NCBI RefSeq assembly: GCF_017696015.1
Contig: NZ_JAAORL010000001.1
Location: 620,001 to 684,000, forward strand
Direction of reading: 5' to 3'
DNA length: 64,000 nt
DNA from: Prochlorococcus marinus CUG1415
GTDB taxonomy: Bacteria > Cyanobacteriota > Cyanobacteriia > PCC-6307 > Cyanobiaceae
Shown here: one piece after another, positions 1 to 64,000 of the stretch
Layout of the letters: every line of letters begins with the position of its first letter
Position numbering within the stretch: position 1 is the first letter of the stretch
The notes under the pieces: generated by a model
Told to the model about the DNA's origin: nothing
What the model saw: the letters and a program-made list of their open reading frames with translations, nothing else
The model's database searches: none
Made by a program: the position numbers and the translations under genes

Positions 1-1150
1 GGATAACTTAGATTCGAAGTTAAATAATCAAGTCGGCATTCTTATCTGTGGACATGGTAGTAGAAATAAACTAGCTATTACCGAATTTCAAGAATTAACT
101 AAACTCATTCAAAAAAGATATCCAAACATATTAGTTGAATATGGTTTCTTGGAATTTGCCAAACCTTCGCTTGTTGATGCTCTAGAAAAGTTAAGAGATC
201 ATTCTATAAAAACAGTAATTGCAATACCCGCAATGCTTTTTGCTGCTGGTCATGTAAAAAATGATATACCTAGCTTGCTTATGAATTATTCAAGTAAAAC
301 AGAAATTGAAATAATTTATGGTAGAGAGTTAGGTATTAATAATTTAATGATCAGTGCAGCTTGTGAGAGAGTTAAAGATGTATTTAAACAAAATAATTCT
401 CTTAAACCTGAAGAATCATTATTAGTTGTTGTTGGGAGAGGCTCTTCTGACCCAGATGCAAATTCAAATGTTTCAAAAATTACGAGAATGATCGTAGAGG
501 GAATTGGATTAGGTTGGGGTGAAACAGTTTTTTCTGGTGTAACGTTCCCTCTTGTTGAAGCTGGATTAAAAAATGTTGTGAGACTTGGTTATAAAAATAT
601 AATAATTTTCCCTTATTTCCTTTTTTCAGGCGTGCTTGTTACACGAATCAAAAGGCAAAGTGATTTAGTTGCAATTAATAATCCACATATTTCATTTAAT
701 CATGCAAAATATCTTTCATCACAAACTTATGTGGTTGATACTTTTGTAGAAAGGATTGAAGAGATTCTTAATAACGAAGGTAAAAATTTCATGAATTGCT
801 CCACTTGCAAATATAGGTCAAATTTATTTGGCTTTGAGAAAGAAGTTGGATTGCTACAAGAAAGTCATCATGATCATGTAGAGGGTTTAGGCATAAGCTG
901 TGATTTATGTGATCCTGAATGTAATGGTGCTTGTGAAACACAAAATCAAACTTCAACTCATGACCATGTTGAATCAAATTTAGTGGCAGATGATTATCTA
1001 GAACATAAACATAATGAATGTCATCAACATAATGAGAATCATCACCATCACCAAAGTATTTATCCAAATTCAAAACACCCTTTGGGACCTGTCACGCTTC
1101 GCTTGCTAAATAAAGATCAAATCTTAAGAAAATCCATTGAAAACAACTGA
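1..1150 (+). CDS. cbiX: Sirohydrochlorin cobaltochelatase CbiX (5'-partial)
   Basis: CbiX-type chelatase that inserts cobalt into sirohydrochlorin, an early step of cobalamin synthesis. The reading frame is open from position 2, so the gene begins before the window; the first TTG at 149 is not the real start. The first chelatase half carries GHGSR just after the window edge. The second half has the matching VGRGSS motif with Arg in place of His. The C-terminus has a His-rich metal-binding stretch (HQHNENHHHHQ) and cysteine clusters (CSTCK, CDLCDPEC), typical of long CbiX proteins. B12 supply fits the B12-dependent reductase at 37.8 kb. The identification is strong; the N-terminus is unseen. 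Confidence 0.88.
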   Translation, partial: DNLDSKLNNQVGILICGHGSRNKLAITEFQELTKLIQKRYPNILVEYGFLEFAKPSLVDALEKLRDHSIKTVIAIPAMLFAAGHVKNDIPSLLMNYSSKTEIEIIYGRELGINNLMISAACERVKDVFKQNNSLKPEESLLVVVGRGSSDPDANSNVSKITRMIVEGIGLGWGETVFSGVTFPLVEAGLKNVVRLGYKNIIIFPYFLFSGVLVTRIKRQSDLVAINNPHISFNHAKYLSSQTYVVDTFVERIEEILNNEGKNFMNCSTCKYRSNLFGFEKEVGLLQESHHDHVEGLGISCDLCDPECNGACETQNQTSTHDHVESNLVADDYLEHKHNECHQHNENHHHHQSIYPNSKHPLGPVTLRLLNKDQILRKSIENN

Positions 1151-1500
1151 ATCATCTGTCTCTTTCTCGCTTGAGTCTCAATAGACTCGGTATATATAAG
1201 TATTGCTAATGTGAAACGACTGGTTCATTTATATCCTTCTTTTCCACAAATTATTAAAAGTTTTCCACGTCCAAATCCACATTAGATAAGGAATGCCAGT
1301 ATTTTTTAAAAAAAACAGGGCTTCAACATTATTGTTGACTTTTCTTTTCGAATTTATCAATTTCCCAGGTTAAAAAACATATTTTAAAAAAAATCAATTT
1401 ATAACATGAGTCTTATTTAATACATTAAATTTTTTTTGAAAAAAATTTTTTGACTTTTAGAGAAAAAAACATAATTATTGTTTTGTAGAAAAATAAATTT
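1151..1500. other. AT-rich intergenic region with DnaA-box-like cluster
   Basis: About 350 bases without a convincing gene. Three 9-mers resembling the cyanobacterial DnaA box TTTTCCACA lie close together on the same strand: an exact match at 1240-1248, TTTTCCACG at 1261-1269 and AAATCCACA at 1273-1281. They are followed by A/T-rich runs. The downstream part presumably carries the promoter of the DUF2811 gene. Confidence 0.4.
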
Positions 1501-1758
1501 ATGGATCAAATCAGTCATTCAAAATTATCCGATGTAATACTAGATGAATGCTCTTCAAATAAAGTATCTTTAGAAACGGAGCTTTCAGAGACTCTTTATA
1601 ATAAAATGAAAGACTTCGTATTAAGTAATCCAACTTGGGATCAATATAAGCTTATAAATTCAGCACTAGCTACTTTTCTAGTACAAAACGGATGTACTGA
1701 TGAAAATGTTTCTGAGATTTATTTAAATCAATTATTTACTCCTTCTAAATCTTTTTAA
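1501..1758 (+). CDS. DUF2811 family small protein
   Basis: An 85-residue protein matching the cyanobacterial DUF2811 pattern: VSLETEL near the start, a helical core containing NPTWDQYKLINSALATFLVQNG, and no membrane segment. The function is unknown. It starts at ATG and its 3' end overlaps the convergent oxidoreductase gene by 14 bases. It resembles a short DNA-binding or adaptor helix bundle, but that is only an impression. Confidence 0.75.
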   Translation: MDQISHSKLSDVILDECSSNKVSLETELSETLYNKMKDFVLSNPTWDQYKLINSALATFLVQNGCTDENVSEIYLNQLFTPSKSF

Positions 1759-3385
1759 TATTTAAACATGCTCTTCTCGTTAAAGCCATCATAGTAAGAG
1801 TTGGGCTATGCCATGATGAAGTTGGCCAGCAGGCACCATCCAGTACGAGTACATTCTTGCATCTCCAAAGTCTATTAAACTTATCAACTACGCTATCTTC
1901 TTCACTAACTCCCATTGGAGCTCCTCCAACTTCATGAATATAGTATCCGGGAGGTGGAGGACTATCTGATAGTGCAATCAGATTTTTTGTGAATATACTT
2001 CCTATTGGTATATTTATAAGTTCATCAATATTTCTTATTTCTCCATTCGCAGCATCTACAGATTTTTTTATCGTTTTTGTCATATGTTTAGCCATATTTA
2101 GTTCATTTTCGCTCCATTCGAATTCAATGTGGGGTATGGGAATCCCCCATTTATCAGTTTTTTTTGATAATGAAACTGAGTTTTTCTTTCTAGGGAGGAC
2201 CTCCCCATGTGCGATAAGAAAGCCAATAGCTGTATTTAGATCTTTTTGCAAAAATTTAGGTATTCCTAATCTATCGATTGCCCCCCAGATTCCGTAACCT
2301 CTATGGAAATTGATGTTGTCAATTTTTGGTAAATTTGTTCCGAATGGAATAAAGAAGCTCCCTGCTCCTGAAAGATCGAGAGAATTATTTAGTATTTTTT
2401 TTGAGTTTTTTGTTTTTGGGACTGAAAAGAACCTACAGACAGAAATATGATCCATGAGGTATTGACCGAGTTTTCCAGAATTATCTTTAAAACCTAAGGG
2501 ATTTGATTTCTTTTCTGAGCAAAGTAAAATTCTCAGTGTTGAAATTGTTGATGCGCAGAGGAGAATTAAATCACAATTTAATGTTTCTTTACGCCCATTT
2601 TCTAAGTTTACGACAGTTAGTTTTGATGCAAGCTCAGTTAGCTTATTAATCTCAAAATTCTCTACTAAGTGATTAGAGATTATTTGAACATTCCCTGTAT
2701 CTAAAGCCTTTTTCAAGGTACTTCCTATGCTAGAGGAATTTGGCCATTGTTTTTCTTTTACAGATGCATTTCGGTCAAATCCTCTTGATTGGATAAATGG
2801 ATAGTTTAATTTTGACTTGACTTTGCTGCCAAAAATATTTTCGTTATCTGTCAAAGGGATTTCACCTATATAGTTACCATTTGGAACTTCCTTAATATCA
2901 TCTTTTCGTCCATAAATTCCACAGAAATTTTCAATGAAATCATAGTGAGGGGAAAGATCATCGTATGAAATGGGCCAGTTTGGCCCGAATCCATCTTTTT
3001 TTGCAGGATGAAAGTCTTCTGAAGAAAATCTTAATGTGATGCCTCCCCAGGTTAATGATCTCCCCCCAATTTGTTTACCTTGAGTCCATAGGAAAGGTTT
3101 CTTTTCTGGGAATGCATAGGGATGTTTTAATTCATTTGAATATAAATCAGGATTATTTTTCCAATAACCAGGATGCTGAGACTGATTGCAATGTTTTTTT
3201 GTTATTACTCCTGATAATCTTTTTATGGTGCTTATGGGCTCATAATTGCTAGCTTCAATCCTTTTGATTTTTGCTCCGGCTTCTATTACTAAAACTTTTA
3301 TACCCTGCTCGGCCAATGTAAGTGCTGCTATACCTCCTGTAGCCCCAGAACCAACAACAATTGCATCATAAGGATTTATATCCAA
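1745..3385 (-). CDS. GMC-family FAD-dependent oxidoreductase
   Basis: Glucose-methanol-choline oxidoreductase of 546 residues, normal for the family. The N-terminal FAD-binding Rossmann motif GSGATGG sits at residues 12-18, with the ribose-binding acid in VIEAG about 20 residues later. GGRSLTWGG near residue 110 is the second FAD/GMC signature. The C-terminal domain has HEVGGAPMG, containing the active-site His, and a conserved DGACWPT/SPTLTMMALTRR end. The substrate cannot be read from sequence; alcohols, sugars or choline are possible. No signal peptide is visible, so it is probably cytoplasmic. Confidence 0.85.
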   Translation of the reverse strand: MDINPYDAIVVGSGATGGIAALTLAEQGIKVLVIEAGAKIKRIEASNYEPISTIKRLSGVITKKHCNQSQHPGYWKNNPDLYSNELKHPYAFPEKKPFLWTQGKQIGGRSLTWGGITLRFSSEDFHPAKKDGFGPNWPISYDDLSPHYDFIENFCGIYGRKDDIKEVPNGNYIGEIPLTDNENIFGSKVKSKLNYPFIQSRGFDRNASVKEKQWPNSSSIGSTLKKALDTGNVQIISNHLVENFEINKLTELASKLTVVNLENGRKETLNCDLILLCASTISTLRILLCSEKKSNPLGFKDNSGKLGQYLMDHISVCRFFSVPKTKNSKKILNNSLDLSGAGSFFIPFGTNLPKIDNINFHRGYGIWGAIDRLGIPKFLQKDLNTAIGFLIAHGEVLPRKKNSVSLSKKTDKWGIPIPHIEFEWSENELNMAKHMTKTIKKSVDAANGEIRNIDELINIPIGSIFTKNLIALSDSPPPPGYYIHEVGGAPMGVSEEDSVVDKFNRLWRCKNVLVLDGACWPTSSWHSPTLTMMALTRRACLNIKKI

Positions 3386-3493
3386 AACTTAATTCTAGAT
3401 TTGTATTTTCAATAAATATAGCATTCAGTAAATAATTAACTTCTAGAGTTCAACTTAAGAAGCTAGAATTTACTGAAATATTATCCAAAATTA

Positions 3494-3961
3494 ATGAGAT
3501 TTATAACTTTAACTCTTCTAATTATTGTTTTAACCCTCCCTTCTATAAGCTTTGCAGCATTAGATTATGGTAAACAATCCTTAGTGGGAGGAGATTTTTC
3601 TGGATCTGATTTAAAAGGAGCAACTTTCTATTTAACTGATTTACAAGACGCAAATTTATCAGATTGTGATCTTCAAAATGCGACTCTATATGGAGCAAAA
3701 TTGAAAGATACTAATTTAAGTAACTCTAATTTAAGAGAAGTAACTTTAGACTCAGCTGTTTTAGATGGTACAAATTTATCAAATACTAATTTAGAGGATT
3801 CTTTTGCATATAGTACACAGTTTGAAAATGTAAAAATACAAGGCGCAGACTTCACAAATGTGTTCTTGCCAAAAGATGTTGTAAGGAAATTTTGTGAAAG
3901 TGCCTCTGGGACTAATCCCTTCACCAATAGAGATACTAGAGAAACATTAGAGTGCGATTAA
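3494..3961 (+). CDS. Exported pentapeptide-repeat protein
   Basis: A 155-residue protein with a clear signal peptide (residues 1-21, ending SISFA), followed by about 16 tandem A(D/N)Lxx pentapeptides that form a right-handed quadrilateral beta-helix. The C-terminus has two cysteines that could form a disulfide. In cyanobacteria such secreted proteins are often found in the thylakoid lumen or periplasm. The specific function is unknown. It stands alone, with its own promoter region after the divergent oxidoreductase gene. Confidence 0.8.
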   Translation: MRFITLTLLIIVLTLPSISFAALDYGKQSLVGGDFSGSDLKGATFYLTDLQDANLSDCDLQNATLYGAKLKDTNLSNSNLREVTLDSAVLDGTNLSNTNLEDSFAYSTQFENVKIQGADFTNVFLPKDVVRKFCESASGTNPFTNRDTRETLECD

Positions 3962-3969
3962 ATTTGAAT

Positions 3970-4362
3970 TTATGCACAAATAAGTTCTTTTTTAATCTTT
4001 CTTTGTTTGTAAAGTGATCTGCCAACAGGCCAACCTAAAGTAGATAAATGTCTTATTAAAGAACTTGAATATTTGAAATAAAGTTTGCCTGTATATTTGA
4101 TATCAAGTTCTTTTAAAGTGTTTAGTAACAAAAATAGATCTTTCTTGTTGCCTTTTTTCTTATCTAATAAAATTAATTTCCCACTTGATAACTTGTTTTC
4201 TAAAAGCCCATCATTTTCAGCATAACCAACTTTAAGTGAATTAAATTCATCAGAATAAAGAGTATAAATTATTCCATCTTTGAATTTATTTGTAGAAGTA
4301 TTTACATTAAAATTGGAGGATATAAATGTTTGATATTCTTTTGTGATTTTTCTGTTATTCAT
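3970..4362 (-). CDS. Small protein with weak GIY-YIG/T5orf172-like resemblance
   Basis: A 130-residue protein. The segment GIIYTLYSDEF...LKVGYAEN resembles the beta-hairpin core of GIY-YIG/T5orf172 nuclease-like domains, but the expected catalytic Arg after the second strand is not evident, so activity is doubtful. It lies 2 bases downstream of the RHH protein gene on the same strand, so the two are very likely one transcription unit and translationally coupled. The role is unknown; a nuclease-like partner or a toxin-antitoxin-like pair is possible but unproven. Confidence 0.55.
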   Translation of the reverse strand: MNNRKITKEYQTFISSNFNVNTSTNKFKDGIIYTLYSDEFNSLKVGYAENDGLLENKLSSGKLILLDKKKGNKKDLFLLLNTLKELDIKYTGKLYFKYSSSLIRHLSTLGWPVGRSLYKQRKIKKELICA

Positions 4363-4364
4363 AA

Positions 4365-4862
4365 TTATTTGATTTTATTTTGAGCAATTTCGTATTTTTC
4401 TAATAGATTGTTTACTTCTGCTAGTGCAATTCTCTTTTGACAAGCGGAATCATATCTATTTATTGCTACTGAAGGTATTGAACCTTTGCTCTTCATTTCC
4501 CTTATTCCTGTTTCTAAACACTGAAAAGCAACACTCGATAGATCTCGACCTTCAGCCGCAGCCCAAACCTTCAAAAGATAAGTAAGATTTGATGGTACTG
4601 AGATTTGTACTTTGTTCGAATTCGAGGTGTTTAATGCAATATCATCGAGACTAATTTCTTTGGAGGAAATAGTTTCTTTTACTTTTTTCTTCAGAATTTT
4701 TACTTGGCTTAGCGCGTTCTCTTTATTTCTAATTTTTTGTTCTATTTCAAATAACTCTTCCTCCGAATTAATTAAAGCTTCTAACGCCCATTTAGCATCA
4801 TCTTTCGCAATAGCTGTGCTATTAAGCCATTCATCTCTTATTTTTGACCAATTACTAGGCAT
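4365..4862 (-). CDS. Ribbon-helix-helix-like protein with N-terminal coiled coil
   Basis: About 165 residues starting at MPSNWSK; an in-frame ATG eight codons upstream, at 4886, is an alternative. Residues about 20-75 are charged and helical, probably a coiled coil. The following KVQISVPSNL...WAAAEGRDLSSVAFQCLETGI is a CopG/Arc-type ribbon-helix-helix pattern, consistent with DNA binding. It is the first gene of a two-gene operon with the GIY-YIG-like small protein. Its target is unknown; autoregulation is plausible. Confidence 0.6.
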   Translation of the reverse strand: MPSNWSKIRDEWLNSTAIAKDDAKWALEALINSEEELFEIEQKIRNKENALSQVKILKKKVKETISSKEISLDDIALNTSNSNKVQISVPSNLTYLLKVWAAAEGRDLSSVAFQCLETGIREMKSKGSIPSVAINRYDSACQKRIALAEVNNLLEKYEIAQNKIK

Positions 4863-4886
4863 AAGCTTTATGCAATAACTATACAA

Positions 4887-5160
4887 TAGGACAATCTGTC
4901 TGGATTGTCTATATAATCTAATTAGAATTTAAATTGATTATAAAAATCAATATTCAAACCTATTTATTTGACCCCGTATCCTAGGAATAATGTTATTGAA
5001 AAATTAATTAATTTGGAAAATCTTTGCAATAGAATTCTAGAAGGAATTCAAAAATGAAATCTGTTCTTGATCTTCTGGTAACTGCATACTAATTAATTAG
5101 ATAAATTAAAATCTTTTTGAAAAATATTCTTTATTAGTCTATTAAGGTGTTTCTGAATTA
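4887..5160. other. Intergenic region, no gene seen
   Basis: Very AT-rich spacer upstream of the RHH operon. The only coding-like piece is a 12-codon ATG frame at about 5054, preceded by an AAGGA motif, too short to call. It is the left border of the decayed insertion described next. Confidence 0.4.
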
Positions 5161-5226
5161 TTAATCTCTTTCAATTAGTTCAATTTTATATCCATAAGGA
5201 TCCTCATTAAAAGCCAATACAGTGGG
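5161..5226 (-). pseudogene. Remnant of gloA 3' end
   Basis: On the minus strand this segment encodes [20 protein letters not shown] followed by a stop. That matches the last 20 residues of the intact glyoxalase I gene at 7575-7964 with two substitutions, including the metal-ligand Glu. Homology fades upstream and there is no start. DNA identity is clearly lower than protein identity, so this is an old or foreign allele rather than a fresh duplication. Its position marks the far boundary of a decayed insertion placed against the 3' end of gloA. Confidence 0.75.
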
Positions 5227-5293
5227 CAGTAATTCACACCTTTTGTTATAAGTAAAAACCTGTTTCATATTGCCTTTAACGCATGACAATGGA

Positions 5294-5894
5294 ATGATTT
5301 AAACTGCTGCTAATACTTCTGTTTCAAAGAGTAAAGCAATTAAAGTTGCTACTAAAATTTCCTTGCCTTATTTTTGTATGAGTGCTGAAGGTCAAATAGA
5401 TGGTAAAGGTATTCCGAGACAAAAAAAGGCATATCAAAATCTGCTTAGATGTAACCCTAGCTATTGAAATTTAGATGAATATAAAGTTTTGGGTATATCA
5501 GGTAGAGGGAAGAACATTAAGGCAGGTGCTTTAAACAAAATTATTGAAAATGCTGAAAAAGGTCAGATTCCTTATGGTACTAACTTAGTAGTTGAGTCTA
5601 GGTCGAGGCGATCAAGATATTCATTTAGTTGTAGAGCAACAGGATTATGGATTTGCACTAAAAGGTACTTTTAGGGAAGTAATGCAAGGTCAAAAAAGAG
5701 AGAAGATTATAAGTGGATTACCTGAAAGGCAACATGATGTTTTGCAAATATCAGAGGAACAATAGATCGACTATATAACACCTACTCAATTAGTTGAAAA
5801 AGTAGAATTTGCAGTAAAAACTAAAGTTAATTTAGATATTTGTAGAATAACTTTAGATCAGTTAGTTAAAAAAAGAGTTTCTGACAAAGATTAA
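5294..5894 (+). pseudogene. Decayed serine recombinase (resolvase/invertase)
   Basis: A broken resolvase-type gene. From ATG 5294 the frame meets TAA at 5300 and TGA at 5465, then shifts near 5603 and meets TAG at 5763 before ending at 5892. The readable pieces show the family order: MSAEGQIDGKGIPRQ (site of the nucleophilic Ser), LGISGRGKNIKAGALNKII, LVVES followed by the R..R helix, then DIHLVVEQQDYGF. The Arg expected next to the nucleophilic Ser is Cys. Such enzymes catalyse site-specific integration or inversion, so this is probably the dead recombinase of the insertion ending at gloA. Confidence 0.75.
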
Positions 5895-6162
5895 GGGTTC
5901 TAATAAAAAACTTCTGAATTAAAGTACAGGATTAAGTAACTACGGAGCCTATAGTAGTAACTATATAGCTACAGGGGAAGGGACAGCTTTTTTGTTAAAG
6001 GCTGAATTAAGTAAATATATGATCCCCAAAACATTTGCGAGAAATATTTTTTACCTCTGCTAATTTTACAGCAATTGGATAGTTCAGGTATCGAATCTAT
6101 CCAGCTGGAGAGAAAGACATTAATAAGGATGATGTCTTGCATACTTCTTACTCTCAACAAAA
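5895..6162. other. Decayed sequence, no gene seen
   Basis: About 270 bases between the recombinase remnant and the next small open frame. Short coding-like stretches occur, but every frame is interrupted. It looks like degraded element DNA. Confidence 0.35.
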
Positions 6163-6450
6163 ATGGCCTTGAAGCATCGTTCCGTTTCAGGGTCATTTAC
6201 TAAAACAGATAAAAACTTAATTAAGAAATTGGAAGGCAAAATGGAAAATGAAAAAAGAATTGAAAAGTTAGCAGCTGTTGCACTAAACGTAACTAAAGTG
6301 CTGGTAATAATTTATCTAGGCATCGAAGAAGTAATTAAAATAAGTAAATCACTTATAAAGAAGTTAGATGCTTATTTTGATGATTTACGAGGATCTCGAG
6401 AATGGGCTTCACAAGCTTATGCAATACTAAAAAAACGACATTCGTTTTAA
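6163..6450 (+). CDS. Small helical protein of unknown function
   Basis: A 95-codon open frame; an internal ATG at 6241, preceded by GGAAGGCAAA, is an equally plausible start and would give 69 residues. The product is basic, with one hydrophobic stretch (KVLVIIYLGIEEVI) and a charged tail. No family was recognised. It sits among decayed genes, so it may be a survivor of the element or a chance frame. Confidence 0.4.
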   Translation: MALKHRSVSGSFTKTDKNLIKKLEGKMENEKRIEKLAAVALNVTKVLVIIYLGIEEVIKISKSLIKKLDAYFDDLRGSREWASQAYAILKKRHSF

Positions 6451-6454
6451 CTTG

Positions 6455-6726
6455 TTCAATAAACCAATCAATTAATCCGCTCCATTCTTGGAAATCTCCT
6501 TTGGGTTTTAATTCTTCATCTTTCCCTACTCTAGCTACTGGAACAAGATGATCGATAGTTGGGAATAGCTCCCAAAAGCAATATGTGCCTCAATCATCTT
6601 TCCATTCTTGTGATATGTAAATTTCTCAGGAAGATAAATCGCCAGCAATCGAAGTGCAGGTGGATAGATAAGTTTTGTTCCCCTATATCGATCTATATAT
6701 CCATCTCTTATAAATACCTTTGTCAT
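6455..6726 (-). pseudogene. HNH endonuclease-like gene, frameshifted with internal deletion
   Basis: From ATG 6726 the minus strand reads KLIYPPALRLLAIYLPE, then KMIEAHIAF. After a frameshift near 6555-6570 it continues ELFPTIDHLVPVARVGKDE. The DHLVP core with a preceding Asp-His is the HNH nuclease ββα signature. The expected segment between the HNH core and the tail (normally an NWV..SMLRN-like helix) is missing, and the frame jumps directly to GDFQEWSGLIDWF. Both lesions indicate an inactive gene, another mobile-element-type cargo piece. Confidence 0.65.
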
Positions 6727-6869
6727 TTATCTCGGGGTATCACTTCTTCACCTTTAATTAAAGGTACTAACGGTTATTCCTGATCCATTAAGCTCCCTGC
6801 TTTAGCAACTTTCCATTAGCTAATTAAAGAACAGGCTAATTTTATGGCTTCACTTTTTCAAATTCATTT

Positions 6870-6989
6870 TTACTGATATTTATTGAGTAATCGATTATAA
6901 ATTATGAACAATACTATTACTCCTCCTATACCAAGAGCTGCATGGTATGGGTCATGGTGATTCTGCCAAAGCTCCTTTAAAAATTCCAT
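6870..6989 (-). CDS. 39-residue single-pass membrane microprotein
   Basis: A short frame beginning MEFLKELWQNHHDPYHA, followed by a hydrophobic segment (ALGIGGVIVLFIIY) and a basic end. The layout resembles the 37-residue microprotein at 62580-62693 (ME-start, aromatic/His region, one transmembrane helix). It lies 18 bases beyond the next upstream minus-strand gene, so co-transcription is likely. There is no clear ribosome binding site. Confidence 0.5.
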   Translation of the reverse strand: MEFLKELWQNHHDPYHAALGIGGVIVLFIIYNRLLNKYQ

Positions 6990-7006
6990 TAATACTTAAT
7001 CGCTAT

Positions 7007-7198
7007 TTACCACCACATACCAAGGTTTAAGTTCTTTGTATTTCTATTAACTCTATTACATGCAAGCTCACATTCGCTTAACTCTTTGACTGAGAGAGTG
7101 TTAATTATTCTTGCCATATCAATAGAAGATAATTCTCCATTAATGTTCCACTTAAGAGTAGTTTTACGTTGAGATGAGTTTGTTGATTTCTTCATCAT
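7007..7198 (-). CDS. Small hypothetical protein
   Basis: 63 residues starting MMKKSTNSS, polar, with a probable helix (SIDMARIINTLSVKELSECELACNRV). No domain was recognised and no membrane segment is seen. It precedes the 39-residue membrane microprotein on the same strand. It could be a small regulator, but nothing specific supports that. Confidence 0.5.
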   Translation of the reverse strand: MMKKSTNSSQRKTTLKWNINGELSSIDMARIINTLSVKELSECELACNRVNRNTKNLNLGMWW

Positions 7199-7341
7199 GA
7201 CTTTTAAGGTCAGGGATAATTTAATAGCATATTTATTTAGAATTCACAAAAAAAATGTAAAGTTTTTATAAGATAACGAATTAAATTTATTTATTAAACA
7301 TCTAGAAAATCAAGCAACGGTGCAAGTAGCAAGCGTTTCAT

Positions 7342-7566
7342 TTATTTACCTTTTAAACATTCATACTGCTTTTTATTCATCTTAAATTTTATTCTTTCTG
7401 ATGCAAAAATCTCTCCTTGCTCCTCGCATTGTTCCATACTTGCCCTCTCAATTTTTTCTAAAGCTGAAGAACCACCTGCACCTGAACTGAGAATTAACCA
7501 ATAACTTTTAGCATTAATAGCAGAAGTAAAACCTAATAGCAAAGGAAGGACTAATAATTTACGCAT
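7342..7566 (-). CDS. Small exported protein
   Basis: 74 residues with a signal peptide (residues 1-19, ending INAKS), then a short mature domain with a pair of cysteines (MEQCEE, YECLKG) that could form a disulfide in the periplasm. It starts 8 bases after the gloA stop on the same strand, so it is probably read from the gloA transcript. The function is unknown. Confidence 0.6.
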   Translation of the reverse strand: MRKLLVLPLLLGFTSAINAKSYWLILSSGAGGSSALEKIERASMEQCEEQGEIFASERIKFKMNKKQYECLKGK

Positions 7567-7574
7567 AAAAAAAT

Positions 7575-7964
7575 TTAGTCTCTTTCTATTAACTCTATCT
7601 TGTATCCATCTGGATCTTCTACAAACGCTAAGACTGTTGTACTGTTCTTCATGGTCTTCGGTTGTGTTGTGATCTTACAGCCGTTGTCTTCTAGCCCTTT
7701 ACAGATACTATGAATATCTTTAACTCCAATAGCTATATGTCCATACTTATCTCCTAGTTCATAGTCATCAGACTTCTTATCCCAGTTATGGGTTAACTCA
7801 ATTACTGCATTTTCTTTCTCTGAACCATAGCCAACAAATGCCAAAGTAAATTTTCCATGAGGATAATCCTTTTTTCGCAATAAATGCATTCCCAATCTAT
7901 TCACATAGAAATCAATGGATTTATCCAAATTCCCTACTCTTAACATTGTATGAAGGATACGCAT
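7575..7964 (-). CDS. gloA: Lactoylglutathione lyase (glyoxalase I)
   Basis: Glyoxalase I, which converts the methylglyoxal-glutathione hemithioacetal to S-lactoylglutathione. The 129-residue length is typical. The metal ligands are visible in the two βαβββ halves: His in [10 protein letters not shown], Glu in AVIELTHNW, His in GHIAIGV and Glu in [11 protein letters not shown] related but diverged copy of its last 20 codons lies about 2.4 kb away at 5161, which suggests that an element integrated at this gene's 3' end. Confidence 0.93.
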
Positions 7965-8096
7965 CTTGAATTATGAACCTAGATTAATTATCTAATATTT
8001 AATCACCATCTGCCAAAGTTGTTTCTTCGAGGCTCCGTCTTAAAATAAGTTTAGAAAAATTAGGTTAAAGTATTTATACTAAATTTCACGAATAGA

Positions 8097-8555
8097 TTGG
8101 ATCAAATATTTCAGAGAATCTCATCAGTATTAATTTATACTTTGCCATTAAAGGCATCAATACCTTTTGGATATTATTTGTTTTATAAATATTCTTTTTT
8201 AAAAATACTAATGGATAGTCTCACCTTCCCGATAGCAAAAATTGAAGAATCATTACCTTTTGGTGGCTTTTTGTTGTTTATATTATTGTTTGCAGGAATA
8301 GTAAGAAATCCCAAAGTACCCTATTTTGTTAGATATAACTCATGCCAAGCATTACTTATTGATATTGCTTTGATCATAATTACATATCTCTTTAGAATCT
8401 TGCCAATAGTTGAACTTGGCTCAATTATTTCTATACTTAGCTCAATTATTTTTATATTTAGTATTTGTATTTTTATTTATTCTATTTCTCAATGTATTTA
8501 TGGAATTGAACCCGAAATTCCCTTAATTAGTAAATCTGTAAGAATGCAAATTTAA
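8097..8555 (+). CDS. Tic20-like membrane protein (Ycf60 family)
   Basis: 152 residues with four hydrophobic helices and the conserved cyanobacterial/plastid Tic20 motif VPYFVRYNSCQALLIDI after the second helix. In plastids Tic20 is an import channel component; the role in free-living cyanobacteria is unsettled. The chosen start is TTG at 8097; no upstream ATG keeps the frame. It is a stand-alone plus-strand gene. Confidence 0.8.
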   Translation: MDQIFQRISSVLIYTLPLKASIPFGYYLFYKYSFLKILMDSLTFPIAKIEESLPFGGFLLFILLFAGIVRNPKVPYFVRYNSCQALLIDIALIIITYLFRILPIVELGSIISILSSIIFIFSICIFIYSISQCIYGIEPEIPLISKSVRMQI

Positions 8556-8583
8556 AAATGATTTATAGATTTACTAAATTTTC

Positions 8584-8913
8584 TCAGCACTCATTCAGAA
8601 TAGATTCCCATCTTTGCTGACTTGCTTTTATTGCTCTCATTGGTGGTTGAGTACCTTCTATCTCAAAAGCTTTAATTAATGATTTATTAGCTAATAAGCC
8701 CAGTGTTGCAGCTTCTCTTTGCCTAGAGCATACTTTTCTTCTTGATCCCTCTTTTAGACCATTCTCAATTTCTTTAAGAATTTGGCTAGCTTCTTTCGAC
8801 TTAGAATAGAAATCATTCATATATATTTCCAAAGCCGTTTCTCCTCGAATTTGACTTGGTAAAAATATACAAGTTAATAGTATTAGAAATAATGAAAAAA
8901 GGTTCTTGATCAT
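8584..8913 (-). CDS. Exported small conserved protein
   Basis: 109 residues with a signal peptide (hydrophobic residues 4-20, cleavage after IRGETA or nearby) and an all-helical mature part with two cysteines, one in RRKVCSRQ and one at the C-terminus (LNEC). No enzyme motif is visible. Probably periplasmic or lumenal; function unknown. Confidence 0.6.
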   Translation of the reverse strand: MIKNLFSLFLILLTCIFLPSQIRGETALEIYMNDFYSKSKEASQILKEIENGLKEGSRRKVCSRQREAATLGLLANKSLIKAFEIEGTQPPMRAIKASQQRWESILNEC

Positions 8914-9008
8914 GAAGAATTTTTAGAGATAAAGAAAAGGTATTTAGGATATATTACAAAGTAGTTTGATTTATAATTGAATTACATAAAAAATCAATCT
9001 ATATAATC

Positions 9009-9284
9009 ATGCAAAGGAGAAAATCTAAACTTAGAAAATTTCAACCATTGATGTTTTTTTTAATAGGTTTCATCATGGGTATTGGCGCAATTTGGCCTGG
9101 GATGATTTCAGAACCTAGGAGAAAATGTTTCTTTGAAATTATAAAAGACGGAAGTGATGGGAGTGTTTCTCTTGGAACTATTTTTTCTATATCTCCAAAT
9201 TATCTTTTAAGAATTAGGAATGAAAAAAATAAATATAATAAGGTTCTTTTAATAGGAGATTTTTGTTTTAGAAAAGCTAAATAG
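9009..9284 (+). CDS. Small single-pass membrane protein
   Basis: 91 residues. A basic N-terminus (MQRRKSKLRK) precedes one transmembrane helix (LMFFLIGFIMGIGAIWPGM), then a soluble domain with two cysteines. The orientation is probably N-in. No family was recognised. It lies upstream of the truncated PilB-like gene on the same strand, 80 bases away. Confidence 0.55.
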   Translation: MQRRKSKLRKFQPLMFFLIGFIMGIGAIWPGMISEPRRKCFFEIIKDGSDGSVSLGTIFSISPNYLLRIRNEKNKYNKVLLIGDFCFRKAK

Positions 9285-9365
9285 TGTTAATAAAAGAAAG
9301 CAAATTCTAGACTATCGAGATTTCTTGAATAATTCATTTAAAATTTAACTATAGTATTTTCTATT

Positions 9366-10241
9366 ATGTTTAATAATTATTCAATTACAAACGTAAGAAG
9401 ATTAGTTGATAAATATTTCTCTCTTCAGTGGTGTAGAGATAACTTTGTAGTTCCACTAAGTATAAAGAAAGAAAGTTCATCTGAAATACAAACAGTTATA
9501 ATCGCAATAGCTAACTATTCTTATCTAGGGACAATATCTGAACCAATAAAGGAGAGACTAAACCAATCAGGACAAAAATGCTTTTTTGTAGAAAAGACTC
9601 AAGATGAGATTCAAGAAATTCTGGATAAAGCCTCTGAGGAAAATTTTATAAGTGATGAAGTTAACGAAAGCATATTTTTTGAGGATGATTATTTATCTGA
9701 ATCTATTAGAACAACTTCTGATAAAAAAGTAGAAGAGTTTATTTTTGAATTTGATGAAGATATAGTTCTAGATATGGGACGTAAAATTTTAGATCTAGTG
9801 CCTGAGATGATGGAAAGTAAAATAAAGAAAGCTGTAGGATTTGTTTTGATCTATTCGAAATACGAAAAAGTTTCTGACATTTATATAGATCCTAAGGAGG
9901 ATAGCTATAAGATTCGTCTCAGAAAAGAGGGTGTTTCCCAGAAGTTTATTTCAATGCCTAAGGAATCAGGAATAAAATTTTTGGCATGTTTAAAAGAGAT
10001 GTCAAATATGGATGTTACTGAAAAAGGAAAAAACCAGGATGGAAAGATACTAAGAAAGTTCGATGGGCAGAAACTAGAATTAAGTTGTAATTCCAAGCCT
10101 GGCTTAAATGGAGAATCAATGGCTCTAAAATTTTTAAATAGTGATTCTTCAACTTTGAATTTGGACAATCTAATTCATATAGAAACTGTCTTAAACGATT
10201 TTGCTAAAAACTCTATTAAAATAGGAAATTTGAATTTATAA
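9366..10241 (+). pseudogene. Truncated PilB-like protein without ATPase core
   Basis: A 291-residue paralog of the PilB proteins at 10840 and 26948. It keeps the N-terminal MshEN-like domain (VRRLVDKYFSLQWCRDN, IAIANYSYLGTI), an acidic linker and the N2 domain that precedes the ATPase (VSDIYIDPKED, DGKILRKFDGQKLEL). It ends just after the point where the others continue into HIEKVR...GPTGSGKS, so Walker A, the Asp box, Walker B and the zinc-binding cysteines are all missing. Several normally conserved residues have changed. It cannot be a motor; it could be a dead copy or a regulator competing for partners. Confidence 0.75.
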
Positions 10242-10322
10242 AAAGGGAAGACAAAACAATCTTTTTATTACTAGCTCAAACTGAACCTTTTAAGAAAAGA
10301 GTTTTAAGTTTTAAGAAACTGT
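10242..10322. other. Older spacer remnant before the repeat junction
   Basis: This 80-base stretch (CTAGCTCAAACTGAACC and onward) is a diverged version of the spacer that follows the small membrane gene at 12885-12950 (CTAGCTAAGACTGAACT). It ends in CTTAAA, which also occurs where the near-identical repeat begins, so the junction looks like recombination through microhomology. Confidence 0.5.
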
Positions 10323-10323
10323 C

Positions 10324-10503
10324 TTAAATTTTAAAACTATAGTTTTGCTTTTATTAGCAATATGGGGTTTCTGTCGAGCATACTATTTTGCTTTTTATGT
10401 TATTCAGCATTATTTTGACCCTAATTATAAATTCTCTGGGTTAATAGATTTTGCCAAATATTCTTTAAGAAAAGGAAGATCAAATTTAAAAAATAGGAGC
10501 TAA
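10324..10503 (+). pseudogene. 3' fragment of small membrane protein gene
   Basis: In-frame copy of the C-terminal 59 codons of the 91-residue protein encoded at 12597-12872. It differs by two amino acids (Val to Phe in HYVDP, Lys to Asn near the end). There is no start codon or upstream part, so it is a duplication by-product. Confidence 0.85.
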
Positions 10504-10614
10504 CAAAATTACATTTAAAGACTAGCTAAGACTGAACTTTGTAAAAAATGAATATCAGCTTTACGAAAACATCTTAAAAATAAAAATATATTATAAATCT
10601 ATTTATTCAAAGTA

Positions 10615-10669
10615 CGGAGGGGGTGGGATTCGAACCCACGGTGCCCTTGCAGACACGCTAGTTTTCAAG
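10615..10669 (-). pseudogene. Partial tRNA-Ser(UGA), 3' half
   Basis: Copy of the anticodon-loop-to-discriminator half of the intact tRNA at 12984-13070, with two base changes. The 5' half (D arm and 5' acceptor strand) is absent; instead an unrelated structured 113-base insert begins at the anticodon loop. Partial tRNA copies of this kind mark recombinase-mediated integration at tRNA genes. Confidence 0.88.
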
Positions 10670-10791
10670 CCTGAATATAACTGAATAGCACATGTGGATC
10701 TGTTTTCGTGAAAACGATGACCGTTCCTCTTATTACTAGGTTTTGGTTGCACTAATAATTACTAAATGACTGCAACCCCTAGACTAGCGTG
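10654..10791. other. Multi-stem structured element at the tRNA remnant
   Basis: A 9-bp perfect stem pairs CACGCTAGT (10654-10662, the tRNA anticodon arm) with ACTAGCGTG (10783-10791). Enclosed are a 6-bp hairpin GTTTTC/GAAAAC (10702-10715) and a 12-bp hairpin, CTAGG plus GGTTGCA pairing with TGCAACC plus CCTAG (10736-10782), which abuts the outer stem directly. One of the substitutions that separates this tRNA copy from the intact one lengthens the outer stem. It could be an RNA, an attachment site or an intron remnant. Confidence 0.5.
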
Positions 10792-10839
10792 CTTTAAATA
10801 AACAATTGATTTAAAATTCAATATAAATACAAGTAAAGA

Positions 10840-12597
10840 ATGGCATCAAGATATTATTCTGCAAGTGTAAGGAAATTAGTAGATAAGTATTTCTCTATTC
10901 AATGGTGCAGAGATAATTTAGTTGTACCTTTATATGAGGAAACTTCTTTACCAATCAGTAAAGGTGTTATAAAAATTGCTATTGCTAATTATTCATATTT
11001 AGGGACGATCGCCTCTCCGATAAAAGAGAGATTAAATCAATCTGGTTATAAATGTGAATTTGTAGAAAAATCACAGGAGGAAATTCAAGAAATTCTTGAT
11101 TTGGCTTCTGAAGAAAGATTTATAAGTGGTGATTCACTAGAAATCTCTCAAATTGATGAAGATTCCGTTTTGGAAGCCATAGTTGATGTTTCTGAGTCAG
11201 AGGATACTTTTGAATTCGAATTTGATGAAGATGAAGATGAAGATGAAGATGAAGATGAAGATGAAGATGAAGATGAAGATGAAGATGAAGATGAAGATGA
11301 AGATGAAGATGAAGACAAGGATAAAGAATCCAGAAGTGATACTTATGAAGATTATCTAGAGGAACAAATTATAGATTTAGAGATAGAGATGTCTTTTAGT
11401 AAAATTCAAAAGGCGGCAGGAATGATATTAATAAATTCCAGAAAAAATAACGTATCTGATATTCATATAGAGCCAAGAGAAGAAGGTTACAAAATCAGAG
11501 TTAGGAAAGATGGCGTAATGCAAAAATTCATGTCTATGTCGAGAAAGCCAGGAATACAGTTGGTTGCATGTTTAAAAAATATGGCAATGATGGATATTGC
11601 TGAAAGAAGAGCTAGTCAAGACGGGAAGATCCTAAGAAAACTTGAAGGTAATAGAATGGAAATTCGCTGTTCAACAGTTCCAGGAAAATATGGGGAATCT
11701 ATGGTTCTAAGAATGTTAAACAGTGATGCATCAGTATTAAATTTAGACACATTAATACATATTGAAAAAGTCAGAAATGATTTTAGAAAGATAATGAATT
11801 CAATAAATGGGACTGTAATTGTCTCAGGGCCAACAGGTTCTGGAAAGTCAACTACTCTTGCTGCTGCTTTAAGGGAAAAGGATAATGGTTATTCTAAAAT
11901 ACTTACTGCCGAAGATCCCATTGAGTACGACTTGGGAGGAGATATCCAACAAGTTCAGGTAAATAGAGCTAAAGGACAGACATTTGCTGCTATTCTAAGA
12001 ACTTTCTTAAGGCATGATCCTGACGTAATACTTATTGGTGAGACTAGAGATCCTGAAACAGCAGAATCATCTATGGATGCAGCAGAAACTGGTCATTTAG
12101 TGTTTACTACACTTCATGCAAATTCATCAACTAGCTCACTAACTAGATTACTTGATATGGATGTACCAAAATATAAATTAAATGCAAGCGTAAGAGGAGT
12201 ATTAGCTCAAAGATTACTTAGAAAAGTCTGCACAGGATGCGGTATAAAAAGACCGATTTCTGAAAATGAAGCGATTGAATTTAATATTCCAGATAATACT
12301 CCAATAATGTATGCTAACTTTCTATCTTCAGAAGAAAAATCAAACCGTAAAAAAGAGAATTCTCTTTGTCCCATATGTCAGGGTTCTGGATATAAAGGTA
12401 GAGTTGGGGTATATGAACTCCTTCTTCTTGAAAGAAATATTCAAAATGGAATTTCAAGTGGACTTAATGAAAAAGAAATTGAGCAGTTAGCTGTTAATGA
12501 AAATTCAATGCTTACACTTACTCAATATGGCCTAGAGTTAGTTAAGGATCATTTGACTACTCTTTCTGAAGTAATAAGAGTATGTAAGGAAGATTAA
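10840..12597 (+). CDS. PilB/GspE-type pilus extension ATPase, second copy
   Basis: A 585-residue hexameric secretion ATPase. The N-terminal MshEN-like domain spans residues 1-95. An Asp-Glu tract occupies about 129-160, followed by the N2 domain, Walker A GPTGSGKSTT at about 330, the Asp box, Walker B (DPDVILIGETRD), the His box (GHLVFTTLHAN) and two CxxC pairs (CTGC near 464, CPIC near 510) for zinc. All motor residues are present. It lies 14 kb from the main pilus cluster, next to tRNA-Ser, and overlaps the following membrane gene by one base (TAATG). It may be an alternative extension motor. Confidence 0.88.
   Translation: MASRYYSASVRKLVDKYFSIQWCRDNLVVPLYEETSLPISKGVIKIAIANYSYLGTIASPIKERLNQSGYKCEFVEKSQEEIQEILDLASEERFISGDSLEISQIDEDSVLEAIVDVSESEDTFEFEFDEDEDEDEDEDEDEDEDEDEDEDEDEDEDEDKDKESRSDTYEDYLEEQIIDLEIEMSFSKIQKAAGMILINSRKNNVSDIHIEPREEGYKIRVRKDGVMQKFMSMSRKPGIQLVACLKNMAMMDIAERRASQDGKILRKLEGNRMEIRCSTVPGKYGESMVLRMLNSDASVLNLDTLIHIEKVRNDFRKIMNSINGTVIVSGPTGSGKSTTLAAALREKDNGYSKILTAEDPIEYDLGGDIQQVQVNRAKGQTFAAILRTFLRHDPDVILIGETRDPETAESSMDAAETGHLVFTTLHANSSTSSLTRLLDMDVPKYKLNASVRGVLAQRLLRKVCTGCGIKRPISENEAIEFNIPDNTPIMYANFLSSEEKSNRKKENSLCPICQGSGYKGRVGVYELLLLERNIQNGISSGLNEKEIEQLAVNENSMLTLTQYGLELVKDHLTTLSEVIRVCKED
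11224..11313 (+). repeat. Hexanucleotide microsatellite (GATGAA)x15
   Basis: Fifteen perfect GATGAA units inside the PilB paralog, encoding alternating Asp-Glu in the linker between the N-terminal domain and the ATPase. The six-base period cannot shift the frame, so slippage changes only the length of the acidic linker. Confidence 0.97.
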
Positions 12598-12872
12598 TGG
12601 GAGATATAAAGAAAGTTTGGCTACTTTATCTAAAAGGATTTTTGCTTTTTCTAACTGGTTTTATATCTTCATTACTCTTAGTTTTATTAAACTTAAATTT
12701 TAAAACTATAGTTTTGCTTTTATTAGCAATATGGGGTTTCTGTCGAGCATACTATTTTGCTTTTTATGTTATTCAGCATTATGTTGACCCTAATTATAAA
12801 TTCTCTGGGTTAATAGATTTTGCCAAATATTCTTTAAGAAAAGGAAGATCAAATTTAAAAAAGAGGAGCTAA
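12597..12872 (+). CDS. Small two-helix membrane protein linked to PilB paralog
   Basis: 91 residues with two transmembrane helices (GFLLFLTGFISSLLLVLLNL and TIVLLLLAIWGFCRAYYFAFYVI) and a basic C-terminal tail. Its ATG overlaps the PilB stop codon (TAATG), so translation is coupled. It has no recognised family and no homolog beside the main pilB, but a nearly identical 3' fragment lies at 10324-10503. It may anchor or tune the alternative ATPase. Confidence 0.7.
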   Translation: MGDIKKVWLLYLKGFLLFLTGFISSLLLVLLNLNFKTIVLLLLAIWGFCRAYYFAFYVIQHYVDPNYKFSGLIDFAKYSLRKGRSNLKKRS

Positions 12873-13038
12873 CAAAATTACATTTAAAGACTAGCTAAGA
12901 CTGAACTTTGTAAAAAATGAATATCAGCTTTACGAAAACATCTTAAAAATAAAAATATATTATAAATCTATTTATTCAAAGTACGGAGGGGGTGGGATTC
13001 GAACCCACGGTACCCTTGCAGATACGCTAGTTTTCAAG
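12692..13038 (+). repeat. Direct repeat copy 2
   Basis: The intact counterpart of 10323-10669: gene 3' end, spacer and tRNA-Ser 3' half. Four substitutions separate the copies, whereas the adjacent PilB paralogs are strongly diverged, so this tail was duplicated or converted much more recently than the gene heads. Confidence 0.92.
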
Positions 13039-13070
13039 ACTAGAGCCTTAAACCACTCGACCACCCCTCC
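12984..13070 (-). tRNA. tRNA-Ser (anticodon UGA)
   Basis: The minus strand folds as a complete class II tRNA: acceptor GGAGGGG/CCCCTCC, anticodon stem CTAGT/ACTAG enclosing loop CTTGAAA (anticodon TGA), a long variable arm, a GGTTCGAATCC T arm and discriminator G. CCA is not encoded. Length 87, usual for tRNA-Ser. It is the intact target beside a partial duplicate. Confidence 0.96.
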
Positions 13071-13273
13071 AGGTGAAAATATTTAATTTTCAGATTTAAT
13101 TATATCAGTCCCTGCTATTTAACCGGTAAATAAAAAATATTTTTCTTCAACAAATTTTTAAAATTAAATTTTTTGTGAAATTATTTCCAGAAATTGGCAA
13201 CAAATTGGCAACACTATGGAGCTATAACAGTTTTATGATATTTAGAGTCTTAATAAGAAGTTAGTTATAGTAG
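13071..13273. other. Intergenic region with 11-bp tandem repeat
   Basis: An AT-rich spacer upstream of tRNA-Ser. The only distinct feature is two adjacent perfect copies of AAATTGGCAAC at 13191-13201 and 13202-13212. No gene is seen. Tandem iterons next to a tRNA integration target might be recombinase arm-binding sites, but this is speculative. Confidence 0.35.
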
Positions 13274-13495
13274 TTATTCTTTAAAATCATATCCTCCTTT
13301 GTGTGAACATACTTTTTCAAAGTCTTCATAACCTCTTGTACCAATTACGGGATATTCCCAAACATATTTTCGATAGTGTATTTCCTTTCTAACAGCAACT
13401 GGCAAAGAATCTATATACCTGAAATTTTTGCAATCATAATTTCTAAGTTGAAACCAATCAACTTTAGTTTTTTCATCATTAAGTTCCTCTTTAAA
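13274..13495 (-). pseudogene. Open frame without start; C-terminal fragment of small protein
   Basis: The minus strand is open for 73 codons and reads convincingly protein-like (KVDWFQLRNYDCKNFRYID, EYPVIGTRGYEDFEKV, SHKGGYDFKE), but no ATG, GTG or TTG occurs in frame after the upstream stop. It is probably the surviving C-terminus of a small cyanobacterial protein. It lies directly downstream of the cupin-like gene on the same strand. Confidence 0.4.
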
Positions 13496-13519
13496 TTAAG
13501 TGTGAAGTGAATTTGAGTT

Positions 13520-14044
13520 TTAATATGAGCTTGTTTTGGCAGTCTTTTGACCTAAAGGATTAAACATTAATCTTTTGATTTGATCATTTTCCCAGATCCA
13601 ATAAACTGGTGCGCTTTTTCTAGCGTTAATTAGGTTTAATGTGTTGAGTTTTTGAGGAACAAATTCTTTTTTTGGATCAAAAAATTTATCTCTAATAGGT
13701 TGATTTAAAACAATGCTTCCTTCTTTACTTGAGATTGACCTGTGATAAGTTCCTTTTGGGATTTCAAGTGCTCCCATAAATCTATTTAGATAAATCACAT
13801 GATGAGGCTCTTCCCAAGCTGGATTTATCAGAATAAATTTCCTCTCACCAGTAATAACTAAATTGTGATCAACTTGATGATTGTGCATATAGTATTGTTC
13901 ATTCTCATATTCATCTGGAGGGGATATAGCCTCTCCTGAATGCATAACCACATCACAACCATTAGAAAACTCTATTCCTGCATCAAAAAAAGTTACTTTG
14001 GGAGTTTCTCTGAAAATAGTTGTAGGGCAGAATTTCAATTCCAT
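13520..14044 (-). CDS. Cupin-like protein
   Basis: A 174-residue single-domain protein with a cupin-type pattern: HNHQVDHNLVITGE gives an HxH...E metal-binding first motif, and EIPKGTYHRSIS contributes the later His. These are the features of a double-stranded beta-helix metalloprotein. The substrate is unknown. It borders a tract of microprotein genes with strong ribosome binding sites. The fold is moderately sure; the activity is unassigned. Confidence 0.6.
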   Translation of the reverse strand: MELKFCPTTIFRETPKVTFFDAGIEFSNGCDVVMHSGEAISPPDEYENEQYYMHNHQVDHNLVITGERKFILINPAWEEPHHVIYLNRFMGALEIPKGTYHRSISSKEGSIVLNQPIRDKFFDPKKEFVPQKLNTLNLINARKSAPVYWIWENDQIKRLMFNPLGQKTAKTSSY

Positions 14045-14135
14045 AATTCAACCTCTCTGCTAGTGAATAACAAATACGATTAGAATTTATTTGCAAAAAA
14101 TATGTTTTTATTGATACTTAGTTGAGACAAACTAA

Positions 14136-14263
14136 TCAATCTTCCCCAGATGGATAATCTATCCAATTGTGTTTTAAAGTTTTTTTTAAAGTGTGCAGTT
14201 TCTTGACGCAATCAAGGTCTCGAATATCTTTTTTGGGAACAGTGAATTTTTTTGCAGTTTCAT
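14136..14263 (-). pseudogene. Micro-ORF, probably frameshifted
   Basis: A strong ribosome binding site (AGGAGGG) precedes ATG 14263, but that frame stops after 25 codons at 14186. The adjacent frame continues as KKFTVPKKDIRDLDCVKKLH...HNWIDYPSGED to a stop at 14136, without its own start. Joining the two by one shift gives a sensible basic protein of about 42 residues, so this looks like a recently broken or misread small gene. Confidence 0.4.
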
Positions 14264-14276
14264 TTTTCCCTCCTAA

Positions 14277-14378
14277 TTAATATTGTTGTTTGTAACCATT
14301 CCAAGTTTGATTAAACCTTAATCCAAGATATAAGATTAAGATTGTCCAAAAAAGAATTTCTAAACTTAAATTGTTCAT
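14277..14378 (-). CDS. 33-residue membrane microprotein
   Basis: A short gene with a near-perfect AAAAGGAGG at the right distance before ATG. The product is MNNLSLE, one transmembrane helix (ILFWTILILYLGLRF) and a polar tail. The next micro-ORF starts 13 bases further down on the same strand, also with a strong ribosome binding site, so they form a small operon. Confidence 0.6.
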   Translation of the reverse strand: MNNLSLEILFWTILILYLGLRFNQTWNGYKQQY

Positions 14379-14464
14379 CTACTTTTCCTCCTTTTAACTA
14401 ACTGACATTTAGTACGGATGATATCTAAAAATCAAGGGTAAGAATACTTAAAAAAGATCGAATA

Positions 14465-14629
14465 TTAATCACAATAAATTTTGCAATGACTTTTAGTAGG
14501 ATGCACCATGCATTCATTATCCCAATATTTCTTTACTTCTTTTTTGGGGAATTGATAATTGAAATCATGCATTTCCCACATGTCTGCAGTTGCCTGTTTG
14601 AGTGCAGTTAATGGAGTAGTGAGTTTCAT
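14465..14629 (-). CDS. CP12-tail-like microprotein
   Basis: A 54-residue protein with a strong AAAGGAGG site 4 bases before ATG. Its C-terminus CMVHPTKSHCKIYCD matches the C-terminal GAPDH-binding loop of CP12 in form, Cys-x3-Pro-x4-Cys-x-(V/I)-Tyr-x-Asp, and YWDNE precedes it where CP12 has its AWD-type core. The N-terminal cysteine pair of full CP12 is missing. CP12 shuts down GAPDH and phosphoribulokinase under oxidising conditions; this could be a shortened or phage-type version. Supported by motif only. Confidence 0.5.
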   Translation of the reverse strand: MKLTTPLTALKQATADMWEMHDFNYQFPKKEVKKYWDNECMVHPTKSHCKIYCD

Positions 14630-14909
14630 AAAACCTCCTTTAATCTCTACTCTTAAATTATCCTACTTTTCATTCAAAATTTATAGGGTATTTCTACCCG
14701 AGTAGAAGTGCTTTGTGGTTGTCATAACTATCTTTTCCTATTCAACTTGAGTAGAATTAATTCAATATTCAAAAGCACTTCATAGACTTTGTGGACAGCA
14801 AGGTGCATACGACTCGAAGAGGGCAAATAGTTTTTTTTAGGTATTACCACTCTTGATTTTTGTAGATGAAAGATACAAAATAATTACTACCCAAAAGGAG
14901 GCTATTTCA
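14630..14909. other. Divergent regulatory region
   Basis: A 280-base gap between the divergently transcribed CP12-like gene and the next microprotein gene. It contains two GAGTAGAA copies (at about 14699 and 14749) and a GC-richer stretch around 14790-14830. No gene is seen; it presumably holds both promoters. Confidence 0.4.
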
Positions 14910-15071
14910 ATGACCAGCCTAGGAGTAGAGCTTCTTATATGTACTTTTTCGCTAATTTATTTTGGTCTGTTTATGACACGAAATTTTTATCAACAAGGTA
15001 TGAGAGCTCATCTACGCAAAAACATTTTTTGCGTTAAATCACAAAGTAATCCATACTGCATAACTAAGTAG
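14910..15071 (+). CDS. 53-residue membrane microprotein
   Basis: ATG 14910 is preceded by a strong AAAAGGAGG; longer upstream starts lack any binding site. The product begins MTSLGVELLICTFSLIYFGLFMTRN, one transmembrane helix, followed by a basic tail with two cysteines. It is part of the Shine-Dalgarno-rich microprotein tract. Function unknown. Confidence 0.6.
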   Translation: MTSLGVELLICTFSLIYFGLFMTRNFYQQGMRAHLRKNIFCVKSQSNPYCITK

Positions 15072-15313
15072 CATTGGATTAATAATTTCAAAAAAGGAGG
15101 TTAATTATATCTTGCAGAAATCCTTATAAACATATGATGCAGAATGACTTTACACCTTTTATTGATGTTATATCGTAAGAAAAGAATTGAAGTGATGTAA
15201 AACTGGAGTGTATGCAGTTTGGTATATGCGACTATAGACCAGAACAAGTAGAAAAAGTGCCTTTTTTTAATAGAAACACTTTTAGAACAGACTTCTGAGT
15301 TGAGGGAAATTAA
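15072..15313 (+). other. Tract with broken or very short micro-ORFs
   Basis: A strong AAAAAAGGAGG at about 15090-15100 is followed by no sustained frame (a TTG start gives 5 codons, then ATG gives 13). A 28-codon ATG frame at 15212-15298 has a weak GGAG site. These look like remnants of microprotein genes whose binding sites persist. Confidence 0.35.
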
Positions 15314-15475
15314 ATGAAAAATAAGAGATCCCATATTAAAACTACTCTTAAGGCGAAAAAAAATTGGAACTTAGATTCATTAGATATGCTTTTGGTTTTA
15401 GAGAGTCTCTCAAATAAACATTTAAGAAGTTACCCTCTCCCGGAGAAAAACATTTCTAGTTATTTAGCAATTTAA
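15314..15475 (+). CDS. 53-residue basic microprotein
   Basis: ATG 15314 with GAGGG upstream. The product is basic at its start (MKNKRSHIKTTLKAKKNW), followed by a helix (LDSLDMLLVLESLSNKHL). No family was recognised. It belongs to the microprotein tract and could be a small nucleic-acid-binding protein. A second strong GGAGG 10 bases after its stop leads to only 6 codons. Confidence 0.45.
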   Translation: MKNKRSHIKTTLKAKKNWNLDSLDMLLVLESLSNKHLRSYPLPEKNISSYLAI

Positions 15476-15541
15476 TATTAATTTGGAGGAAATTATGAAA
15501 AAAAGATATATCTGACTATTATAGTTGAACTTTAATTTTAT

Positions 15542-15814
15542 CTATGAGTAAACCTTTGCTACTAGAGGACCTGCTTCTTCATCAGTAAAAACAGGAGTTG
15601 TTTTCCAATTTAGAAATTCCCCCCATTGAGCTGCATGTTCGTATATGGCTTTTGGATTATCAGTTTTTAAAACGATCCAACCTTCTAAAGAACCAGGAGC
15701 ATGATACCTACCAATCATTTCGACTCCAGGATAAATTCCGCCTCCTGCAAGAAATTTTTCTGCACCTTTTTGATGATACCCAGTTTTGAAGGACCAATGT
15801 TGAACATAAAGCAT
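15542..15814 (-). CDS. DUF3303 family protein
   Basis: A 90-residue protein of the DUF3303 type, a compact ferredoxin-like alpha/beta fold: QHWSFKTGYHQKGAEKF, GVEMIGRYHAPGSLEGWIVLKTDNP, HAAQWGEFLNW. This family is common in marine cyanobacteria, with no known reaction. No membrane segment. Stand-alone. Confidence 0.78.
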   Translation of the reverse strand: MLYVQHWSFKTGYHQKGAEKFLAGGGIYPGVEMIGRYHAPGSLEGWIVLKTDNPKAIYEHAAQWGEFLNWKTTPVFTDEEAGPLVAKVYS

Positions 15815-15968
15815 AATTTTTAATCATTATAACTACTAAATTAATAGCAAAAAAAGACCTGATTATATGATTTATCGAAAATGTTTTTATTTAGATCGAC
15901 TATCAATTATTAAAGTGTTATTTTGGCTTAGTCGGTCCTTATGAACAATCACATAAGATTAGAAGATT

Positions 15969-16226
15969 ATGGGTAAATTTCTCGAAAAGAACTTGATTAT
16001 CATCCTTTTGACGATTATTGGTTATTTTTTATTTTCAATTTCCAGCAGTTTAAAAGAGTCGGGAAGATATGATTCTGATTTGAGAGCTTGTGCGAAAATG
16101 AAAGCTTTTATGAATGATAAAGAATCTTCTAAATTATTTGAACAAGAAGCAGCATCTATAACTGGAATAAAGGTTAAGTTTGTAGGAGAATATTGTAAGA
16201 AATTAACACTTCAAAATTTCTTCTAA
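15969..16226 (+). CDS. Small membrane-anchored protein
   Basis: 85 residues. The N-terminal helix (LIIILLTIIGYFLFSISSSL) anchors a soluble domain with two cysteines (LRACAKM, EYCKKL). It could be an uncleaved signal anchor. No recognised family. Confidence 0.5.
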   Translation: MGKFLEKNLIIILLTIIGYFLFSISSSLKESGRYDSDLRACAKMKAFMNDKESSKLFEQEAASITGIKVKFVGEYCKKLTLQNFF

Positions 16227-16297
16227 AAATCGAAAGAAGATAATATACATTTTTTGAGAAACTAAGAAAATTATTTTTTTCAAAAAGTATTTTCACC

Positions 16298-16453
16298 CTA
16301 AATTTTTCCAAAGTTAATATTTTCTTGGAAAATTCCAAATAAATTATTTCCAATAATTGCAGTAAATACGAGAACAAATGCAACAATTAAGAAAAGAATA
16401 CTTACATCCTTTAAATCATAGGGAGATTTAAAAATAGGTTTAGGATTTTTCAT
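16298..16453 (-). CDS. 51-residue membrane microprotein
   Basis: A short minus-strand gene. A Pro/Lys-rich N-terminus (MKNPKPIFKSPYDLKD) precedes one transmembrane helix (SILFLIVAFVLVFTAIIG). The layout resembles single-helix thylakoid microproteins, but no specific family was recognised. It is located between two small genes and the porin terminator. Confidence 0.5.
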   Translation of the reverse strand: MKNPKPIFKSPYDLKDVSILFLIVAFVLVFTAIIGNNLFGIFQENINFGKI

Positions 16454-16551
16454 TATTTAATTATATCTGATAGTAATCTTATATAGTTTTTAAGGGAGAA
16501 CTTAATACGTTCCCCTTTAAGCTACTTTTTAAAAAATAGCTTATTAAAAGA

Positions 16552-16584
16552 CAAAAAAAAACATCCCAAAATGGGATGTTTTTT
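16552..16584. terminator. Bidirectional terminator downstream of porin gene
   Basis: Perfect 8-bp stem ACATCCCA/TGGGATGT (16561-16568 and 16572-16579) with an AAA loop, flanked by an A run on one side and a T run on the other, so it can end transcription in both directions. It lies 15 bases past the porin stop. Confidence 0.88.
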
Positions 16585-16598
16585 AATTGTTTACTTAA

Positions 16599-17795
16599 TT
16601 AAAAAGCAAAACTAGTTTTTAATGCAATACCAGTTAAGTCTTCACCATTAGCATTGTCTCTCTCCTGAAGAAATCCACCTACTGTTGCTGTTGTTGCATC
16701 ATTAAGATTCCAAGAATATGAAACTTCATATAGCATAGTAGTCTCAGCATCATCAACAATCAAAGGGGTAGATCCGATGTCGTTATTAGTTCCTAATCCA
16801 AGTGAAATAGCTCCTGGACCAACTTCTGCTGTAGTTAAGCCAACAAAGTAAGCTTTTGCATCATTACCAGCGGATGGATTTCCTACTTCATAACCAACAC
16901 TTACTGAATCTAAGAAAGCATTATCAAATGAGTAATAACCATTAACACCCCAATAAATTGTATCTACATTTGGTGTATCAGCGCTTGCGTATGAAAGTGC
17001 TGCTCCATAACTATCTGCTGCATATGCTAGCTGAAAGCCAAATATATCATTTGATTCTTTGGTGAAAATACCGTCAGTTGTACTTCCTTCTTGACCTGAC
17101 ATTCCAGCACCTAAAGTGAATCCATTACCAATGTCGTAAGAAGTAGAGATAGTTACATCACCACCTGCACCAGCAGAATTACCTGTACCACAGTCAGAAA
17201 TTACGTCTGTGAAACCAGAGTAAACACAAGCTCCAGTGAATTGATCACTAATATCCAAACTATCGCCGACAGCAACAGTCAATTTATCTCCAAAAGGTCT
17301 TGTATAGTGAACATCCTTAACTCTTAATGCATCAGCGTTTGCATTACCGAAGTCAAGAGCTGTTGTTAATGGGCTAACAGCAATTGTGTTTCCAGATCCA
17401 ATGTTTACAAAAAGATCATCATCTCCTGTAAAGGTAGTATTGAGACCGATTTCAAATGAATAGTTTGCTACAACCGCTTCTGGATCACCCTGAGTATTTG
17501 CATCTCCTTCTGTTGCTCCAATAAGAAAATCTGCAGAGAAAGAAGCAATTGTTGTCTCAGAGAAGCTACCAGCTTCAAAATTTGAGCCAGATATTGAGTC
17601 GTTAGTTAATACAGAGTCTGTCTGGGCAAGTTCTCTAGAGAAAGTATTTGAATCAAAATCTTGTTCAAATAATTCTTCTTGGTCAATACCGTATTGAGTA
17701 ACTTGGTTTAAATTGATTTCATTAGCAACAGCAGAAAAAGGTGCTAATAGACCTAATGTTGCAGGGGCCACTAATAATTTGTGGAAAAGTTTCAT
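16599..17795 (-). CDS. Outer-membrane porin
   Basis: A picocyanobacterial porin of about 398 residues. The chosen start is ATG 17795 (MKLFHKLLV), because the signal peptide begins there; an in-frame ATG six codons earlier adds an unlikely extension. The signal peptide ends near AVANE. The mature part is rich in alternating polar/hydrophobic beta strands with Gly and Ala, and it ends in SFAF, the aromatic outer-membrane signature. Two cysteines (GACVYSG, SDCGTG) may form a loop disulfide. It has its own terminator and is probably highly expressed. Confidence 0.82.
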   Translation of the reverse strand: MKLFHKLLVAPATLGLLAPFSAVANEINLNQVTQYGIDQEELFEQDFDSNTFSRELAQTDSVLTNDSISGSNFEAGSFSETTIASFSADFLIGATEGDANTQGDPEAVVANYSFEIGLNTTFTGDDDLFVNIGSGNTIAVSPLTTALDFGNANADALRVKDVHYTRPFGDKLTVAVGDSLDISDQFTGACVYSGFTDVISDCGTGNSAGAGGDVTISTSYDIGNGFTLGAGMSGQEGSTTDGIFTKESNDIFGFQLAYAADSYGAALSYASADTPNVDTIYWGVNGYYSFDNAFLDSVSVGYEVGNPSAGNDAKAYFVGLTTAEVGPGAISLGLGTNNDIGSTPLIVDDAETTMLYEVSYSWNLNDATTATVGGFLQERDNANGEDLTGIALKTSFAF

Positions 17796-18111
17796 TAAAA
17801 TGTCCTCACACATTTTGAAAGATTCTTTATTATTTAATGTTTTGCTAAGAAAGTCAATAAATTAATGCACTTATATGTGTAAATTTTTTAACTGTCTCCT
17901 TATCTCTCGTTTTTAAGTTTTGAATTGTAAATAAAATATAAAGATATTTTTTAATAGCAAACTACTAAGATCGTAAATTTTTTCTTTTTAAAATGTTCAA
18001 TTTGGAGTAATAATCTTTATTAGTGATAGATTATTAATTGTTGATGTTGTAAAATGGGATAAAGCCTAGATATCTATTTTCTTGAATTTACAAATTATAA
18101 AGAATCCTTAG
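17796..18111. promoter_or_regulatory. Divergent promoter region, porin / pilus operon
   Basis: A 316-base AT-rich spacer between the minus-strand porin and the plus-strand pilus operon; promoters for both must lie here. On the plus side TTGATG followed by TAAAAT around 18040-18055 is a possible promoter. No gene is seen. Confidence 0.4.
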
Positions 18112-18513
18112 ATGATTAAAAATTTATATAAAGAAATGGAATTAGTTAAATTTTCAAGAAATTTAAAATATTTACTTTTGTTATTCAGTCCTTTAATTTT
18201 AAATGCAGGATTAGTAAAAAGTTCTGATCTTATGCAATTTTCTGGAGTTGAAAAGATAACATCAATTGATTTCGATAATCTCTACTTTGAAAACACCATA
18301 TCATTTGAAGATTATGATTCTTATTCCCATCAATTTGATAATTTTTTTGGGATGAATTATTTAGAAACAGAAAATAAAAGAAATTTCCAAGATTTATCCA
18401 TATCTTTTGACTCCAAAAAAATAAGAGATTTATATGAGTATATGCTCGAAGGTCATACAAATATTAAAAAAATCAGCAAAGACAAAGAAGTTTTCTATAA
18501 AAAAAAGATTTAA
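18112..18513 (+). CDS. Exported protein, first gene of pilus operon
   Basis: 133 residues. An N-terminal basic region and a hydrophobic segment (YLLLLFSPLILNAGLV) form a signal peptide or anchor. The mature part is acidic and aromatic, without a recognised domain. It starts the run that continues with the secretin gene 3 bases further on. Its position suggests a periplasmic accessory or pilotin-like helper of PilQ, but there is no motif proof. Confidence 0.5.
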   Translation: MIKNLYKEMELVKFSRNLKYLLLLFSPLILNAGLVKSSDLMQFSGVEKITSIDFDNLYFENTISFEDYDSYSHQFDNFFGMNYLETENKRNFQDLSISFDSKKIRDLYEYMLEGHTNIKKISKDKEVFYKKKI

Positions 18514-18516
18514 GTC

Positions 18517-20442
18517 ATGAATTTAATTTATAAAAAGCAATTAAAAATCAAAAAATTAATTTTTGTTTTTCTATTTATATTAAATCCCTTATTGCTTAAT
18601 GCTATCGCAAATACTAAATATGCAGATAAGAGTGAAATAAATAAAAAAATAATTGAATCAAATGAAGATCTAAATACTGATTCCAAATTAATAAATGAAG
18701 CAATTAATGAAGCAAAAGAACTTATACCTTCTATTGATGATTTAGTAGAAAATGTAAGCGTTGAAGAAGTTAAAATCAATACAAATTATGAGGATAATGA
18801 AGAATTAAAAAAAATTAAAAAAGAGGATGATTTTTTAAAAAATGACAATTTAGATAATAAAGCTCTAGATTTATCCAATTCAAAAAAAGACTCAATTCAA
18901 AGAAAAAAAATAATAATAGATCTTAATGAAACAACTATTGATAACAAAGCATTAAAAGAAAATTATTTACCTACACCAACTGTAGGGGATATATCAGTTG
19001 GTGAATTTGAAATCCCAACAAGGGGCTATGTGAAATTAAATCCAGAAAAACTCTCATTGAATCTTGTTAAAGCAGATGCCCTAGAAACATTGAAATTAAT
19101 TTCAAAGATTTCAGGTTATGGAATGGTTATAATTGAAAACCCTAAAGAAGAAGAAAAAAATGAAAGTGAAGATAGGATACTTCCTTTGATTACAGTAAAC
19201 TTTAATAATGTTGATATTTCAGATGTTTTTAATAGCATTCTTATGGCGTCTGGCTTGCAAGCAAAAATTGAAAAAAATATAATCTTTGTTGGTGAAAACA
19301 TTTTTAACAAAAGCTTGATTCCAAAAGTATCAAAAACTTATCGATTAAATCAAGCAAATGCAGCATCTGTAGGTGATTATTTAGCAACATTAGGCGCGAG
19401 GATTTCAAAAGTTCTTTTAAAAGGATCCTCAGTTGATGGTGAAGAACTTGGAGATTCTTTCGTAACCAAGGCTGAATGGAATGAAACTTTTATTAATTCA
19501 TATGGTACTCAGGGAGGACCTTTGCAAGGACTTCTAAGTACAGTCGATTTAAGGTTGCAAACTATAACTTTAATTGGAACTAATGATTTAATTCTCACTG
19601 CCGAAAAATATATAAAATCTTTAGATGTAAGGCATAGGCAAGTAGCATTATCTATAAAAATAATTGATGTTTCATTAACCAAAAATGACACAACAAATAA
19701 TGTTTTTGATTTAACCAGTGGTTCGACTTATCTTATTAATAATGGTGGATTGGCAATATTAACTGGAAATCAATTTGCTAGAGTTCCATCTGGCGGAGCA
19801 GTTGATGCTTCAGTAAGCGGTACTGCTTTAGGAAATAATAATTTTGCTAATTGGATAGAAATGAAAATAAAAAATGAAAATGCAAAAATTATGGCTTCAC
19901 CAACATTGATACTGGGTGAGAATGCTGATGCGATGGTTTCGGGTGTTGCATCAGCTACCGGAGGGTTGGATTCTGCAGCAATAGGCAGACCATTCGCAAA
20001 TGAAGGTTTTGTTAAGGTGGGAGAAACCGTTACAGTATCTTATGATGTCTCTACCGAAGATGGTGTAACAACCTGTGCTGCTACTCCTGGGACTGCAGGA
20101 ATAACATTTGGTGCGAAGGTTGATAAAATTGACGATAATGGGTACGTAACTTTTTCTTTGAGTCCTGCCATTTCAGCTGTCACAAAGACTGAAACTGTAG
20201 GAAGTTGCGGAACCGCAAGTACTTTAAGTGTTAGAAAGTTAGATACTGGTTCTATAAGAGTTAAGAATGGAAATACATTAATTCTTACTGGAGTTCTTAA
20301 AGATGAAGATAATGTAACAACAACTAAAACCCCCTTGCTTGGTGATATCCCTATACTCGGAAGATTATTCAGAAAAAATTCAACTGTAAAAAGAAAAAGC
20401 GAATTAATAATTCTTGTTACTCCTAGAATATTAAATGACTAA
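18517..20442 (+). CDS. pilQ: Type IV pilus secretin PilQ
   Basis: A 641-residue outer-membrane secretin forming the pilus exit pore. A signal peptide at about residues 10-30 is followed by a long charged linker, an STN/N-domain (LSLNLVKADALETLKLISKISGYG), further N-domains and a C-terminal secretin domain ending KTPLLGDIPILGRLFRKNS and ELIILVTPRIL, the family hallmark. No AMIN peptidoglycan-binding repeats are evident, so it is shorter than many cyanobacterial PilQ proteins. It sits upstream of pilN and pilO. Confidence 0.92.
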   Translation: MNLIYKKQLKIKKLIFVFLFILNPLLLNAIANTKYADKSEINKKIIESNEDLNTDSKLINEAINEAKELIPSIDDLVENVSVEEVKINTNYEDNEELKKIKKEDDFLKNDNLDNKALDLSNSKKDSIQRKKIIIDLNETTIDNKALKENYLPTPTVGDISVGEFEIPTRGYVKLNPEKLSLNLVKADALETLKLISKISGYGMVIIENPKEEEKNESEDRILPLITVNFNNVDISDVFNSILMASGLQAKIEKNIIFVGENIFNKSLIPKVSKTYRLNQANAASVGDYLATLGARISKVLLKGSSVDGEELGDSFVTKAEWNETFINSYGTQGGPLQGLLSTVDLRLQTITLIGTNDLILTAEKYIKSLDVRHRQVALSIKIIDVSLTKNDTTNNVFDLTSGSTYLINNGGLAILTGNQFARVPSGGAVDASVSGTALGNNNFANWIEMKIKNENAKIMASPTLILGENADAMVSGVASATGGLDSAAIGRPFANEGFVKVGETVTVSYDVSTEDGVTTCAATPGTAGITFGAKVDKIDDNGYVTFSLSPAISAVTKTETVGSCGTASTLSVRKLDTGSIRVKNGNTLILTGVLKDEDNVTTTKTPLLGDIPILGRLFRKNSTVKRKSELIILVTPRILND

Positions 20443-20476
20443 TTTCTTCTTTTTATGTAAATAAATTTAATTTATA

Positions 20477-21157
20477 ATGAACAAATTAAACTTTAAACAA
20501 AACGACTTACTTCGAGAAAGGAGGAAGGAACAATATTTATTAGAGCCTTATTTTATAGATAATAGAAAGTTTATTAAAAAAGGAATTTATATTGGGATTA
20601 ATATTATTTCAATAGCTTTAATTTCTGGATTCGCATTTATCTTAAGGTCCCAGATATTAGAAAATAAGAAATTGCAAATTAAAAACTATTCCGATGAATA
20701 TGATTCTTTGCAAATTAAATTAAATACAGAATCTAAAGAACTTAAAAATGTTGCAAGGTTTAATACTAATCTTAAAAATTCAATCGTTAATATTAGTTCA
20801 AGTTCAGCTCTTCTAAAAGAAATTTCTTTACTAATACCTAAAAAAATTTATTTATCTGTTTTAAGTACTCAAGGTAATAATTTGACTTTGAAAAGTATAC
20901 AAAGTGGTCAGGAATATTTAAGTTATATAAATGGATTTTTGATAAGTCTTAATAGTTCAGAATTTATTAATTTTAATCAAATTGATTTAGCAGATATTAA
21001 ATCTGATGAAACAAATAGTGGTACTTATGTTGCAACTATAAATACTAAAATTACTAATGAATATAAAGATATTAATCAAAAGTATTTAAAAAAATTAGGT
21101 TCTTTTGGACTTTCTAACAGAATTGAACTTTTAATAAATATAGAAAATATAAAATGA
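20477..21157 (+). CDS. pilN: Pilus alignment protein PilN-like
   Basis: 226 residues: a cytoplasmic N-tail starting MNKLNFKQNDLL, the position and style of the PilM-binding segment, one transmembrane helix (GINIISIALISGFAFIL), then a coiled coil and a ferredoxin-like periplasmic domain (IPKKIYLSVLSTQGNNLTLKS). The order PilQ-PilN-PilO and its size support PilN. It overlaps the next gene by 4 bases (ATGA), so they are translationally coupled. Confidence 0.8.
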   Translation: MNKLNFKQNDLLRERRKEQYLLEPYFIDNRKFIKKGIYIGINIISIALISGFAFILRSQILENKKLQIKNYSDEYDSLQIKLNTESKELKNVARFNTNLKNSIVNISSSSALLKEISLLIPKKIYLSVLSTQGNNLTLKSIQSGQEYLSYINGFLISLNSSEFINFNQIDLADIKSDETNSGTYVATINTKITNEYKDINQKYLKKLGSFGLSNRIELLINIENIK

Positions 21158-21807
21158 CTGAATCTAATTTTAAAAACAAAAGATTTATTACGCCAGAAAA
21201 ATCAGCTGTATTATTGCCAGTAATAATATCATCTTTTATTTCTTTAATAATAGTAAGTGCATTTGTTATCCCTAGATATATAAAATCAAATAAAATAAAT
21301 AAAGAATATAAAGAATTTTTAAGAAAGAAAAATGAGCTTCCAAATTTAAAGGCTGAATATAAAATAATCAATGAAAAGCTTCAAAAGTTAAATAAAGAAA
21401 AATATCAGATAATAAATTTAATTTCAGGCACTTCTAATCTGGAAACTTTTCTTTCTAGATTAGGTAATTTAGCAGCAAAACATAATATCAATATTTCTTC
21501 GATTACTCCTAAATCTTCAATAATGTATGTTCAATCACAAAATAGTGATTTGCAAAATGAATTAAATTTAAATCCAGATTCCTTGCTTGTTGAGGGAGTA
21601 AAAAAATATAATATAGAAGTTAATTTTAAGTCAAATTTCAAGGACCTATTATCATTTATAAGAAATTTAGAGTTTCAAGAAAATGTAATTTTATTTAAAG
21701 ATATTAAAATTGCCTTTGCTGAGGAAAATAATGATGAAAAAAAGAAAGAAGTTCCTGCTGAATTACTCGATATATCTCTAAAAATGAATGTCTATGGAAA
21801 AATTTGA
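21154..21807 (+). CDS. pilO: Pilus alignment protein PilO-like
   Basis: 217 residues with one N-terminal transmembrane helix (IISSFISLIIVSAFVIPRYI), a Lys/Glu coiled coil, and a ferredoxin-like domain with the PilO pattern NLETFLSRLGNLAAKHNINI and KDLLSFIRNLE. It pairs with PilN to form the inner-membrane ring that links the PilM collar to the secretin. Directly coupled to pilN. Confidence 0.8.
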   Translation: MTESNFKNKRFITPEKSAVLLPVIISSFISLIIVSAFVIPRYIKSNKINKEYKEFLRKKNELPNLKAEYKIINEKLQKLNKEKYQIINLISGTSNLETFLSRLGNLAAKHNINISSITPKSSIMYVQSQNSDLQNELNLNPDSLLVEGVKKYNIEVNFKSNFKDLLSFIRNLEFQENVILFKDIKIAFAEENNDEKKKEVPAELLDISLKMNVYGKI

Positions 21808-21843
21808 ATCATTTATTTCATAGAAACTTATTAAAATTTTAAA

Positions 21844-22281
21844 ATGACTTATCTTTATGCTGGATTAGGGATTGCCATGATTTCAGGAATTGCTGCAATG
21901 ATGCAAATTGGAAATAATATTAATACTTTAATTCCTTTGAGTGTTTTAAAATTAGATAACTATAGTAATTCCCCATTAGCAGGATATGATAGACAAATAA
22001 TGAAAATTTTATATAGTCAAACTGTGCCAGATAATGATATTTGTACTTATGTAAAAAATAGTATCTCATCTCCAAAATATGAGGATGGTGAAGTCTTTGT
22101 ATCTACAGGTACCCAATCTCCCTCTACACATACAATTTTCTCAAGAAATTGTTCGTTGATAAATAAATCAAATAAACATAGAGTTATTATCACTAATTCT
22201 TCGAATGAAGCTTACAAATATAAGATGTTTTCCTGTTATCTAGAAATTGAACCTTTTTGTAGTTTCGAAATAAATAAATAA
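21844..22281 (+). CDS. Pilin-like accessory protein
   Basis: A 145-residue protein with a short N-terminal hydrophobic segment (YAGLGIAMISGIAAMMQI) and a globular part with four cysteines (ICTYV, NCSL, SCYL, FCSF), suggesting disulfides outside the cytoplasm. It lacks a canonical prepilin leader and Glu5. Its place between pilO and the minor pilin, and its small size, fit a minor-pilin-like or pseudopilin-like component. The assignment is tentative. Confidence 0.5.
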   Translation: MTYLYAGLGIAMISGIAAMMQIGNNINTLIPLSVLKLDNYSNSPLAGYDRQIMKILYSQTVPDNDICTYVKNSISSPKYEDGEVFVSTGTQSPSTHTIFSRNCSLINKSNKHRVIITNSSNEAYKYKMFSCYLEIEPFCSFEINK

Positions 22282-22289
22282 ATAAATAA

Positions 22290-22496
22290 ATGATTTCTTC
22301 TCTTGTTGGTGCAGTAATAATGTCAGCAGCAACTGTCTCAATGCTAGTGGCATTAAATATAAGTAATAACGCCCTTAACAAAGTTGGAAAAAATCCAATA
22401 ACTGAACAGGAAAAAGAAATTCTTTTAAATGCAGGATTCACATCAGGGGATTTCGATTTAGTGAATCAAGATATTGAGATTCTAAATTTTGAATAG
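22290..22496 (+). CDS. Small hydrophobic pilus-operon protein
   Basis: 68 residues. An N-terminal transmembrane helix (SLVGAVIMSAATVSMLVALNI) is followed by a short acidic tail. No prepilin cleavage motif is visible. It is tightly packed between pilus genes, and the next start overlaps its end. It may stabilise the minor pilins; the function is unknown. Confidence 0.5.
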   Translation: MISSLVGAVIMSAATVSMLVALNISNNALNKVGKNPITEQEKEILLNAGFTSGDFDLVNQDIEILNFE

Positions 22497-22506
22497 CGTC
22501 TTTATC

Positions 22507-23031
22507 ATGAATAAAAAAAGATTAAAAAATGAAGGGATGACATTACCGGAATTAATTTTATCTGTTTTAATGCTTTCAGCTTTTACAGCTGTTTTTGCAG
22601 TAGTGACACAGTTTACTGCAAGATTTTTTCAACCTCTTAATCCTTCATCGAGTGATATCTCTGATTCTTCTGAAGTGGATTTAAGTGATATTCTCAATGA
22701 TCAGATTCAAATTAATGAAGCTTTTGATTCGATTGTGAGTTTTTTATCTGAACCAGGTATCGATAGAAATTATATTTTAAATTTAAAATGTACATCTCTT
22801 CCTAAATTAGAATGGGATATCCCAGGCATTAGTAATGATGCAATACCAAATACGTACAAAATTTGTATAAAACCCTCGCAACTTTCTGAAAGTTCTTATT
22901 TAGATTTAAATAATTCTATTGGCAAGCCTGGTATTTACATAATTTATGCAAAACCTAATAATGGGATATCATATAATGCAACTCCCATAAGAAGAATTTT
23001 TTGTAGACCTAAGCCTTTTTGTACATTATGA
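22507..23031 (+). CDS. Type IV prepilin-like minor pilin
   Basis: A prepilin of about 174 residues. The start at 22507 (MNKKRLKNEG) gives a 10-residue basic leader, a cleavage site before Met, Glu at mature position 5 (MTLPE) and a hydrophobic helix (LILSVLMLSAFTAVFAVV). The mature body has cysteines near its end (IFCRPKPFCTL). PilD would process it. It overlaps the pilM start by 13 bases. Confidence 0.78.
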   Translation: MNKKRLKNEGMTLPELILSVLMLSAFTAVFAVVTQFTARFFQPLNPSSSDISDSSEVDLSDILNDQIQINEAFDSIVSFLSEPGIDRNYILNLKCTSLPKLEWDIPGISNDAIPNTYKICIKPSQLSESSYLDLNNSIGKPGIYIIYAKPNNGISYNATPIRRIFCRPKPFCTL

Positions 23032-24731
23032 CTTTATCCACTACAAAAAAGAAAATTAATGACTATACCTTTGAGGATTTAAAAACTTTCTTTCTTAACT
23101 TAACAAGAAAGATAAGTAGTAAAATTATTTTAATAGAACTTGGAAACGAATTTTTTAATATAGCCATAGCTAAATGTCAAAATAAAGAGTTATTGATAAA
23201 AAAGGTTTATAGACAAAAATTGCCAACTGAGGCATTAGAAAAATTCATACCTAAAGATCCAGTAGCGTTTGGAAATATGATTTTAGGAGTTCTACAGGAA
23301 AATAAATTACCTGGGCAAAGGGTAGCAATTTTATTACCCTCTGATACTTGTTATACCAGATTGATAGAAATACCTGAAAATATTGATCAAGATAATTCAA
23401 AAGAATTTTTAGAAGATCCTAGTTCTGGCATTCAGATTCCAATCTCTATAAATAACTCTGACTATGATATTCATTTAACTTCTTTGCCAAAAACAAAATT
23501 AAAAAATAAAGTTTTTAATAAATATTTTCTAACTTCAATTCCTAAAAAAAATGTAAATTTAGTTATAAATACTTTAAAAAATGCAAATCTAGAATTGTGC
23601 TCTCTCCAAATGAGTCATATATGTTTGGCAAATTTATTAGAAACGCAAATAAAAAAATTAAATAATAATCAACTACTTATTTCTTTGGAACTATTGGATG
23701 AATTTAGTCAGTTCATTATTTTCGATATTTCCGGGCCAATTTTAATAAAAAGATTTGGATCTATTCGTAATTATCCATCAATTGAAGAGAGGCTATTACT
23801 TAATAAGGAGAGTAACAATAATAATAAGAAACAAAAAAATAACTACTATCCAATTTCAAAACTAGATGTAAAAGTATTAACAAGAGAAATAAAAGATACT
23901 TTCACAAATTTCTTGAATGTAAATAATCTAGACATGGAAGGTAAAGTCTTTTTGTCAGGAAGGAATAGTCAACACACAAATCTTGTAAAGGTTTTAGGAG
24001 AATCGTTGAATATGAATGTCTCTTTGATTTCACCAATTGGGAATCCAAGATTGAGAGAATTCGACTACGATCCTGAGAAGATTGATCAATTTTCCATGTC
24101 AAGAATTATTGGTTTAGGGATAAGTTTATTAAGAGACGACTATATTGAAAATTTAAATGATGAAGATAAATTTGTTATTGATAAATATGTAAAAGTTGAT
24201 TCAAAAGAAAATTTATTAAATGGTGGCTCTGAGAATTCAGAACAAAAGAATAAAACTCCAAAAAAGAAAGTAGAAGGGAAGGAAAAATCTAATGAACTCC
24301 CACCGTTACCCGATTTAAAAATAGGATCAGATAAAAAGAAAGTAGAAGAAAAGAAAGTAGAAGGTAAGGGAAAATCTAATGAACTCCCACCGTTACCCGA
24401 TTTAAAAATAGGATCAGATAAAAAGAAAGTAGAAGAAAAGAAAGTAGAAGGTAAGGGAAAATCTAATGAACTCCCACCGTTACCCGATTTAAAAATAGGA
24501 TCAGATAAAAAGAAAGTAGAAGAAAAGAAAGTAGAAGGTAAGGGAAAATCTAATGAACTCCCACCGTTACCCGATTTAAAAATAGGATCAGATAAAAAGA
24601 AAGTAGAAAAGAAAGTAGAAGAAAAGAAAGTAGAAGGTAAGGGGAAACTTAAAAATTCTTCATTAATTGAGGATGAGAAAAATAATAAAGATGGGTTTAA
24701 GATGGATACAACTTTTCTTGATATTGATTAA
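23019..24731 (+). CDS. pilM: PilM-like pilus ATPase with repeat-bearing C-terminus
   Basis: 570 residues, much longer than usual PilM (about 350). Residues about 20-385 have the actin-like PilM layout (ILIELGNEFFNIAIAKCQ, GQRVAILLPSDTCYTRLIEIP, FLSGRN). The C-terminus is a Lys/Glu/Pro-rich tail with four perfect or near-perfect 29-residue repeats (KSNELPPLPDLKIGSDKK and spacer), then a short end. An alternative start at 23028 is possible. PilM forms the cytoplasmic collar bound by PilN; the extra tail may tether a partner. It ends convergently with pilC, overlapping by 4 bases. Confidence 0.8.
   Translation: MYIMTLSTTKKKINDYTFEDLKTFFLNLTRKISSKIILIELGNEFFNIAIAKCQNKELLIKKVYRQKLPTEALEKFIPKDPVAFGNMILGVLQENKLPGQRVAILLPSDTCYTRLIEIPENIDQDNSKEFLEDPSSGIQIPISINNSDYDIHLTSLPKTKLKNKVFNKYFLTSIPKKNVNLVINTLKNANLELCSLQMSHICLANLLETQIKKLNNNQLLISLELLDEFSQFIIFDISGPILIKRFGSIRNYPSIEERLLLNKESNNNNKKQKNNYYPISKLDVKVLTREIKDTFTNFLNVNNLDMEGKVFLSGRNSQHTNLVKVLGESLNMNVSLISPIGNPRLREFDYDPEKIDQFSMSRIIGLGISLLRDDYIENLNDEDKFVIDKYVKVDSKENLLNGGSENSEQKNKTPKKKVEGKEKSNELPPLPDLKIGSDKKKVEEKKVEGKGKSNELPPLPDLKIGSDKKKVEEKKVEGKGKSNELPPLPDLKIGSDKKKVEEKKVEGKGKSNELPPLPDLKIGSDKKKVEKKVEEKKVEGKGKLKNSSLIEDEKNNKDGFKMDTTFLDID
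24264..24611 (+). repeat. Tandem repeat, 4 x 87 bp, in pilM
   Basis: Four successive 87-base units, nearly identical at DNA level, encode 29-residue Lys/Glu/Pro-rich repeats. The first unit differs slightly (GGGAAGG against GGTAAGG). A partial fifth unit follows. DNA-level identity shows recent expansion by slippage or unequal crossing-over. Confidence 0.95.
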
Positions 24732-25891
24732 CCCATTTGATTTATAAGATCAAACATTGGTAAATAAAGAGCGATTACAATTGTACCGACTATTGCAGCC
24801 ACAACAAATATGACTGTTGGCTCCATTGCCTTAGTTAAAACTGTTACTGCTTCTTCAACTTCTCTTTTATAAAATTTTGAAAGATTTTCGAGCATAAATG
24901 ATAAGGCACCCGTTTCTTCTCCAATTTTAATCATTGAGACTAATAGTCTTGGAATAACCTTTGATGAAATTAATGAGTAACTAAGTTCTTGTCCTTGAGT
25001 AACTAATGTAATTGATTTTCTTAGTGCTATTTTAATTATTTCATTATTAGAGGCATTTATACATCTTTGTATCCCTTCTACAAGAGGAACACCTGAGTTG
25101 ATAAGTGTACTTAAAGTGTCAGATATGGAAACAAGCTCTGATTTTAATAATAAATCTCCAAAAAGAGGAATCTTTAAAAATAGTCCATCAAAGAACTCTC
25201 GGCCTGATTGGGTTTTATAAGTTGTATTATAAAGATATAAAATTGTAAATATAGAAATAGGACCACCTATTGCAAAACCTAAAGATGTAACAATCTTAGA
25301 AAGTGTAAGCATAAAACCAGTAAGTGCTGGTAATTCTGCACCCATGCTTTTAAACATTTCATCAAAAGTTGGAACTATAAAAATCAAAAGAGCAAGACTA
25401 ATAGTTACTGCTAACACTAATACTGCAACAGGATAAATTAAGGCGCCTGTTATTTGACCTTTGATCTTGCTTCTAGCTTCTAGTAGTAAAGCTAATCTTT
25501 CTAGTACTTCAGATAATATACCTCCTGCTTCACCTGCTTCTATTAAACCTACGGTTATGGGAGTAAATATTCTGGAGTATGAATTAAGACATGAAGATAA
25601 TTCCTCCCCACCTGCCAATTTCTTAGATATGTCAAAGATACAAGCCCCAAATTTTTTGTTTGTCATGTTCTCAGCTAACAATTCAAGCCCTTGAGCTAAA
25701 GGGACACCACTTGTAAGCATTACTGACATTTGTCTGAAAAATACTAAAAGATCTGCTTGAGGGACCTTTAATTTTGTATTTGGCTCGTAGTCCAAATAAG
25801 ACGACTCTCCTAAAGTTATTCCAAAGACGGTAACTGGGGGAGTTCTTTTTGATGATTGACTATCAGCCGTTGGAGCGCCGTATTCAGCCAT
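24728..25891 (-). CDS. pilC: Pilus platform protein PilC
   Basis: 387 residues with two GspF/PilC cytoplasmic helical domains (LLVFFRQMSVMLTSGVPLAQGLELLAE and ELVSISDTLSTLINSGVPLVEGI), each followed by hydrophobic helices, and the conserved C-terminal AMEPTVIFVVAAIVGTIVIALYLPMF. This is the inner-membrane platform turned by PilB and PilT. It is the last gene of the minus-strand pilus run, 2 bases after pilT. Confidence 0.94.
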   Translation of the reverse strand: MAEYGAPTADSQSSKRTPPVTVFGITLGESSYLDYEPNTKLKVPQADLLVFFRQMSVMLTSGVPLAQGLELLAENMTNKKFGACIFDISKKLAGGEELSSCLNSYSRIFTPITVGLIEAGEAGGILSEVLERLALLLEARSKIKGQITGALIYPVAVLVLAVTISLALLIFIVPTFDEMFKSMGAELPALTGFMLTLSKIVTSLGFAIGGPISIFTILYLYNTTYKTQSGREFFDGLFLKIPLFGDLLLKSELVSISDTLSTLINSGVPLVEGIQRCINASNNEIIKIALRKSITLVTQGQELSYSLISSKVIPRLLVSMIKIGEETGALSFMLENLSKFYKREVEEAVTVLTKAMEPTVIFVVAAIVGTIVIALYLPMFDLINQMG

Positions 25892-25893
25892 AA

Positions 25894-26937
25894 TTAGTCA
25901 TTTATAGCCTTTTTATTGGAGGCTTTCCCTAAGGCTTCTTCCTTAGTTATTAATCCATCTTCATATAATTTATTAAGGCATTGCTCTAAGGTATTCATCC
26001 CTTCTTGGCTTCCTGTTTGAAGTTGTGAATATATCTGACTTACTTTTTTTTCTCTTATTAAATTTCCAATGGCTGGGGTATTTACCATTAGTTCATATGC
26101 TAATGATCTTTTGCCTTTTGTATTTTTACATAATGTTTGAGACATTATTCCTGCTAATGATGTGGATACTTGAAGTCTTGCTTGTTCTTGCTGGTCAGCA
26201 GGGAATACATCAACAATTCTTTCAACAGTTTTAGCTGCGGATGAAGTATGGAGAGTTCCTAGAACTAAATGTCCAGTTTCAGCAGCAGTTATAGCAAGTT
26301 GAATTGTCTCCAGATCTCTCATTTCTCCAATATAAATAACATCTGGATCTTCTCTTAAGGCTGCTCTCAAAGCAGTAGAAAAAGAATTTGTATCTCTTTT
26401 AACCTCCCTTTGATGAATAATGGAATTTTCAGAATGATTGAAAATAAATTCAATAGGATCTTCAATAGTTAAGACATGTCTGCATTGAGTTTCAAGCATG
26501 CAATTAATAAATGCTGCTAAGGTTGTTGACTTCCCAGAACCCGTTGGTCCTGTGCATAAGACTAATCCTCTATGAAGCTTAGATAAATTAATGAAAGAAT
26601 CTGGGAGGCCTAAATCTTGCCACTTTGGAAGATCATTTGGTAGAAGTCTTAGAGTTAAACATCTTTTTTCATTGGCAACATAAGCATTAATTCTTAATCT
26701 AGATAAACCCTCAAGACCAATAGATGTATCCAGATCTCCAGATTGATTAAATTCTTTTAATTTATCTTCACCCAATAATTCCAAAAGTAAGCTGTTCATA
26801 TCTTCAGATTTTAGCTCTTGAGGACTTATTTTAATATCAGAATTAACTCGAACTGCTATGGGGGAATTTTCCTCTAAATGAATATCTGAGGAACCAGCTT
26901 TAATAGCAAAACTAACTATTTCTCTTGCAATAGACAT
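25894..26937 (-). CDS. pilT: Pilus retraction ATPase PilT
   Basis: 347 residues. N-terminal KAGSSDIHLEEN, Walker A GPTGSGKSTT, Asp box, Walker B (REDPDVIYIGEMRD), His box (TGHLVLGTLHT) and the PilT-diagnostic region AYELMVNTPAIGNLIREKK. Retraction supports twitching and DNA uptake. It follows pilB by 10 bases in one transcription unit. Confidence 0.94.
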   Translation of the reverse strand: MSIAREIVSFAIKAGSSDIHLEENSPIAVRVNSDIKISPQELKSEDMNSLLLELLGEDKLKEFNQSGDLDTSIGLEGLSRLRINAYVANEKRCLTLRLLPNDLPKWQDLGLPDSFINLSKLHRGLVLCTGPTGSGKSTTLAAFINCMLETQCRHVLTIEDPIEFIFNHSENSIIHQREVKRDTNSFSTALRAALREDPDVIYIGEMRDLETIQLAITAAETGHLVLGTLHTSSAAKTVERIVDVFPADQQEQARLQVSTSLAGIMSQTLCKNTKGKRSLAYELMVNTPAIGNLIREKKVSQIYSQLQTGSQEGMNTLEQCLNKLYEDGLITKEEALGKASNKKAIND

Positions 26938-26947
26938 AAATTAATTT

Positions 26948-28597
26948 TTAATCTGAGGTACAAACTCTTTTAACTTCCGAAATGGTCGTTAAATGTTCCT
27001 TAACTAACTCTATCCCATATTGAGTTAAAGTTAACATTGAATTTTCATTGACAGCTAAATTTTCAACTTCTCTTGTAGTTTTTCCATCAGTTAAGGCTTT
27101 TTGTATTTTTCGATCGAGAATTAAAAGTTCATAAGTACCTATTCTTCCTTTATAACCCGTTCCATTACATTTAGAACAAAGAGTTCCTTCTTTTTTTCTT
27201 GATGCTTTTTCTTCAGCAGTTAATTTGTTTGCATACATAACTGGTGTATTTACATTTATGTTGTATTCTCTTGCTTCATTTTCATGTATTGGTCTTTTTA
27301 CAGAACATCCTGTACAGACTTTTCGTAATAACCTTTGGGCTAAAACTCCTCTAACACTCGAATTTAATTTATATTTTGGAACCTCCATATCTAGAAGCCT
27401 TGTTAAAGATGTACATGATGAGTTCGCATGTAAGGTGGTAAATACTAGATGCCCAGTCTCAGCAGCATCAAGAGATGATTCTGCTGTTTCTGGATCTCGA
27501 GTCTCTCCAATTAGAATAATATCCGGATCTTGTCTTAAAAAGGTTCTTAATAATTTAGCAAAATTTTCACCTTTAGCTTTATTTACTTGGACTTGGCTTA
27601 TATCGCCTCCGAGATTATATTCAACGGGATCTTCAGCTGTAACGATGTTAACCTCTCCGTTATCTTTTTCTCTAAGCGCAGCAGCTAGTGTGGTTGACTT
27701 CCCAGACCCAGTGGGCCCGGATACTATTATGATCCCATTTGTGGTATTCATTATTTTTCTAAAATCAGTTCTGACTTTTTCAATATGTATTAATGTGTCT
27801 AAATTTAATACTGAGGCATCACTATTTAATATTCTTAAAACCATTTTTTCACCATCTTTTATTCGTACTGTAGAACAACGAAATTCCATTCGATTGCCTT
27901 CAAATTTTCTTAAGATTTTCCCATCTTGACTTGCTCTTTTTTCCGCAATATCCATATTCGCCATATTTTTTAAACAAGCTACAAGTTGCGCCCCAGCTTT
28001 TCTAGGCATAGTCATGAAATTCTGCATTACACCATCTTTTCTAACCCTAATTTTATATTTATCTTCTTTTGGCTCAATATGTATATCTGAAACATTGTCT
28101 TTTTTTGAGTTTATAAGTATTGCTCCCGCCGCATTTTGAATTTTACTCTCTAACATCTCAGTTGCTAAATCAAGATCTTCTTCTTCAACGGGACCCTCTC
28201 CATCATCATCAAATTCGAAGTCAAACTTGTCTTCATCAATATCTGAAGTGGCTTTTATAGCCTCTAATACTGCATCTTCATCAAATTGAGATAGCTCTAT
28301 ACTATCTCCGCTAATAAATCTTTCTTCCGAAGCAAGGTCTAAAATTTCCTGTATCTCTTCTTGTGATCTTTCAACAAATTCGCATTTTTGACCCGACTGA
28401 CTTAATCTCGCTTTTATTGGTTCTGCAATGGTTCCAAGATAAGAATAATTAGCGATAGCAATTTTAATTATTCCTTTTTCCATAGGTAGAGATGTTTCTA
28501 CATACAAAGGCACAACAAGATTATCTCTACACCACTGGAGAGAAAAATATTTATCTACTAATTTCCTTACACTATTAGCTGTAACCTTGTTGTCCAA
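26948..28597 (-). CDS. pilB: Pilus extension ATPase PilB (main copy)
   Basis: 549 residues. It has an N-terminal MshEN-like domain like that of the two paralogs at 9.4 and 10.8 kb, a short acidic linker in place of the repeat tract, N2, Walker A GPTGSGKSTT, Walker B (DPDIILIGETRD), His box and two CxxC zinc pairs (CTGCSVK, CSKCNGTG). It lies in the pilA-pilP-pilin-pilB-pilT-pilC run, so this is the default extension motor. Confidence 0.94.
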   Translation of the reverse strand: MDNKVTANSVRKLVDKYFSLQWCRDNLVVPLYVETSLPMEKGIIKIAIANYSYLGTIAEPIKARLSQSGQKCEFVERSQEEIQEILDLASEERFISGDSIELSQFDEDAVLEAIKATSDIDEDKFDFEFDDDGEGPVEEEDLDLATEMLESKIQNAAGAILINSKKDNVSDIHIEPKEDKYKIRVRKDGVMQNFMTMPRKAGAQLVACLKNMANMDIAEKRASQDGKILRKFEGNRMEFRCSTVRIKDGEKMVLRILNSDASVLNLDTLIHIEKVRTDFRKIMNTTNGIIIVSGPTGSGKSTTLAAALREKDNGEVNIVTAEDPVEYNLGGDISQVQVNKAKGENFAKLLRTFLRQDPDIILIGETRDPETAESSLDAAETGHLVFTTLHANSSCTSLTRLLDMEVPKYKLNSSVRGVLAQRLLRKVCTGCSVKRPIHENEAREYNINVNTPVMYANKLTAEEKASRKKEGTLCSKCNGTGYKGRIGTYELLILDRKIQKALTDGKTTREVENLAVNENSMLTLTQYGIELVKEHLTTISEVKRVCTSD

Positions 28598-28603
28598 TTT
28601 GAA

Positions 28604-29797
28604 TTATCTCCAACACTTACATTCAGGCAGTAATCTTTTGTACTTTGGACTCCTACATAATCTTGGTTTAACACCTGGACATTTAACTGGAGGGTCTCCT
28701 GGTCTCAATCCGGGGACCTCTTTGGGAGGATCTGGTATGGGAAGAATAGGAGGAGGAGGAGGAACTGCTCCACATGTGGTCGTTTTGTATGCTTCTAAAG
28801 TTGTAAGTTCCTCACCATTGCAGAGCCAAACAGCTTGTCCACATGGAGATGGTCCTGGTGTGGGACCATAAACATACTTACCTTTCTTTTTATTAGATAA
28901 GGCATTTTGCCGGTCGCTTTCGCATGCTTGTTTTTTGACTTTGGTGTCATATTCGGTCCAATCCGCTTTACTTGTAAATTCATTTCCAGAATGGAACCAA
29001 TAAGGTACTCCTCCACATTCAGGATTTTTTGTTTCTGAATTGCCATTGGGACTTATATAGTTTTTATTATTTCTTTTATTTGCTCTCCATTCAGCACAAG
29101 CCTGACCATATTTTGCTTTTAAAGCAGCCTCCACTGCAGCAGCACTACTAACAGGCGTGCCTTCGAAAGCCCAAACTTTGCTTGTACAAGTTTCTTTTTT
29201 CTTATCCCAGCTTACATATTCTCCACTACTGGACTTGGAAAGCCAATCTTGGTACTTAGAGAGACATGTTGATTTCGCTTTGGCTATTGCAGCCAGTCTT
29301 GCGAACTCCGCTTTTTGTTCTTCAGATAAACCGCAATTTTTGCCAGCCCATCCTTTACAAGAATTTAGTGAACGAGGATTGTCCGATGGAGTTGCTGTTT
29401 TTAAAACTTTTCCTTCACTAGAAATTCTGAAGTCAAATGCATATAAAAATTTGTCATTATCTTTTAAAGGTTTAATAGCTAAATGGCTACATTTACTCTT
29501 ATTCCCATCAATTTTGTAACCTAGAGTTTCTAACTTGTCACTATCTATATCGTCTGGGACTGATTCATTTACGAACTTCACTGGATCTGTTGAAATTCTA
29601 TATTTACCCAGGCAATCAGATGCATATGCATTCATAAGAGCTTTTGCCTCTTCTGCCTTAGATAATTTGATAGTATTTAATACCCCTGGTATTGCAAATG
29701 TTGCGAGTGAAGCCAGAGCCCCAATAACTACTACTAATTCAACTAATGTAAAACCGCTGTTATAGCTATATACTTTTTTAAGTTTATATTGGATCAA
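28604..29797 (-). CDS. Large Cys-rich type IV pilin-like protein
   Basis: 397 residues. A 15-residue leader ends in Gly, then FTLVE gives the PilD site and Glu5, and a hydrophobic helix follows. After about 120 residues come three tandem modules of about 55 residues (about 175-345), each with paired cysteines, a W...G(N/T/E) turn and an aromatic Tyr/Ser/Pro strand. The C-terminus is Pro-rich, with a final Cys-rich tip. This is far longer than a normal pilin; a tip adhesin or DNA-binding minor pilin fits. It precedes pilB. Confidence 0.8.
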   Translation of the reverse strand: MIQYKLKKVYSYNSGFTLVELVVVIGALASLATFAIPGVLNTIKLSKAEEAKALMNAYASDCLGKYRISTDPVKFVNESVPDDIDSDKLETLGYKIDGNKSKCSHLAIKPLKDNDKFLYAFDFRISSEGKVLKTATPSDNPRSLNSCKGWAGKNCGLSEEQKAEFARLAAIAKAKSTCLSKYQDWLSKSSSGEYVSWDKKKETCTSKVWAFEGTPVSSAAAVEAALKAKYGQACAEWRANKRNNKNYISPNGNSETKNPECGGVPYWFHSGNEFTSKADWTEYDTKVKKQACESDRQNALSNKKKGKYVYGPTPGPSPCGQAVWLCNGEELTTLEAYKTTTCGAVPPPPPILPIPDPPKEVPGLRPGDPPVKCPGVKPRLCRSPKYKRLLPECKCWR

Positions 29798-29881
29798 TTT
29801 TGTATACCAATATTTATTATTTAATTATATATATAAGTTTAATTTGAGGCAAATGATTGAAATTTTTAGATTAGCCTTAAT

Positions 29882-30391
29882 TTATTTTAATTGATTTTTT
29901 AAAGAAATAATGAATTCCTCATCTTCAAATAAAATAGTAATCTCAGAATCTAATAAATTTAAATTCCTTACTTTTGCACCATTTGGTAAATATTTAGTAT
30001 TGACTCCTCCAATTGAATTTATAGTAATTGTTCCTTCTTCTCCTAAATAATTAATAAGTGCAAATGTCTCTTCTGAATTTGAGATAAATCCCTTTAAGGT
30101 TAAATTTGATAATAAATTATTATTGCCTCCGCTTTCAAAACTAAAGGGATCATTTTTACCATATTTCATAGAAGAAGAAATCTCATTTTTCTTCTTAAAG
30201 GGTAAAAGTTTATTTTCTACTTTAATTTTTGCAGGTTCTTGGGATTTACGCTCAACTATTTCTGACTTTCTAATGGGAGGTTTGAAATTTGAGAAATCAA
30301 AGTTTTCTTTTTTACTATTGTTACTACAACTTGCTATAAATAAGGAAGCAATAATTAAAAAAAATGGTTTTAATTTAAGTTTTTTATACAT
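29882..30391 (-). CDS. pilP: Pilus lipoprotein PilP-like
   Basis: 169 residues with a lipobox signal (LFIASC, lipidation Cys about residue 22), a flexible linker and a beta-domain typical of PilP: YGKNDPFSFE, then LTLKGFISNSEETFALINY and later strands. PilP bridges PilN/PilO to the secretin. It follows the pilA terminator, so it may be read at lower level or from its own promoter. Confidence 0.75.
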   Translation of the reverse strand: MYKKLKLKPFFLIIASLFIASCSNNSKKENFDFSNFKPPIRKSEIVERKSQEPAKIKVENKLLPFKKKNEISSSMKYGKNDPFSFESGGNNNLLSNLTLKGFISNSEETFALINYLGEEGTITINSIGGVNTKYLPNGAKVRNLNLLDSEITILFEDEEFIISLKNQLK

Positions 30392-30399
30392 TTAAAAAA

Positions 30400-30422
30400 A
30401 TCTCAAGCAAATTGCTTGAGAT
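30400..30422. terminator. Terminator between pilA and pilP
   Basis: Perfect 11-bp inverted repeat ATCTCAAGCAA/TTGCTTGAGAT separated by one base, next to an A run that reads as a U run for minus-strand transcripts. It would end most pilA transcripts, giving high pilA and lower downstream expression. Confidence 0.8.
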
Positions 30423-30473
30423 CGATAAGTTTATAGAAAAAATTAAAATATTAAGTATAGGTAATACTATTTA

Positions 30474-30986
30474 TTACCAAGAATATTCAAATTTACCCGC
30501 AGAATTTTTGGTTTTTGTGCAACCAGGAGCATCAGTTACATCTGTGGAGTACGTGCATGTTTTAAAAACCTCACCGGTAGCAGTATTCATTTCAATAAAG
30601 AAATCTGCCTCTGTTTTAGTTTTATCAGCTTCGGCCTGAGCGGCGTAACAACTGTCTGTCAATGCTAGTGTTCCTTTGGTCCACTTAGATAATGTATATC
30701 CAGAGTAATTACCTTTACCTGATTGTGCATCCGCAAATGTTGTACTCTTATTGTCAGCATCTCTAACAATGCATTCTTTTAAGATATTTGCTAAACCATT
30801 TTTGGCGGCAGAAGCTCTAGCGTTGGCCTGAACTCCAACAAAAGCAGGAACTGCAACAGCAGACAAAATAGCTAAAACAGCGATAACAACAACAAGTTCA
30901 ACTAGAGAGAAACCTTCTTCACCTGGCTTAGCTGATAATGTTTTTTGTACTTTTTTACTCTTTAAAAAGTTTTCTAGAATTGTCAT
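30474..30986 (-). CDS. pilA: Major type IV pilin PilA
   Basis: 170 residues. A long 25-residue leader ends GEEG, cleaved before FSLVE (Glu5 present), followed by the hydrophobic helix VVVIAVLAILSAVAVPAF. The mature body has two cysteine pairs for the D-region disulfide (ECIVRD, DSCYA, KTCTYS, PGCTK). It has a good promoter and terminator of its own. The main pilus subunit. Confidence 0.93.
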   Translation of the reverse strand: MTILENFLKSKKVQKTLSAKPGEEGFSLVELVVVIAVLAILSAVAVPAFVGVQANARASAAKNGLANILKECIVRDADNKSTTFADAQSGKGNYSGYTLSKWTKGTLALTDSCYAAQAEADKTKTEADFFIEMNTATGEVFKTCTYSTDVTDAPGCTKTKNSAGKFEYSW

Positions 30987-31024
30987 GAGAAAATTAATTT
31001 AGTAGACTCAAGTTTTGTTTTAAA

Positions 31025-31053
31025 ATTATATACACTATCTAAAAAAATTACAA
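31025..31053 (-). promoter_or_regulatory. Putative sigma-70-type promoter of pilA
   Basis: On the minus strand TTGTAA (31053-31048) and TATAAT (31030-31025) are separated by 17 bases, and the pilA start lies 38 bases beyond. The -10 matches the consensus exactly. Confidence 0.6.
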
Positions 31054-31070
31054 CAATCCCTTAAATATAA

Positions 31071-31895
31071 ATGCTTTTGACAATAAACATTTTTCAAAGT
31101 TTTCTAATAGGCATATGTATTGGGAGTTTTCTGAATGTAGTTATTTATAGACTGCCAGTTGGTCTTTCAATTATAAAACCAAGGAGTTTTTGCCCTAAAT
31201 GTAAAAATAAAATACCATGGTCTTCAAATATACCTTTGCTAAGTTTCCTTTTTCAAAAAGGCAAATGTTCATTTTGTAATTCAAAAATAAGTTTTCAATA
31301 TCCTTTGATAGAAATTATAACGGGAGTGCTTTTTATAATTTTTAGTTTTTCATCATCATATTTTTATTCTTTTACTTTATTTGTTCCTTTTGAGAATTTG
31401 TTTAATTGGACTTTTCTCTCTATTTTAATTGTTATTTCTTTTATTGATATCGAACATTTTTGGATTCCCCAAAGTCTTATAAACTTTGGTTATGTTACTG
31501 GGTTAATAAATTTATTATTTGTAGAATTTTTTAAAAATGAATTATTTAATGAAAGTATTCTATTAAAAGGTATCTCCGGCTCAATAGGAGCCTATATTAT
31601 TTTTGAATTTTTACGATTTGCTTCAAAACTTTATTTTAAAAAAGAAGCATTAGGCAAAGGAGACTCGAAATTGGTCTCAATGTTGGGACTTTGGCTTGGA
31701 CCGGTTGGAGTGGTATTAGGTATTGGAATAGCTTATGTAATAGCAGCTATATTTCTACTGTTCGCCTTCAAAGCTAAAAAAATCAAGAAAGGATCGATTA
31801 TTCCATTCGCACCATTTCTATCTTGTGGTGGACTTTTGGTTTGGTTATTTGGTAATTATTCTTTGGTGAATTTAATTTATAGTCTTCAGTTGTAA
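31071..31895 (+). CDS. pilD: Prepilin peptidase PilD
   Basis: 274-residue polytopic membrane protease and N-methylase. N-terminal GSFLNVVIYRLP, the two CxxC zinc pairs (CPKCKNK, CSFCNSK), and the catalytic aspartates in FIDIEHFWIP and GKGDSKL. It cleaves and methylates PilA and the minor prepilins encoded next door. Divergent from pilA. Confidence 0.95.
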   Translation: MLLTINIFQSFLIGICIGSFLNVVIYRLPVGLSIIKPRSFCPKCKNKIPWSSNIPLLSFLFQKGKCSFCNSKISFQYPLIEIITGVLFIIFSFSSSYFYSFTLFVPFENLFNWTFLSILIVISFIDIEHFWIPQSLINFGYVTGLINLLFVEFFKNELFNESILLKGISGSIGAYIIFEFLRFASKLYFKKEALGKGDSKLVSMLGLWLGPVGVVLGIGIAYVIAAIFLLFAFKAKKIKKGSIIPFAPFLSCGGLLVWLFGNYSLVNLIYSLQL

Positions 31896-31902
31896 ATAGT
31901 TC

Positions 31903-32607
31903 CTATTTACAGAATTTGTTCAATAATTTTATTGCTGCTCCATCAACTTTTGAATATGTAAATGCTTCCCTCTCTAAGTACATAACCTCCTTTGAATTTC
32001 TACTATAAACATTATGAGATAAGTTTAAATTTATTTCCTTTGAAAACTCAAGTGGAAGACCTATTCTTTTTGGGAAATTTTTTCTTGAACTCGTAGAACA
32101 ACTTTGTGCGACATGAATAATTTCATGACTTAAAACATCTAAAAATGTTGGAGAACCCATACTAATAACTTTATAATCAATTACAATTTGCTCTTTGTTT
32201 GGTATCCAAAGACCAAGAGCTCCGCTTTCTATATAACTGAGGGTATTGTTGATTTTTAATTCATTTATCTTTCCAAGGAGCATTTTTATATTTTCCCTAT
32301 CTTTTTCATAAAATTGGCTCCCTAATGAAACTCTTTTTTTTATTTCTTTGAGGGATAAGTCACCTTCTCCAGGCTTTTTTATATAACTATAGTAAGACCC
32401 ACCATCTTTACTATAATTTAATTTAGGAGTTAAATTCTTATCAGATTCTAATAATCTAACCATTAGATTATTAATATCGATTGATTCGATTTCTTTATAA
32501 ACTTTCGAATTCCCTTTGTAGTTATTAGGGAGATTTTTACAAGAAGATAAGAAAAAAATAAAAAGAAAAATAAAGAGGCTCTTAATCTTAGAAGGTTTAA
32601 TTGACAT
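31903..32607 (-). CDS. Lipoprotein with zincin-type metalloprotease motif
   Basis: 234 residues. A lipobox signal (LSSC, residue about 23) is followed by a domain with SHEIIHVAQSC, an HExxH zinc-protease motif, and a possible third ligand further on (EREAF). It is the last gene of the MoxR/DUF58/TgpA run; its start overlaps the TgpA stop by one base. Envelope protease is the likely role; the substrate is unknown. Confidence 0.65.
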   Translation of the reverse strand: MSIKPSKIKSLFIFLFIFFLSSCKNLPNNYKGNSKVYKEIESIDINNLMVRLLESDKNLTPKLNYSKDGGSYYSYIKKPGEGDLSLKEIKKRVSLGSQFYEKDRENIKMLLGKINELKINNTLSYIESGALGLWIPNKEQIVIDYKVISMGSPTFLDVLSHEIIHVAQSCSTSSRKNFPKRIGLPLEFSKEINLNLSHNVYSRNSKEVMYLEREAFTYSKVDGAAIKLLNKFCK

Positions 32608-34598
32608 TAATTTTTATAATTAAGAAAGTTAAAATATACTGATTTAAAATTCTTGTATCCAATGTAAGATAAAATTTTAATTTCGCACAATAAAATTTTG
32701 TAGAATATTCTAATATATTCGTTTTTTGAAAATTCTCTATTGCTAAATTTGTAATTATTATATGTTAAGTATAAATTATTGGCATGTCTAGATATTTTTG
32801 GGTAAAACTTGCCAATTCGTAAAGATAAGTTCTTTAATGTTTCTCCTTTTTTCTTTTTAATTCCATATGAGCCAAGTATGTCAAAGTACCGGTCTAAATT
32901 TATCCTAATCAAATTCTTATTAGCAAAAGATATATTACTAAGTAACAATAAAATTACTGTTAATAAAATGAATAATGCTATTAAAAATAGACTTATTAAA
33001 TTATTAATTATTTTGTTTTCTGAAAATGATATTTTATTTAACTGTATGTTTATTTTATCAAATAAATTATTAAAACTAATTTCGATTCTGGATAGATTAT
33101 TTAATAAATTCAGATTTATATTTCTTGAAAACTTGTTGAAGTTAGACTTTTCGGTTTTGAATTCTAATAGAGAATTTTCTATTCTTTCTGGAGAAACCCA
33201 TGCAGTTGGATCGATTCTTATCCAACCCTTATCTTCTATCCAAATCTCATTCCAAGCATGAGCATATGAATTGTCAATCAAAATATATTGTTGATTTTCA
33301 TGATTCCTAAATATTTCACCGCCTTGATAACCAATTACGACTCTTGAAGGTATGTTGGCATAATTCATTAACAAAGCAAAACTTCCAGCAAAATGCTCAC
33401 AGAAACCTATCTTCTTCTTAAAAAGAAAGTCATCATACGGCGCATTTTTATTCATTAATCCTGGATTTATTGAGTAAGTTAAATTAGCTTTTAAAAACCA
33501 TTCTTTAGCCTTCTCGACTATTTCATATGGATTGGATGATTCTTCTAACCACTTTCTAGATAAGTTATAGAGCTTTTTGTTGTTAGAACTTATTGCATCA
33601 AAACTTATTTTTTTAGGTGCATTTTTTCTCCATGAATTATTTGAAGGTATTACTTGATATTCTTCTCTTCTTTTTAGTATCTCTTCACTTAATAGTGTCC
33701 CTTTATCTGTTATTTGGAGTTTTTTGGTAATCAAATTACCATTCCCACTCCAAGGCCTTTGTTTAATATAATTTGGCTCTAAAATCCATTTCTCATAATC
33801 TAATATCTCTTTATCTTTAGAAATCCCTGGGAATTTATAGGTTTGAAAATATTTATCATCGTATTTTTTTGTATTCATTACCCAAGTATTATTCTCAAAT
33901 TTGTCTAAAACAAATACTCTCCAGTATCGATTCTCTGATCTTGGAAGTTGATTTTTAAAGAAAATTCTTCCAACTAAATCTTCAGTTTGAGCAAGTGAAC
34001 TTATATCTCCTGGTCTTAACTCATTACTTAGCCCCGTTTTGGCTAATGTTGTTGTATTAAACTTTAACCAAGGCTTAGGAGTAGGAATAGCAAATATAGA
34101 AATTAATGTAATTGGTAATAATAAAAGTAAAAGAAATAATTGTTTTATAAAATTCTCACTTTGGTATTTATTTAGACTTAATAAACTATATAAAACTAAA
34201 AAGAAACAAAATAGATTTATTGTATTACTTGCAAAAGAAATATTGAATAATGCTGTTGTGCCAATACTTAATAACAATAATATAATTATATTTTTAACAT
34301 TTATATTGTTTTTAACTTCTATTAATTTTATTGATGTAAGTAACCACAAAAGATTATTAAGAGCTGTGAACCAAATATCAAAATTATTTATAACAGCAAT
34401 ATAAGCATTAATTCCCCAAAGTAATAGTTCAAATAAGGCAATTGTATTTATACTCTTTTGACTTAGTTTTGGGAAAGTTGCAAAATATAAATTAGTCGCT
34501 ATGAAGATAGTATTAATTATTAATAAATTTTTTGATAGTAATAAATTAAGAAAAATAATTAAGTAAACGATTAATATGATTCTCTTGAATTTCTTCAT
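32607..34598 (-). CDS. TgpA-type transglutaminase-like membrane protein
   Basis: 663 residues. About six N-terminal membrane helices precede a periplasmic transglutaminase core with Cys (GFCEHFAGSFALLMNYANI), His (SYAHAWNEIWIE) and Asp (RIDPTAW), then another helix and a C-terminal cytoplasmic domain. Partner genes MoxR and DUF58 are upstream with minimal spacing, the standard trio arrangement. Likely cell-envelope processing. Confidence 0.85.
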   Translation of the reverse strand: MKKFKRIILIVYLIIFLNLLLSKNLLIINTIFIATNLYFATFPKLSQKSINTIALFELLLWGINAYIAVINNFDIWFTALNNLLWLLTSIKLIEVKNNINVKNIIILLLLSIGTTALFNISFASNTINLFCFFLVLYSLLSLNKYQSENFIKQLFLLLLLLPITLISIFAIPTPKPWLKFNTTTLAKTGLSNELRPGDISSLAQTEDLVGRIFFKNQLPRSENRYWRVFVLDKFENNTWVMNTKKYDDKYFQTYKFPGISKDKEILDYEKWILEPNYIKQRPWSGNGNLITKKLQITDKGTLLSEEILKRREEYQVIPSNNSWRKNAPKKISFDAISSNNKKLYNLSRKWLEESSNPYEIVEKAKEWFLKANLTYSINPGLMNKNAPYDDFLFKKKIGFCEHFAGSFALLMNYANIPSRVVIGYQGGEIFRNHENQQYILIDNSYAHAWNEIWIEDKGWIRIDPTAWVSPERIENSLLEFKTEKSNFNKFSRNINLNLLNNLSRIEISFNNLFDKINIQLNKISFSENKIINNLISLFLIALFILLTVILLLLSNISFANKNLIRINLDRYFDILGSYGIKKKKGETLKNLSLRIGKFYPKISRHANNLYLTYNNYKFSNREFSKNEYIRIFYKILLCEIKILSYIGYKNFKSVYFNFLNYKN

Positions 34599-35536
34599 TA
34601 GTTAAACATGGCTAATGTGGTAAGACATTTCAAATAATGTTTATCTCCGCTATCAGGGCTAATGTAATAGTCTTTTGTCAGTCTAAGGCCATAAATTTTA
34701 TTATTTATATATTGATTATGGATTTCAAAAGACAAATGTTCAAGAGATTCTTCTAGGGGCAAGTTTTCATTTAGAACAAGCCATTTATATTCTGAAGTTG
34801 AGCTATTAAACTTCTTGGATAAAAGATTTTTTGATCGAGCGAGAGATTTCCAATGAATCAATGATTTCTTTTCACCTTTTTGATAGTATGTGACCTCGTT
34901 TAGTTCATCACCTGTATTATTCTTTAATTCGTTACTTTGTGACTCGTTATTATTAGATATGTATTCAACCTTTAAGGGGCCTTTCTTTTTTTCAGGTGCA
35001 ACTATTAATTTATTGCATGGTTTCCAGTAAAACCAACAATTAAATAAAGATAGGGGGGAAGATGAAATTCCATAAATAGTATCTGGATTATAAATCCCTC
35101 TTTGTTTCTTCTCTAGGATTAATGATTTTTTTATTTGTCCCTCAACTTTTTCTATTAAAGTAAATTTATTTCTTTTACCGATAAATTTTATTTTGATGTT
35201 TTTTCTATAGGTATTTGAATTAATAATAATTTCATAATAAATATTTGAATTTGCAAAGAATATTCTTTGATTTGTGGAAGTTAATTCTAAGCCATGAATA
35301 TTAAAGTGAGTAAGGAATAGGCTTATAATCATTACTGTTAGCATTAAATAAGAAATGAAAATTGTGAAATTAATCTCTAAATTTGTTCCTAAAATATATA
35401 AAACAATTGTTGCTAGTATCCAATAAAATCCGAATAGATTTGGGAAAATATAGAGACTATTAAAACCAAGTTTTATATTTTTAGATTGTGTTGTAAACCT
35501 TTTATAAAACCAATTCTTTTGATTAACGAATTGCAT
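34598..35536 (-). CDS. DUF58 family protein
   Basis: 312 residues with two N-terminal hydrophobic helices and a domain containing YYQKGEKKSLIHWKSLARS, the DUF58 signature, with a vWA-like region. It overlaps the MoxR gene by 14 bases and the TgpA gene by one base. It is thought to work with MoxR-type chaperones. Confidence 0.85.
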   Translation of the reverse strand: MQFVNQKNWFYKRFTTQSKNIKLGFNSLYIFPNLFGFYWILATIVLYILGTNLEINFTIFISYLMLTVMIISLFLTHFNIHGLELTSTNQRIFFANSNIYYEIIINSNTYRKNIKIKFIGKRNKFTLIEKVEGQIKKSLILEKKQRGIYNPDTIYGISSSPLSLFNCWFYWKPCNKLIVAPEKKKGPLKVEYISNNNESQSNELKNNTGDELNEVTYYQKGEKKSLIHWKSLARSKNLLSKKFNSSTSEYKWLVLNENLPLEESLEHLSFEIHNQYINNKIYGLRLTKDYYISPDSGDKHYLKCLTTLAMFN

Positions 35537-36419
35537 CTACTTTTCTCAAAATGTTTTCTGAGATTAGAACTTCTTCTTTGAATCCATTATCTAATCTGTG
35601 CTCTGTAACTGAACTAAAAATAAACTGTACATGATCTGGGAGGATTGTTTTATCACCTTTGATAAAGGCACATGCTTTCGATGCATTAACAATTCCAATT
35701 GCTGCTCTGGTACTAAGACCACCACTTTTTAATTTTCTACTTTCTGCGAGTAAATCTAAAATATACTCATATAATTCATCTGAGAACTCTAAATTATCAA
35801 TATAATTTTGAATTTCTAGGAGATCTTGAATAGAAATTATTTCGTTTATAGAATCTACTAAAACTTTTTTTCCCTTTAAAATCCTTTTTTCAGAATCTCT
35901 AGAAGGTGTCCCAAGTGAAATTCTCATCAGAAAGCGATCTAATTGTGATTCTGGTAAAGGAGAGGTGCCAACTTGACTGAGTGGATTTTGCGAGGCAATT
36001 ACAAAAAAAGGAGTTGGTAATTGCATTTGTTCTCCATCAACATTAATTTCATTACTATTCATAGCCTCTAACAAAGCGCTTTGGGTCCGTGGACTTGCTC
36101 TATTGAGTTCATCAGCAAGTAATACATTGCTAAAGATTGGTCCCTTTTCAAAAATAAAAGATGAGGTCTCAGATTTAAATATATTTATTCCAATAAGATC
36201 TGAAGGCAAAAGATCGTTTGTAAAATGAACTGATTTAAAATCTAAGCCAAAAGATTTTGCTAATGCTCTAGATAAAGTAGATTTACCAGTCCCTGGCAGG
36301 TCTTCTATTAGCAAATTACCACTAGATAGTAAACAAATTACAGCTAATTCAACTTGTTTTTCATTCCCTAGGATCACATTATTTATTGAACTAATTAGAT
36401 CCCTTATTTTTTCTTTCAT
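35523..36419 (-). CDS. MoxR-family AAA+ ATPase
   Basis: 298 residues. Walker A LPGTGKSTLSRALAKSFG, Walker B VLLADELNRASPRTQSALLEAM, sensor region (ASQNPLSQVGTSPLPESQLDRFLMRI) and the C-terminal lid with GLSTRAAIGIVNASKA. MoxR ATPases act as chaperones for DUF58/vWA partners; the DUF58 gene overlaps it. Confidence 0.92.
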   Translation of the reverse strand: MKEKIRDLISSINNVILGNEKQVELAVICLLSSGNLLIEDLPGTGKSTLSRALAKSFGLDFKSVHFTNDLLPSDLIGINIFKSETSSFIFEKGPIFSNVLLADELNRASPRTQSALLEAMNSNEINVDGEQMQLPTPFFVIASQNPLSQVGTSPLPESQLDRFLMRISLGTPSRDSEKRILKGKKVLVDSINEIISIQDLLEIQNYIDNLEFSDELYEYILDLLAESRKLKSGGLSTRAAIGIVNASKACAFIKGDKTILPDHVQFIFSSVTEHRLDNGFKEEVLISENILRKVDAIR

Positions 36420-36521
36420 CAGAAATATTGTATTAATATTATTTGTTGGGAAAATTTAATTTATTAATTTTAAATATAGTAGTTTTATTAGGATAAGAAA
36501 GTATAGATAATAAAAACATTA

Positions 36522-36776
36522 ATGCAAAAAAATTTTTTATTTTATTTTTTTTTCTTAACTTTAGCTTTTACAGCGCCAATTTTTTCAGAAATCAAGACAA
36601 AGGAGGATGCAGATTCTTTCTTGAATACTTACTGCATTAGGATTGTTAATGAGATAGAAAAATCTTATTTAAGGCAATTAAAAGCAGCAAATTCTTCTGA
36701 TTGGGAGACTTTTGGTAAAGAAGGTGCTTGGATTGGAGGGTTGTCGGATATTTATACCAAATTATGTAAAAACTAA
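36522..36776 (+). CDS. Small exported protein
   Basis: 84 residues with a strong signal peptide (FLFYFFFLTLAFTAPIFSE) and a short helical mature domain with two cysteines (TYCIRI, KLCKN). Function unknown. It ends 6 bases before the terminator shared with the convergent DUF4278 gene. Confidence 0.55.
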   Translation: MQKNFLFYFFFLTLAFTAPIFSEIKTKEDADSFLNTYCIRIVNEIEKSYLRQLKAANSSDWETFGKEGAWIGGLSDIYTKLCKN

Positions 36777-36779
36777 ATT

Positions 36780-36812
36780 CAAAAAAAAAACCTACATAAA
36801 GTAGGTTTTTCT
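36780..36812. terminator. Bidirectional terminator
   Basis: AAAAACCTAC/GTAGGTTTTT, a 10-bp stem with a five-base loop and flanking A and T runs, between two convergent genes. Confidence 0.82.
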
Positions 36813-36830
36813 TGGACTAAATCTTAAGAT

Positions 36831-36932
36831 TTAGTTTGTGTAAGATTTGCCTCTATAAGTAAGTGTAGTATGTTCTTTTTTTGCAACTTCTTTGTTCTGG
36901 ACGTACTTTTGTCCTCTGTAAATTAGAGTCAT
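36831..36932 (-). CDS. DUF4278 microprotein
   Basis: 33 residues, MTLIYRGQKYVQNKE..., with repeated YRG(Q/K)xY motifs at both ends, the DUF4278 pattern of marine picocyanobacteria. The untranslated leader upstream is unusually structured and GC-rich for this genome. Function unknown. Confidence 0.78.
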   Translation of the reverse strand: MTLIYRGQKYVQNKEVAKKEHTTLTYRGKSYTN

Positions 36933-37040
36933 TTTTAAGCTCCGGTTTCGCTTAAGTCCCCGTTCCATGGCTTAAGTCGATCTGCGGCTTGCTAAAAGCA
37001 AGTTGAACGTTTTGGTAGCGGTTGCTACAGATTTATAATA
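36933..37040 (-). promoter_or_regulatory. Structured leader / promoter of the DUF4278 gene
   Basis: About 105 bases with higher GC than the neighbours. On the minus strand: a -10-like TATTATAAA near 37035, hairpin GTAGC-AACC-GCTAC, hairpin CTTGC-TTTTA-GCAAG and two copies of GACTTAAGC. GTA-N8-TAC at 37015-37028 fits the NtcA consensus but overlaps the first hairpin. It could be a regulatory 5' leader. Confidence 0.4.
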
Positions 37041-37238
37041 ACATCTAAGAAAATTGTTTGTCTAGTTTTTTAAAAAATAAACATAATATATTAATCATGA
37101 AATTAGTCTTCTAGTTGAAAATATTTACGTTTATCTTTTTAAACTTTCTTACAGGTTACATTTTGTACTTTTTTGAGAAGTATTTTTTATTTAAACGCTT
37201 TTTAAATGTAAAATTCTGAATATTATAAAATTTGTTTT

Positions 37239-37439
37239 ATGTTTTCTCAAAGCAAAAAACCTACAAGACAAAGATCTAACTCTGCCAATACACAATGGAC
37301 TCCATTATTTGCTGACTTACTACCATTTGCAGGCAGAATGAATGAGAAGGTTCAATTAGTAAATGCTTTGGCTTTTACTTTTATTATGGGAATCTCAATT
37401 TTTGGAATTGCTCTATGGAGACTCACAGCGCTCACTTAA
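37239..37439 (+). CDS. Small single-helix membrane protein
   Basis: 66 residues: a polar basic N-terminus, DLLPFAGRMNEKVQLVNALA, then one helix (FTFIMGISIFGIALWRLTAL). The GRMNEK segment is faintly like the chlorophyll-binding ExxNGR of Hlips but does not match it. A thylakoid microprotein is possible. Its end overlaps the convergent gene by 4 bases. Confidence 0.5.
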   Translation: MFSQSKKPTRQRSNSANTQWTPLFADLLPFAGRMNEKVQLVNALAFTFIMGISIFGIALWRLTALT

Positions 37440-37702
37440 TTATTTGATTTTTGCAAATAATTAATTTTTGATTCTTTATTTTTAATTATTGTTATTAACC
37501 ATTTAGAGGCCAATCCCCTAGATATTGATCTGTTTTTGAGAAATCTACATATGTATATATGTAGATTTTTTTCATTCTTTGAGTTAAATTTTTCTTCAAA
37601 GTCTAATATATCCTCTTCTGATGTTCTTTTTCTTAGCTCATCCACTAAGGCATGACTAGAGGAATCATTAAATAAGTTCCCAATATTTAAGCTTAATGTC
37701 AT
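37436..37702 (-). CDS. Small hypothetical protein
   Basis: 88 residues, soluble, helical and basic (ALVDELRKRTSEEDILDFEEKF, LKNRSISRGLASKWL). No recognised family. Its start lies about 90 bases past the end of nrdJ on the same strand. Confidence 0.5.
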   Translation of the reverse strand: MTLSLNIGNLFNDSSSHALVDELRKRTSEEDILDFEEKFNSKNEKNLHIYICRFLKNRSISRGLASKWLITIIKNKESKINYLQKSNN

Positions 37703-37790
37703 AAATAATTTATGTCCCTATTTAAGAGGTAGCCATAAATTAAATTTTTACAAACTAATTTATATTTTTTATTTACAAATAATTTAAAAC

Positions 37791-40124
37791 TTAATCTTTT
37801 GGTTTAGCCAGAGGAAGAAGGCATTTATCTGAATCACAACCTGCTGGACCTGCTTCAGATAGTTCTCCAACATCATATTTATTGAGAGCGTCAAAGAAAT
37901 CGTTATTAACTTTTCTCTCTATTACTTTATTTTGCAATGATATATATTCCTCTTTACTTATTGGTTCAAAAGGTAATCTCGGGAAAGTTGCGTTGGCACT
38001 AAATCGAGCTAGTAATGCTGCCGAAATATATCCTTCATTATTATCTATCGCACTATGAATAGCTTTCGCTAAATCCTCTATTTCATTTTCTCTAAATTCT
38101 ACTGTTGCAGAGGTGTTATGCTCTGTGTAGAACTTCTGCACTTGCATATAAAAATCAAATTGAGCTAATGCTGAGAAATTATTGATATCAATCTGATCTG
38201 CACCCTCTATATTTGCCCAGCTTACTTCTGTTGGGATTTCTACTAACCATTCTGTACATCTTGGATCAAATGGATTATCAAGCAAACAGCCATTCTCATC
38301 TTTATCAGATTGAGATGGAACAACTGAATAACCATAATCCATGCATGCTAAAGCGATAGGATCATTTTTCCTAAAAGTTATTCTTCTTATGAATCTTTGA
38401 GCCTTTGGCGGATGCCATCCTGGAGCTGCTCCAGTTAGAAGACTTTTAGTCCCAGCCGGCTGAACAGTTGTACATCGGTTTGGTCTTCTTAGATTATGTT
38501 TATCACAATATTCCCAGACAGTTTCTTTTACTGTTGTTCTCCATGAGTCTAAGAACTTAGCTTCCTTCTCTCTGAAAGCCTTCCCTTCTTCACTATCGGG
38601 CCTACCTGCTTCCCACCACTTTAACCATGGAGTACCAAAGGCATGGACGCAGAAATCAAATAATCCAGTAAAACTAACCCCTACAATGGGGTCATATTCC
38701 CTACTTTTTCTATAACGCTCAACTTCAAATTCATGATTAAGTAAGCATGCTACTGAAAGAGCTGCTGCTTTAAATGCCTTTTTCTGCTCTTCAAAATTAT
38801 CGGGATCAATCTGATTTAAATGAACTTCAGCCAAATTACAGTGAAAATCATTTCCCAAAATCTCCCCACAAGGGTTAAGCCCATATCTACTCATTCTGTG
38901 ATTTAGCTCTTCTTCAGAAAATGGACCATAACTAGCATTTATCCAATTTCTTGCTTCATCCTTACCTTGTTCTGAGTAAATTTCAATAAATTCCTTTTTC
39001 AATTCATCATCTGTGAGAATATCTGCATTTGACCTTGCTATTGCTTCTGGAGCAAATTGAATAGCACCCTCACCTGAATTGAATTGTTTTGTGACAGCAT
39101 CCAAAATAGTTTGGTAAGAGGGTTTAGTGTGGTAAACCCTGGTATGGTTCGCCATCCTGAGCGCATCTTTTTCAGGATCTATTCTCCAATTACCTTTCTC
39201 ATCTTGACTCCATAGATTTTCTTTGGCAGATGCTGCTTCCATGTCATCTGAGGCGAACTGTCTCATTCCAGCACTTCTTCTTATATTCCCAGCAACTATG
39301 GTTACTGCAGCTTCGTCAATTAATAAACAACACTCTACGGTACTTAACTTCCTACCAATTGCCTTTCCTAGCAGTGAGGCGACTCTAGAGTAGAGATCTT
39401 TCAATTTAATAGGATTTGCCATTCCACCAAATCCTTTTAATGATTCACCAGCAGGTCTAATATCTTCCAAGTCAATGTAAACATCAATTTCTCTTTCAAG
39501 ACTTTCGTTACTTGATGCCTCAAGAAGATATTTATAGCTATCTACCCAACCTCTTCTGCTATCTCCAACTTTTATGTGAAGATCTTTTCCTTTGATTTCT
39601 AAAGATGATTTTTCTTCTCTTTTATCTTTAGGAGTTATTCCAACTTCACTAACTGATTTGATATTTATTTTGTTTATTACCGTAGGTAAATTGTTTATAA
39701 AATGAGACTCAATTATTGCACCTGTTCCACATCCCATCATTGCTAAGTCCATCATCAAAGCGAAGGCTTCCCAATCAATTAAGTTTGTTGAAGTACAGTT
39801 GTATGCTCCTGAGAAATTTTGGTTCTTATTAATCCAAGGAGTTCCCCCAATCCATAGCCATCTCCCTGAAGGTTGGGCTTTTTGGTTACTTTGCATCTCT
39901 CTCATTAAGATCAATTCTTCATTAGAAAGTTTTCCTAATTCTTTTAAGCCTGATAAGTTTCTTTCACCTACTTCGCTCCAGTTCTCTCGTTTGCCAGAGG
40001 AAGTTTTCCTACTGTAAGATCTAAAAAAAACAGGATAGGCAGCTGGTGCTGTCTTTGGAAAATCATCTTTTTTAAGATTATTGGAGTTGCTCTCTGAAGA
40101 AGCTTTATTTGATGCAACAGTCAC
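37791..40124 (-). CDS. nrdJ: B12-dependent ribonucleotide reductase (class II)
   Basis: 777 residues, the monomeric adenosylcobalamin-dependent triphosphate-reductase type. Active-site NPCGEI near the middle contains the thiyl Cys and a Glu, with a partner Cys in DFHCNLAEV. The C-terminus has the redox pair in GCDSDKCLLPL. It makes dNTPs without oxygen or iron, typical of picocyanobacteria, and creates a B12 demand consistent with cbiX at the window start. Confidence 0.93.
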   Translation of the reverse strand: MTVASNKASSESNSNNLKKDDFPKTAPAAYPVFFRSYSRKTSSGKRENWSEVGERNLSGLKELGKLSNEELILMREMQSNQKAQPSGRWLWIGGTPWINKNQNFSGAYNCTSTNLIDWEAFALMMDLAMMGCGTGAIIESHFINNLPTVINKINIKSVSEVGITPKDKREEKSSLEIKGKDLHIKVGDSRRGWVDSYKYLLEASSNESLEREIDVYIDLEDIRPAGESLKGFGGMANPIKLKDLYSRVASLLGKAIGRKLSTVECCLLIDEAAVTIVAGNIRRSAGMRQFASDDMEAASAKENLWSQDEKGNWRIDPEKDALRMANHTRVYHTKPSYQTILDAVTKQFNSGEGAIQFAPEAIARSNADILTDDELKKEFIEIYSEQGKDEARNWINASYGPFSEEELNHRMSRYGLNPCGEILGNDFHCNLAEVHLNQIDPDNFEEQKKAFKAAALSVACLLNHEFEVERYRKSREYDPIVGVSFTGLFDFCVHAFGTPWLKWWEAGRPDSEEGKAFREKEAKFLDSWRTTVKETVWEYCDKHNLRRPNRCTTVQPAGTKSLLTGAAPGWHPPKAQRFIRRITFRKNDPIALACMDYGYSVVPSQSDKDENGCLLDNPFDPRCTEWLVEIPTEVSWANIEGADQIDINNFSALAQFDFYMQVQKFYTEHNTSATVEFRENEIEDLAKAIHSAIDNNEGYISAALLARFSANATFPRLPFEPISKEEYISLQNKVIERKVNNDFFDALNKYDVGELSEAGPAGCDSDKCLLPLAKPKD

Positions 40125-40255
40125 GATAAAAAATGTATGTAAATAACCCGTAATGGCAGAATAACTCTACCTGTGGCGTCTGCAACTATTCTTACCACTA
40201 TTTAATGGTTTGTGTAGAATTATGTTTAATATGAAATCTTTGTTTAACAAAGGAT

Positions 40256-40951
40256 ATGGAAAGAATCCCTGAACCTGAATTGATGGAAAAAAAAGATCAG
40301 GTAATTTCTTATGACGAAGCTGATTTTTCAGAAGGGGAAGTTAAACTAGTTAATCAAATTAATCATTATCTTTTTAGAAAAAATATTTCTTTAAATGAAA
40401 AAGATTTAATTGTTGATTTAGGATGCGGCCCAGGAAATATTTCTGAAAAGTTAGCTATTAAATGGCCTAATACTGAAGTAGTTGGCATAGATGGTTCTAA
40501 GGAAATGATTTTGAGAGCAGAATATAACAAAGAGATATCTAAGAATCAAAGAAAATTAAAAAATTTACGCTACATCTGTTCTGATATCAAAGACATTAAA
40601 TTAACTGATTTTTTACTTAAGAAAAAAATTAGTTTACTTGTAAGTAATAGTTTGATCCATCACATTACTCATCTTGAAGATTTCTTTAACACTATAAGAA
40701 GTTTGTCTAGTAATAACACTGTAAATTTTCACAAGGACTTAAAAAGGCCATTAGATGAAAATTCCGCCCTAGCACTAAAAATACAATGTTCAAATAAATA
40801 TAATGAGATTTTGACTAATGATTATTATGCATCTTTAAGAGCTTCATATACTTTTAAAGAATTAAAAAATTTCACTTTAGAGAATGATCTATCTTCTTTA
40901 GAAGTGTTTGCAGATGGTGATAAATATTTAATAGTCTATGGTAATGTTTAA
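40256..40951 (+). CDS. SAM-dependent methyltransferase
   Basis: 231 residues, class I fold. Motif I VDLGCGPGNISEKL, followed by EVVGIDGSKEMI (acidic ribose contact) and a weakly conserved catalytic region (LLVSNSLIHHITHLEDF). The substrate cannot be told. It precedes prfC by 32 bases on the same strand. Confidence 0.75.
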   Translation: MERIPEPELMEKKDQVISYDEADFSEGEVKLVNQINHYLFRKNISLNEKDLIVDLGCGPGNISEKLAIKWPNTEVVGIDGSKEMILRAEYNKEISKNQRKLKNLRYICSDIKDIKLTDFLLKKKISLLVSNSLIHHITHLEDFFNTIRSLSSNNTVNFHKDLKRPLDENSALALKIQCSNKYNEILTNDYYASLRASYTFKELKNFTLENDLSSLEVFADGDKYLIVYGNV

Positions 40952-40983
40952 GAACAAAGTGTATGGCCCTGAATATTAGATAA

Positions 40984-42621
40984 ATGAGCTTAGGTATTAA
41001 AATTTCAAATAATAAAGATATTCTGGATGCGGTAAATAAAAGAAGAAATTTTGCAATTATTTCACATCCAGATGCTGGGAAAACAACACTTACTGAGAAG
41101 CTTCTTTTGTATGGAGGAGCTATTCAACAGGCAGGAGCAGTAAAGGCTAGGGGTAATCAGAGAAAAGCCACTTCAGACTGGATGGAACTTGAGAAACAAA
41201 GAGGTATTTCAATTACGTCAACTGTATTGCAATTTGAATATGAAAGATCAGTAATCAATTTGTTAGATACACCAGGTCACCAAGATTTCTCTGAAGATAC
41301 TTATAGAACATTAGCTGCTGCTGATAATGCAGTTATGTTGGAAGATGCTGCTAAAGGATTAGAACCCCAAACTAGAAAATTGTTTGAAGTTTGCAAGATG
41401 CGAAAAATACCAATATTTACTTTTATAAATAAAATGGATAGACCGGGAAGAGAGCCATTTTCTTTACTTGATGAAATCGAATCAGAACTTGGATTAAATA
41501 CTTTACCTATTAACTGGCCAATTGGGAGTGGCGAGGAATTTAGGGGCGTTATTGATAGATTTTCAAGAGAGGTTATTTTATTTGATAAAGCCGTAAGAGG
41601 GAAACAATCAAATGAGAAAAGATTAAGTCTTGAAGATAAAGAGCTATCAAAATATGTAGAGAGAGATTTACTTGAGATCTCGCTTGAAGAATTGGAGGTT
41701 CTTGATGAGGCAGGATCGAAATTTGAAAAAGAAAAAGTTTTTAATGGCTCTTTAACTCCTGTTTTCTTTGGATCTGCCATGACTAATTTTGGTGTAAGAC
41801 CATTTTTAGATAGTTTTTTGAAAATGGCCCAAAAACCAACCTCAAGAAATAGTAATAAAGGGGATATTGAGCCTGCAAGTGATGAATTTAGTGGGTTCGT
41901 TTTTAAGCTTCAAGCAAACATGGATCCAAAGCACAGAGATAGGGTTGCTTTTATAAGAGTTTGTAGTGGAAAATTTGAAAAGGATATGTCAGTTAAACAT
42001 TCCAGAACTGGTAAAACAATTAGATTATCAAGACCACAAAAAATATTTGGACAAGACAGAGAAGTAGTTGATGATGCTTATCCTGGTGATGTTATTGGCT
42101 TAAATAATCCAGGAATGTTTTCTATAGGAGATACTCTTTACACAGGTACTCATCTAGAATACGAAGGTATACCATCATTTAGTCCTGAAATATTCAGCTG
42201 GCTAAGAAATCCAAATCCTTCAGCATTTAAAAACTTTAGAAAGGGTGTGAATGAACTTCGTGAAGAAGGTGCTGTTCAGATTCTTTATGACTTTGATGAG
42301 AGCAAAAGAGATCCTATACTTGCAGCTGTTGGTCAACTACAGTTGGAAGTAGTAACTCACAGATTAAAAAGTGAATATGGCGTTGATGCAAATCTTGAAT
42401 CAATGCCATATCAATTGGCTAGATGGGTTTTTGATGGTTGGCCAGCTATTGAAAAACTTGGAAGAGTATTCAATTGTAAAATTGTTAAAGATTCTTGGAA
42501 TAGACCAGTTATCCTTTTTAAAAACGAGTGGAATCTAAATCAATTTGTTGAAGATAATAATCACTTGAATTTAAATAAAGTTGCTCCCGTTGTTAGTGGA
42601 GTAGAACCAATTGCCTTATAA
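40984..42621 (+). CDS. prfC: Peptide chain release factor 3
   Basis: 545-residue translational GTPase that recycles RF1/RF2. G1 [16 protein letters not shown]2/G3 ([19 protein letters not shown]), G4 NKMDR, then domain II and the RF3 C-terminal domain ([19 protein letters not shown]). Full length. Confidence 0.95.
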
Positions 42622-42672
42622 AGCCTTAATGGATTACAAAATTGGTTAGTCTGTTAGTATAGGGAAAAAATT

Positions 42673-43350
42673 TTGGATTCAAACAGTAGTAAAAAAAACA
42701 ATAGCGAGAAATCACCTTTTGAAATTTTAGGTGTAAGTAAAGATGCTGCTTTTGAAGATATTCAGAAAGCTAGAGACATTAAAGTTAAAGAAGCTGGTGA
42801 AGATTTGATTTTAAAAGCAAAAATAGAATCTTCCTTTGATCAATTACTTATGGATAGTTTGAAAGCCAGACAATCAGGTAATGTAAGTTTTGCAGCTGAG
42901 AGTGCTTCAAAAAAGGAAAAACAAATAAATGAATTTACAAAAAATAAATTTCCACTGCTTTCTAAGATAAAAAATTTAAATAATAACGCTAACAAATCAA
43001 GTCAGTATAGCCTTCCTAAAATAACTACCCCTTCTTTTGAAAACCTTTTAGTAAAGTTATCTGTTGGGATATTATTTTTAATTTTTCTATTAATTAGTCC
43101 AGATTCTAATATTAGACTATTACTCTCTATATCAACGTTAATACTTACCTATACACAAATTAAATCGGGAAAAAGATTCATAGGTTCTTTAGGATGGAGT
43201 GTTACATTTCTTTCAATAGGATTAATATTCGGTGGATTACTTGAAACTAATTCTTTCATTCAGGAAATATCAAATAATTCTTTATCAATACAAAAAGTTC
43301 AAAGTATCCCCGCCATGATTATTTTATGGCTGGGCGTAATTTTCTTATGA
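42673..43350 (+). CDS. CPP1-like J-domain-like membrane protein
   Basis: 225 residues. A J-like N-terminal domain (SPFEILGVSKDAAFEDIQKARD, without the HPD motif) is followed by four membrane helices, the layout of the CPP1/DUF3353 chaperone-like family linked to protochlorophyllide reductase stability. The start is TTG at 42673; no in-frame ATG occurs nearby. It ends back-to-back with hslO. Confidence 0.75.
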   Translation: MDSNSSKKNNSEKSPFEILGVSKDAAFEDIQKARDIKVKEAGEDLILKAKIESSFDQLLMDSLKARQSGNVSFAAESASKKEKQINEFTKNKFPLLSKIKNLNNNANKSSQYSLPKITTPSFENLLVKLSVGILFLIFLLISPDSNIRLLLSISTLILTYTQIKSGKRFIGSLGWSVTFLSIGLIFGGLLETNSFIQEISNNSLSIQKVQSIPAMIILWLGVIFL

Positions 43351-44253
43351 TTAATTTTCTATCATTGATCTGATTTCTTCATAAGTTATCAAATATTTAT
43401 TTTTACAAAATTCACAAACCAACTCTGCTTTACCCTCTTTCTTGAGAATATCCTCCAACTCACTTTTATCTAGCATTTTCATTGCATTTAAACTTCTTTG
43501 TTTGGAACACTTACATTTAAAACTAACTTCTTGAGAACGAGCTTTTTCAGATATTGATTTATCGTCAATATCGGGGAATATATTTCTTATTAACGAAAGG
43601 AGATTATCTTTTGACTGAAAAAGGTCTTCGCTGAAAGCATTAATTTCTTTACATCTTTCTTCAAGTAGTGAGACTAATAACGGATCAGTATCTTTTTTTG
43701 GTAAAACTTGAGCTAATAGGCCACCACTACAAATAACACTTTTATTTTGAATTTTTTCTCCAATAAATACAGCGGAAGGAGTTTGTTCTGAATGATATAA
43801 ATATGAAGCCAAGTCTTCTGCAATATTCCCATTTACTAATTCAACAGTACTAGTAAAGGGCTCTCCAATTCCACTATCTCTTATAACATTTAAATATCCT
43901 GTACCTAATGCTTTTGTGAAATCAAAAAAGTACTTATTATTATTTGTTTTTACAAGATCTAATTCCAAATCAGGATTCCCTACATAACCCCTAACATTTC
44001 CATCTCTTCCTGCATCTACCAGCAATCCCTTTAAAGGTCCGTCAGATCTAACTCTTAAAGTAACTCTCCCATGCATTATCTTCATCGAACTTGCTAAAAG
44101 CAGTGAAGCACTAAATGCTCTTCCTAAGATACAGGTGGTTAAATAAGAAAGACCATGTCTTTTTTTAGCTTCTAAAGAAGATTCTGTTGTTAAGACCGCA
44201 ACTAATCTTATTCCTCCATTAGCTGCTGTAGCCCGAACTATCCTATCCTTCAT
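43351..44253 (-). CDS. hslO: Redox-regulated chaperone Hsp33
   Basis: 300 residues. The N-terminal substrate-binding domain ([14 protein letters not shown]) leads to the redox switch CKCSKQR...CEFCKNK, the CxC/CxxC zinc site that opens under oxidation. It overlaps the upstream ABC ATPase gene by 11 bases. Confidence 0.93.
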
Positions 44254-44890
44254 AATTTTCTTTTATGAAATTTTTGATTTTCCCTTTATCTAGAATGAAC
44301 ATCCTAGAGGGAATGCCCTCAAATAAAGCTGGTTCATGAGTAACAATAATAATTGTTTTTTTATTTTTTAGATCAAGAATTAAATTTTTCACATCATTTC
44401 TCATTGACCAGTCTAATCCAGCAGTTGGTTCATCAAGTAAAAGAATTGAGGGGTTTCTAAGTAGCTGAACTGCTACAGCTAATCTCCTTTGTTCTCCGCC
44501 GCTAAGTTGTTCTGGTAGTTGAGTCAGATTTAAATTTTTCAAACCGACCTTATTTAAAACTATTGCTATATTTTTTTCTCTTAAAGATTTATGGCCTATT
44601 TTTAATTCTTCCCCAATGGTTGTGCCTATAAAGTATCTTTCGGGAAATTGGAATACTACTCCACAAAACCATCTTCTTTGCCTAGAAGATAAAATTTTAT
44701 TATTCCAAGTAATTTTTCCTTTTTGGGGATTTGTTAACCCGCTTATTATTTCGATTAGGGTTGTTTTCCCGCAACCACTATTGCCGCAAATTAATATGAT
44801 TTCATTTTCATGAATTTTTAAATTAAGATTGTCTATTATTTTTCTTTCACCAGTTTGAGGTTGATAAGATATTTCTTTTAAATCAAGCAT
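44243..44890 (-). CDS. ABC transporter ATP-binding protein
   Basis: 215 residues. Walker [10 protein letters not shown], signature LSGGEQRR, Walker [12 protein letters not shown], His switch VTHEP. Single domain; its permease is not adjacent. Energy-coupling-factor or cobalt-type ATPases look similar, but no subgroup is certain. Confidence 0.82.
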
Positions 44891-44973
44891 TATTAATTAA
44901 ATTATAGGTACAAATTTTAATCTAGTAATAACTTACTTATAATAGCCATAGATCTAAAAAACCATTAGTCAAT

Positions 44974-45417
44974 ATGAATATTGTTTTTAGAGAAGTTGAT
45001 CCTTTTAACTGTTGGATATGGATAAGGTTTTCAGAATCACCAACACAAGATGAAAAAAATTATTTAGATGGTGTTTTTGATAGTTGGTACGTTTTAGGAA
45101 GATTAGGGGGGTTTAACTCTGAAAATTTGCAAACTCATGAAGAGGGTTCAGATCTCAGTTGGATGTCCTACGATAATGACCAAAAAAATGCATCTCTTCC
45201 AGCATTAATGCATAATTTAGGAATTATGGAATATCAAAATTTATGGGCGAGATGTTGGGTTGATTTTGGAACTTCAGATTCGCTTTCAATAGATATTTTA
45301 ATTAATTCTTTGAATGAGATATCAAATAATTATGTAAAAATTGAAGAGTTAATTATTGGTGGTGAAAATAGTGATTGGGCTATTGAACAACATGAGGATT
45401 TGGTTTTCAAAGATTAA
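44974..45417 (+). CDS. DUF3531 family protein
   Basis: 147 residues of the cyanobacterial/plastid DUF3531 type (VFREVDPFNCWIWIRF, VFDSWYVLGRLGGFN, NLWARCWVDFG). Soluble, function unknown. It precedes rsmE by 9 bases and is likely co-transcribed. Confidence 0.72.
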   Translation: MNIVFREVDPFNCWIWIRFSESPTQDEKNYLDGVFDSWYVLGRLGGFNSENLQTHEEGSDLSWMSYDNDQKNASLPALMHNLGIMEYQNLWARCWVDFGTSDSLSIDILINSLNEISNNYVKIEELIIGGENSDWAIEQHEDLVFKD

Positions 45418-45426
45418 ATATTTTAA

Positions 45427-46200
45427 ATGGAAGACTTAACAAGATTAATTATTTCGGATGAAAGAATTGTAAATATTAAAAACAATAATTTAAAACTCAC
45501 TAATGATGAGGCTCATTACATAAATAAAGTCATGAGGATAAAAAATGGTAAAGAAATATTTATAGCTAATGGTGAGGGTTCCTTATGGAAAGCTACAAAA
45601 GTTAAGAATGATTATTTACAGATAAGTCAATTAAAAAAACCTTACTTTTTTCAAGAAAAAGAAATTTACTTATTGGGAATAGCTGTTGTTATACCAAAAA
45701 GTGGTTTTGAGGATATTTTAAAAATGTGTACTGAGATAGGAATTGATTTTATACAACCATTATTTTCAGAAAGACAGGTCAACAAAAATTTGAATTTCAC
45801 GAGAAAACTTGTTAGATGGAATTCAATTATCAAGGAAGCAGTTGAACAAAGTGAGAGATTATGGAAACCATCTATTTTAAATGCTATAGATATTTTTGAA
45901 TGGATAAAAAGTAGAGATAATCAAGAAAGAGTTTCAATTTCCATAACCAGAGAAGATAATTGTTATGACTTAAACCAATGGTTAAAAAAACAGCAAGAAT
46001 TTTTAAATAAAAAAGGAGGTGTTTTATGGAATGTAATTGGTCCTGAAGGAGGTTGGTCTTCAAGAGAAATTGATTTTTTTAATAAAAATAATAATAACTT
46101 TGTTAAACTCTCTGACAATATCTTAAGAACTTCAACAGCTAGTATTAACGTATCTTCAATTCTAAACCAATGGAGAAATGATTTGAAATTAAGGAATTAG
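45427..46200 (+). CDS. rsmE: 16S rRNA m3U1498 methyltransferase RsmE
   Basis: 257 residues. N-terminal PUA-like domain and a SPOUT C-terminal domain with NVIGPEGGWSSREIDFF and LSDNILRTSTASI, the SAM-binding trefoil-knot motifs. It sits between DUF3531 and the DUF92 gene. Confidence 0.9.
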   Translation: MEDLTRLIISDERIVNIKNNNLKLTNDEAHYINKVMRIKNGKEIFIANGEGSLWKATKVKNDYLQISQLKKPYFFQEKEIYLLGIAVVIPKSGFEDILKMCTEIGIDFIQPLFSERQVNKNLNFTRKLVRWNSIIKEAVEQSERLWKPSILNAIDIFEWIKSRDNQERVSISITREDNCYDLNQWLKKQQEFLNKKGGVLWNVIGPEGGWSSREIDFFNKNNNNFVKLSDNILRTSTASINVSSILNQWRNDLKLRN

Positions 46201-46206
46201 ATAAAA

Positions 46207-46950
46207 ATGAGTTTGACTACAAATCAATTTTTTATAGGTTTTTGCATTAATTTTATTTTGATTTATATATTCTGCAAGATTCCTTTGATGACAAAAGGTG
46301 GGTGGATAAGTGCAGGTATTTTAGGAACTATTTTGTGGGGATGTTTGTCCTGGCAGGGTTGGATATCAGTTGTAATTTATTTGTTGTTTGGCTCTTTAGT
46401 AACCAAAATAGGTTATAAATTTAAAAAAGAACAAGGAATAGCCGAAAAAAGAGGTGGGAGAAGAGGTCCTGAAAATGTGTGGGGCTCTGCAGCTACAGGA
46501 TTATTTTTTGCCATGATGACCAAATTTAATTTTGCTAACTTGGTCTTTTTTAAAATAGGTTTTGCTGCAAGTTTTGCTGCAAAATTGGCGGATACTTTTG
46601 GTAGTGAGATTGGGAAAAGATTTGGGAAAGATACATATTTAATTACTTCACTTAAAAAAGTTGAGAGAGGAACTGAAGGAGGAATAAGTTTAGAAGGAAC
46701 ATTAGCTAGTCTATTGGGATCAATATTTATGGCTTTTATAATGCTTTGTCTATCAATTATTTCTACAAAATACCATTTTATAATTGTTGCAGTTTCGGGT
46801 TTTTTGGCAACACTTTCTGAAAGTATAATTGGGGCCAAATTTCAAAATAAATATAAATTAAGTAATGAATTGGTGAATGCTATTCAGACAAGCATTGCTT
46901 CCATTTTTGCTATCTTTTCACTTATTTTATACTCATTTTTTTTAAATTAA
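46207..46950 (+). CDS. DUF92 membrane protein (phytyl-phosphate kinase VTE6-like)
   Basis: 247 residues, about six membrane helices, conserved RGGRRGPENVWGSAATG, AAKLADTFGSEIGKRF and TEGGISLEGTLASLLGS motifs of the DUF92/TIGR00297 family. The plant VTE6 member phosphorylates phytyl phosphate for tocopherol and phylloquinone synthesis. It begins 6 bases after rsmE. Confidence 0.82.
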   Translation: MSLTTNQFFIGFCINFILIYIFCKIPLMTKGGWISAGILGTILWGCLSWQGWISVVIYLLFGSLVTKIGYKFKKEQGIAEKRGGRRGPENVWGSAATGLFFAMMTKFNFANLVFFKIGFAASFAAKLADTFGSEIGKRFGKDTYLITSLKKVERGTEGGISLEGTLASLLGSIFMAFIMLCLSIISTKYHFIIVAVSGFLATLSESIIGAKFQNKYKLSNELVNAIQTSIASIFAIFSLILYSFFLN

Positions 46951-46966
46951 AAATATTAGGAAATAC

Positions 46967-47611
46967 TTAGGAATTCTTCCATTTTGTAAGAATATCCCAG
47001 CTCTTCAGTCTTTGGAAAATCCAAAAATGACCTTCGGAATTTAGATGAATTCCATCAGGCGTAATCCAATTCTTACTCCTTTGATCCGAGTACATTTCTC
47101 TAAAAGTAGGTAGAAATGGAACATTCTGATTGAGGCATACTTCCTCTATTCTCCTTTCATAAGAATTACAAAAATCATTTGCGTACCATAGACATCCTGC
47201 GAACGGCATTTTGTTTTCATCAACCGGCGTCAGACCAAGAACAAAGACATTTGTTTGAGAGCTCATTTCATTAATTAATCTCTCTAATCCATATTCAAAT
47301 CCATCGATATCTAATTGACGCCTTCCATTTTTCTGCCCAATTGCGGCAGTGTCGTTAAGACCAACATTTAGCAGGATTGCTTTAGGTTTATTTCTTCTTG
47401 TTTCTCCTCTAGATGACCACTCTTTTTCCCATCTAGATGAAACTTTTTCTATCCCATCTCCTCTTACTCCAAGTTGATAAATAACTGGCCCACTTTGGTT
47501 CTTGGACCAATCTTTTCTTAGCCTCTCACACCATCCGCCACCTTCATTATCTCCCCATCCATAAACTGAGCTATCTCCAATTACAACTAGCTGTTTTGGT
47601 AAACTAATCAC
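46967..47611 (-). CDS. SGNH/GDSL-family hydrolase
   Basis: 214 residues. Block I VVIGDSSVYGWG (nucleophile Ser), block III NVGLNDTAAIG and block V DGIHLN, the GDSL esterase triad pattern. No signal peptide, so a cytoplasmic esterase. Substrate unknown. It lies downstream of the phn-type transporter. Confidence 0.82.
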   Translation of the reverse strand: MISLPKQLVVIGDSSVYGWGDNEGGGWCERLRKDWSKNQSGPVIYQLGVRGDGIEKVSSRWEKEWSSRGETRRNKPKAILLNVGLNDTAAIGQKNGRRQLDIDGFEYGLERLINEMSSQTNVFVLGLTPVDENKMPFAGCLWYANDFCNSYERRIEEVCLNQNVPFLPTFREMYSDQRSKNWITPDGIHLNSEGHFWIFQRLKSWDILTKWKNS

Positions 47612-47660
47612 TATAACTGGAAAAAAATAATCACTTGATTCAACAAAATATATTTACAAA

Positions 47661-49163
47661 TCAAGTTAAACTATTTTTTATTTTACCATTTATTAATTCG
47701 CCAACTATTGCGATGGAGCTATAAGCTATCAAAACTTTGATAACCTCTTGCCATGCGAAAGAACTTAGTGATTCTTGCAATTGCCAACCTAGACCGACAC
47801 TTCCAATCACCCCAACTATTGCAGTTTCTCTAATAATTATGTCAGATCTATAAGCGCAATATGCTAGGTAACTTTTTGCTTGTTGAGAAAATAAGCCTAG
47901 AAGCCAACTAGTCTTTTTTGAGATTCCTAAAGATTTCATTGCGATATAATTTCTCTTGTCTTGTATATCTAGATTTTTAAAAAGTAATTTGCTTGTAATG
48001 CCAGCATTATGAAGACCTAATGTTAAGGCTGCTAAAGATAAAGAAGGATTATTAAAAGTTAATAGAGTTAGAAGTATTAAAGGTGTAGGTATTAAACGTA
48101 ATAAAAATGCAAAGATTCTTATAATAATCTTAGAAGTATTGTTGTTGAAAATCCCTATAACTAAAGGAGGTAAACTAATTGCGATTGCTGTCGATAAAAG
48201 ACTTAAGATTATTGTATCCAATATGAGTCTTAAGAAATCAAATAATTCTAAATCCGAGCTTGATTTAAATAGATAATTAATAGAATGAAAATTTTCAAAA
48301 TTATTTTTAAAAACAAAATAAAGGAAATATGAGAAAGTAAATAAAATTGTTGTAAAAAAAACTGCAATTAAAGAAATAGATATAATTTTATTCGTGTTGT
48401 TAAATTTTATTTTTTTGAATATTACTCTAGAAAGAATTATCAAAATTGCTAAGGACCATAAATAAGTCCATAACTCTCTAAAATTTAAAGTTTGAAAAGA
48501 TAAAAAAATACTAGTACCTATTCCTCCAAACCCAAAAAATCCTAACATCACAGTACTTCTTATTGAACACTCTAATCGATATAAACCAAAATTTTTAAAT
48601 GTATTTATTATTGGATTCCATATTAAAGTTAATAAAGAAGAAAATTTAGGAGCATTTATTTGGTTTATGGATTCAAAACTTTTGTAGTCAATAGTTTCTA
48701 ATTGTTCAGCAAAAACTTTTGAATTTACAGCAATATAAGGAATACATAAAGCTAATATTCCTATTAAAAAATTTATACCATATATTTGCATTAATAATAG
48801 TCCCCAAACTAGTTCATGAATGGATCTAATTATTGTTAGAAAAGACTTTATTATGCTGTAGAAAAATTTTGGAATATTAAAAATTTTATAAAAAATATTT
48901 GAGGATAATATTCCCAAAATAGCTCCAAAAATAATACTTACTAACCAACTAATAAAACCAACTAATATAGTTTCATTTAATCTATTAATTAAGGTAATAA
49001 TGATTTCATTATCGATCTTGGGATTAAATGCAGAAATTACGAATTCTTGGAATAAATTAAGTCCTCCAAAATGTAAATTAGTTATTAATTGATACCCTAT
49101 AGGTATGCAAACCAAAATTGGAAGAAAAGATATTGAGGTATAGTTTAATTTTAATTTATTCAA
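47661..49163 (-). CDS. phnE: Phosphonate/phosphite-type ABC permease, fused PhnE
   Basis: 500 residues with two PhnE-like permease halves in one chain: about six helices each, with EAA loops in RNYIAMKSLGISKKTSWLLGLF and GFFGFGGIGTSIFLSF. Usual PhnE has one half (about 270 residues), so this is a fusion or tandem duplication. It follows phnC by 4 bases. Confidence 0.82.
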   Translation of the reverse strand: MNKLKLNYTSISFLPILVCIPIGYQLITNLHFGGLNLFQEFVISAFNPKIDNEIIITLINRLNETILVGFISWLVSIIFGAILGILSSNIFYKIFNIPKFFYSIIKSFLTIIRSIHELVWGLLLMQIYGINFLIGILALCIPYIAVNSKVFAEQLETIDYKSFESINQINAPKFSSLLTLIWNPIINTFKNFGLYRLECSIRSTVMLGFFGFGGIGTSIFLSFQTLNFRELWTYLWSLAILIILSRVIFKKIKFNNTNKIISISLIAVFFTTILFTFSYFLYFVFKNNFENFHSINYLFKSSSDLELFDFLRLILDTIILSLLSTAIAISLPPLVIGIFNNNTSKIIIRIFAFLLRLIPTPLILLTLLTFNNPSLSLAALTLGLHNAGITSKLLFKNLDIQDKRNYIAMKSLGISKKTSWLLGLFSQQAKSYLAYCAYRSDIIIRETAIVGVIGSVGLGWQLQESLSSFAWQEVIKVLIAYSSIAIVGELINGKIKNSLT

Positions 49164-49167
49164 CTAA

Positions 49168-49905
49168 TTAATATAGTTTGTCTAAATGAAACTTCCTTAA
49201 GTTAGTTCTTTCAATATTGAAAAGAATTTTACCATCCCTTATCCCAATAACTTTATCGAAATCATTGAGCAAATCTAATCTATGTAATGCAACTAATGTT
49301 GTCTTTGGGGATTTTATATTATTTTTATCTACATTTTTTAATAGCAGGTTTTTAATTACTGTTATCAATTTGGGGTCTAAATTATTAAAAGGCTCATCTG
49401 CAAGTAATATATTTGATCCTTGAATTAATGATCTAGCTATAGCCACCCTTTGTTTTTGCCCTCCTGAAAGTTTTTTGATATTTTTGGCGTAAATAGAGTG
49501 ATCAAGGTTACATAATTTCATATATTTATGAGCCTTCTTAAAAGAAATTATATTTAGCAAATTTTTAAAGGCGAAATAAAAATTGTTTTCCGCTAGTAGT
49601 CCACAATTAACATTTTGTTCTGCTGAGAGATCTTCTATTAATCTTAAATCTTGCCAAATAGTTGCTATCTTACGTTTCTGCTTTCTATCTAATTCCTCGA
49701 AACTTTTGTTGAATAATTTAACCTCACCTTTAGTGGGCTTGATAGTACCATTAAGCACTGATATAAGACTAGTTTTCCCTGAACCACTTTTACCTAAAAG
49801 TGCAATTTTCTCACCTGAATTGATTTTTAAATTTACTTTATTTAGAATCAGATTATTTTTGTATTTATAAGATATATTTTTTAATTCTAAGAGAGTATTC
49901 TTCAT
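49168..49905 (-). CDS. phnC: Phosphonate-type ABC ATPase PhnC
   Basis: 245 residues. Walker A LLGKSGSGKTSLISVLNG, signature LSGGQKQRVAIARSL, Walker B ILLADEPFNNLDP, His switch. It overlaps phnD by 4 bases. It energises the fused PhnE permease. Confidence 0.88.
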   Translation of the reverse strand: MKNTLLELKNISYKYKNNLILNKVNLKINSGEKIALLGKSGSGKTSLISVLNGTIKPTKGEVKLFNKSFEELDRKQKRKIATIWQDLRLIEDLSAEQNVNCGLLAENNFYFAFKNLLNIISFKKAHKYMKLCNLDHSIYAKNIKKLSGGQKQRVAIARSLIQGSNILLADEPFNNLDPKLITVIKNLLLKNVDKNNIKSPKTTLVALHRLDLLNDFDKVIGIRDGKILFNIERTNLRKFHLDKLY

Positions 49906-50795
49906 CTAATTTTATTTAATTTCCTCCCGATATCCTCTATATTTTTATACTGTTTTGCTTCTGCATTAATAAATCTTTTTGCATTGAACATATCTAGTAT
50001 CTTTTTATGTGATTTTTTCTTTATATCTAAATTTAGAATTACGCTTTTAAGTTGTTTGGTAAACCCTTCCCCGAATCTATTTTCAAGATCTCCTTGAGCA
50101 ACCCAATGATAGTCAACATATTCTGGGGTAATCCAGAATAATTGTAAATTACTAGTTCTTTTGGGATAATTTTTAAGGTTTTTTTCCCAAACTTGTTTAT
50201 TTAAAGCACCAGCATCAAATGCCCCACTATTAACCAAAGCTATTGTGGTATCATGACTCCCACTAAAACCTGCTTTTTTACCTTTAAAATGTTTAATTTC
50301 TACCCCTGCTCGATTTAGGAAATATTCTGGCATTAATCTTCCAGAAGTTGAATTTTTAGAGCCAAAAGTAAATCTTAAATTCTTTAGTTTTTTAAGTCCT
50401 TTAATATTTGAAATTGAGTTAAGTTCTAAATTTTTGTTTACTATAAAAACACTTTTAAATTCCTTATCGATATCTCTTTGAGCTATGACAATTGAATTAG
50501 GAGTTTGTAATCTTGCTTGAACTCCTGATAAACCGCCAAACCAAACTAAATCTAAATCTTTAGTCCTAAATCCAGTTACTGCTGCAACATAATTAATAAC
50601 AGGAATGTATTTAACTTCTACATCAAGTTGTTTGGATAATTCTTTTGAAAATAAATTAAATCTTTTGTCCAAAACATCTTGATTTTGATCAGGTATTGCT
50701 CCAACTTTTAAAACTTTGGGATTGGAAAATACAGGTGATGAAAAGATAGAAAATAATAGAGATGAACTTAGTAGGAAATTTTTTATCTTAAACAT
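49902..50795 (-). CDS. phnD: Phosphonate-type substrate-binding protein PhnD
   Basis: 297 residues with a signal peptide ending VFSNP, then the PhnD pattern KVGAIPDQNQDVLDKRF, YVAAVTGFRTKDLDLVWFGG, FTFGSKNSTSGRLMPEYF and a SGSHDTTIALVNSGAFDAGAL pocket. In picocyanobacteria such proteins bind phosphonates or phosphite. The ligand here is unproven. The spacing to aspC is 13 bases. Confidence 0.88.
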   Translation of the reverse strand: MFKIKNFLLSSSLLFSIFSSPVFSNPKVLKVGAIPDQNQDVLDKRFNLFSKELSKQLDVEVKYIPVINYVAAVTGFRTKDLDLVWFGGLSGVQARLQTPNSIVIAQRDIDKEFKSVFIVNKNLELNSISNIKGLKKLKNLRFTFGSKNSTSGRLMPEYFLNRAGVEIKHFKGKKAGFSGSHDTTIALVNSGAFDAGALNKQVWEKNLKNYPKRTSNLQLFWITPEYVDYHWVAQGDLENRFGEGFTKQLKSVILNLDIKKKSHKKILDMFNAKRFINAEAKQYKNIEDIGRKLNKIR

Positions 50796-50808
50796 ATTTG
50801 AATTTAAA

Positions 50809-52005
50809 TTAATAATATTCAGAGAGTGCTTTTTTAAGCCTTTCTAGTCCATCTTTTATTTTAATCTCTGAAGCTGCACAAGACATTCTTATACATTCGT
50901 CAGCCCCAAAAGCTTTTCCAGGGACAACAACTAATCCATAATCTTGAAGAACTTTATTGCAGAAATCAACAGAAGTAATTGAGGAGTTAGGTAATCTTGG
51001 AAATGCGTAAAATGCTCCATTAGGTTCTTCAATATAAATCCCATTTATATTCTTAAGGCCCTCATATAGAAGACTTCTTCTTTGATCATAATGTTTATTT
51101 ATCATTGAGAAAAACTCATTATTAATTTTTAAAGCCTCTAAAGCACCTTTTTGAACAAAAGAGCAAACATTACTGGTACTTTGACTTTGTAATGCTGAGG
51201 ATGCTTTGATTACATCTTTGGGACCTACTAAATAACCTATCCTCCAGCCAGTCATGGCCCACCCTTTCGCAAACCCATTTATTATGAAAATTCTATCTTT
51301 TAAGTCATTTGCTAGTGTAGATAAACTGTAGTGTTTAAATTCTTTTTTAAGGATTAGTTCGTAAATCTCATCAGAAAGAATATTGATATTTGGATTTTCT
51401 CTGGCTATATAAGTAATTTGCAATAATTCTTCCTTTGACATTACTCTTCCAGTAGGGTTATTGGGAGAATTGATAATTATAAATTTGGTTTTTGAAGAGA
51501 TTTTAGACTTCAAATCATTTATATTTATTTTAAATCCATCTTCAGCAGAAGAATTAGTGAAGATTGGCTTTCCACCAGCCAACCTAACCATCTGGGGATA
51601 ACTTAACCAGTATGGAGTTGGTATTATAACTTCGTCTCCATCATTTAATAAAACTTGGAAAAGATTATATATTGCTTGTTTAGCTCCATTTGTGACCATT
51701 ACATTTTCAAATTCAATATTTAAGTTGTTTTGAATTTGAAGTTTATTCGCAATTGCTTTTCGGAGATCTAAATTACCCGCTGCTGGCCCATACTTTGTAA
51801 ATCCTTCAAATATAGCTTTACTTGTAGCCTCAATAACTTCTTTTGGGGCATTAAAATCAGGCTCTCCAGCACTTAAATTACAAATATCTAGTCCTTCTGC
51901 CGCTAATTGATTTGCTTTGGCACTTATCTGCAGTGTCAGTGAGGGCTCAATTGAAAGTGCCCGTTCAGATAAATTAACTTTACTCATTGATTTATAGCTT
52001 TTCAA
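50809..52005 (-). CDS. aspC: Aspartate aminotransferase (PLP-dependent)
   Basis: 398 residues, fold-type I aminotransferase. NLSAGEPDFNAPKEV, substrate/PLP contacts NSPNNPTGRVMSKEEL, and the Schiff-base Lys in NGFAKGWAMTGWRIGY. It leads into phnD within 13 bases, so the phn genes appear to be co-transcribed from its promoter region. Exact amino-acid specificity not fixed. Confidence 0.87.
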   Translation of the reverse strand: MKSYKSMSKVNLSERALSIEPSLTLQISAKANQLAAEGLDICNLSAGEPDFNAPKEVIEATSKAIFEGFTKYGPAAGNLDLRKAIANKLQIQNNLNIEFENVMVTNGAKQAIYNLFQVLLNDGDEVIIPTPYWLSYPQMVRLAGGKPIFTNSSAEDGFKININDLKSKISSKTKFIIINSPNNPTGRVMSKEELLQITYIARENPNINILSDEIYELILKKEFKHYSLSTLANDLKDRIFIINGFAKGWAMTGWRIGYLVGPKDVIKASSALQSQSTSNVCSFVQKGALEALKINNEFFSMINKHYDQRRSLLYEGLKNINGIYIEEPNGAFYAFPRLPNSSITSVDFCNKVLQDYGLVVVPGKAFGADECIRMSCAASEIKIKDGLERLKKALSEYY

Positions 52006-52149
52006 ATATGACTTTTAATAATGAAAAATGCATAAATTAAGAATAGGTAAAACTATCACAGAATGGTTAAATTTAGTTCATTTTCTTAATCTATTTTATT
52101 TTCATGTTTTGAGTCCTTAAGATAAAAAGTATTTTAAGTTTAATTTTCA

Positions 52150-52653
52150 GTGAAAAGGTTAGTTATTGGAAGAGGAAGTGTATTTGCAGATTTGTTAATA
52201 ATTGGTGAAGCACCTGGAGCAAAGGAAGACTTAGAGGGAAAACCTTATGTTGGTAAATCTGGTAAATTATTAAACGAATTATTGATAAAAGCGGGGATTA
52301 ATTACAAGGAGGATGTTTATTTTTGTAATGTAATTAAATGTCGTCCCCCTAATAATAGAAAACCGACGACCAGAGAAATTAATATTCATAAACCGTGGTT
52401 ATTACAACAAATAAAACTAGTTGATCCGAAATTTATATTACTTACTGGTTCGACTGCTATGAGAGCTATTTTAGAAGTTAAAGATCCTATAAGTAATTTA
52501 AGAGGTCAATGGATTAAAAAAGATGGGAGAGAACTCATGGTCATTTTTCATCCATCTTATTTGTTGAGATTCCCTTCAAAAGAAATCAATAAACCTTATC
52601 ATCTAACTTTAAAAGACCTAGAGAATGTAAGTGGTAAACTATATGCCTTATAA
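52150..52653 (+). CDS. Family 4 uracil-DNA glycosylase-like protein
   Basis: 167 residues, GTG start. GEAPGAKEDLEGKPYVGKSGKLLNE, NVIKCRPPNNRKPTTREI and the FHPSYLLR motif of Fe-S family 4/5 UDGs. The N-terminal Cys ligands seen in typical UDG4 are not obvious from this start, so the cluster may be reduced or the start lies upstream. DNA base excision repair is the likely role. Confidence 0.78.
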   Translation: MKRLVIGRGSVFADLLIIGEAPGAKEDLEGKPYVGKSGKLLNELLIKAGINYKEDVYFCNVIKCRPPNNRKPTTREINIHKPWLLQQIKLVDPKFILLTGSTAMRAILEVKDPISNLRGQWIKKDGRELMVIFHPSYLLRFPSKEINKPYHLTLKDLENVSGKLYAL

Positions 52654-52687
52654 TTTAGTGAATCCTTTTTGAATATCAAGAATTTTA

Positions 52688-53905
52688 ATGTCATTAACTC
52701 AACCCAAAGAGGTTAATAGTCTCTCCAAAAGATATTCAACTCATATTGAGAGGAGGATAACTAGAACAGTAATGGTTGGTGATATAGCTATTGGAAGTGA
52801 TTATCCAGTAAGAGTCCAATCAATGATAAATGAAGATACTATGGATGTCGAAAATGCTTTCTTAGCAATCAAAAGACTTCATGATGTTGGTTGTGAAATA
52901 GTAAGATTAACTGTTCCTTCCCTAGCACATGCAAAAGCAGTAGGTGATATAAAAGAAAAATTATTAGAAAATAATATCAACACTCCCTTGGTTGCTGATG
53001 TCCATCATAATGGCATGAAAATTGCAATGGAGGTTGCAAAACATGTTGATAAAGTAAGAATCAATCCTGGATTGTTTGTATTTGAGAAAGCAGACCCCAC
53101 AAGAACCGAATATACAGATGAAGAATTTGAAACTATTAAACAAACAATACTTAAAAGATTTACCCCTTTAGTAGAAGTTTTAAAGGCTGAAAACAAAGCT
53201 TTAAGGATTGGAGTTAATCATGGCTCTTTATCTGAGAGAATGCTTTTTACTTATGGAGATACTCCATTGGGAATGACAGAATCTGCGATGGAGTTCGTCA
53301 AGATTTGTGATGAGCTTGATTTTCATAATATAATTATTTCTATGAAAGCTTCAAGGGCCCCGGTCATGATGGCAGCTTACAGGATGGTTGCAGATAGGCT
53401 TGATTCAGAAGGATATAACTATCCCCTACATTTAGGAGTGACGGAAGCTGGAGATGGTGATTATGGAAGGATTAAAAGTACTGCAGGAATCGGAACGCTT
53501 CTGGCAGAGGGATTAGGAGATACCATTAGGGTTTCTTTAACAGAAGCCCCAGAAAAGGAAATTCCAGTATGCTATTCAATTTTGCAATCTTTGGGATTAA
53601 GAAAAACGATGGTCGAATATATCAGTTGCCCTAGTTGTGGAAGAACACTTTTCAATCTAGAAGAAGTCGTAGACAAAGTTAGGAATGCTACTTCTCATTT
53701 AACTGGATTAGATATAGCAATAATGGGATGTATCGTAAATGGGCCAGGGGAAATGGCAGATGCTGATTATGGTTATGTTGGGAAAGGTAAAGGAACTATT
53801 GCCTTATATAGAAGGAAAGAAGAGATAAAAAGAGTTCCTGAAGACGAGGGGGTTAATGCTTTAATCCAACTTATTAAGGATGATGGTAAGTGGATTGATC
53901 CTTAA
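52688..53905 (+). CDS. ispG: HMBPP synthase IspG (GcpE)
   Basis: 405 residues of the MEP isoprenoid pathway. TIM-barrel GIG motifs ([11 protein letters not shown]) and the C-terminal [4Fe-4S] site [13 protein letters not shown] with [12 protein letters not shown]. Converts MEcPP to HMBPP, feeding carotenoids, phytyl chains and quinones. Confidence 0.95.
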
Positions 53906-53968
53906 GGATTTGTCAAATTTTGAGATTTTAAATAAATTTTTTTTATAATATAGAAAACAATTAATTCT

Positions 53969-55303
53969 TTGAAGATAAGAAAATTGCTTAAAAAAACTTT
54001 TATAATTTTATTTACGACAACCTTTTCTGGAATGTTTTTTAATAATTTTGCAGAAGCAACAGTTTTAAATAATAGTTATAAAGAAGTGATTGATCATGTT
54101 TGGCAAATTATATATAGAGATTTTCTTGATTCAAGTGGTAAATTTCAAAAGTCTAATTGGATTAAGCTAAGAAAAGAATTTTTATCAAAAACATACTCAG
54201 ACAGTAATGAAGCATATGATGCGATTAGAGATATGCTATCGAATTTAGATGATTCATATACAAGATTTTTAGAACCTAAGGAATTTAATCAAATGAGAAT
54301 TGATACTTCTGGTGAATTAACTGGAGTTGGTATCCAAATAGTTAAAGATAAAGAATCTGATGATTTAATAATTATTTCTCCTATAGAGGACACACCTGCA
54401 TTTGATGCTGGAATTAAAGCTAGAGATAAAATATTATCTATAGATAATATTTCTACTGAAGGTATGAATATAGACGATGCCGTGAAATTAATAAGAGGAC
54501 AAAGAGGTACTAAAGTTAAGCTTGAAATTCTTAGAGGTTCTAAGTCCTTTTTTAAGATTTTATCAAGAGAAAAGATTGAAATAAAATCTGTTTCAAGTAA
54601 AGTCAATCAAGCCAAAAACGGTTTATTAATTGGCTACGTAAGAATTAAACAATTTAATGCAAATGCATCAAGAGAGACAAGAGATGCTATTAAGGATTTA
54701 GAAACAAAAAAAGTCGCAGGATATGTTATTGACTTAAGAAGTAATCCTGGAGGCTTATTAGAATCAAGCATTGATATCTCTAGACATTTCATTAACAAAG
54801 GAGTAATAGTAAGTACTTTAAGTAAAGACGGTTTAAAAGAAACAAAAAGAGGAAACGGTCAAGCTTTAACAAAAAAGCCCTTAGTTGTTTTAGTTAATGA
54901 GGGTTCTGCTAGTGCTAGCGAAATAGTTTCCGGGGCAATAAAAGATAACAAAAGAGGAAAATTAGTTGGGAAGAAAACTTTTGGGAAAGGTCTAGTTCAA
55001 TCCATGAGAACTTTAGTTGATGGTTCAGGGCTAACTGTTACAGTAGCTAAGTATTTAACTCCTAACGGCACTGATATAAATAAATCTGGAATTTTCCCAG
55101 ACATAGAAGTAAAAATGAATATTAATCCTATTCTTCCAAGACAGATTGGAACTAGAAAAGATAAACAATATAAAGCAGGTGAAAAAGAGCTGATAAATAT
55201 AATTAAAGTGAGAAATCAGATAAGCCGGTTTAACCCTGCCACTAAAAACCTGAATGCATTCTTAAAAATTAGTAAGGAAAATAAAGTGTTTTCATTAAAT
55301 TAA
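53969..55303 (+). CDS. C-terminal processing peptidase (S41, CtpA/B-type)
   Basis: 444 residues, TTG start. A signal peptide precedes a PDZ domain (GELTGVGIQIV, DTPAFDAGIKARDKILSI) and S41 core: GSASASEIVSGAIKD (Ser) and GKKTFGKGLVQSM (Lys). In cyanobacteria such enzymes mature D1 or other envelope proteins. Convergent with nadA by a 4-base overlap. CtpA versus CtpB/C not resolved. Confidence 0.88.
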   Translation: MKIRKLLKKTFIILFTTTFSGMFFNNFAEATVLNNSYKEVIDHVWQIIYRDFLDSSGKFQKSNWIKLRKEFLSKTYSDSNEAYDAIRDMLSNLDDSYTRFLEPKEFNQMRIDTSGELTGVGIQIVKDKESDDLIIISPIEDTPAFDAGIKARDKILSIDNISTEGMNIDDAVKLIRGQRGTKVKLEILRGSKSFFKILSREKIEIKSVSSKVNQAKNGLLIGYVRIKQFNANASRETRDAIKDLETKKVAGYVIDLRSNPGGLLESSIDISRHFINKGVIVSTLSKDGLKETKRGNGQALTKKPLVVLVNEGSASASEIVSGAIKDNKRGKLVGKKTFGKGLVQSMRTLVDGSGLTVTVAKYLTPNGTDINKSGIFPDIEVKMNINPILPRQIGTRKDKQYKAGEKELINIIKVRNQISRFNPATKNLNAFLKISKENKVFSLN

Positions 55304-56214
55304 TCACTCATATCCAACATTCTCTTTATTGGTACATAGGCTTTTCTTCTTATTTCTGGGTCAAGTTCGATAGACGGGGAATTGTTTTTCAAACAATTAA
55401 GAATTTTTTCTAAAGTATTTAATTTCATATATGGACACTCGTTACATTTACAACCTTCTATGTCTGGAACTTCAATAAAAATTTTATTGGGTTCTTTCTT
55501 TTTCATTTGATGTATTATTCCAGGTTCAGTTAATACCATGTAAGTTTTAGATGTATCTTTGGTGACGAAATCAAGCAGTTTACTGGTTGATCCAATAAAG
55601 TCGGAGAGAACTAGTAAATTTTGACTACATTCAGGATGAGCAATAACTTTTGCTCCTGGATTTTGGTATTTTAATTTTAATAGAGCTTCTTCACTAAATG
55701 ATTCATGAACAATGCAGCTGCCAGGCCATAATTTAAGATTTCTTCCTGAATTTTTTTGTACCCATCTTCCGAGATTCTGATCGGGTGCAAAGATTATCTT
55801 TTTATCTTCAGGGATCTTGTTAACTAATGCTACTGCATTACTGCTTGTACATATCAGATCACTTTGAGCTTTTACTTCTGCAGTGCAATTTATGTAACTT
55901 ACTACAAAGTGGTCTGGATTCTCTTCCCTGAATTTTTGAAATTTATCTGAGGGACAATCGTCAGCTAATGAGCATCCTGCATCTATATCGGGTAATAATA
56001 CTGTTTTAGTTGGGCTTAGTATTTTTGCAGTTTCGGCCATAAAGTGTACCCCGCAGAAAATTATTATATCTGCATCGTTGTCTGCTGCTTTTCTAGATAG
56101 ATCTAATGAATCTCCAATAAAATCTGCAATTTCTTGAATCTCTGGAGCTTGATAATAGTGCGCCAGAATAATGGCATTAGCTTTTTTGCAACGCTTTTTT
56201 ATTTCAGAAATCAA
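55300..56214 (-). CDS. nadA: Quinolinate synthase NadA
   Basis: 304 residues with three Fe-S ligands: FCGVHFMAETAKILSP, GSCIVHESF and CKCNECPYMKLNTLEKI. NAHYYQ-type N-terminus (AIILAHYYQAPEIQ). First committed NAD step from iminoaspartate. Confidence 0.95.
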   Translation of the reverse strand: MISEIKKRCKKANAIILAHYYQAPEIQEIADFIGDSLDLSRKAADNDADIIIFCGVHFMAETAKILSPTKTVLLPDIDAGCSLADDCPSDKFQKFREENPDHFVVSYINCTAEVKAQSDLICTSSNAVALVNKIPEDKKIIFAPDQNLGRWVQKNSGRNLKLWPGSCIVHESFSEEALLKLKYQNPGAKVIAHPECSQNLLVLSDFIGSTSKLLDFVTKDTSKTYMVLTEPGIIHQMKKKEPNKIFIEVPDIEGCKCNECPYMKLNTLEKILNCLKNNSPSIELDPEIRRKAYVPIKRMLDMSD

Positions 56215-56295
56215 ATCTTCTTGGCTTTGAATGGATTTCTGTTTTGCAGTAGAAGTTATACTGGTCAGGATTTAGAATATCTCTAAATAGATTAT

Positions 56296-57151
56296 ATGCC
56301 TTTAAACAGAAAAAATTCTGACAAATTTAAAAATTGCTATTGTTGGTGACTGTCATGGTCAATGGTCTGAATTAGACTTAAAAGTTTTATCGATTATTAA
56401 ACCAAATATTGTTTTATTTGTTGGTGATATTTCTGATGGGAGTGTAAAAATAATTAAAAAAATCAATGAGATTAACATCCCTACTTTTGTGATTTTAGGT
56501 AATCATGATAGGGGGAAGGATTCTACTGGTGAAATTCTCTCAAAGCAGATACGTGTTCTTGGTGGGAAATATTGCGCATGGGATTTGAAAGTTTTTGAAA
56601 ATAAAATAAATTTACTATCTGCAAGACCATGTAGTTCTGGTGGTGGTTATTATCTTTCAAAAGAAGTTAAAGGAGTTTATGGGCCTATCACCGAACAAGA
56701 TTCAATAAATAAAATCATCAAATGTTCAGAAGAGACTATTGAAGATATACCTTTAATAATTATGTCTCATGCTGGCCCTTCTGGTTTAGGTTCACAACCT
56801 AACAGTATTTGTGGGAAAGATTGGAAATTACCCTCTTTAGATTGGGGAGATAGAGATTTGTCTTTTGCTATTTCACAAATACAAAAGAAAAGGAAAGTTG
56901 ATCTTGTAATTTTTGGCCATATGCACAATCGGCTTAAAAGAAATCTTGGTTTAAGAGAGATGTTTAAAATTGATAGTAAAGGAACATTTTATTTCAATAC
57001 TGCTGTAGTACCAAGATATAAAACTGATGAAGATGGAAAATTATTAATTAACTTTTCATGGATCGAGTTTGAAAAAAAGAAATTAAGACATATTTCTCAC
57101 CGATGGTATTCAGAGTCTGGTGAAATTTGTGAAGAAGATAAATTTTTTTAA
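56296..57151 (+). pseudogene. Metallophosphoesterase, apparent 5' frameshift
   Basis: From 56333 the frame encodes the calcineurin-like set VGDCHGQW, LFVGDIS, ILGNHDRG, LIIMSHAGP and FGHMHNR, a full metal-binding core matching cyanobacterial single-copy phosphoesterases. The ATG at 56296 (MPLNRKNSDKFK) is in a different frame; removing one A from the AAAAA run near 56330 joins both. Without this, only non-ATG starts (CTG, ATT) remain after TAA 56303. It may be a sequencing error, a real frameshift or a slippage site. Substrate unknown. Confidence 0.7.
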
Positions 57152-57174
57152 GATTAAATACTTTTGATCAAATT

Positions 57175-57993
57175 TTAAGTATTTTTGGGTTTTTCATATC
57201 TTGAAGAAAATGTTTGAGATAAAATATACCCCGCAATTCCTGCGGCTGTAAAAGCTAAACTATTTTTAAATAAGGGTAACAAATCATTTGTTCTGGATAT
57301 TATAGGTGCTAAACCAAAAATTCCAAATAACATTCCCCATAAAGGAGAAAGAAGAGCTAAAAATCCAATTGATATGACCTTACCTTCTTTTCTTGGAGCA
57401 GAGGCGAAACCAGCGATTAAACCTCCAAGAATAGAGGTACACAAAGTCCATATATATTGCTCTTTAGGTAAGCCTGGCACAACTTGACAGCCTCCTCTCT
57501 CAAGACAAATCTTTACTGAATTAATTGCATCTAGTACTGCACCATCTTCACCATGATCTTTTACATAATATTGATTCCCAAATCTTGTTTGAAGTTCAAC
57601 CCAAAATAATCTTGGCATAAAATTAAAATAAGCCTCTCCGACGTTAAAGTTCAGCAAATTACCTCCTCTAGGATCTGCAACTATTAATAAACTTGTCTCA
57701 TCTAAATCCCAATAGTCCTTTATTGCGCTACCAGGAGAACTCTCAAACTGAGATAAATATTTAATTTTCCATCCACTTTCAATTTCTAGATTGTTGAGCT
57801 TATCCTCTAAAGATTTTTTCTGATTAGGGCTTAATGTTTTAGCTAAATCAATGACGGGTGTTTTTTCCTCTGGTAAGAGATTTGGATTATTTATAGCGAA
57901 AACGGGTTTATGTGAAATTAAAATTACTATAGATAGAAATATTCCCAATAAATAGTTAATCTTTGAAGGCATAAATAATTTTTGTCTCTTCAT
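57175..57993 (-). CDS. TPM-domain protein (Psb32/TLP18.3-like)
   Basis: 272 residues. Signal peptide ending VFAIN, then a TPM domain (PVIDLAKTLSPNQKKSLEDKLNNLEIESGWKIKYL, LLIVADPRGGNLLNFNVG) and two C-terminal helices. Homologs protect photosystem II from light damage. Head-to-head with the MidA-type gene, 10 bases apart. Confidence 0.8.
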   Translation of the reverse strand: MKRQKLFMPSKINYLLGIFLSIVILISHKPVFAINNPNLLPEEKTPVIDLAKTLSPNQKKSLEDKLNNLEIESGWKIKYLSQFESSPGSAIKDYWDLDETSLLIVADPRGGNLLNFNVGEAYFNFMPRLFWVELQTRFGNQYYVKDHGEDGAVLDAINSVKICLERGGCQVVPGLPKEQYIWTLCTSILGGLIAGFASAPRKEGKVISIGFLALLSPLWGMLFGIFGLAPIISRTNDLLPLFKNSLAFTAAGIAGYILSQTFSSRYEKPKNT

Positions 57994-58003
57994 ATTTTCG
58001 CTG

Positions 58004-59194
58004 ATGAATAGCTTACCCGCGAATAATCCTGATTGGTTAGTAAAAAAAATAACAAAAATGGGTGGGACTATAAGTTTTTATGAATATATGAATTTTGTTT
58101 TAAATGATCCTATTAATGGTTATTACGGCAGCGGTAAAGCTGAGTTGGGTGTTCGAGGTGATTTTGTTACATCACCCTCTTTATCAGATGATTTTGCTTT
58201 TTTGGTTGGAAAACAAATAGAAGATTGGTTGACTCAGTTCAAAAGTTGTTTCTTATCAAATGAGAAATTAGCTGTAATTGAATTTGGAGCTGGAGATGGA
58301 AGCTTTATGAGTGGATTAATTAAATATTTATTAGGAAGTAGTAAGAATTTTTTGGAAGGAGTTTCCTTTGTAATCATTGAACCTAATAAAGGGATGGTAG
58401 AAAAACAAAAAAACAAATTGGAGGAATTTTTATACTTAGGTATTGATATTTTATGGAAAGGTTTGGAAGAAATAGAGGAAAATAACATCAATGGAATTGT
58501 AATAGCAAATGAGGTTTTAGATGCTTTGCCAGTAGAGAGAATAACCTTTTCAAAAGGAAACTTATTTCGACAAGCAGTATCTATAGACAAAAAATCAGGC
58601 AAATTAATTTTTGATAATATGCCAATTACAAGTGAATTGGGAAAAAGTATCGAACTTGCTAAAAATGGATTGGGCATAACTATTCCTCCTAAAGATGCCC
58701 TTGAAGGATGGACGACAGAATGGCATGTTGATAACTCAAAATGGTTAAAAGCTCTTTATGGAAAAATCAATAATGGTATTTTATTGATAATTGATTACGC
58801 TAAAGAAGCTAAAAAATACTATACCTCTAAGAATTCTGATGGGACGATAGTTTCTTATGAAAATCAAAAAATGATGAATAATGTCCTAGATTCTCCTGGG
58901 AATTGCGATTTGACATCTCATGTGTGTATAGAAACTTTAATTAATGATGCTGAGACTCTTGGATTTAATAATGTTGGGATCACTAAACAAGGAGAGGCGT
59001 TGTTAGCACTTGGATTAGCAGAGAGACTTTATGGAATTCAGAAAGAATTTAAGGAGGATTTATCTAATGCCCTTTTAAGAAGAGAGGCATTACTGAGACT
59101 TGTTGATCCTGTATGTCTTGGTGATTTTAAGTGGTTTGTTTTTAATAAGTTTAAGGAGAAGAAAATGAATATAAATTCAACCTGCTTGCGTTAA
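58004..59194 (+). CDS. MidA/NDUFAF7-type SAM-dependent methyltransferase
   Basis: 396 residues. N-terminal [23 protein letters not shown] motif [16 protein letters not shown], then [15 protein letters not shown] and LLIIDYAKE. Family members methylate an arginine of complex I subunits; in cyanobacteria NDH-1 would be the analog. Its end overlaps aroB by 4 bases. Confidence 0.83.
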
Positions 59195-60282
59195 GAAAAA
59201 AACTTTAAAAATAATGAATCCTTTACGTCATCATATATATCTACTTCACCAATTTTTTTCGGTAAGATGAATCTCATTTTGCCATCACGAACTTTTTTGT
59301 CGCCCATAAGTATTGTTAGAACGTCTTCCTTATTTATTCTGGGGATATCGCTAGGAAGATCGTAACTATCCAAAAGATTCCGCTGTCTTTTTAATTCTTC
59401 TTTAGACCATAAACCTTTCTCAATTGCTATTTTCCCCGCAATATTCATCCCAATTGATATGGCCTCACCATGTAGAAATTTTCCGTATCCACATAAATTT
59501 TCAATAACGTGACCAAAAGAATGACCATAATTCAATATTGCTCTAATACCATTTTCATGTTCGTCTTGAGAAACAATATAAGACTTCGTTTTAATTGAAC
59601 TATAAATTATTTTAATTAAATATTCATTTTTGAGGTTGATAAGTTCATCTTTGTTCTTTTCAATTTCTAAGTATTCGAAAAGTTCTTTATCTCTTATGAC
59701 TCCGTATTTTATTACTTCGGCCATGCCCGCACAAAATTCTCTTTTGGGCAAACTTTTTAAAGTTTCTGGGTCAATAAAAACTGCTTTAGGTTGATTGAAA
59801 GCTCCAATTAAATTTTTGCCTTTAGGATGATTTACCCCTGTTTTCCCTCCGACGGATGAATCAACCATAGATAATAATGTTGTTGGTATCTGAATATATT
59901 CGATACCTCTCAGCCAAGTCGCCGCAGCAAAACCACTTACATCTCCAACAATTCCTCCTCCAAGAGCAATGATTATTGAATTTCTATCTAAACCAAATTC
60001 AAATGCAATGTCATATATTTCACTTAAAGTTTTCAAGTTTTTATGTGATTCTCCAGCCTTGATAAGAAATATTTGGGCTTGAAAATTATTATGTTTGAAA
60101 TGACTTAATAATTTTTCTCCATATAAATTTGATATTTCTTTGTTTGAAATTACAAGTATTTTTCTATTTTTTGTTATTCCAATTTTTAAAAGTTCTTCGC
60201 AGATATTATTGAGTATTCCTGCTTCTATAGTTACTTCGTATGACTTATCACCTAATGGAACTAATATCTTTCTATTATGCAC
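59191..60282 (-). CDS. aroB: 3-dehydroquinate synthase AroB
   Basis: 363 residues of the shikimate pathway. NAD-binding [22 protein letters not shown], metal ligands in [24 protein letters not shown] and [10 protein letters not shown]. Full length. Confidence 0.95.
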
Positions 60283-60407
60283 AATTAATTACCTAGTTTA
60301 AATTTATAAATATTTAGTATTAAATATTTTATATATTAGCAAAATTTAAGCTCTAGATACTTAAAAAATCAGTTGTTAAGAATTAGAAATCGTAATAAAA
60401 TCATGCT

Positions 60408-61598
60408 ATGAGTTTAAAAAAAAATATAAACATTATTAAGAAAAATTATTCTCTAGGAATAATTGGAGGGGGGCAACTGGCTTTGATGTTAACTGAGGCA
60501 GCAAAAAAAAGAGATTTAGAAGTATGTGTTCAAACAAAATCGTTTGATGATCCTGCCGGCTTAAAAGCAGATCATGTCATAGAAGCTGATCCTTTAAAGA
60601 TAAGGGGTAATAAATCATTAATTAATGAGTGTGAAAAAATAATTTTTGAAAATGAATGGATACAAATTGATAAATTAAATTTAATTGACAATAATGATAT
60701 TTTCGTCCCAAGCCTTAATGCAATTAAGCCCTTAGTAGATAGGTTTTCTCAAAAAAAATTAATAGATAGTATGAAGATACCCTGTCCAAAATGGATAAGT
60801 ATTGAAGATTTTAAAAATCTCTCGGATGAGGAAATCAATAATTGGAGCTTCCCTTTAATGGCAAAATCAAATAAAGGTGGATATGACGGTAAAGGGAACA
60901 AAAAAATAAAGACAAAAGAAGATTTAGATTCTTTTTTAACAGAGACTAATTCTGATGAATGGTTAATAGAAGAATGGATAGATTATGAAAAAGAACTAGC
61001 TCTTGTTGGTTCGAGAGATATAACCGGTAAGATAAGATTCTTTCCAATCATTGAGACATTCCAATCAAACCATGTTTGTGATTGGGTTTTTGCGCCTGCG
61101 ACAACTGAATATGATTTAAATTTATTTGCAATAAATATTTTCTCTTCAATAGTAAATGAACTTAATTACGTTGGGGTTTTAGCTATTGAATTCTTTTATG
61201 GATTAAATGGTCTTTTGATTAATGAAATAGCTCCTAGAACTCATAACTCAGCTCATTTTTCTATTGAAGCTTGTACTTCAAGTCAGTTTGATCAATATAT
61301 TTGCATTTCTTCTGGGATAATACCACCCGAAATTAAAATGAACTGCGAAGGGGCAATTATGATAAATTTACTGGGATTAAAAAAGAATTTCCCAATTTCA
61401 ATGGAAACAAGAGTTAAAATGTTATCTGAAATTGAGGGTTCTAATATTCATTGTTATGGCAAATCTCGAGAAATTCTGGGAAGAAAAATGGCTCACATTA
61501 CATTTTTATTAAATGGTAAAACGCATGCAGAAAGATACGATGAATCACAAGTTTTATTAACTATGGTAAGAGACATTTGGCCATCTCCAAATGTATAA
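60408..61598 (+). CDS. purK: N5-carboxyaminoimidazole ribonucleotide synthase PurK
   Basis: 396 residues, ATP-grasp. GIIGGGQLALMLTEAAKK, FPLMAKSNKGGYDGKGNKKI, EEWIDYEKELALV and EIAPRTHNSAHFSIEA. Purine synthesis step converting AIR to N5-CAIR. The 6S RNA gene follows it, as in other cyanobacteria. Confidence 0.95.
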   Translation: MSLKKNINIIKKNYSLGIIGGGQLALMLTEAAKKRDLEVCVQTKSFDDPAGLKADHVIEADPLKIRGNKSLINECEKIIFENEWIQIDKLNLIDNNDIFVPSLNAIKPLVDRFSQKKLIDSMKIPCPKWISIEDFKNLSDEEINNWSFPLMAKSNKGGYDGKGNKKIKTKEDLDSFLTETNSDEWLIEEWIDYEKELALVGSRDITGKIRFFPIIETFQSNHVCDWVFAPATTEYDLNLFAINIFSSIVNELNYVGVLAIEFFYGLNGLLINEIAPRTHNSAHFSIEACTSSQFDQYICISSGIIPPEIKMNCEGAIMINLLGLKKNFPISMETRVKMLSEIEGSNIHCYGKSREILGRKMAHITFLLNGKTHAERYDESQVLLTMVRDIWPSPNV

Positions 61599-61614
61599 AA
61601 AAATAAGTTAGAGT

Positions 61615-61800
61615 TAAGTTACTGGATCTTTGGTTAAGTTCTTCTTTATGTGCTCTGATCTGACTCTCTTTCGACATGAGGAGACTGTCGTGATGCGGTA
61701 GTAAACCGATCTTGTAATCGGAAACGAAAGCCCACTTTGAATCCTCTTCTGGCATTTCCAGGTCGATGCAGCAGAGAACTGACGGGGATCCGGTATTAAG
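61615..61800 (+). ncRNA. ssaA: 6S RNA
   Basis: A GC-richer region of about 185 bases directly after purK, the known cyanobacterial location of 6S RNA. An 8-bp closing stem ACTGGATC (61621-61628) / GATCCGGT (61787-61794) brackets it, consistent with the long rod-like 6S fold. 6S RNA binds RNA polymerase holoenzyme and adjusts transcription. No sustained coding frame. Exact ends are not determined. Confidence 0.8.
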
Positions 61801-61845
61801 ACTTAAACCCATTCTTATAACTGGGTTTTGAGTCTTTCTCTTTTT
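61801..61845 (+). terminator. Terminator of the 6S RNA / purK unit
   Basis: AAACCCA/TGGGTTT stem (61805-61811 and 61822-61828), extendable outward, then a pyrimidine and T-rich tract ending CTTTTT. Confidence 0.8.
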
Positions 61846-61975
61846 GATGTAATTGTAGTTATTTTTTTCGTTCTTCTAATTCAGGCTTGGTGAGTATAAA
61901 TAATTTGTTTACCAAAATACTTGACGACCCATTCCTGATACACTTATATTAATAGTACATACGTATTACTTGGTA

Positions 61976-62266
61976 ATGACTTTAGGAGGAGCTGATGTTT
62001 GGACTAATTTTTCTTACGGTTATCGTAATAATTCCCCAAGTGGTTGGTTGCTTAGTCCGGACCGCAGCAGATTAATTTTATTTGTAAGGAATAAAAAATC
62101 TCTAAGAAATAGTATGAGAATTTTTGCTCATACATATTATGCTAATGATCTTGGTGAGCCAACGGCAATTAAATCATCAACTCAAATGTATTTGGATGAC
62201 GCTTGGGATAAATGGCATTACCTTCAATTAGAAGGTTGGACTTTTGAAGAACTTGAATTACCTTAA
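61976..62266 (+). CDS. DUF1651 family protein
   Basis: About 96 residues from ATG 61976 (an in-frame TTG two codons earlier is less likely). The DUF1651 pattern is present: SGWLLSPDRSRLILFVRNKK, a variable middle and WDKWHYLQLEGW at the end. This family is expanded in marine picocyanobacteria; function unknown. It starts a short run of microprotein genes. Confidence 0.78.
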   Translation: MTLGGADVWTNFSYGYRNNSPSGWLLSPDRSRLILFVRNKKSLRNSMRIFAHTYYANDLGEPTAIKSSTQMYLDDAWDKWHYLQLEGWTFEELELP

Positions 62267-62271
62267 TCATC

Positions 62272-62412
62272 ATGACTAACTTAAATCTAATCAAAAAAAA
62301 ATCATCAAAACTAGATAAAAATGTATCTATCCAAGACCCATCAAAATTACTAGCAGAATTTTTTAATGGTATTGTTATTGAACTTGATGAAGAATATAAA
62401 TATGACTCATAA
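62272..62412 (+). CDS. 46-residue microprotein
   Basis: ATG 5 bases after the DUF1651 gene. Sequence MTNLNLIKKKSSKLDKNVSIQDPSKLLAEFFNGIVIELDEE: basic head and hydrophobic/acidic tail. Its end overlaps the next start by 11 bases, so it is likely co-translated. No recognised family. Confidence 0.5.
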   Translation: MTNLNLIKKKSSKLDKNVSIQDPSKLLAEFFNGIVIELDEEYKYDS

Positions 62413-62554
62413 GGAATTGATAGATCAAGTTTCCGCAAATTTATTTAAGCAAAGCGGAAAGTTAGAAAGCAGAAGATCTTGGTTGGCAATGAGAAATTAT
62501 CTCGAGCAATTGGATAGCGAACAACTTAGAGCCATACTTAAAGACCACGGTTGA
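62402..62554 (+). CDS. 50-residue helical microprotein
   Basis: Start chosen at ATG 62402 (MTHKELIDQVSANLF), inside the 3' end of the previous gene, rather than an in-frame codon 12 positions upstream. Amphipathic helices (SRRSWLAMRNYLEQLDSEQLRAIL). Resembles small conserved picocyanobacterial proteins; function unknown. Confidence 0.55.
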   Translation: MTHKELIDQVSANLFKQSGKLESRRSWLAMRNYLEQLDSEQLRAILKDHG

Positions 62555-62579
62555 TTTAAAAACTTTATTTATTAATGAT

Positions 62580-62693
62580 TTATTTGCTTTTTATTCTTTT
62601 CGTAATTCTTAGAAAACCGTAAGTTCCAAAACCAATCAAAAACATGTCCAAGTAGATATGCCAAGGAGGAAAAATCTGGTGTATTAGTTCCAT
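62580..62693 (-). CDS. 37-residue membrane microprotein
   Basis: The start overlaps the ligase stop by one base (TAATG), showing translational coupling. MELIHQIFPPWHIYLD followed by one helix (MFLIGFGTYGFLRI) and a basic tail. Similar in layout to the microprotein at 6870-6989. Function unknown. Confidence 0.55.
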   Translation of the reverse strand: MELIHQIFPPWHIYLDMFLIGFGTYGFLRITKRIKSK

Positions 62694-63442
62694 TAAATTT
62701 TTATTGCCACTTGCCAATAAGGATAATCTAAATTTGATTTTTCTCTTATTAATTGTAATTTTCTCGAATTTATCTTTACTACTATTCCATCTGTTGGATA
62801 TTTCCTAAAAAGTTTCCCTTCTAGCCATTGGTTTCTATATACTTTGACTTGGCTAGTAAAATTACAATAAATATCCTGAGGGATTGTGAAACCTAGCTTA
62901 GAAAGATTCTTTTTGGATTCACATTGGTTGAGTTTTGAATTAAGTATTTGAAATGCACAAAAACTGAGACTTTCAGAAAATCCTTCTCTAGCTCTCAGAA
63001 ATCCAGAAGCAATTCTTTGGGAAATATCTGGATTTTGGTTGGGTGCGTATAGTTCACCTCTAACTTGAAGAACTCCTCGAATAGGTAGATGGGATGGGAT
63101 GTCTTCAACTTTTATAAGTTTACTAGTTACGTCAGTTCCTTCTCTTGAAATTGCTTTCTCCAAGGTTCCATCCATATATTGCAAAGCAACAGCGCAACCA
63201 TCAATTTTTGGTTCAATTAATAACCTGGTATCAGGTAATAACCCTTTCAAAAATTCATCTATTGAATCCTTCTCTAATGAAGGCAAAATTAGTTTATTTT
63301 TCTTTTTAAAGTAATCACACTTAGGGTTTGTTCTTAATAAATTCTTTTCAAGTTGGTCAAACTGCTTATCAGTGATTAAAGCATTACCATTTCTATAGTT
63401 TTCGTCATACCATTCAATTCGTTCTTCTAAATAAGTCTTCAT
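62693..63442 (-). CDS. Minimal NAD+-type DNA-ligase-like protein
   Basis: 249 residues. Domain Ia-like DENYRNGNALITDKQFDQLE, then the nucleotidyltransferase core: EPKIDGCAVALQY (KxDG), RGELYAP, YPTDGIVVKI and a final PYWQVAIKI in place of motif V. The protein ends there, so the OB-fold, zinc finger, HhH and BRCT domains of LigA (about 670 residues) are all missing. Self-adenylylation is plausible; nick sealing without the OB fold is doubtful. It is grouped with two small membrane proteins. Confidence 0.78.
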   Translation of the reverse strand: MKTYLEERIEWYDENYRNGNALITDKQFDQLEKNLLRTNPKCDYFKKKNKLILPSLEKDSIDEFLKGLLPDTRLLIEPKIDGCAVALQYMDGTLEKAISREGTDVTSKLIKVEDIPSHLPIRGVLQVRGELYAPNQNPDISQRIASGFLRAREGFSESLSFCAFQILNSKLNQCESKKNLSKLGFTIPQDIYCNFTSQVKVYRNQWLEGKLFRKYPTDGIVVKINSRKLQLIREKSNLDYPYWQVAIKI

Positions 63443-63649
63443 TTAATACGATGGCTGATGTTTTTGGCTAGGAATCCAACTTGGTTTATCTATAATCCAT
63501 TTTTCTCTATCTTCAGATTTAACAGTCCACAAAAGAAATGAAGAAATCTGATCTAATGATATGCCAATCATATATCTTGTTTTTGGACTTATAGATATAA
63601 ATACAAATAATAATATTAAGAAAATTAGTTTGAACACAAGCTTAATCAT
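63443..63649 (-). CDS. Small membrane protein
   Basis: 68 residues. One or two helices (LVFKLIFLILLFVFISI) then a soluble part (SEDREKWIIDKPSWIPS). It abuts the ligase-like gene with no spacer. Function unknown. Confidence 0.55.
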   Translation of the reverse strand: MIKLVFKLIFLILLFVFISISPKTRYMIGISLDQISSFLLWTVKSEDREKWIIDKPSWIPSQKHQPSY

Positions 63650-63680
63650 TCAAAAACTCAGCATAATTTTTGTAAATTGT

Positions 63681-63938
63681 TTAATTTATGCAATTCTTAT
63701 AACCTTCAATCTTGGCTAGTTCTTCAACTTTTAAACCTGTTTCTTCTAATAAGGTTTCTCCGATATCCTCTTTATTAAATTTAGTTAATGCGCCTTTATT
63801 AGAGTGCTTAATGCATTGGTTTTTATAGCTTGCTTCTTTTACAACAGGAGATAAATAAAAACCAAATAAGACGAGAAAAGCTCCATAGGTTACAACTTTT
63901 CTATGGTTTTTCCACCAGTCATAAAATTTATTGGACAC
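63681..63938 (-). CDS. Small membrane-anchored protein
   Basis: 85 residues. MSNKFYDWWKNHRK, a helix (VVTYGAFLVLFGFYLSPVV), then a domain with two cysteines (NQCIKH, KNCIN). First gene of the minus-strand run ending with the ligase-like gene and the 37-residue microprotein. Function unknown. Confidence 0.55.
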   Translation of the reverse strand: MSNKFYDWWKNHRKVVTYGAFLVLFGFYLSPVVKEASYKNQCIKHSNKGALTKFNKEDIGETLLEETGLKVEELAKIEGYKNCIN

Positions 63939-64000
63939 GAGAAATAACTAACTAACTAACTTCTATTTTAAATTGACTGTCAACAAAATACTTTAATATT

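Follow-up and report, generated by a model that had tools for sequence, protein, structure and literature searches.

Gene cassettes of integrons lack an integrase and accumulate beside a single site. According to the available sections of PMC5704250 and PMC3146451, cis-mobilizable elements (CIMEs) have att sites at both ends, no integrase and tandem accretion at an RNA gene; the ssrA islands of Dehalococcoides, which lack an integrase, are an example. For Prochlorococcus, the available sections of PMC10872708 describe tycheposons, elements of 4 to 200 kb with a tyrosine recombinase that insert at tRNA genes and carry cargo. T7-like cyanophages carry integrases yet behave as lytic phages (PMC8776855). 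In the available sections of that study, they integrate at tRNA genes, with int and attP reported to be needed for S-TIP37; 11 sites are reported, all of them tRNA-Leu, and no stable integration or lysogens. The term tRNA-Ser is absent from those sections, and a literature search, in the parts of the sources it returned, found no description of tRNA-Ser as a target of T7-like cyanophages.

We analyzed a 64,000-nucleotide stretch of the Prochlorococcus marinus CUG1415 chromosome (the window; Table 1), in which an earlier note, made from the letters alone, had pointed to a compact fold of several stems at 10654-10791, running out of the anticodon arm of a partial tRNA-Ser. Our results support one of the readings that the note had offered, an attachment site. 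The DNA that continues the tRNA remnant is the DNA that stands between the tRNA core and the RNA polymerase (RNAP) gene in the T7-like cyanophage contig L219, and this homology argues strongly for identifying the stretch as a T7-like cyanophage attachment site. We consider it rather likely that it is the P' arm of such a site, that the site targets tRNA-Ser(UGA), and that the arm bounds a small element with a PilB-like gene that was inserted by the phage integrase.

Table 1. Features of the attachment-site region in the window
Feature	Positions	Strand	Remarks
PilB-like gene, copy A (older, truncated)	9366-10241	+	between P'-arm end (9300-9323) and P arm (10280-10328)
Direct repeat, 347 nt	10323-10669		repeats 12692-13038; 343/347 identical
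P arm left of core, second copy	10518-10582		local alignment to L219 P arm, 0/1000 dinucleotide shuffles
tRNA-Ser(UGA) 3' half, core O	10615-10669	-	55 letters identical to the L219 core
Outer helix, 5' side	10654-10662		anticodon stem of tRNA core
P' arm	10670-10789		ungapped to L219 over 120 nt, 0/1000 shuffles; L230-L235 and L241 about 77%
Central hairpin	10696-10727	+	degenerate copy of phage rho-independent terminator downstream of int
6-bp hairpin	10702-10715		lies in the central hairpin; pairs in 42.6% of cells (9 sequences)
12-bp bulged hairpin	10736-10782		5-bp base kept in 9/9 sequences; 7-bp top not (47.6% of cells)
Outer helix, 3' side	10783-10791		end of P' arm; motif CTAGACTAGCG before RNAP in phage contigs
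PilB-like gene, copy B (type II/IV secretion ATPase; cargo)	10840-12597	+	PF00437, 340 bits
91-aa ORF (cargo)	12597-12872	+	no Pfam match
P arm, 3' side of intact tRNA	12887-12951		0/1000 shuffles against L219 P arm
Intact tRNA-Ser(UGA), target gene; P-O-B' junction (attR type)	12983-13071	-	L039 layout identical

The remnant is identical to the intact tRNA-Ser(UGA) apart from positions 10643 and 10654, and the identity runs as far as 10669, where the 7-nt anticodon loop ends. An identity that ends with the anticodon loop is the usual mark of a tyrosine-integrase crossover there. The earlier note had remarked that one base differing from the intact copy lengthens the outer stem. This base, at 10654, does add a pair, and it is also the common allele: among 77 distinct intact tRNA copies that fit a fixed pattern in the fetched loci, the alleles at 10643 and 10654 occur jointly in 61 and the other pair in 16. 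The note's reading that the DNA beyond the remnant is no tRNA 5' half agrees with our comparison of 10780-10800, in which 502 of 2000 shuffles scored equally high.

By blastn, window positions 10609-10789 match the region between the integrase (int) and RNAP genes of L219 at 82.3% over 181 nt, core included, and the match stops two bases short of 10791, where the earlier note had ended its fold. In L219, the integrase gene is followed by the P arm, and then come the tRNA-Ser 3' half, the P' arm and RNAP; the genes of L219 encode a regulator, a tyrosine integrase and, beyond the site, a T7-type RNAP (phrog_414), a ssDNA-binding protein, an endonuclease, a primase/helicase and a polymerase. The integrase shares 39.6% identity with the S-CBP1 enzyme and 36.0% with the P-SSP7 enzyme. 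As in the attP of the T7-like cyanophages P-SSP7 and S-TIP37, the site lies between int and RNAP genes, with a tRNA-derived core, a crossover in the host tRNA and, by eye, a hairpin between core and RNAP; the window is homologous on both sides of the core (each arm 0/1000 shuffles). Unlike in the reported sites, where the cores are tRNA-Leu, the core here comes from tRNA-Ser(UGA), and the site has become a fixed part of a chromosome, with cargo next to it.

The phage side of the homology consists of metagenomic contigs. An IMG/VR scan with the tRNA-Ser 3' half returned five of them: four hold an intact tRNA-Ser, three within tRNA arrays and one singly, and in the fifth, L219, the 3' half is directly continued by the window's element end. 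Thirteen IMG/VR loci have the L219 integrase or a relative; the tRNA-Ser site is present in 8 (L219 included), and RNAP directly follows int in the remaining 5. In INPHARED, the arms were found in no phage. All 50 of the 50 records that match the L219 site match its tRNA part only, and the same part accounts for the matches listed in two other searches (23 of 23 records listed in one, 30 of 33 in the other). Separately, IMG/VR contigs L216, L217 and L220 carry arrays of 8 to 9 tRNAs that include an intact tRNA-Ser(UGA), whose anticodon arm is the same as the attachment core.

Related junctions occur in other chromosomes of the genus. We searched 266 Prochlorococcus genomes, the source genome included, with the element-end DNA of L044, and 7 matched. 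Four have the element end: the window, G168 (L039), G104 (L044) and, partially, from about 10730 on, G132 (L038). The other three were set aside, as they gave short A+T-rich matches that we judged by eye to be chance, with no shared end. L039, which matches L219 at 93.5% over 153 nt, holds a 2.3-kb islet between a B-O-P' junction (5803) and a P-O-B' junction at tRNA-Ser(UGA). The islet contains a PilB-like ATPase gene and a small ORF, with no recognised phage gene, and has the P' arm at one end only and the P arm at the other only. Its ends, host flank-core-P' and P-core-tRNA 5' half, are the attL and attR of an insertion. L044 keeps the P' side alone, and other DNA precedes its intact tRNA. 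In the window itself, 10518-10789 has the full P arm-tRNA core-P' arm (P-O-P') layout, the junction that stands between tandem copies. The 347-nt direct repeat, which contains the 3' part of the 91-aa ORF, the P arm and the core, reads as the tail of a lost tandem copy. The flanks of PilB-like copy A also keep traces of the arms, since its P'-arm end and P arm were equaled in 4 and 2 of 1000 shuffles, respectively, against 700 and 312 for two control stretches. In G114, a 4.2-kb contig (L046) has copy A but no copy B, and copy A is followed there by its own decayed tRNA 3' half. Within copy B, window positions 11224-11317 encode a long Asp-Glu tract from GATGAA repeats. We also considered a regulatory motif common to pilB genes, CTAGACT[AG]NCG, and dropped it: among 20 pilB loci it occurred, besides the two window copies, only in L016, which is the L044 element.

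No integrase ORF was seen within the element, where the genes between the ends are the PilB-like gene and the 91-aa ORF, and a phage-type integrase was found in 0 of the 266 genomes at E 1e-20 in a search run without a positive control. As no integrase was seen in the element and no phage integrase was found in these genomes, the insertion is best explained by a phage that acted in trans. The PMC8776855 result of integration with no stable lysogens, as given in the available sections, fits such a phage. The element is best described as a probable phage-mobilised, integrase-less PilB-like element. Viral contigs gave neither a PilB-like gene nor a P'-arm/pilB junction pattern.

We infer the following course of events. 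A circular DNA carrying a P-O-P' site, in which the PilB-like ATPase gene and the 91-aa ORF take the place of the phage genes, would be excised and then inserted by the integrase of a helper phage, with crossing over within the tRNA-Ser anticodon loop. A new tRNA 3' half would come with the element and displace the old one, and the tRNA would therefore stay intact. In the simplest history, two PilB-like elements would have arrived in succession, the second in tandem, and a deletion between copies of a short repeat, CTTAAATTTTAAAA, common to the flank of copy A and the 91-aa ORF, would have left the P-O-P' junction.

A decayed prophage would share some of these features: a T7-like cyanophage at tRNA-Ser might have lost all its genes, and the PilB-like gene might have entered the gap later by recombination. 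Such a history would account for the presence of both att arms, and T7-like cyanophages do integrate at tRNAs according to the available sections of PMC8776855. Against it, no fragment of a phage gene was recognised between the arms. The cargo junctions lie near phage intergenic edges, after int and before RNAP; several genomes have the same cargo next to these arms; and remnants of arms are also found at copy A, which is another PilB-like gene. We consider this history unlikely and retain insertion by a phage integrase acting in trans.

As a kind of element, this is a variant of the T7-like cyanophage attP and of cis-mobilizable elements, both of which are already known. It resembles CIMEs in having att sites at both ends, as seen in L039, and no integrase or transfer genes among its two ORFs; it differs in being only 2.3 kb long and in having arms from the attP of a phage described as lytic, not from a decayed conjugative element. 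With tycheposons it shares the genus, insertion at a tRNA gene and the cargo role, but its size of 2.3 kb and the lack of an integrase ORF seen inside set it apart. The addition of integrase-less cassettes beside one site recalls integrons, except that here a tRNA core flanked by phage arms forms the site. A chromosomal P-O-P' junction and attL and attR sites with host-type cargo would be a lasting product of a T7-like cyanophage integrase, and such junctions would give this integrase a testable role in gene transfer. That the phage site stands beside a pilus-motor gene, where phage genes would otherwise follow, suggests that viruses of this kind leave durable marks in host chromosomes and that these marks carry genes. 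More broadly, and only tentatively, the element may belong to a phage-fed cassette system, in which cassettes without an integrase end in copies of a T7-like cyanophage attP and the integrase of a phage described as lytic might bring host genes into Prochlorococcus chromosomes, and from one chromosome to another, at tRNA-Ser.

The fold itself can be found where the earlier note had placed it. The outer helix joins 10654-10662 with 10783-10791 in 9 perfect pairs, the 6-bp hairpin joins 10702-10707 with 10710-10715, and the 12-bp bulged hairpin (10736-10740 with 10778-10782 and 10745-10751 with 10771-10777) abuts the outer helix as described. Folding of the stretch beats shuffles on both strands (RNA z -3.59 and -3.15), with 1 of 200 shuffles giving an equally good RNA fold, and comparably good folding was seen in 4 of 659 window stretches. 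Of 7435 9-mers with at least five G+C, 2 find their reverse complement no more than 220 nt away, a count that includes the outer helix.

The note had proposed that the fold marks a new structured RNA, an attachment site folded as single-stranded DNA or a miniature intron relic. The intron can be rejected, because the same DNA stands between int and RNAP in phages. We think it most improbable that the function of the stretch lies in its fold, as RNA or as single-stranded DNA. The L039 copy has a folding energy like that of the window copy (z -3.6 each), which speaks for such a function, but the L044 copy folds no better than shuffles (z -0.13). The four helices gave no covariation above shuffles in 9 distinct sequences (93 to 390 of 500), with a double-sided change in one pair only, and a three-sequence test of the whole structure gave the same outcome (342/500). 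In each of the other two chromosomal copies, L039 and L044, the outer helix has two mismatches. In favor of a fold, all 6 distinct phage rows keep the inner 7 pairs of this helix unchanged, and they also keep the 5-bp helix beside it, which is present in 9 of 9 sequences with changes on one side only. As these 7 and 5 pairs are kept without a double-sided change, a DNA motif and a stem look the same here; their conservation speaks for conserved DNA and neither clearly for nor against pairing. By eye, P-SSP7 has CTAGCG at the equivalent place, and its tRNA-Leu core is unable to pair with it. Of the single-stranded DNA proposal, the attachment site stands, by homology to the L219 site, and the folding is not supported, given the covariation results.

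Only one hairpin covaries in the 9 sequences, and its pairing (10696-10708 with 10715-10727) differs from that in the earlier note. None of 500 shuffles reached its share of cells paired and 3 of 500 reached its score, while 460 of 500 reached its number of pairs with a double change and a slide by +3 also pairs 65% of cells. In L219 this central hairpin is a terminator with 13 pairs and the T-rich tail TTATTTTATT. The window copy is degenerate, with no terminator called, and by eye a hairpin seems present at the equivalent place in the six named T7-like cyanophages that we fetched. With its sole covarying hairpin a terminator in phage and no Rfam match above the cut-off, a new structured RNA is not supported. 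In the Rfam search, only the intact tRNA was above the gathering cut-off. Matches to RF04351 and tmRNA were below it; that of the remnant to RF04351 reached 32.5 of 68 bits, and the intact tRNA matches RF04351 too.

The tRNA-Ser(UGA) gene is also the target of other mobile DNA. Loci L101-L120 and L151-L166 hold short integrase-less cassettes with one or two small genes and shared ends, inserted successively at the anticodon loop, with two in tandem in G246 (L102). The first 20 of these regions were fetched because a pattern search showed at least two tRNA-Ser 3' halves in a row. The 35 measurable cassettes have a median length of 1119 bp, and 32 are between 0.5 and 1.65 kb. Their longest ORF is on the tRNA's strand in 31, on the opposite strand in 2 and absent in 2; ATG ORFs of at least 60 aa on the tRNA's strand number one in 18 cassettes, two in 12, five in 2 and none in 3. 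The left ends share a common 76-nt profile. Against the 266 genomes it matched 142 at E 0.01, most of these matches being weak and short; at E 1e-5 it found 39 ends in 35 genomes. The profile had been built without 18 of these ends, and each of the 18 comes after a tRNA-Ser 3' half or what is left of one (0/500 shuffles each), in L151 no more than the last 13 bases. Direct repeats about 11 bp apart occur at both cassette ends. They resemble each other more within a cassette than between cassettes (mean score 28.9 versus 18.4; 0/5000 permutations, n = 33), a difference to which shared descent contributes, and a cassette's own right end was the best match in 14 of 33. In 14 of 39 elements, the 130 nt next to the tRNA end include a terminator-like hairpin; the same is true of 4 of 390 stretches from the interior.

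The ends of this separate family lie at, or a few bases from, the same insertion point as the window element. The arms might be DNA of a host element, a small tRNA-Ser cassette or a relative of tycheposons, that phages acquired, with a cellular integrase acting, such as that of the family found on the 5' side of the tRNA. The shared insertion point would agree with this, as would the divergently transcribed tyrosine integrase of that diverse family, which adjoins tRNA-Ser(UGA) in 29 of the 30 best-scoring loci. When we tried the window element as a member of the cassette family, however, the cassette model R1 gave no match at the window end and the profile in register matched weakly, with 2% of window positions scoring as high; it is the phage site that the arms match, and they do so from end to end. 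A cellular origin of this kind is therefore very unlikely in our view, and a phage attachment site is the reading we keep. The R1 arms were absent from viral contigs in a search with two exact patterns, and the 5'-side integrase had no relative there.

This integrase family (L178:10804-12000 and L186-L215) is diverse, with proteins of about 400 aa and a weak PF00589 match. R249, K274, R342 and Y374 are invariant in 20 of 20 rows, and H365 is present in at least 90%, with N in L207; we take these five to be the catalytic residues. By eye, tandem arm-like repeats stand ahead of the gene. A link between integrase and cassettes through co-occurrence was tried and not upheld: 5 genomes belong both to the 30 that hold the best integrase loci and to the 35 whose R1 ends reach E <= 1e-5, and with about 4 expected this is no enrichment. 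Similar arm-like repeats without an integrase are found in L105:3299-3500, L110:10787-10987, L152, L155 and L160, where the intact tRNA is preceded, about 166 bp upstream, by another tRNA-Ser 5' half, perhaps a stub left after loss of an integrase element. At the same tRNA, L110:1539-10731 (G144) holds a 9.2-kb element, far larger than the other cassettes, with what appear by eye to be an ABC-transporter-like ORF and a repeat-rich ORF. Outside the window, the source chromosome has a 389-aa open frame for a tyrosine recombinase (G000:C1:497774-498856), which is of about the same length in most genomes among the matches listed and is seemingly core.
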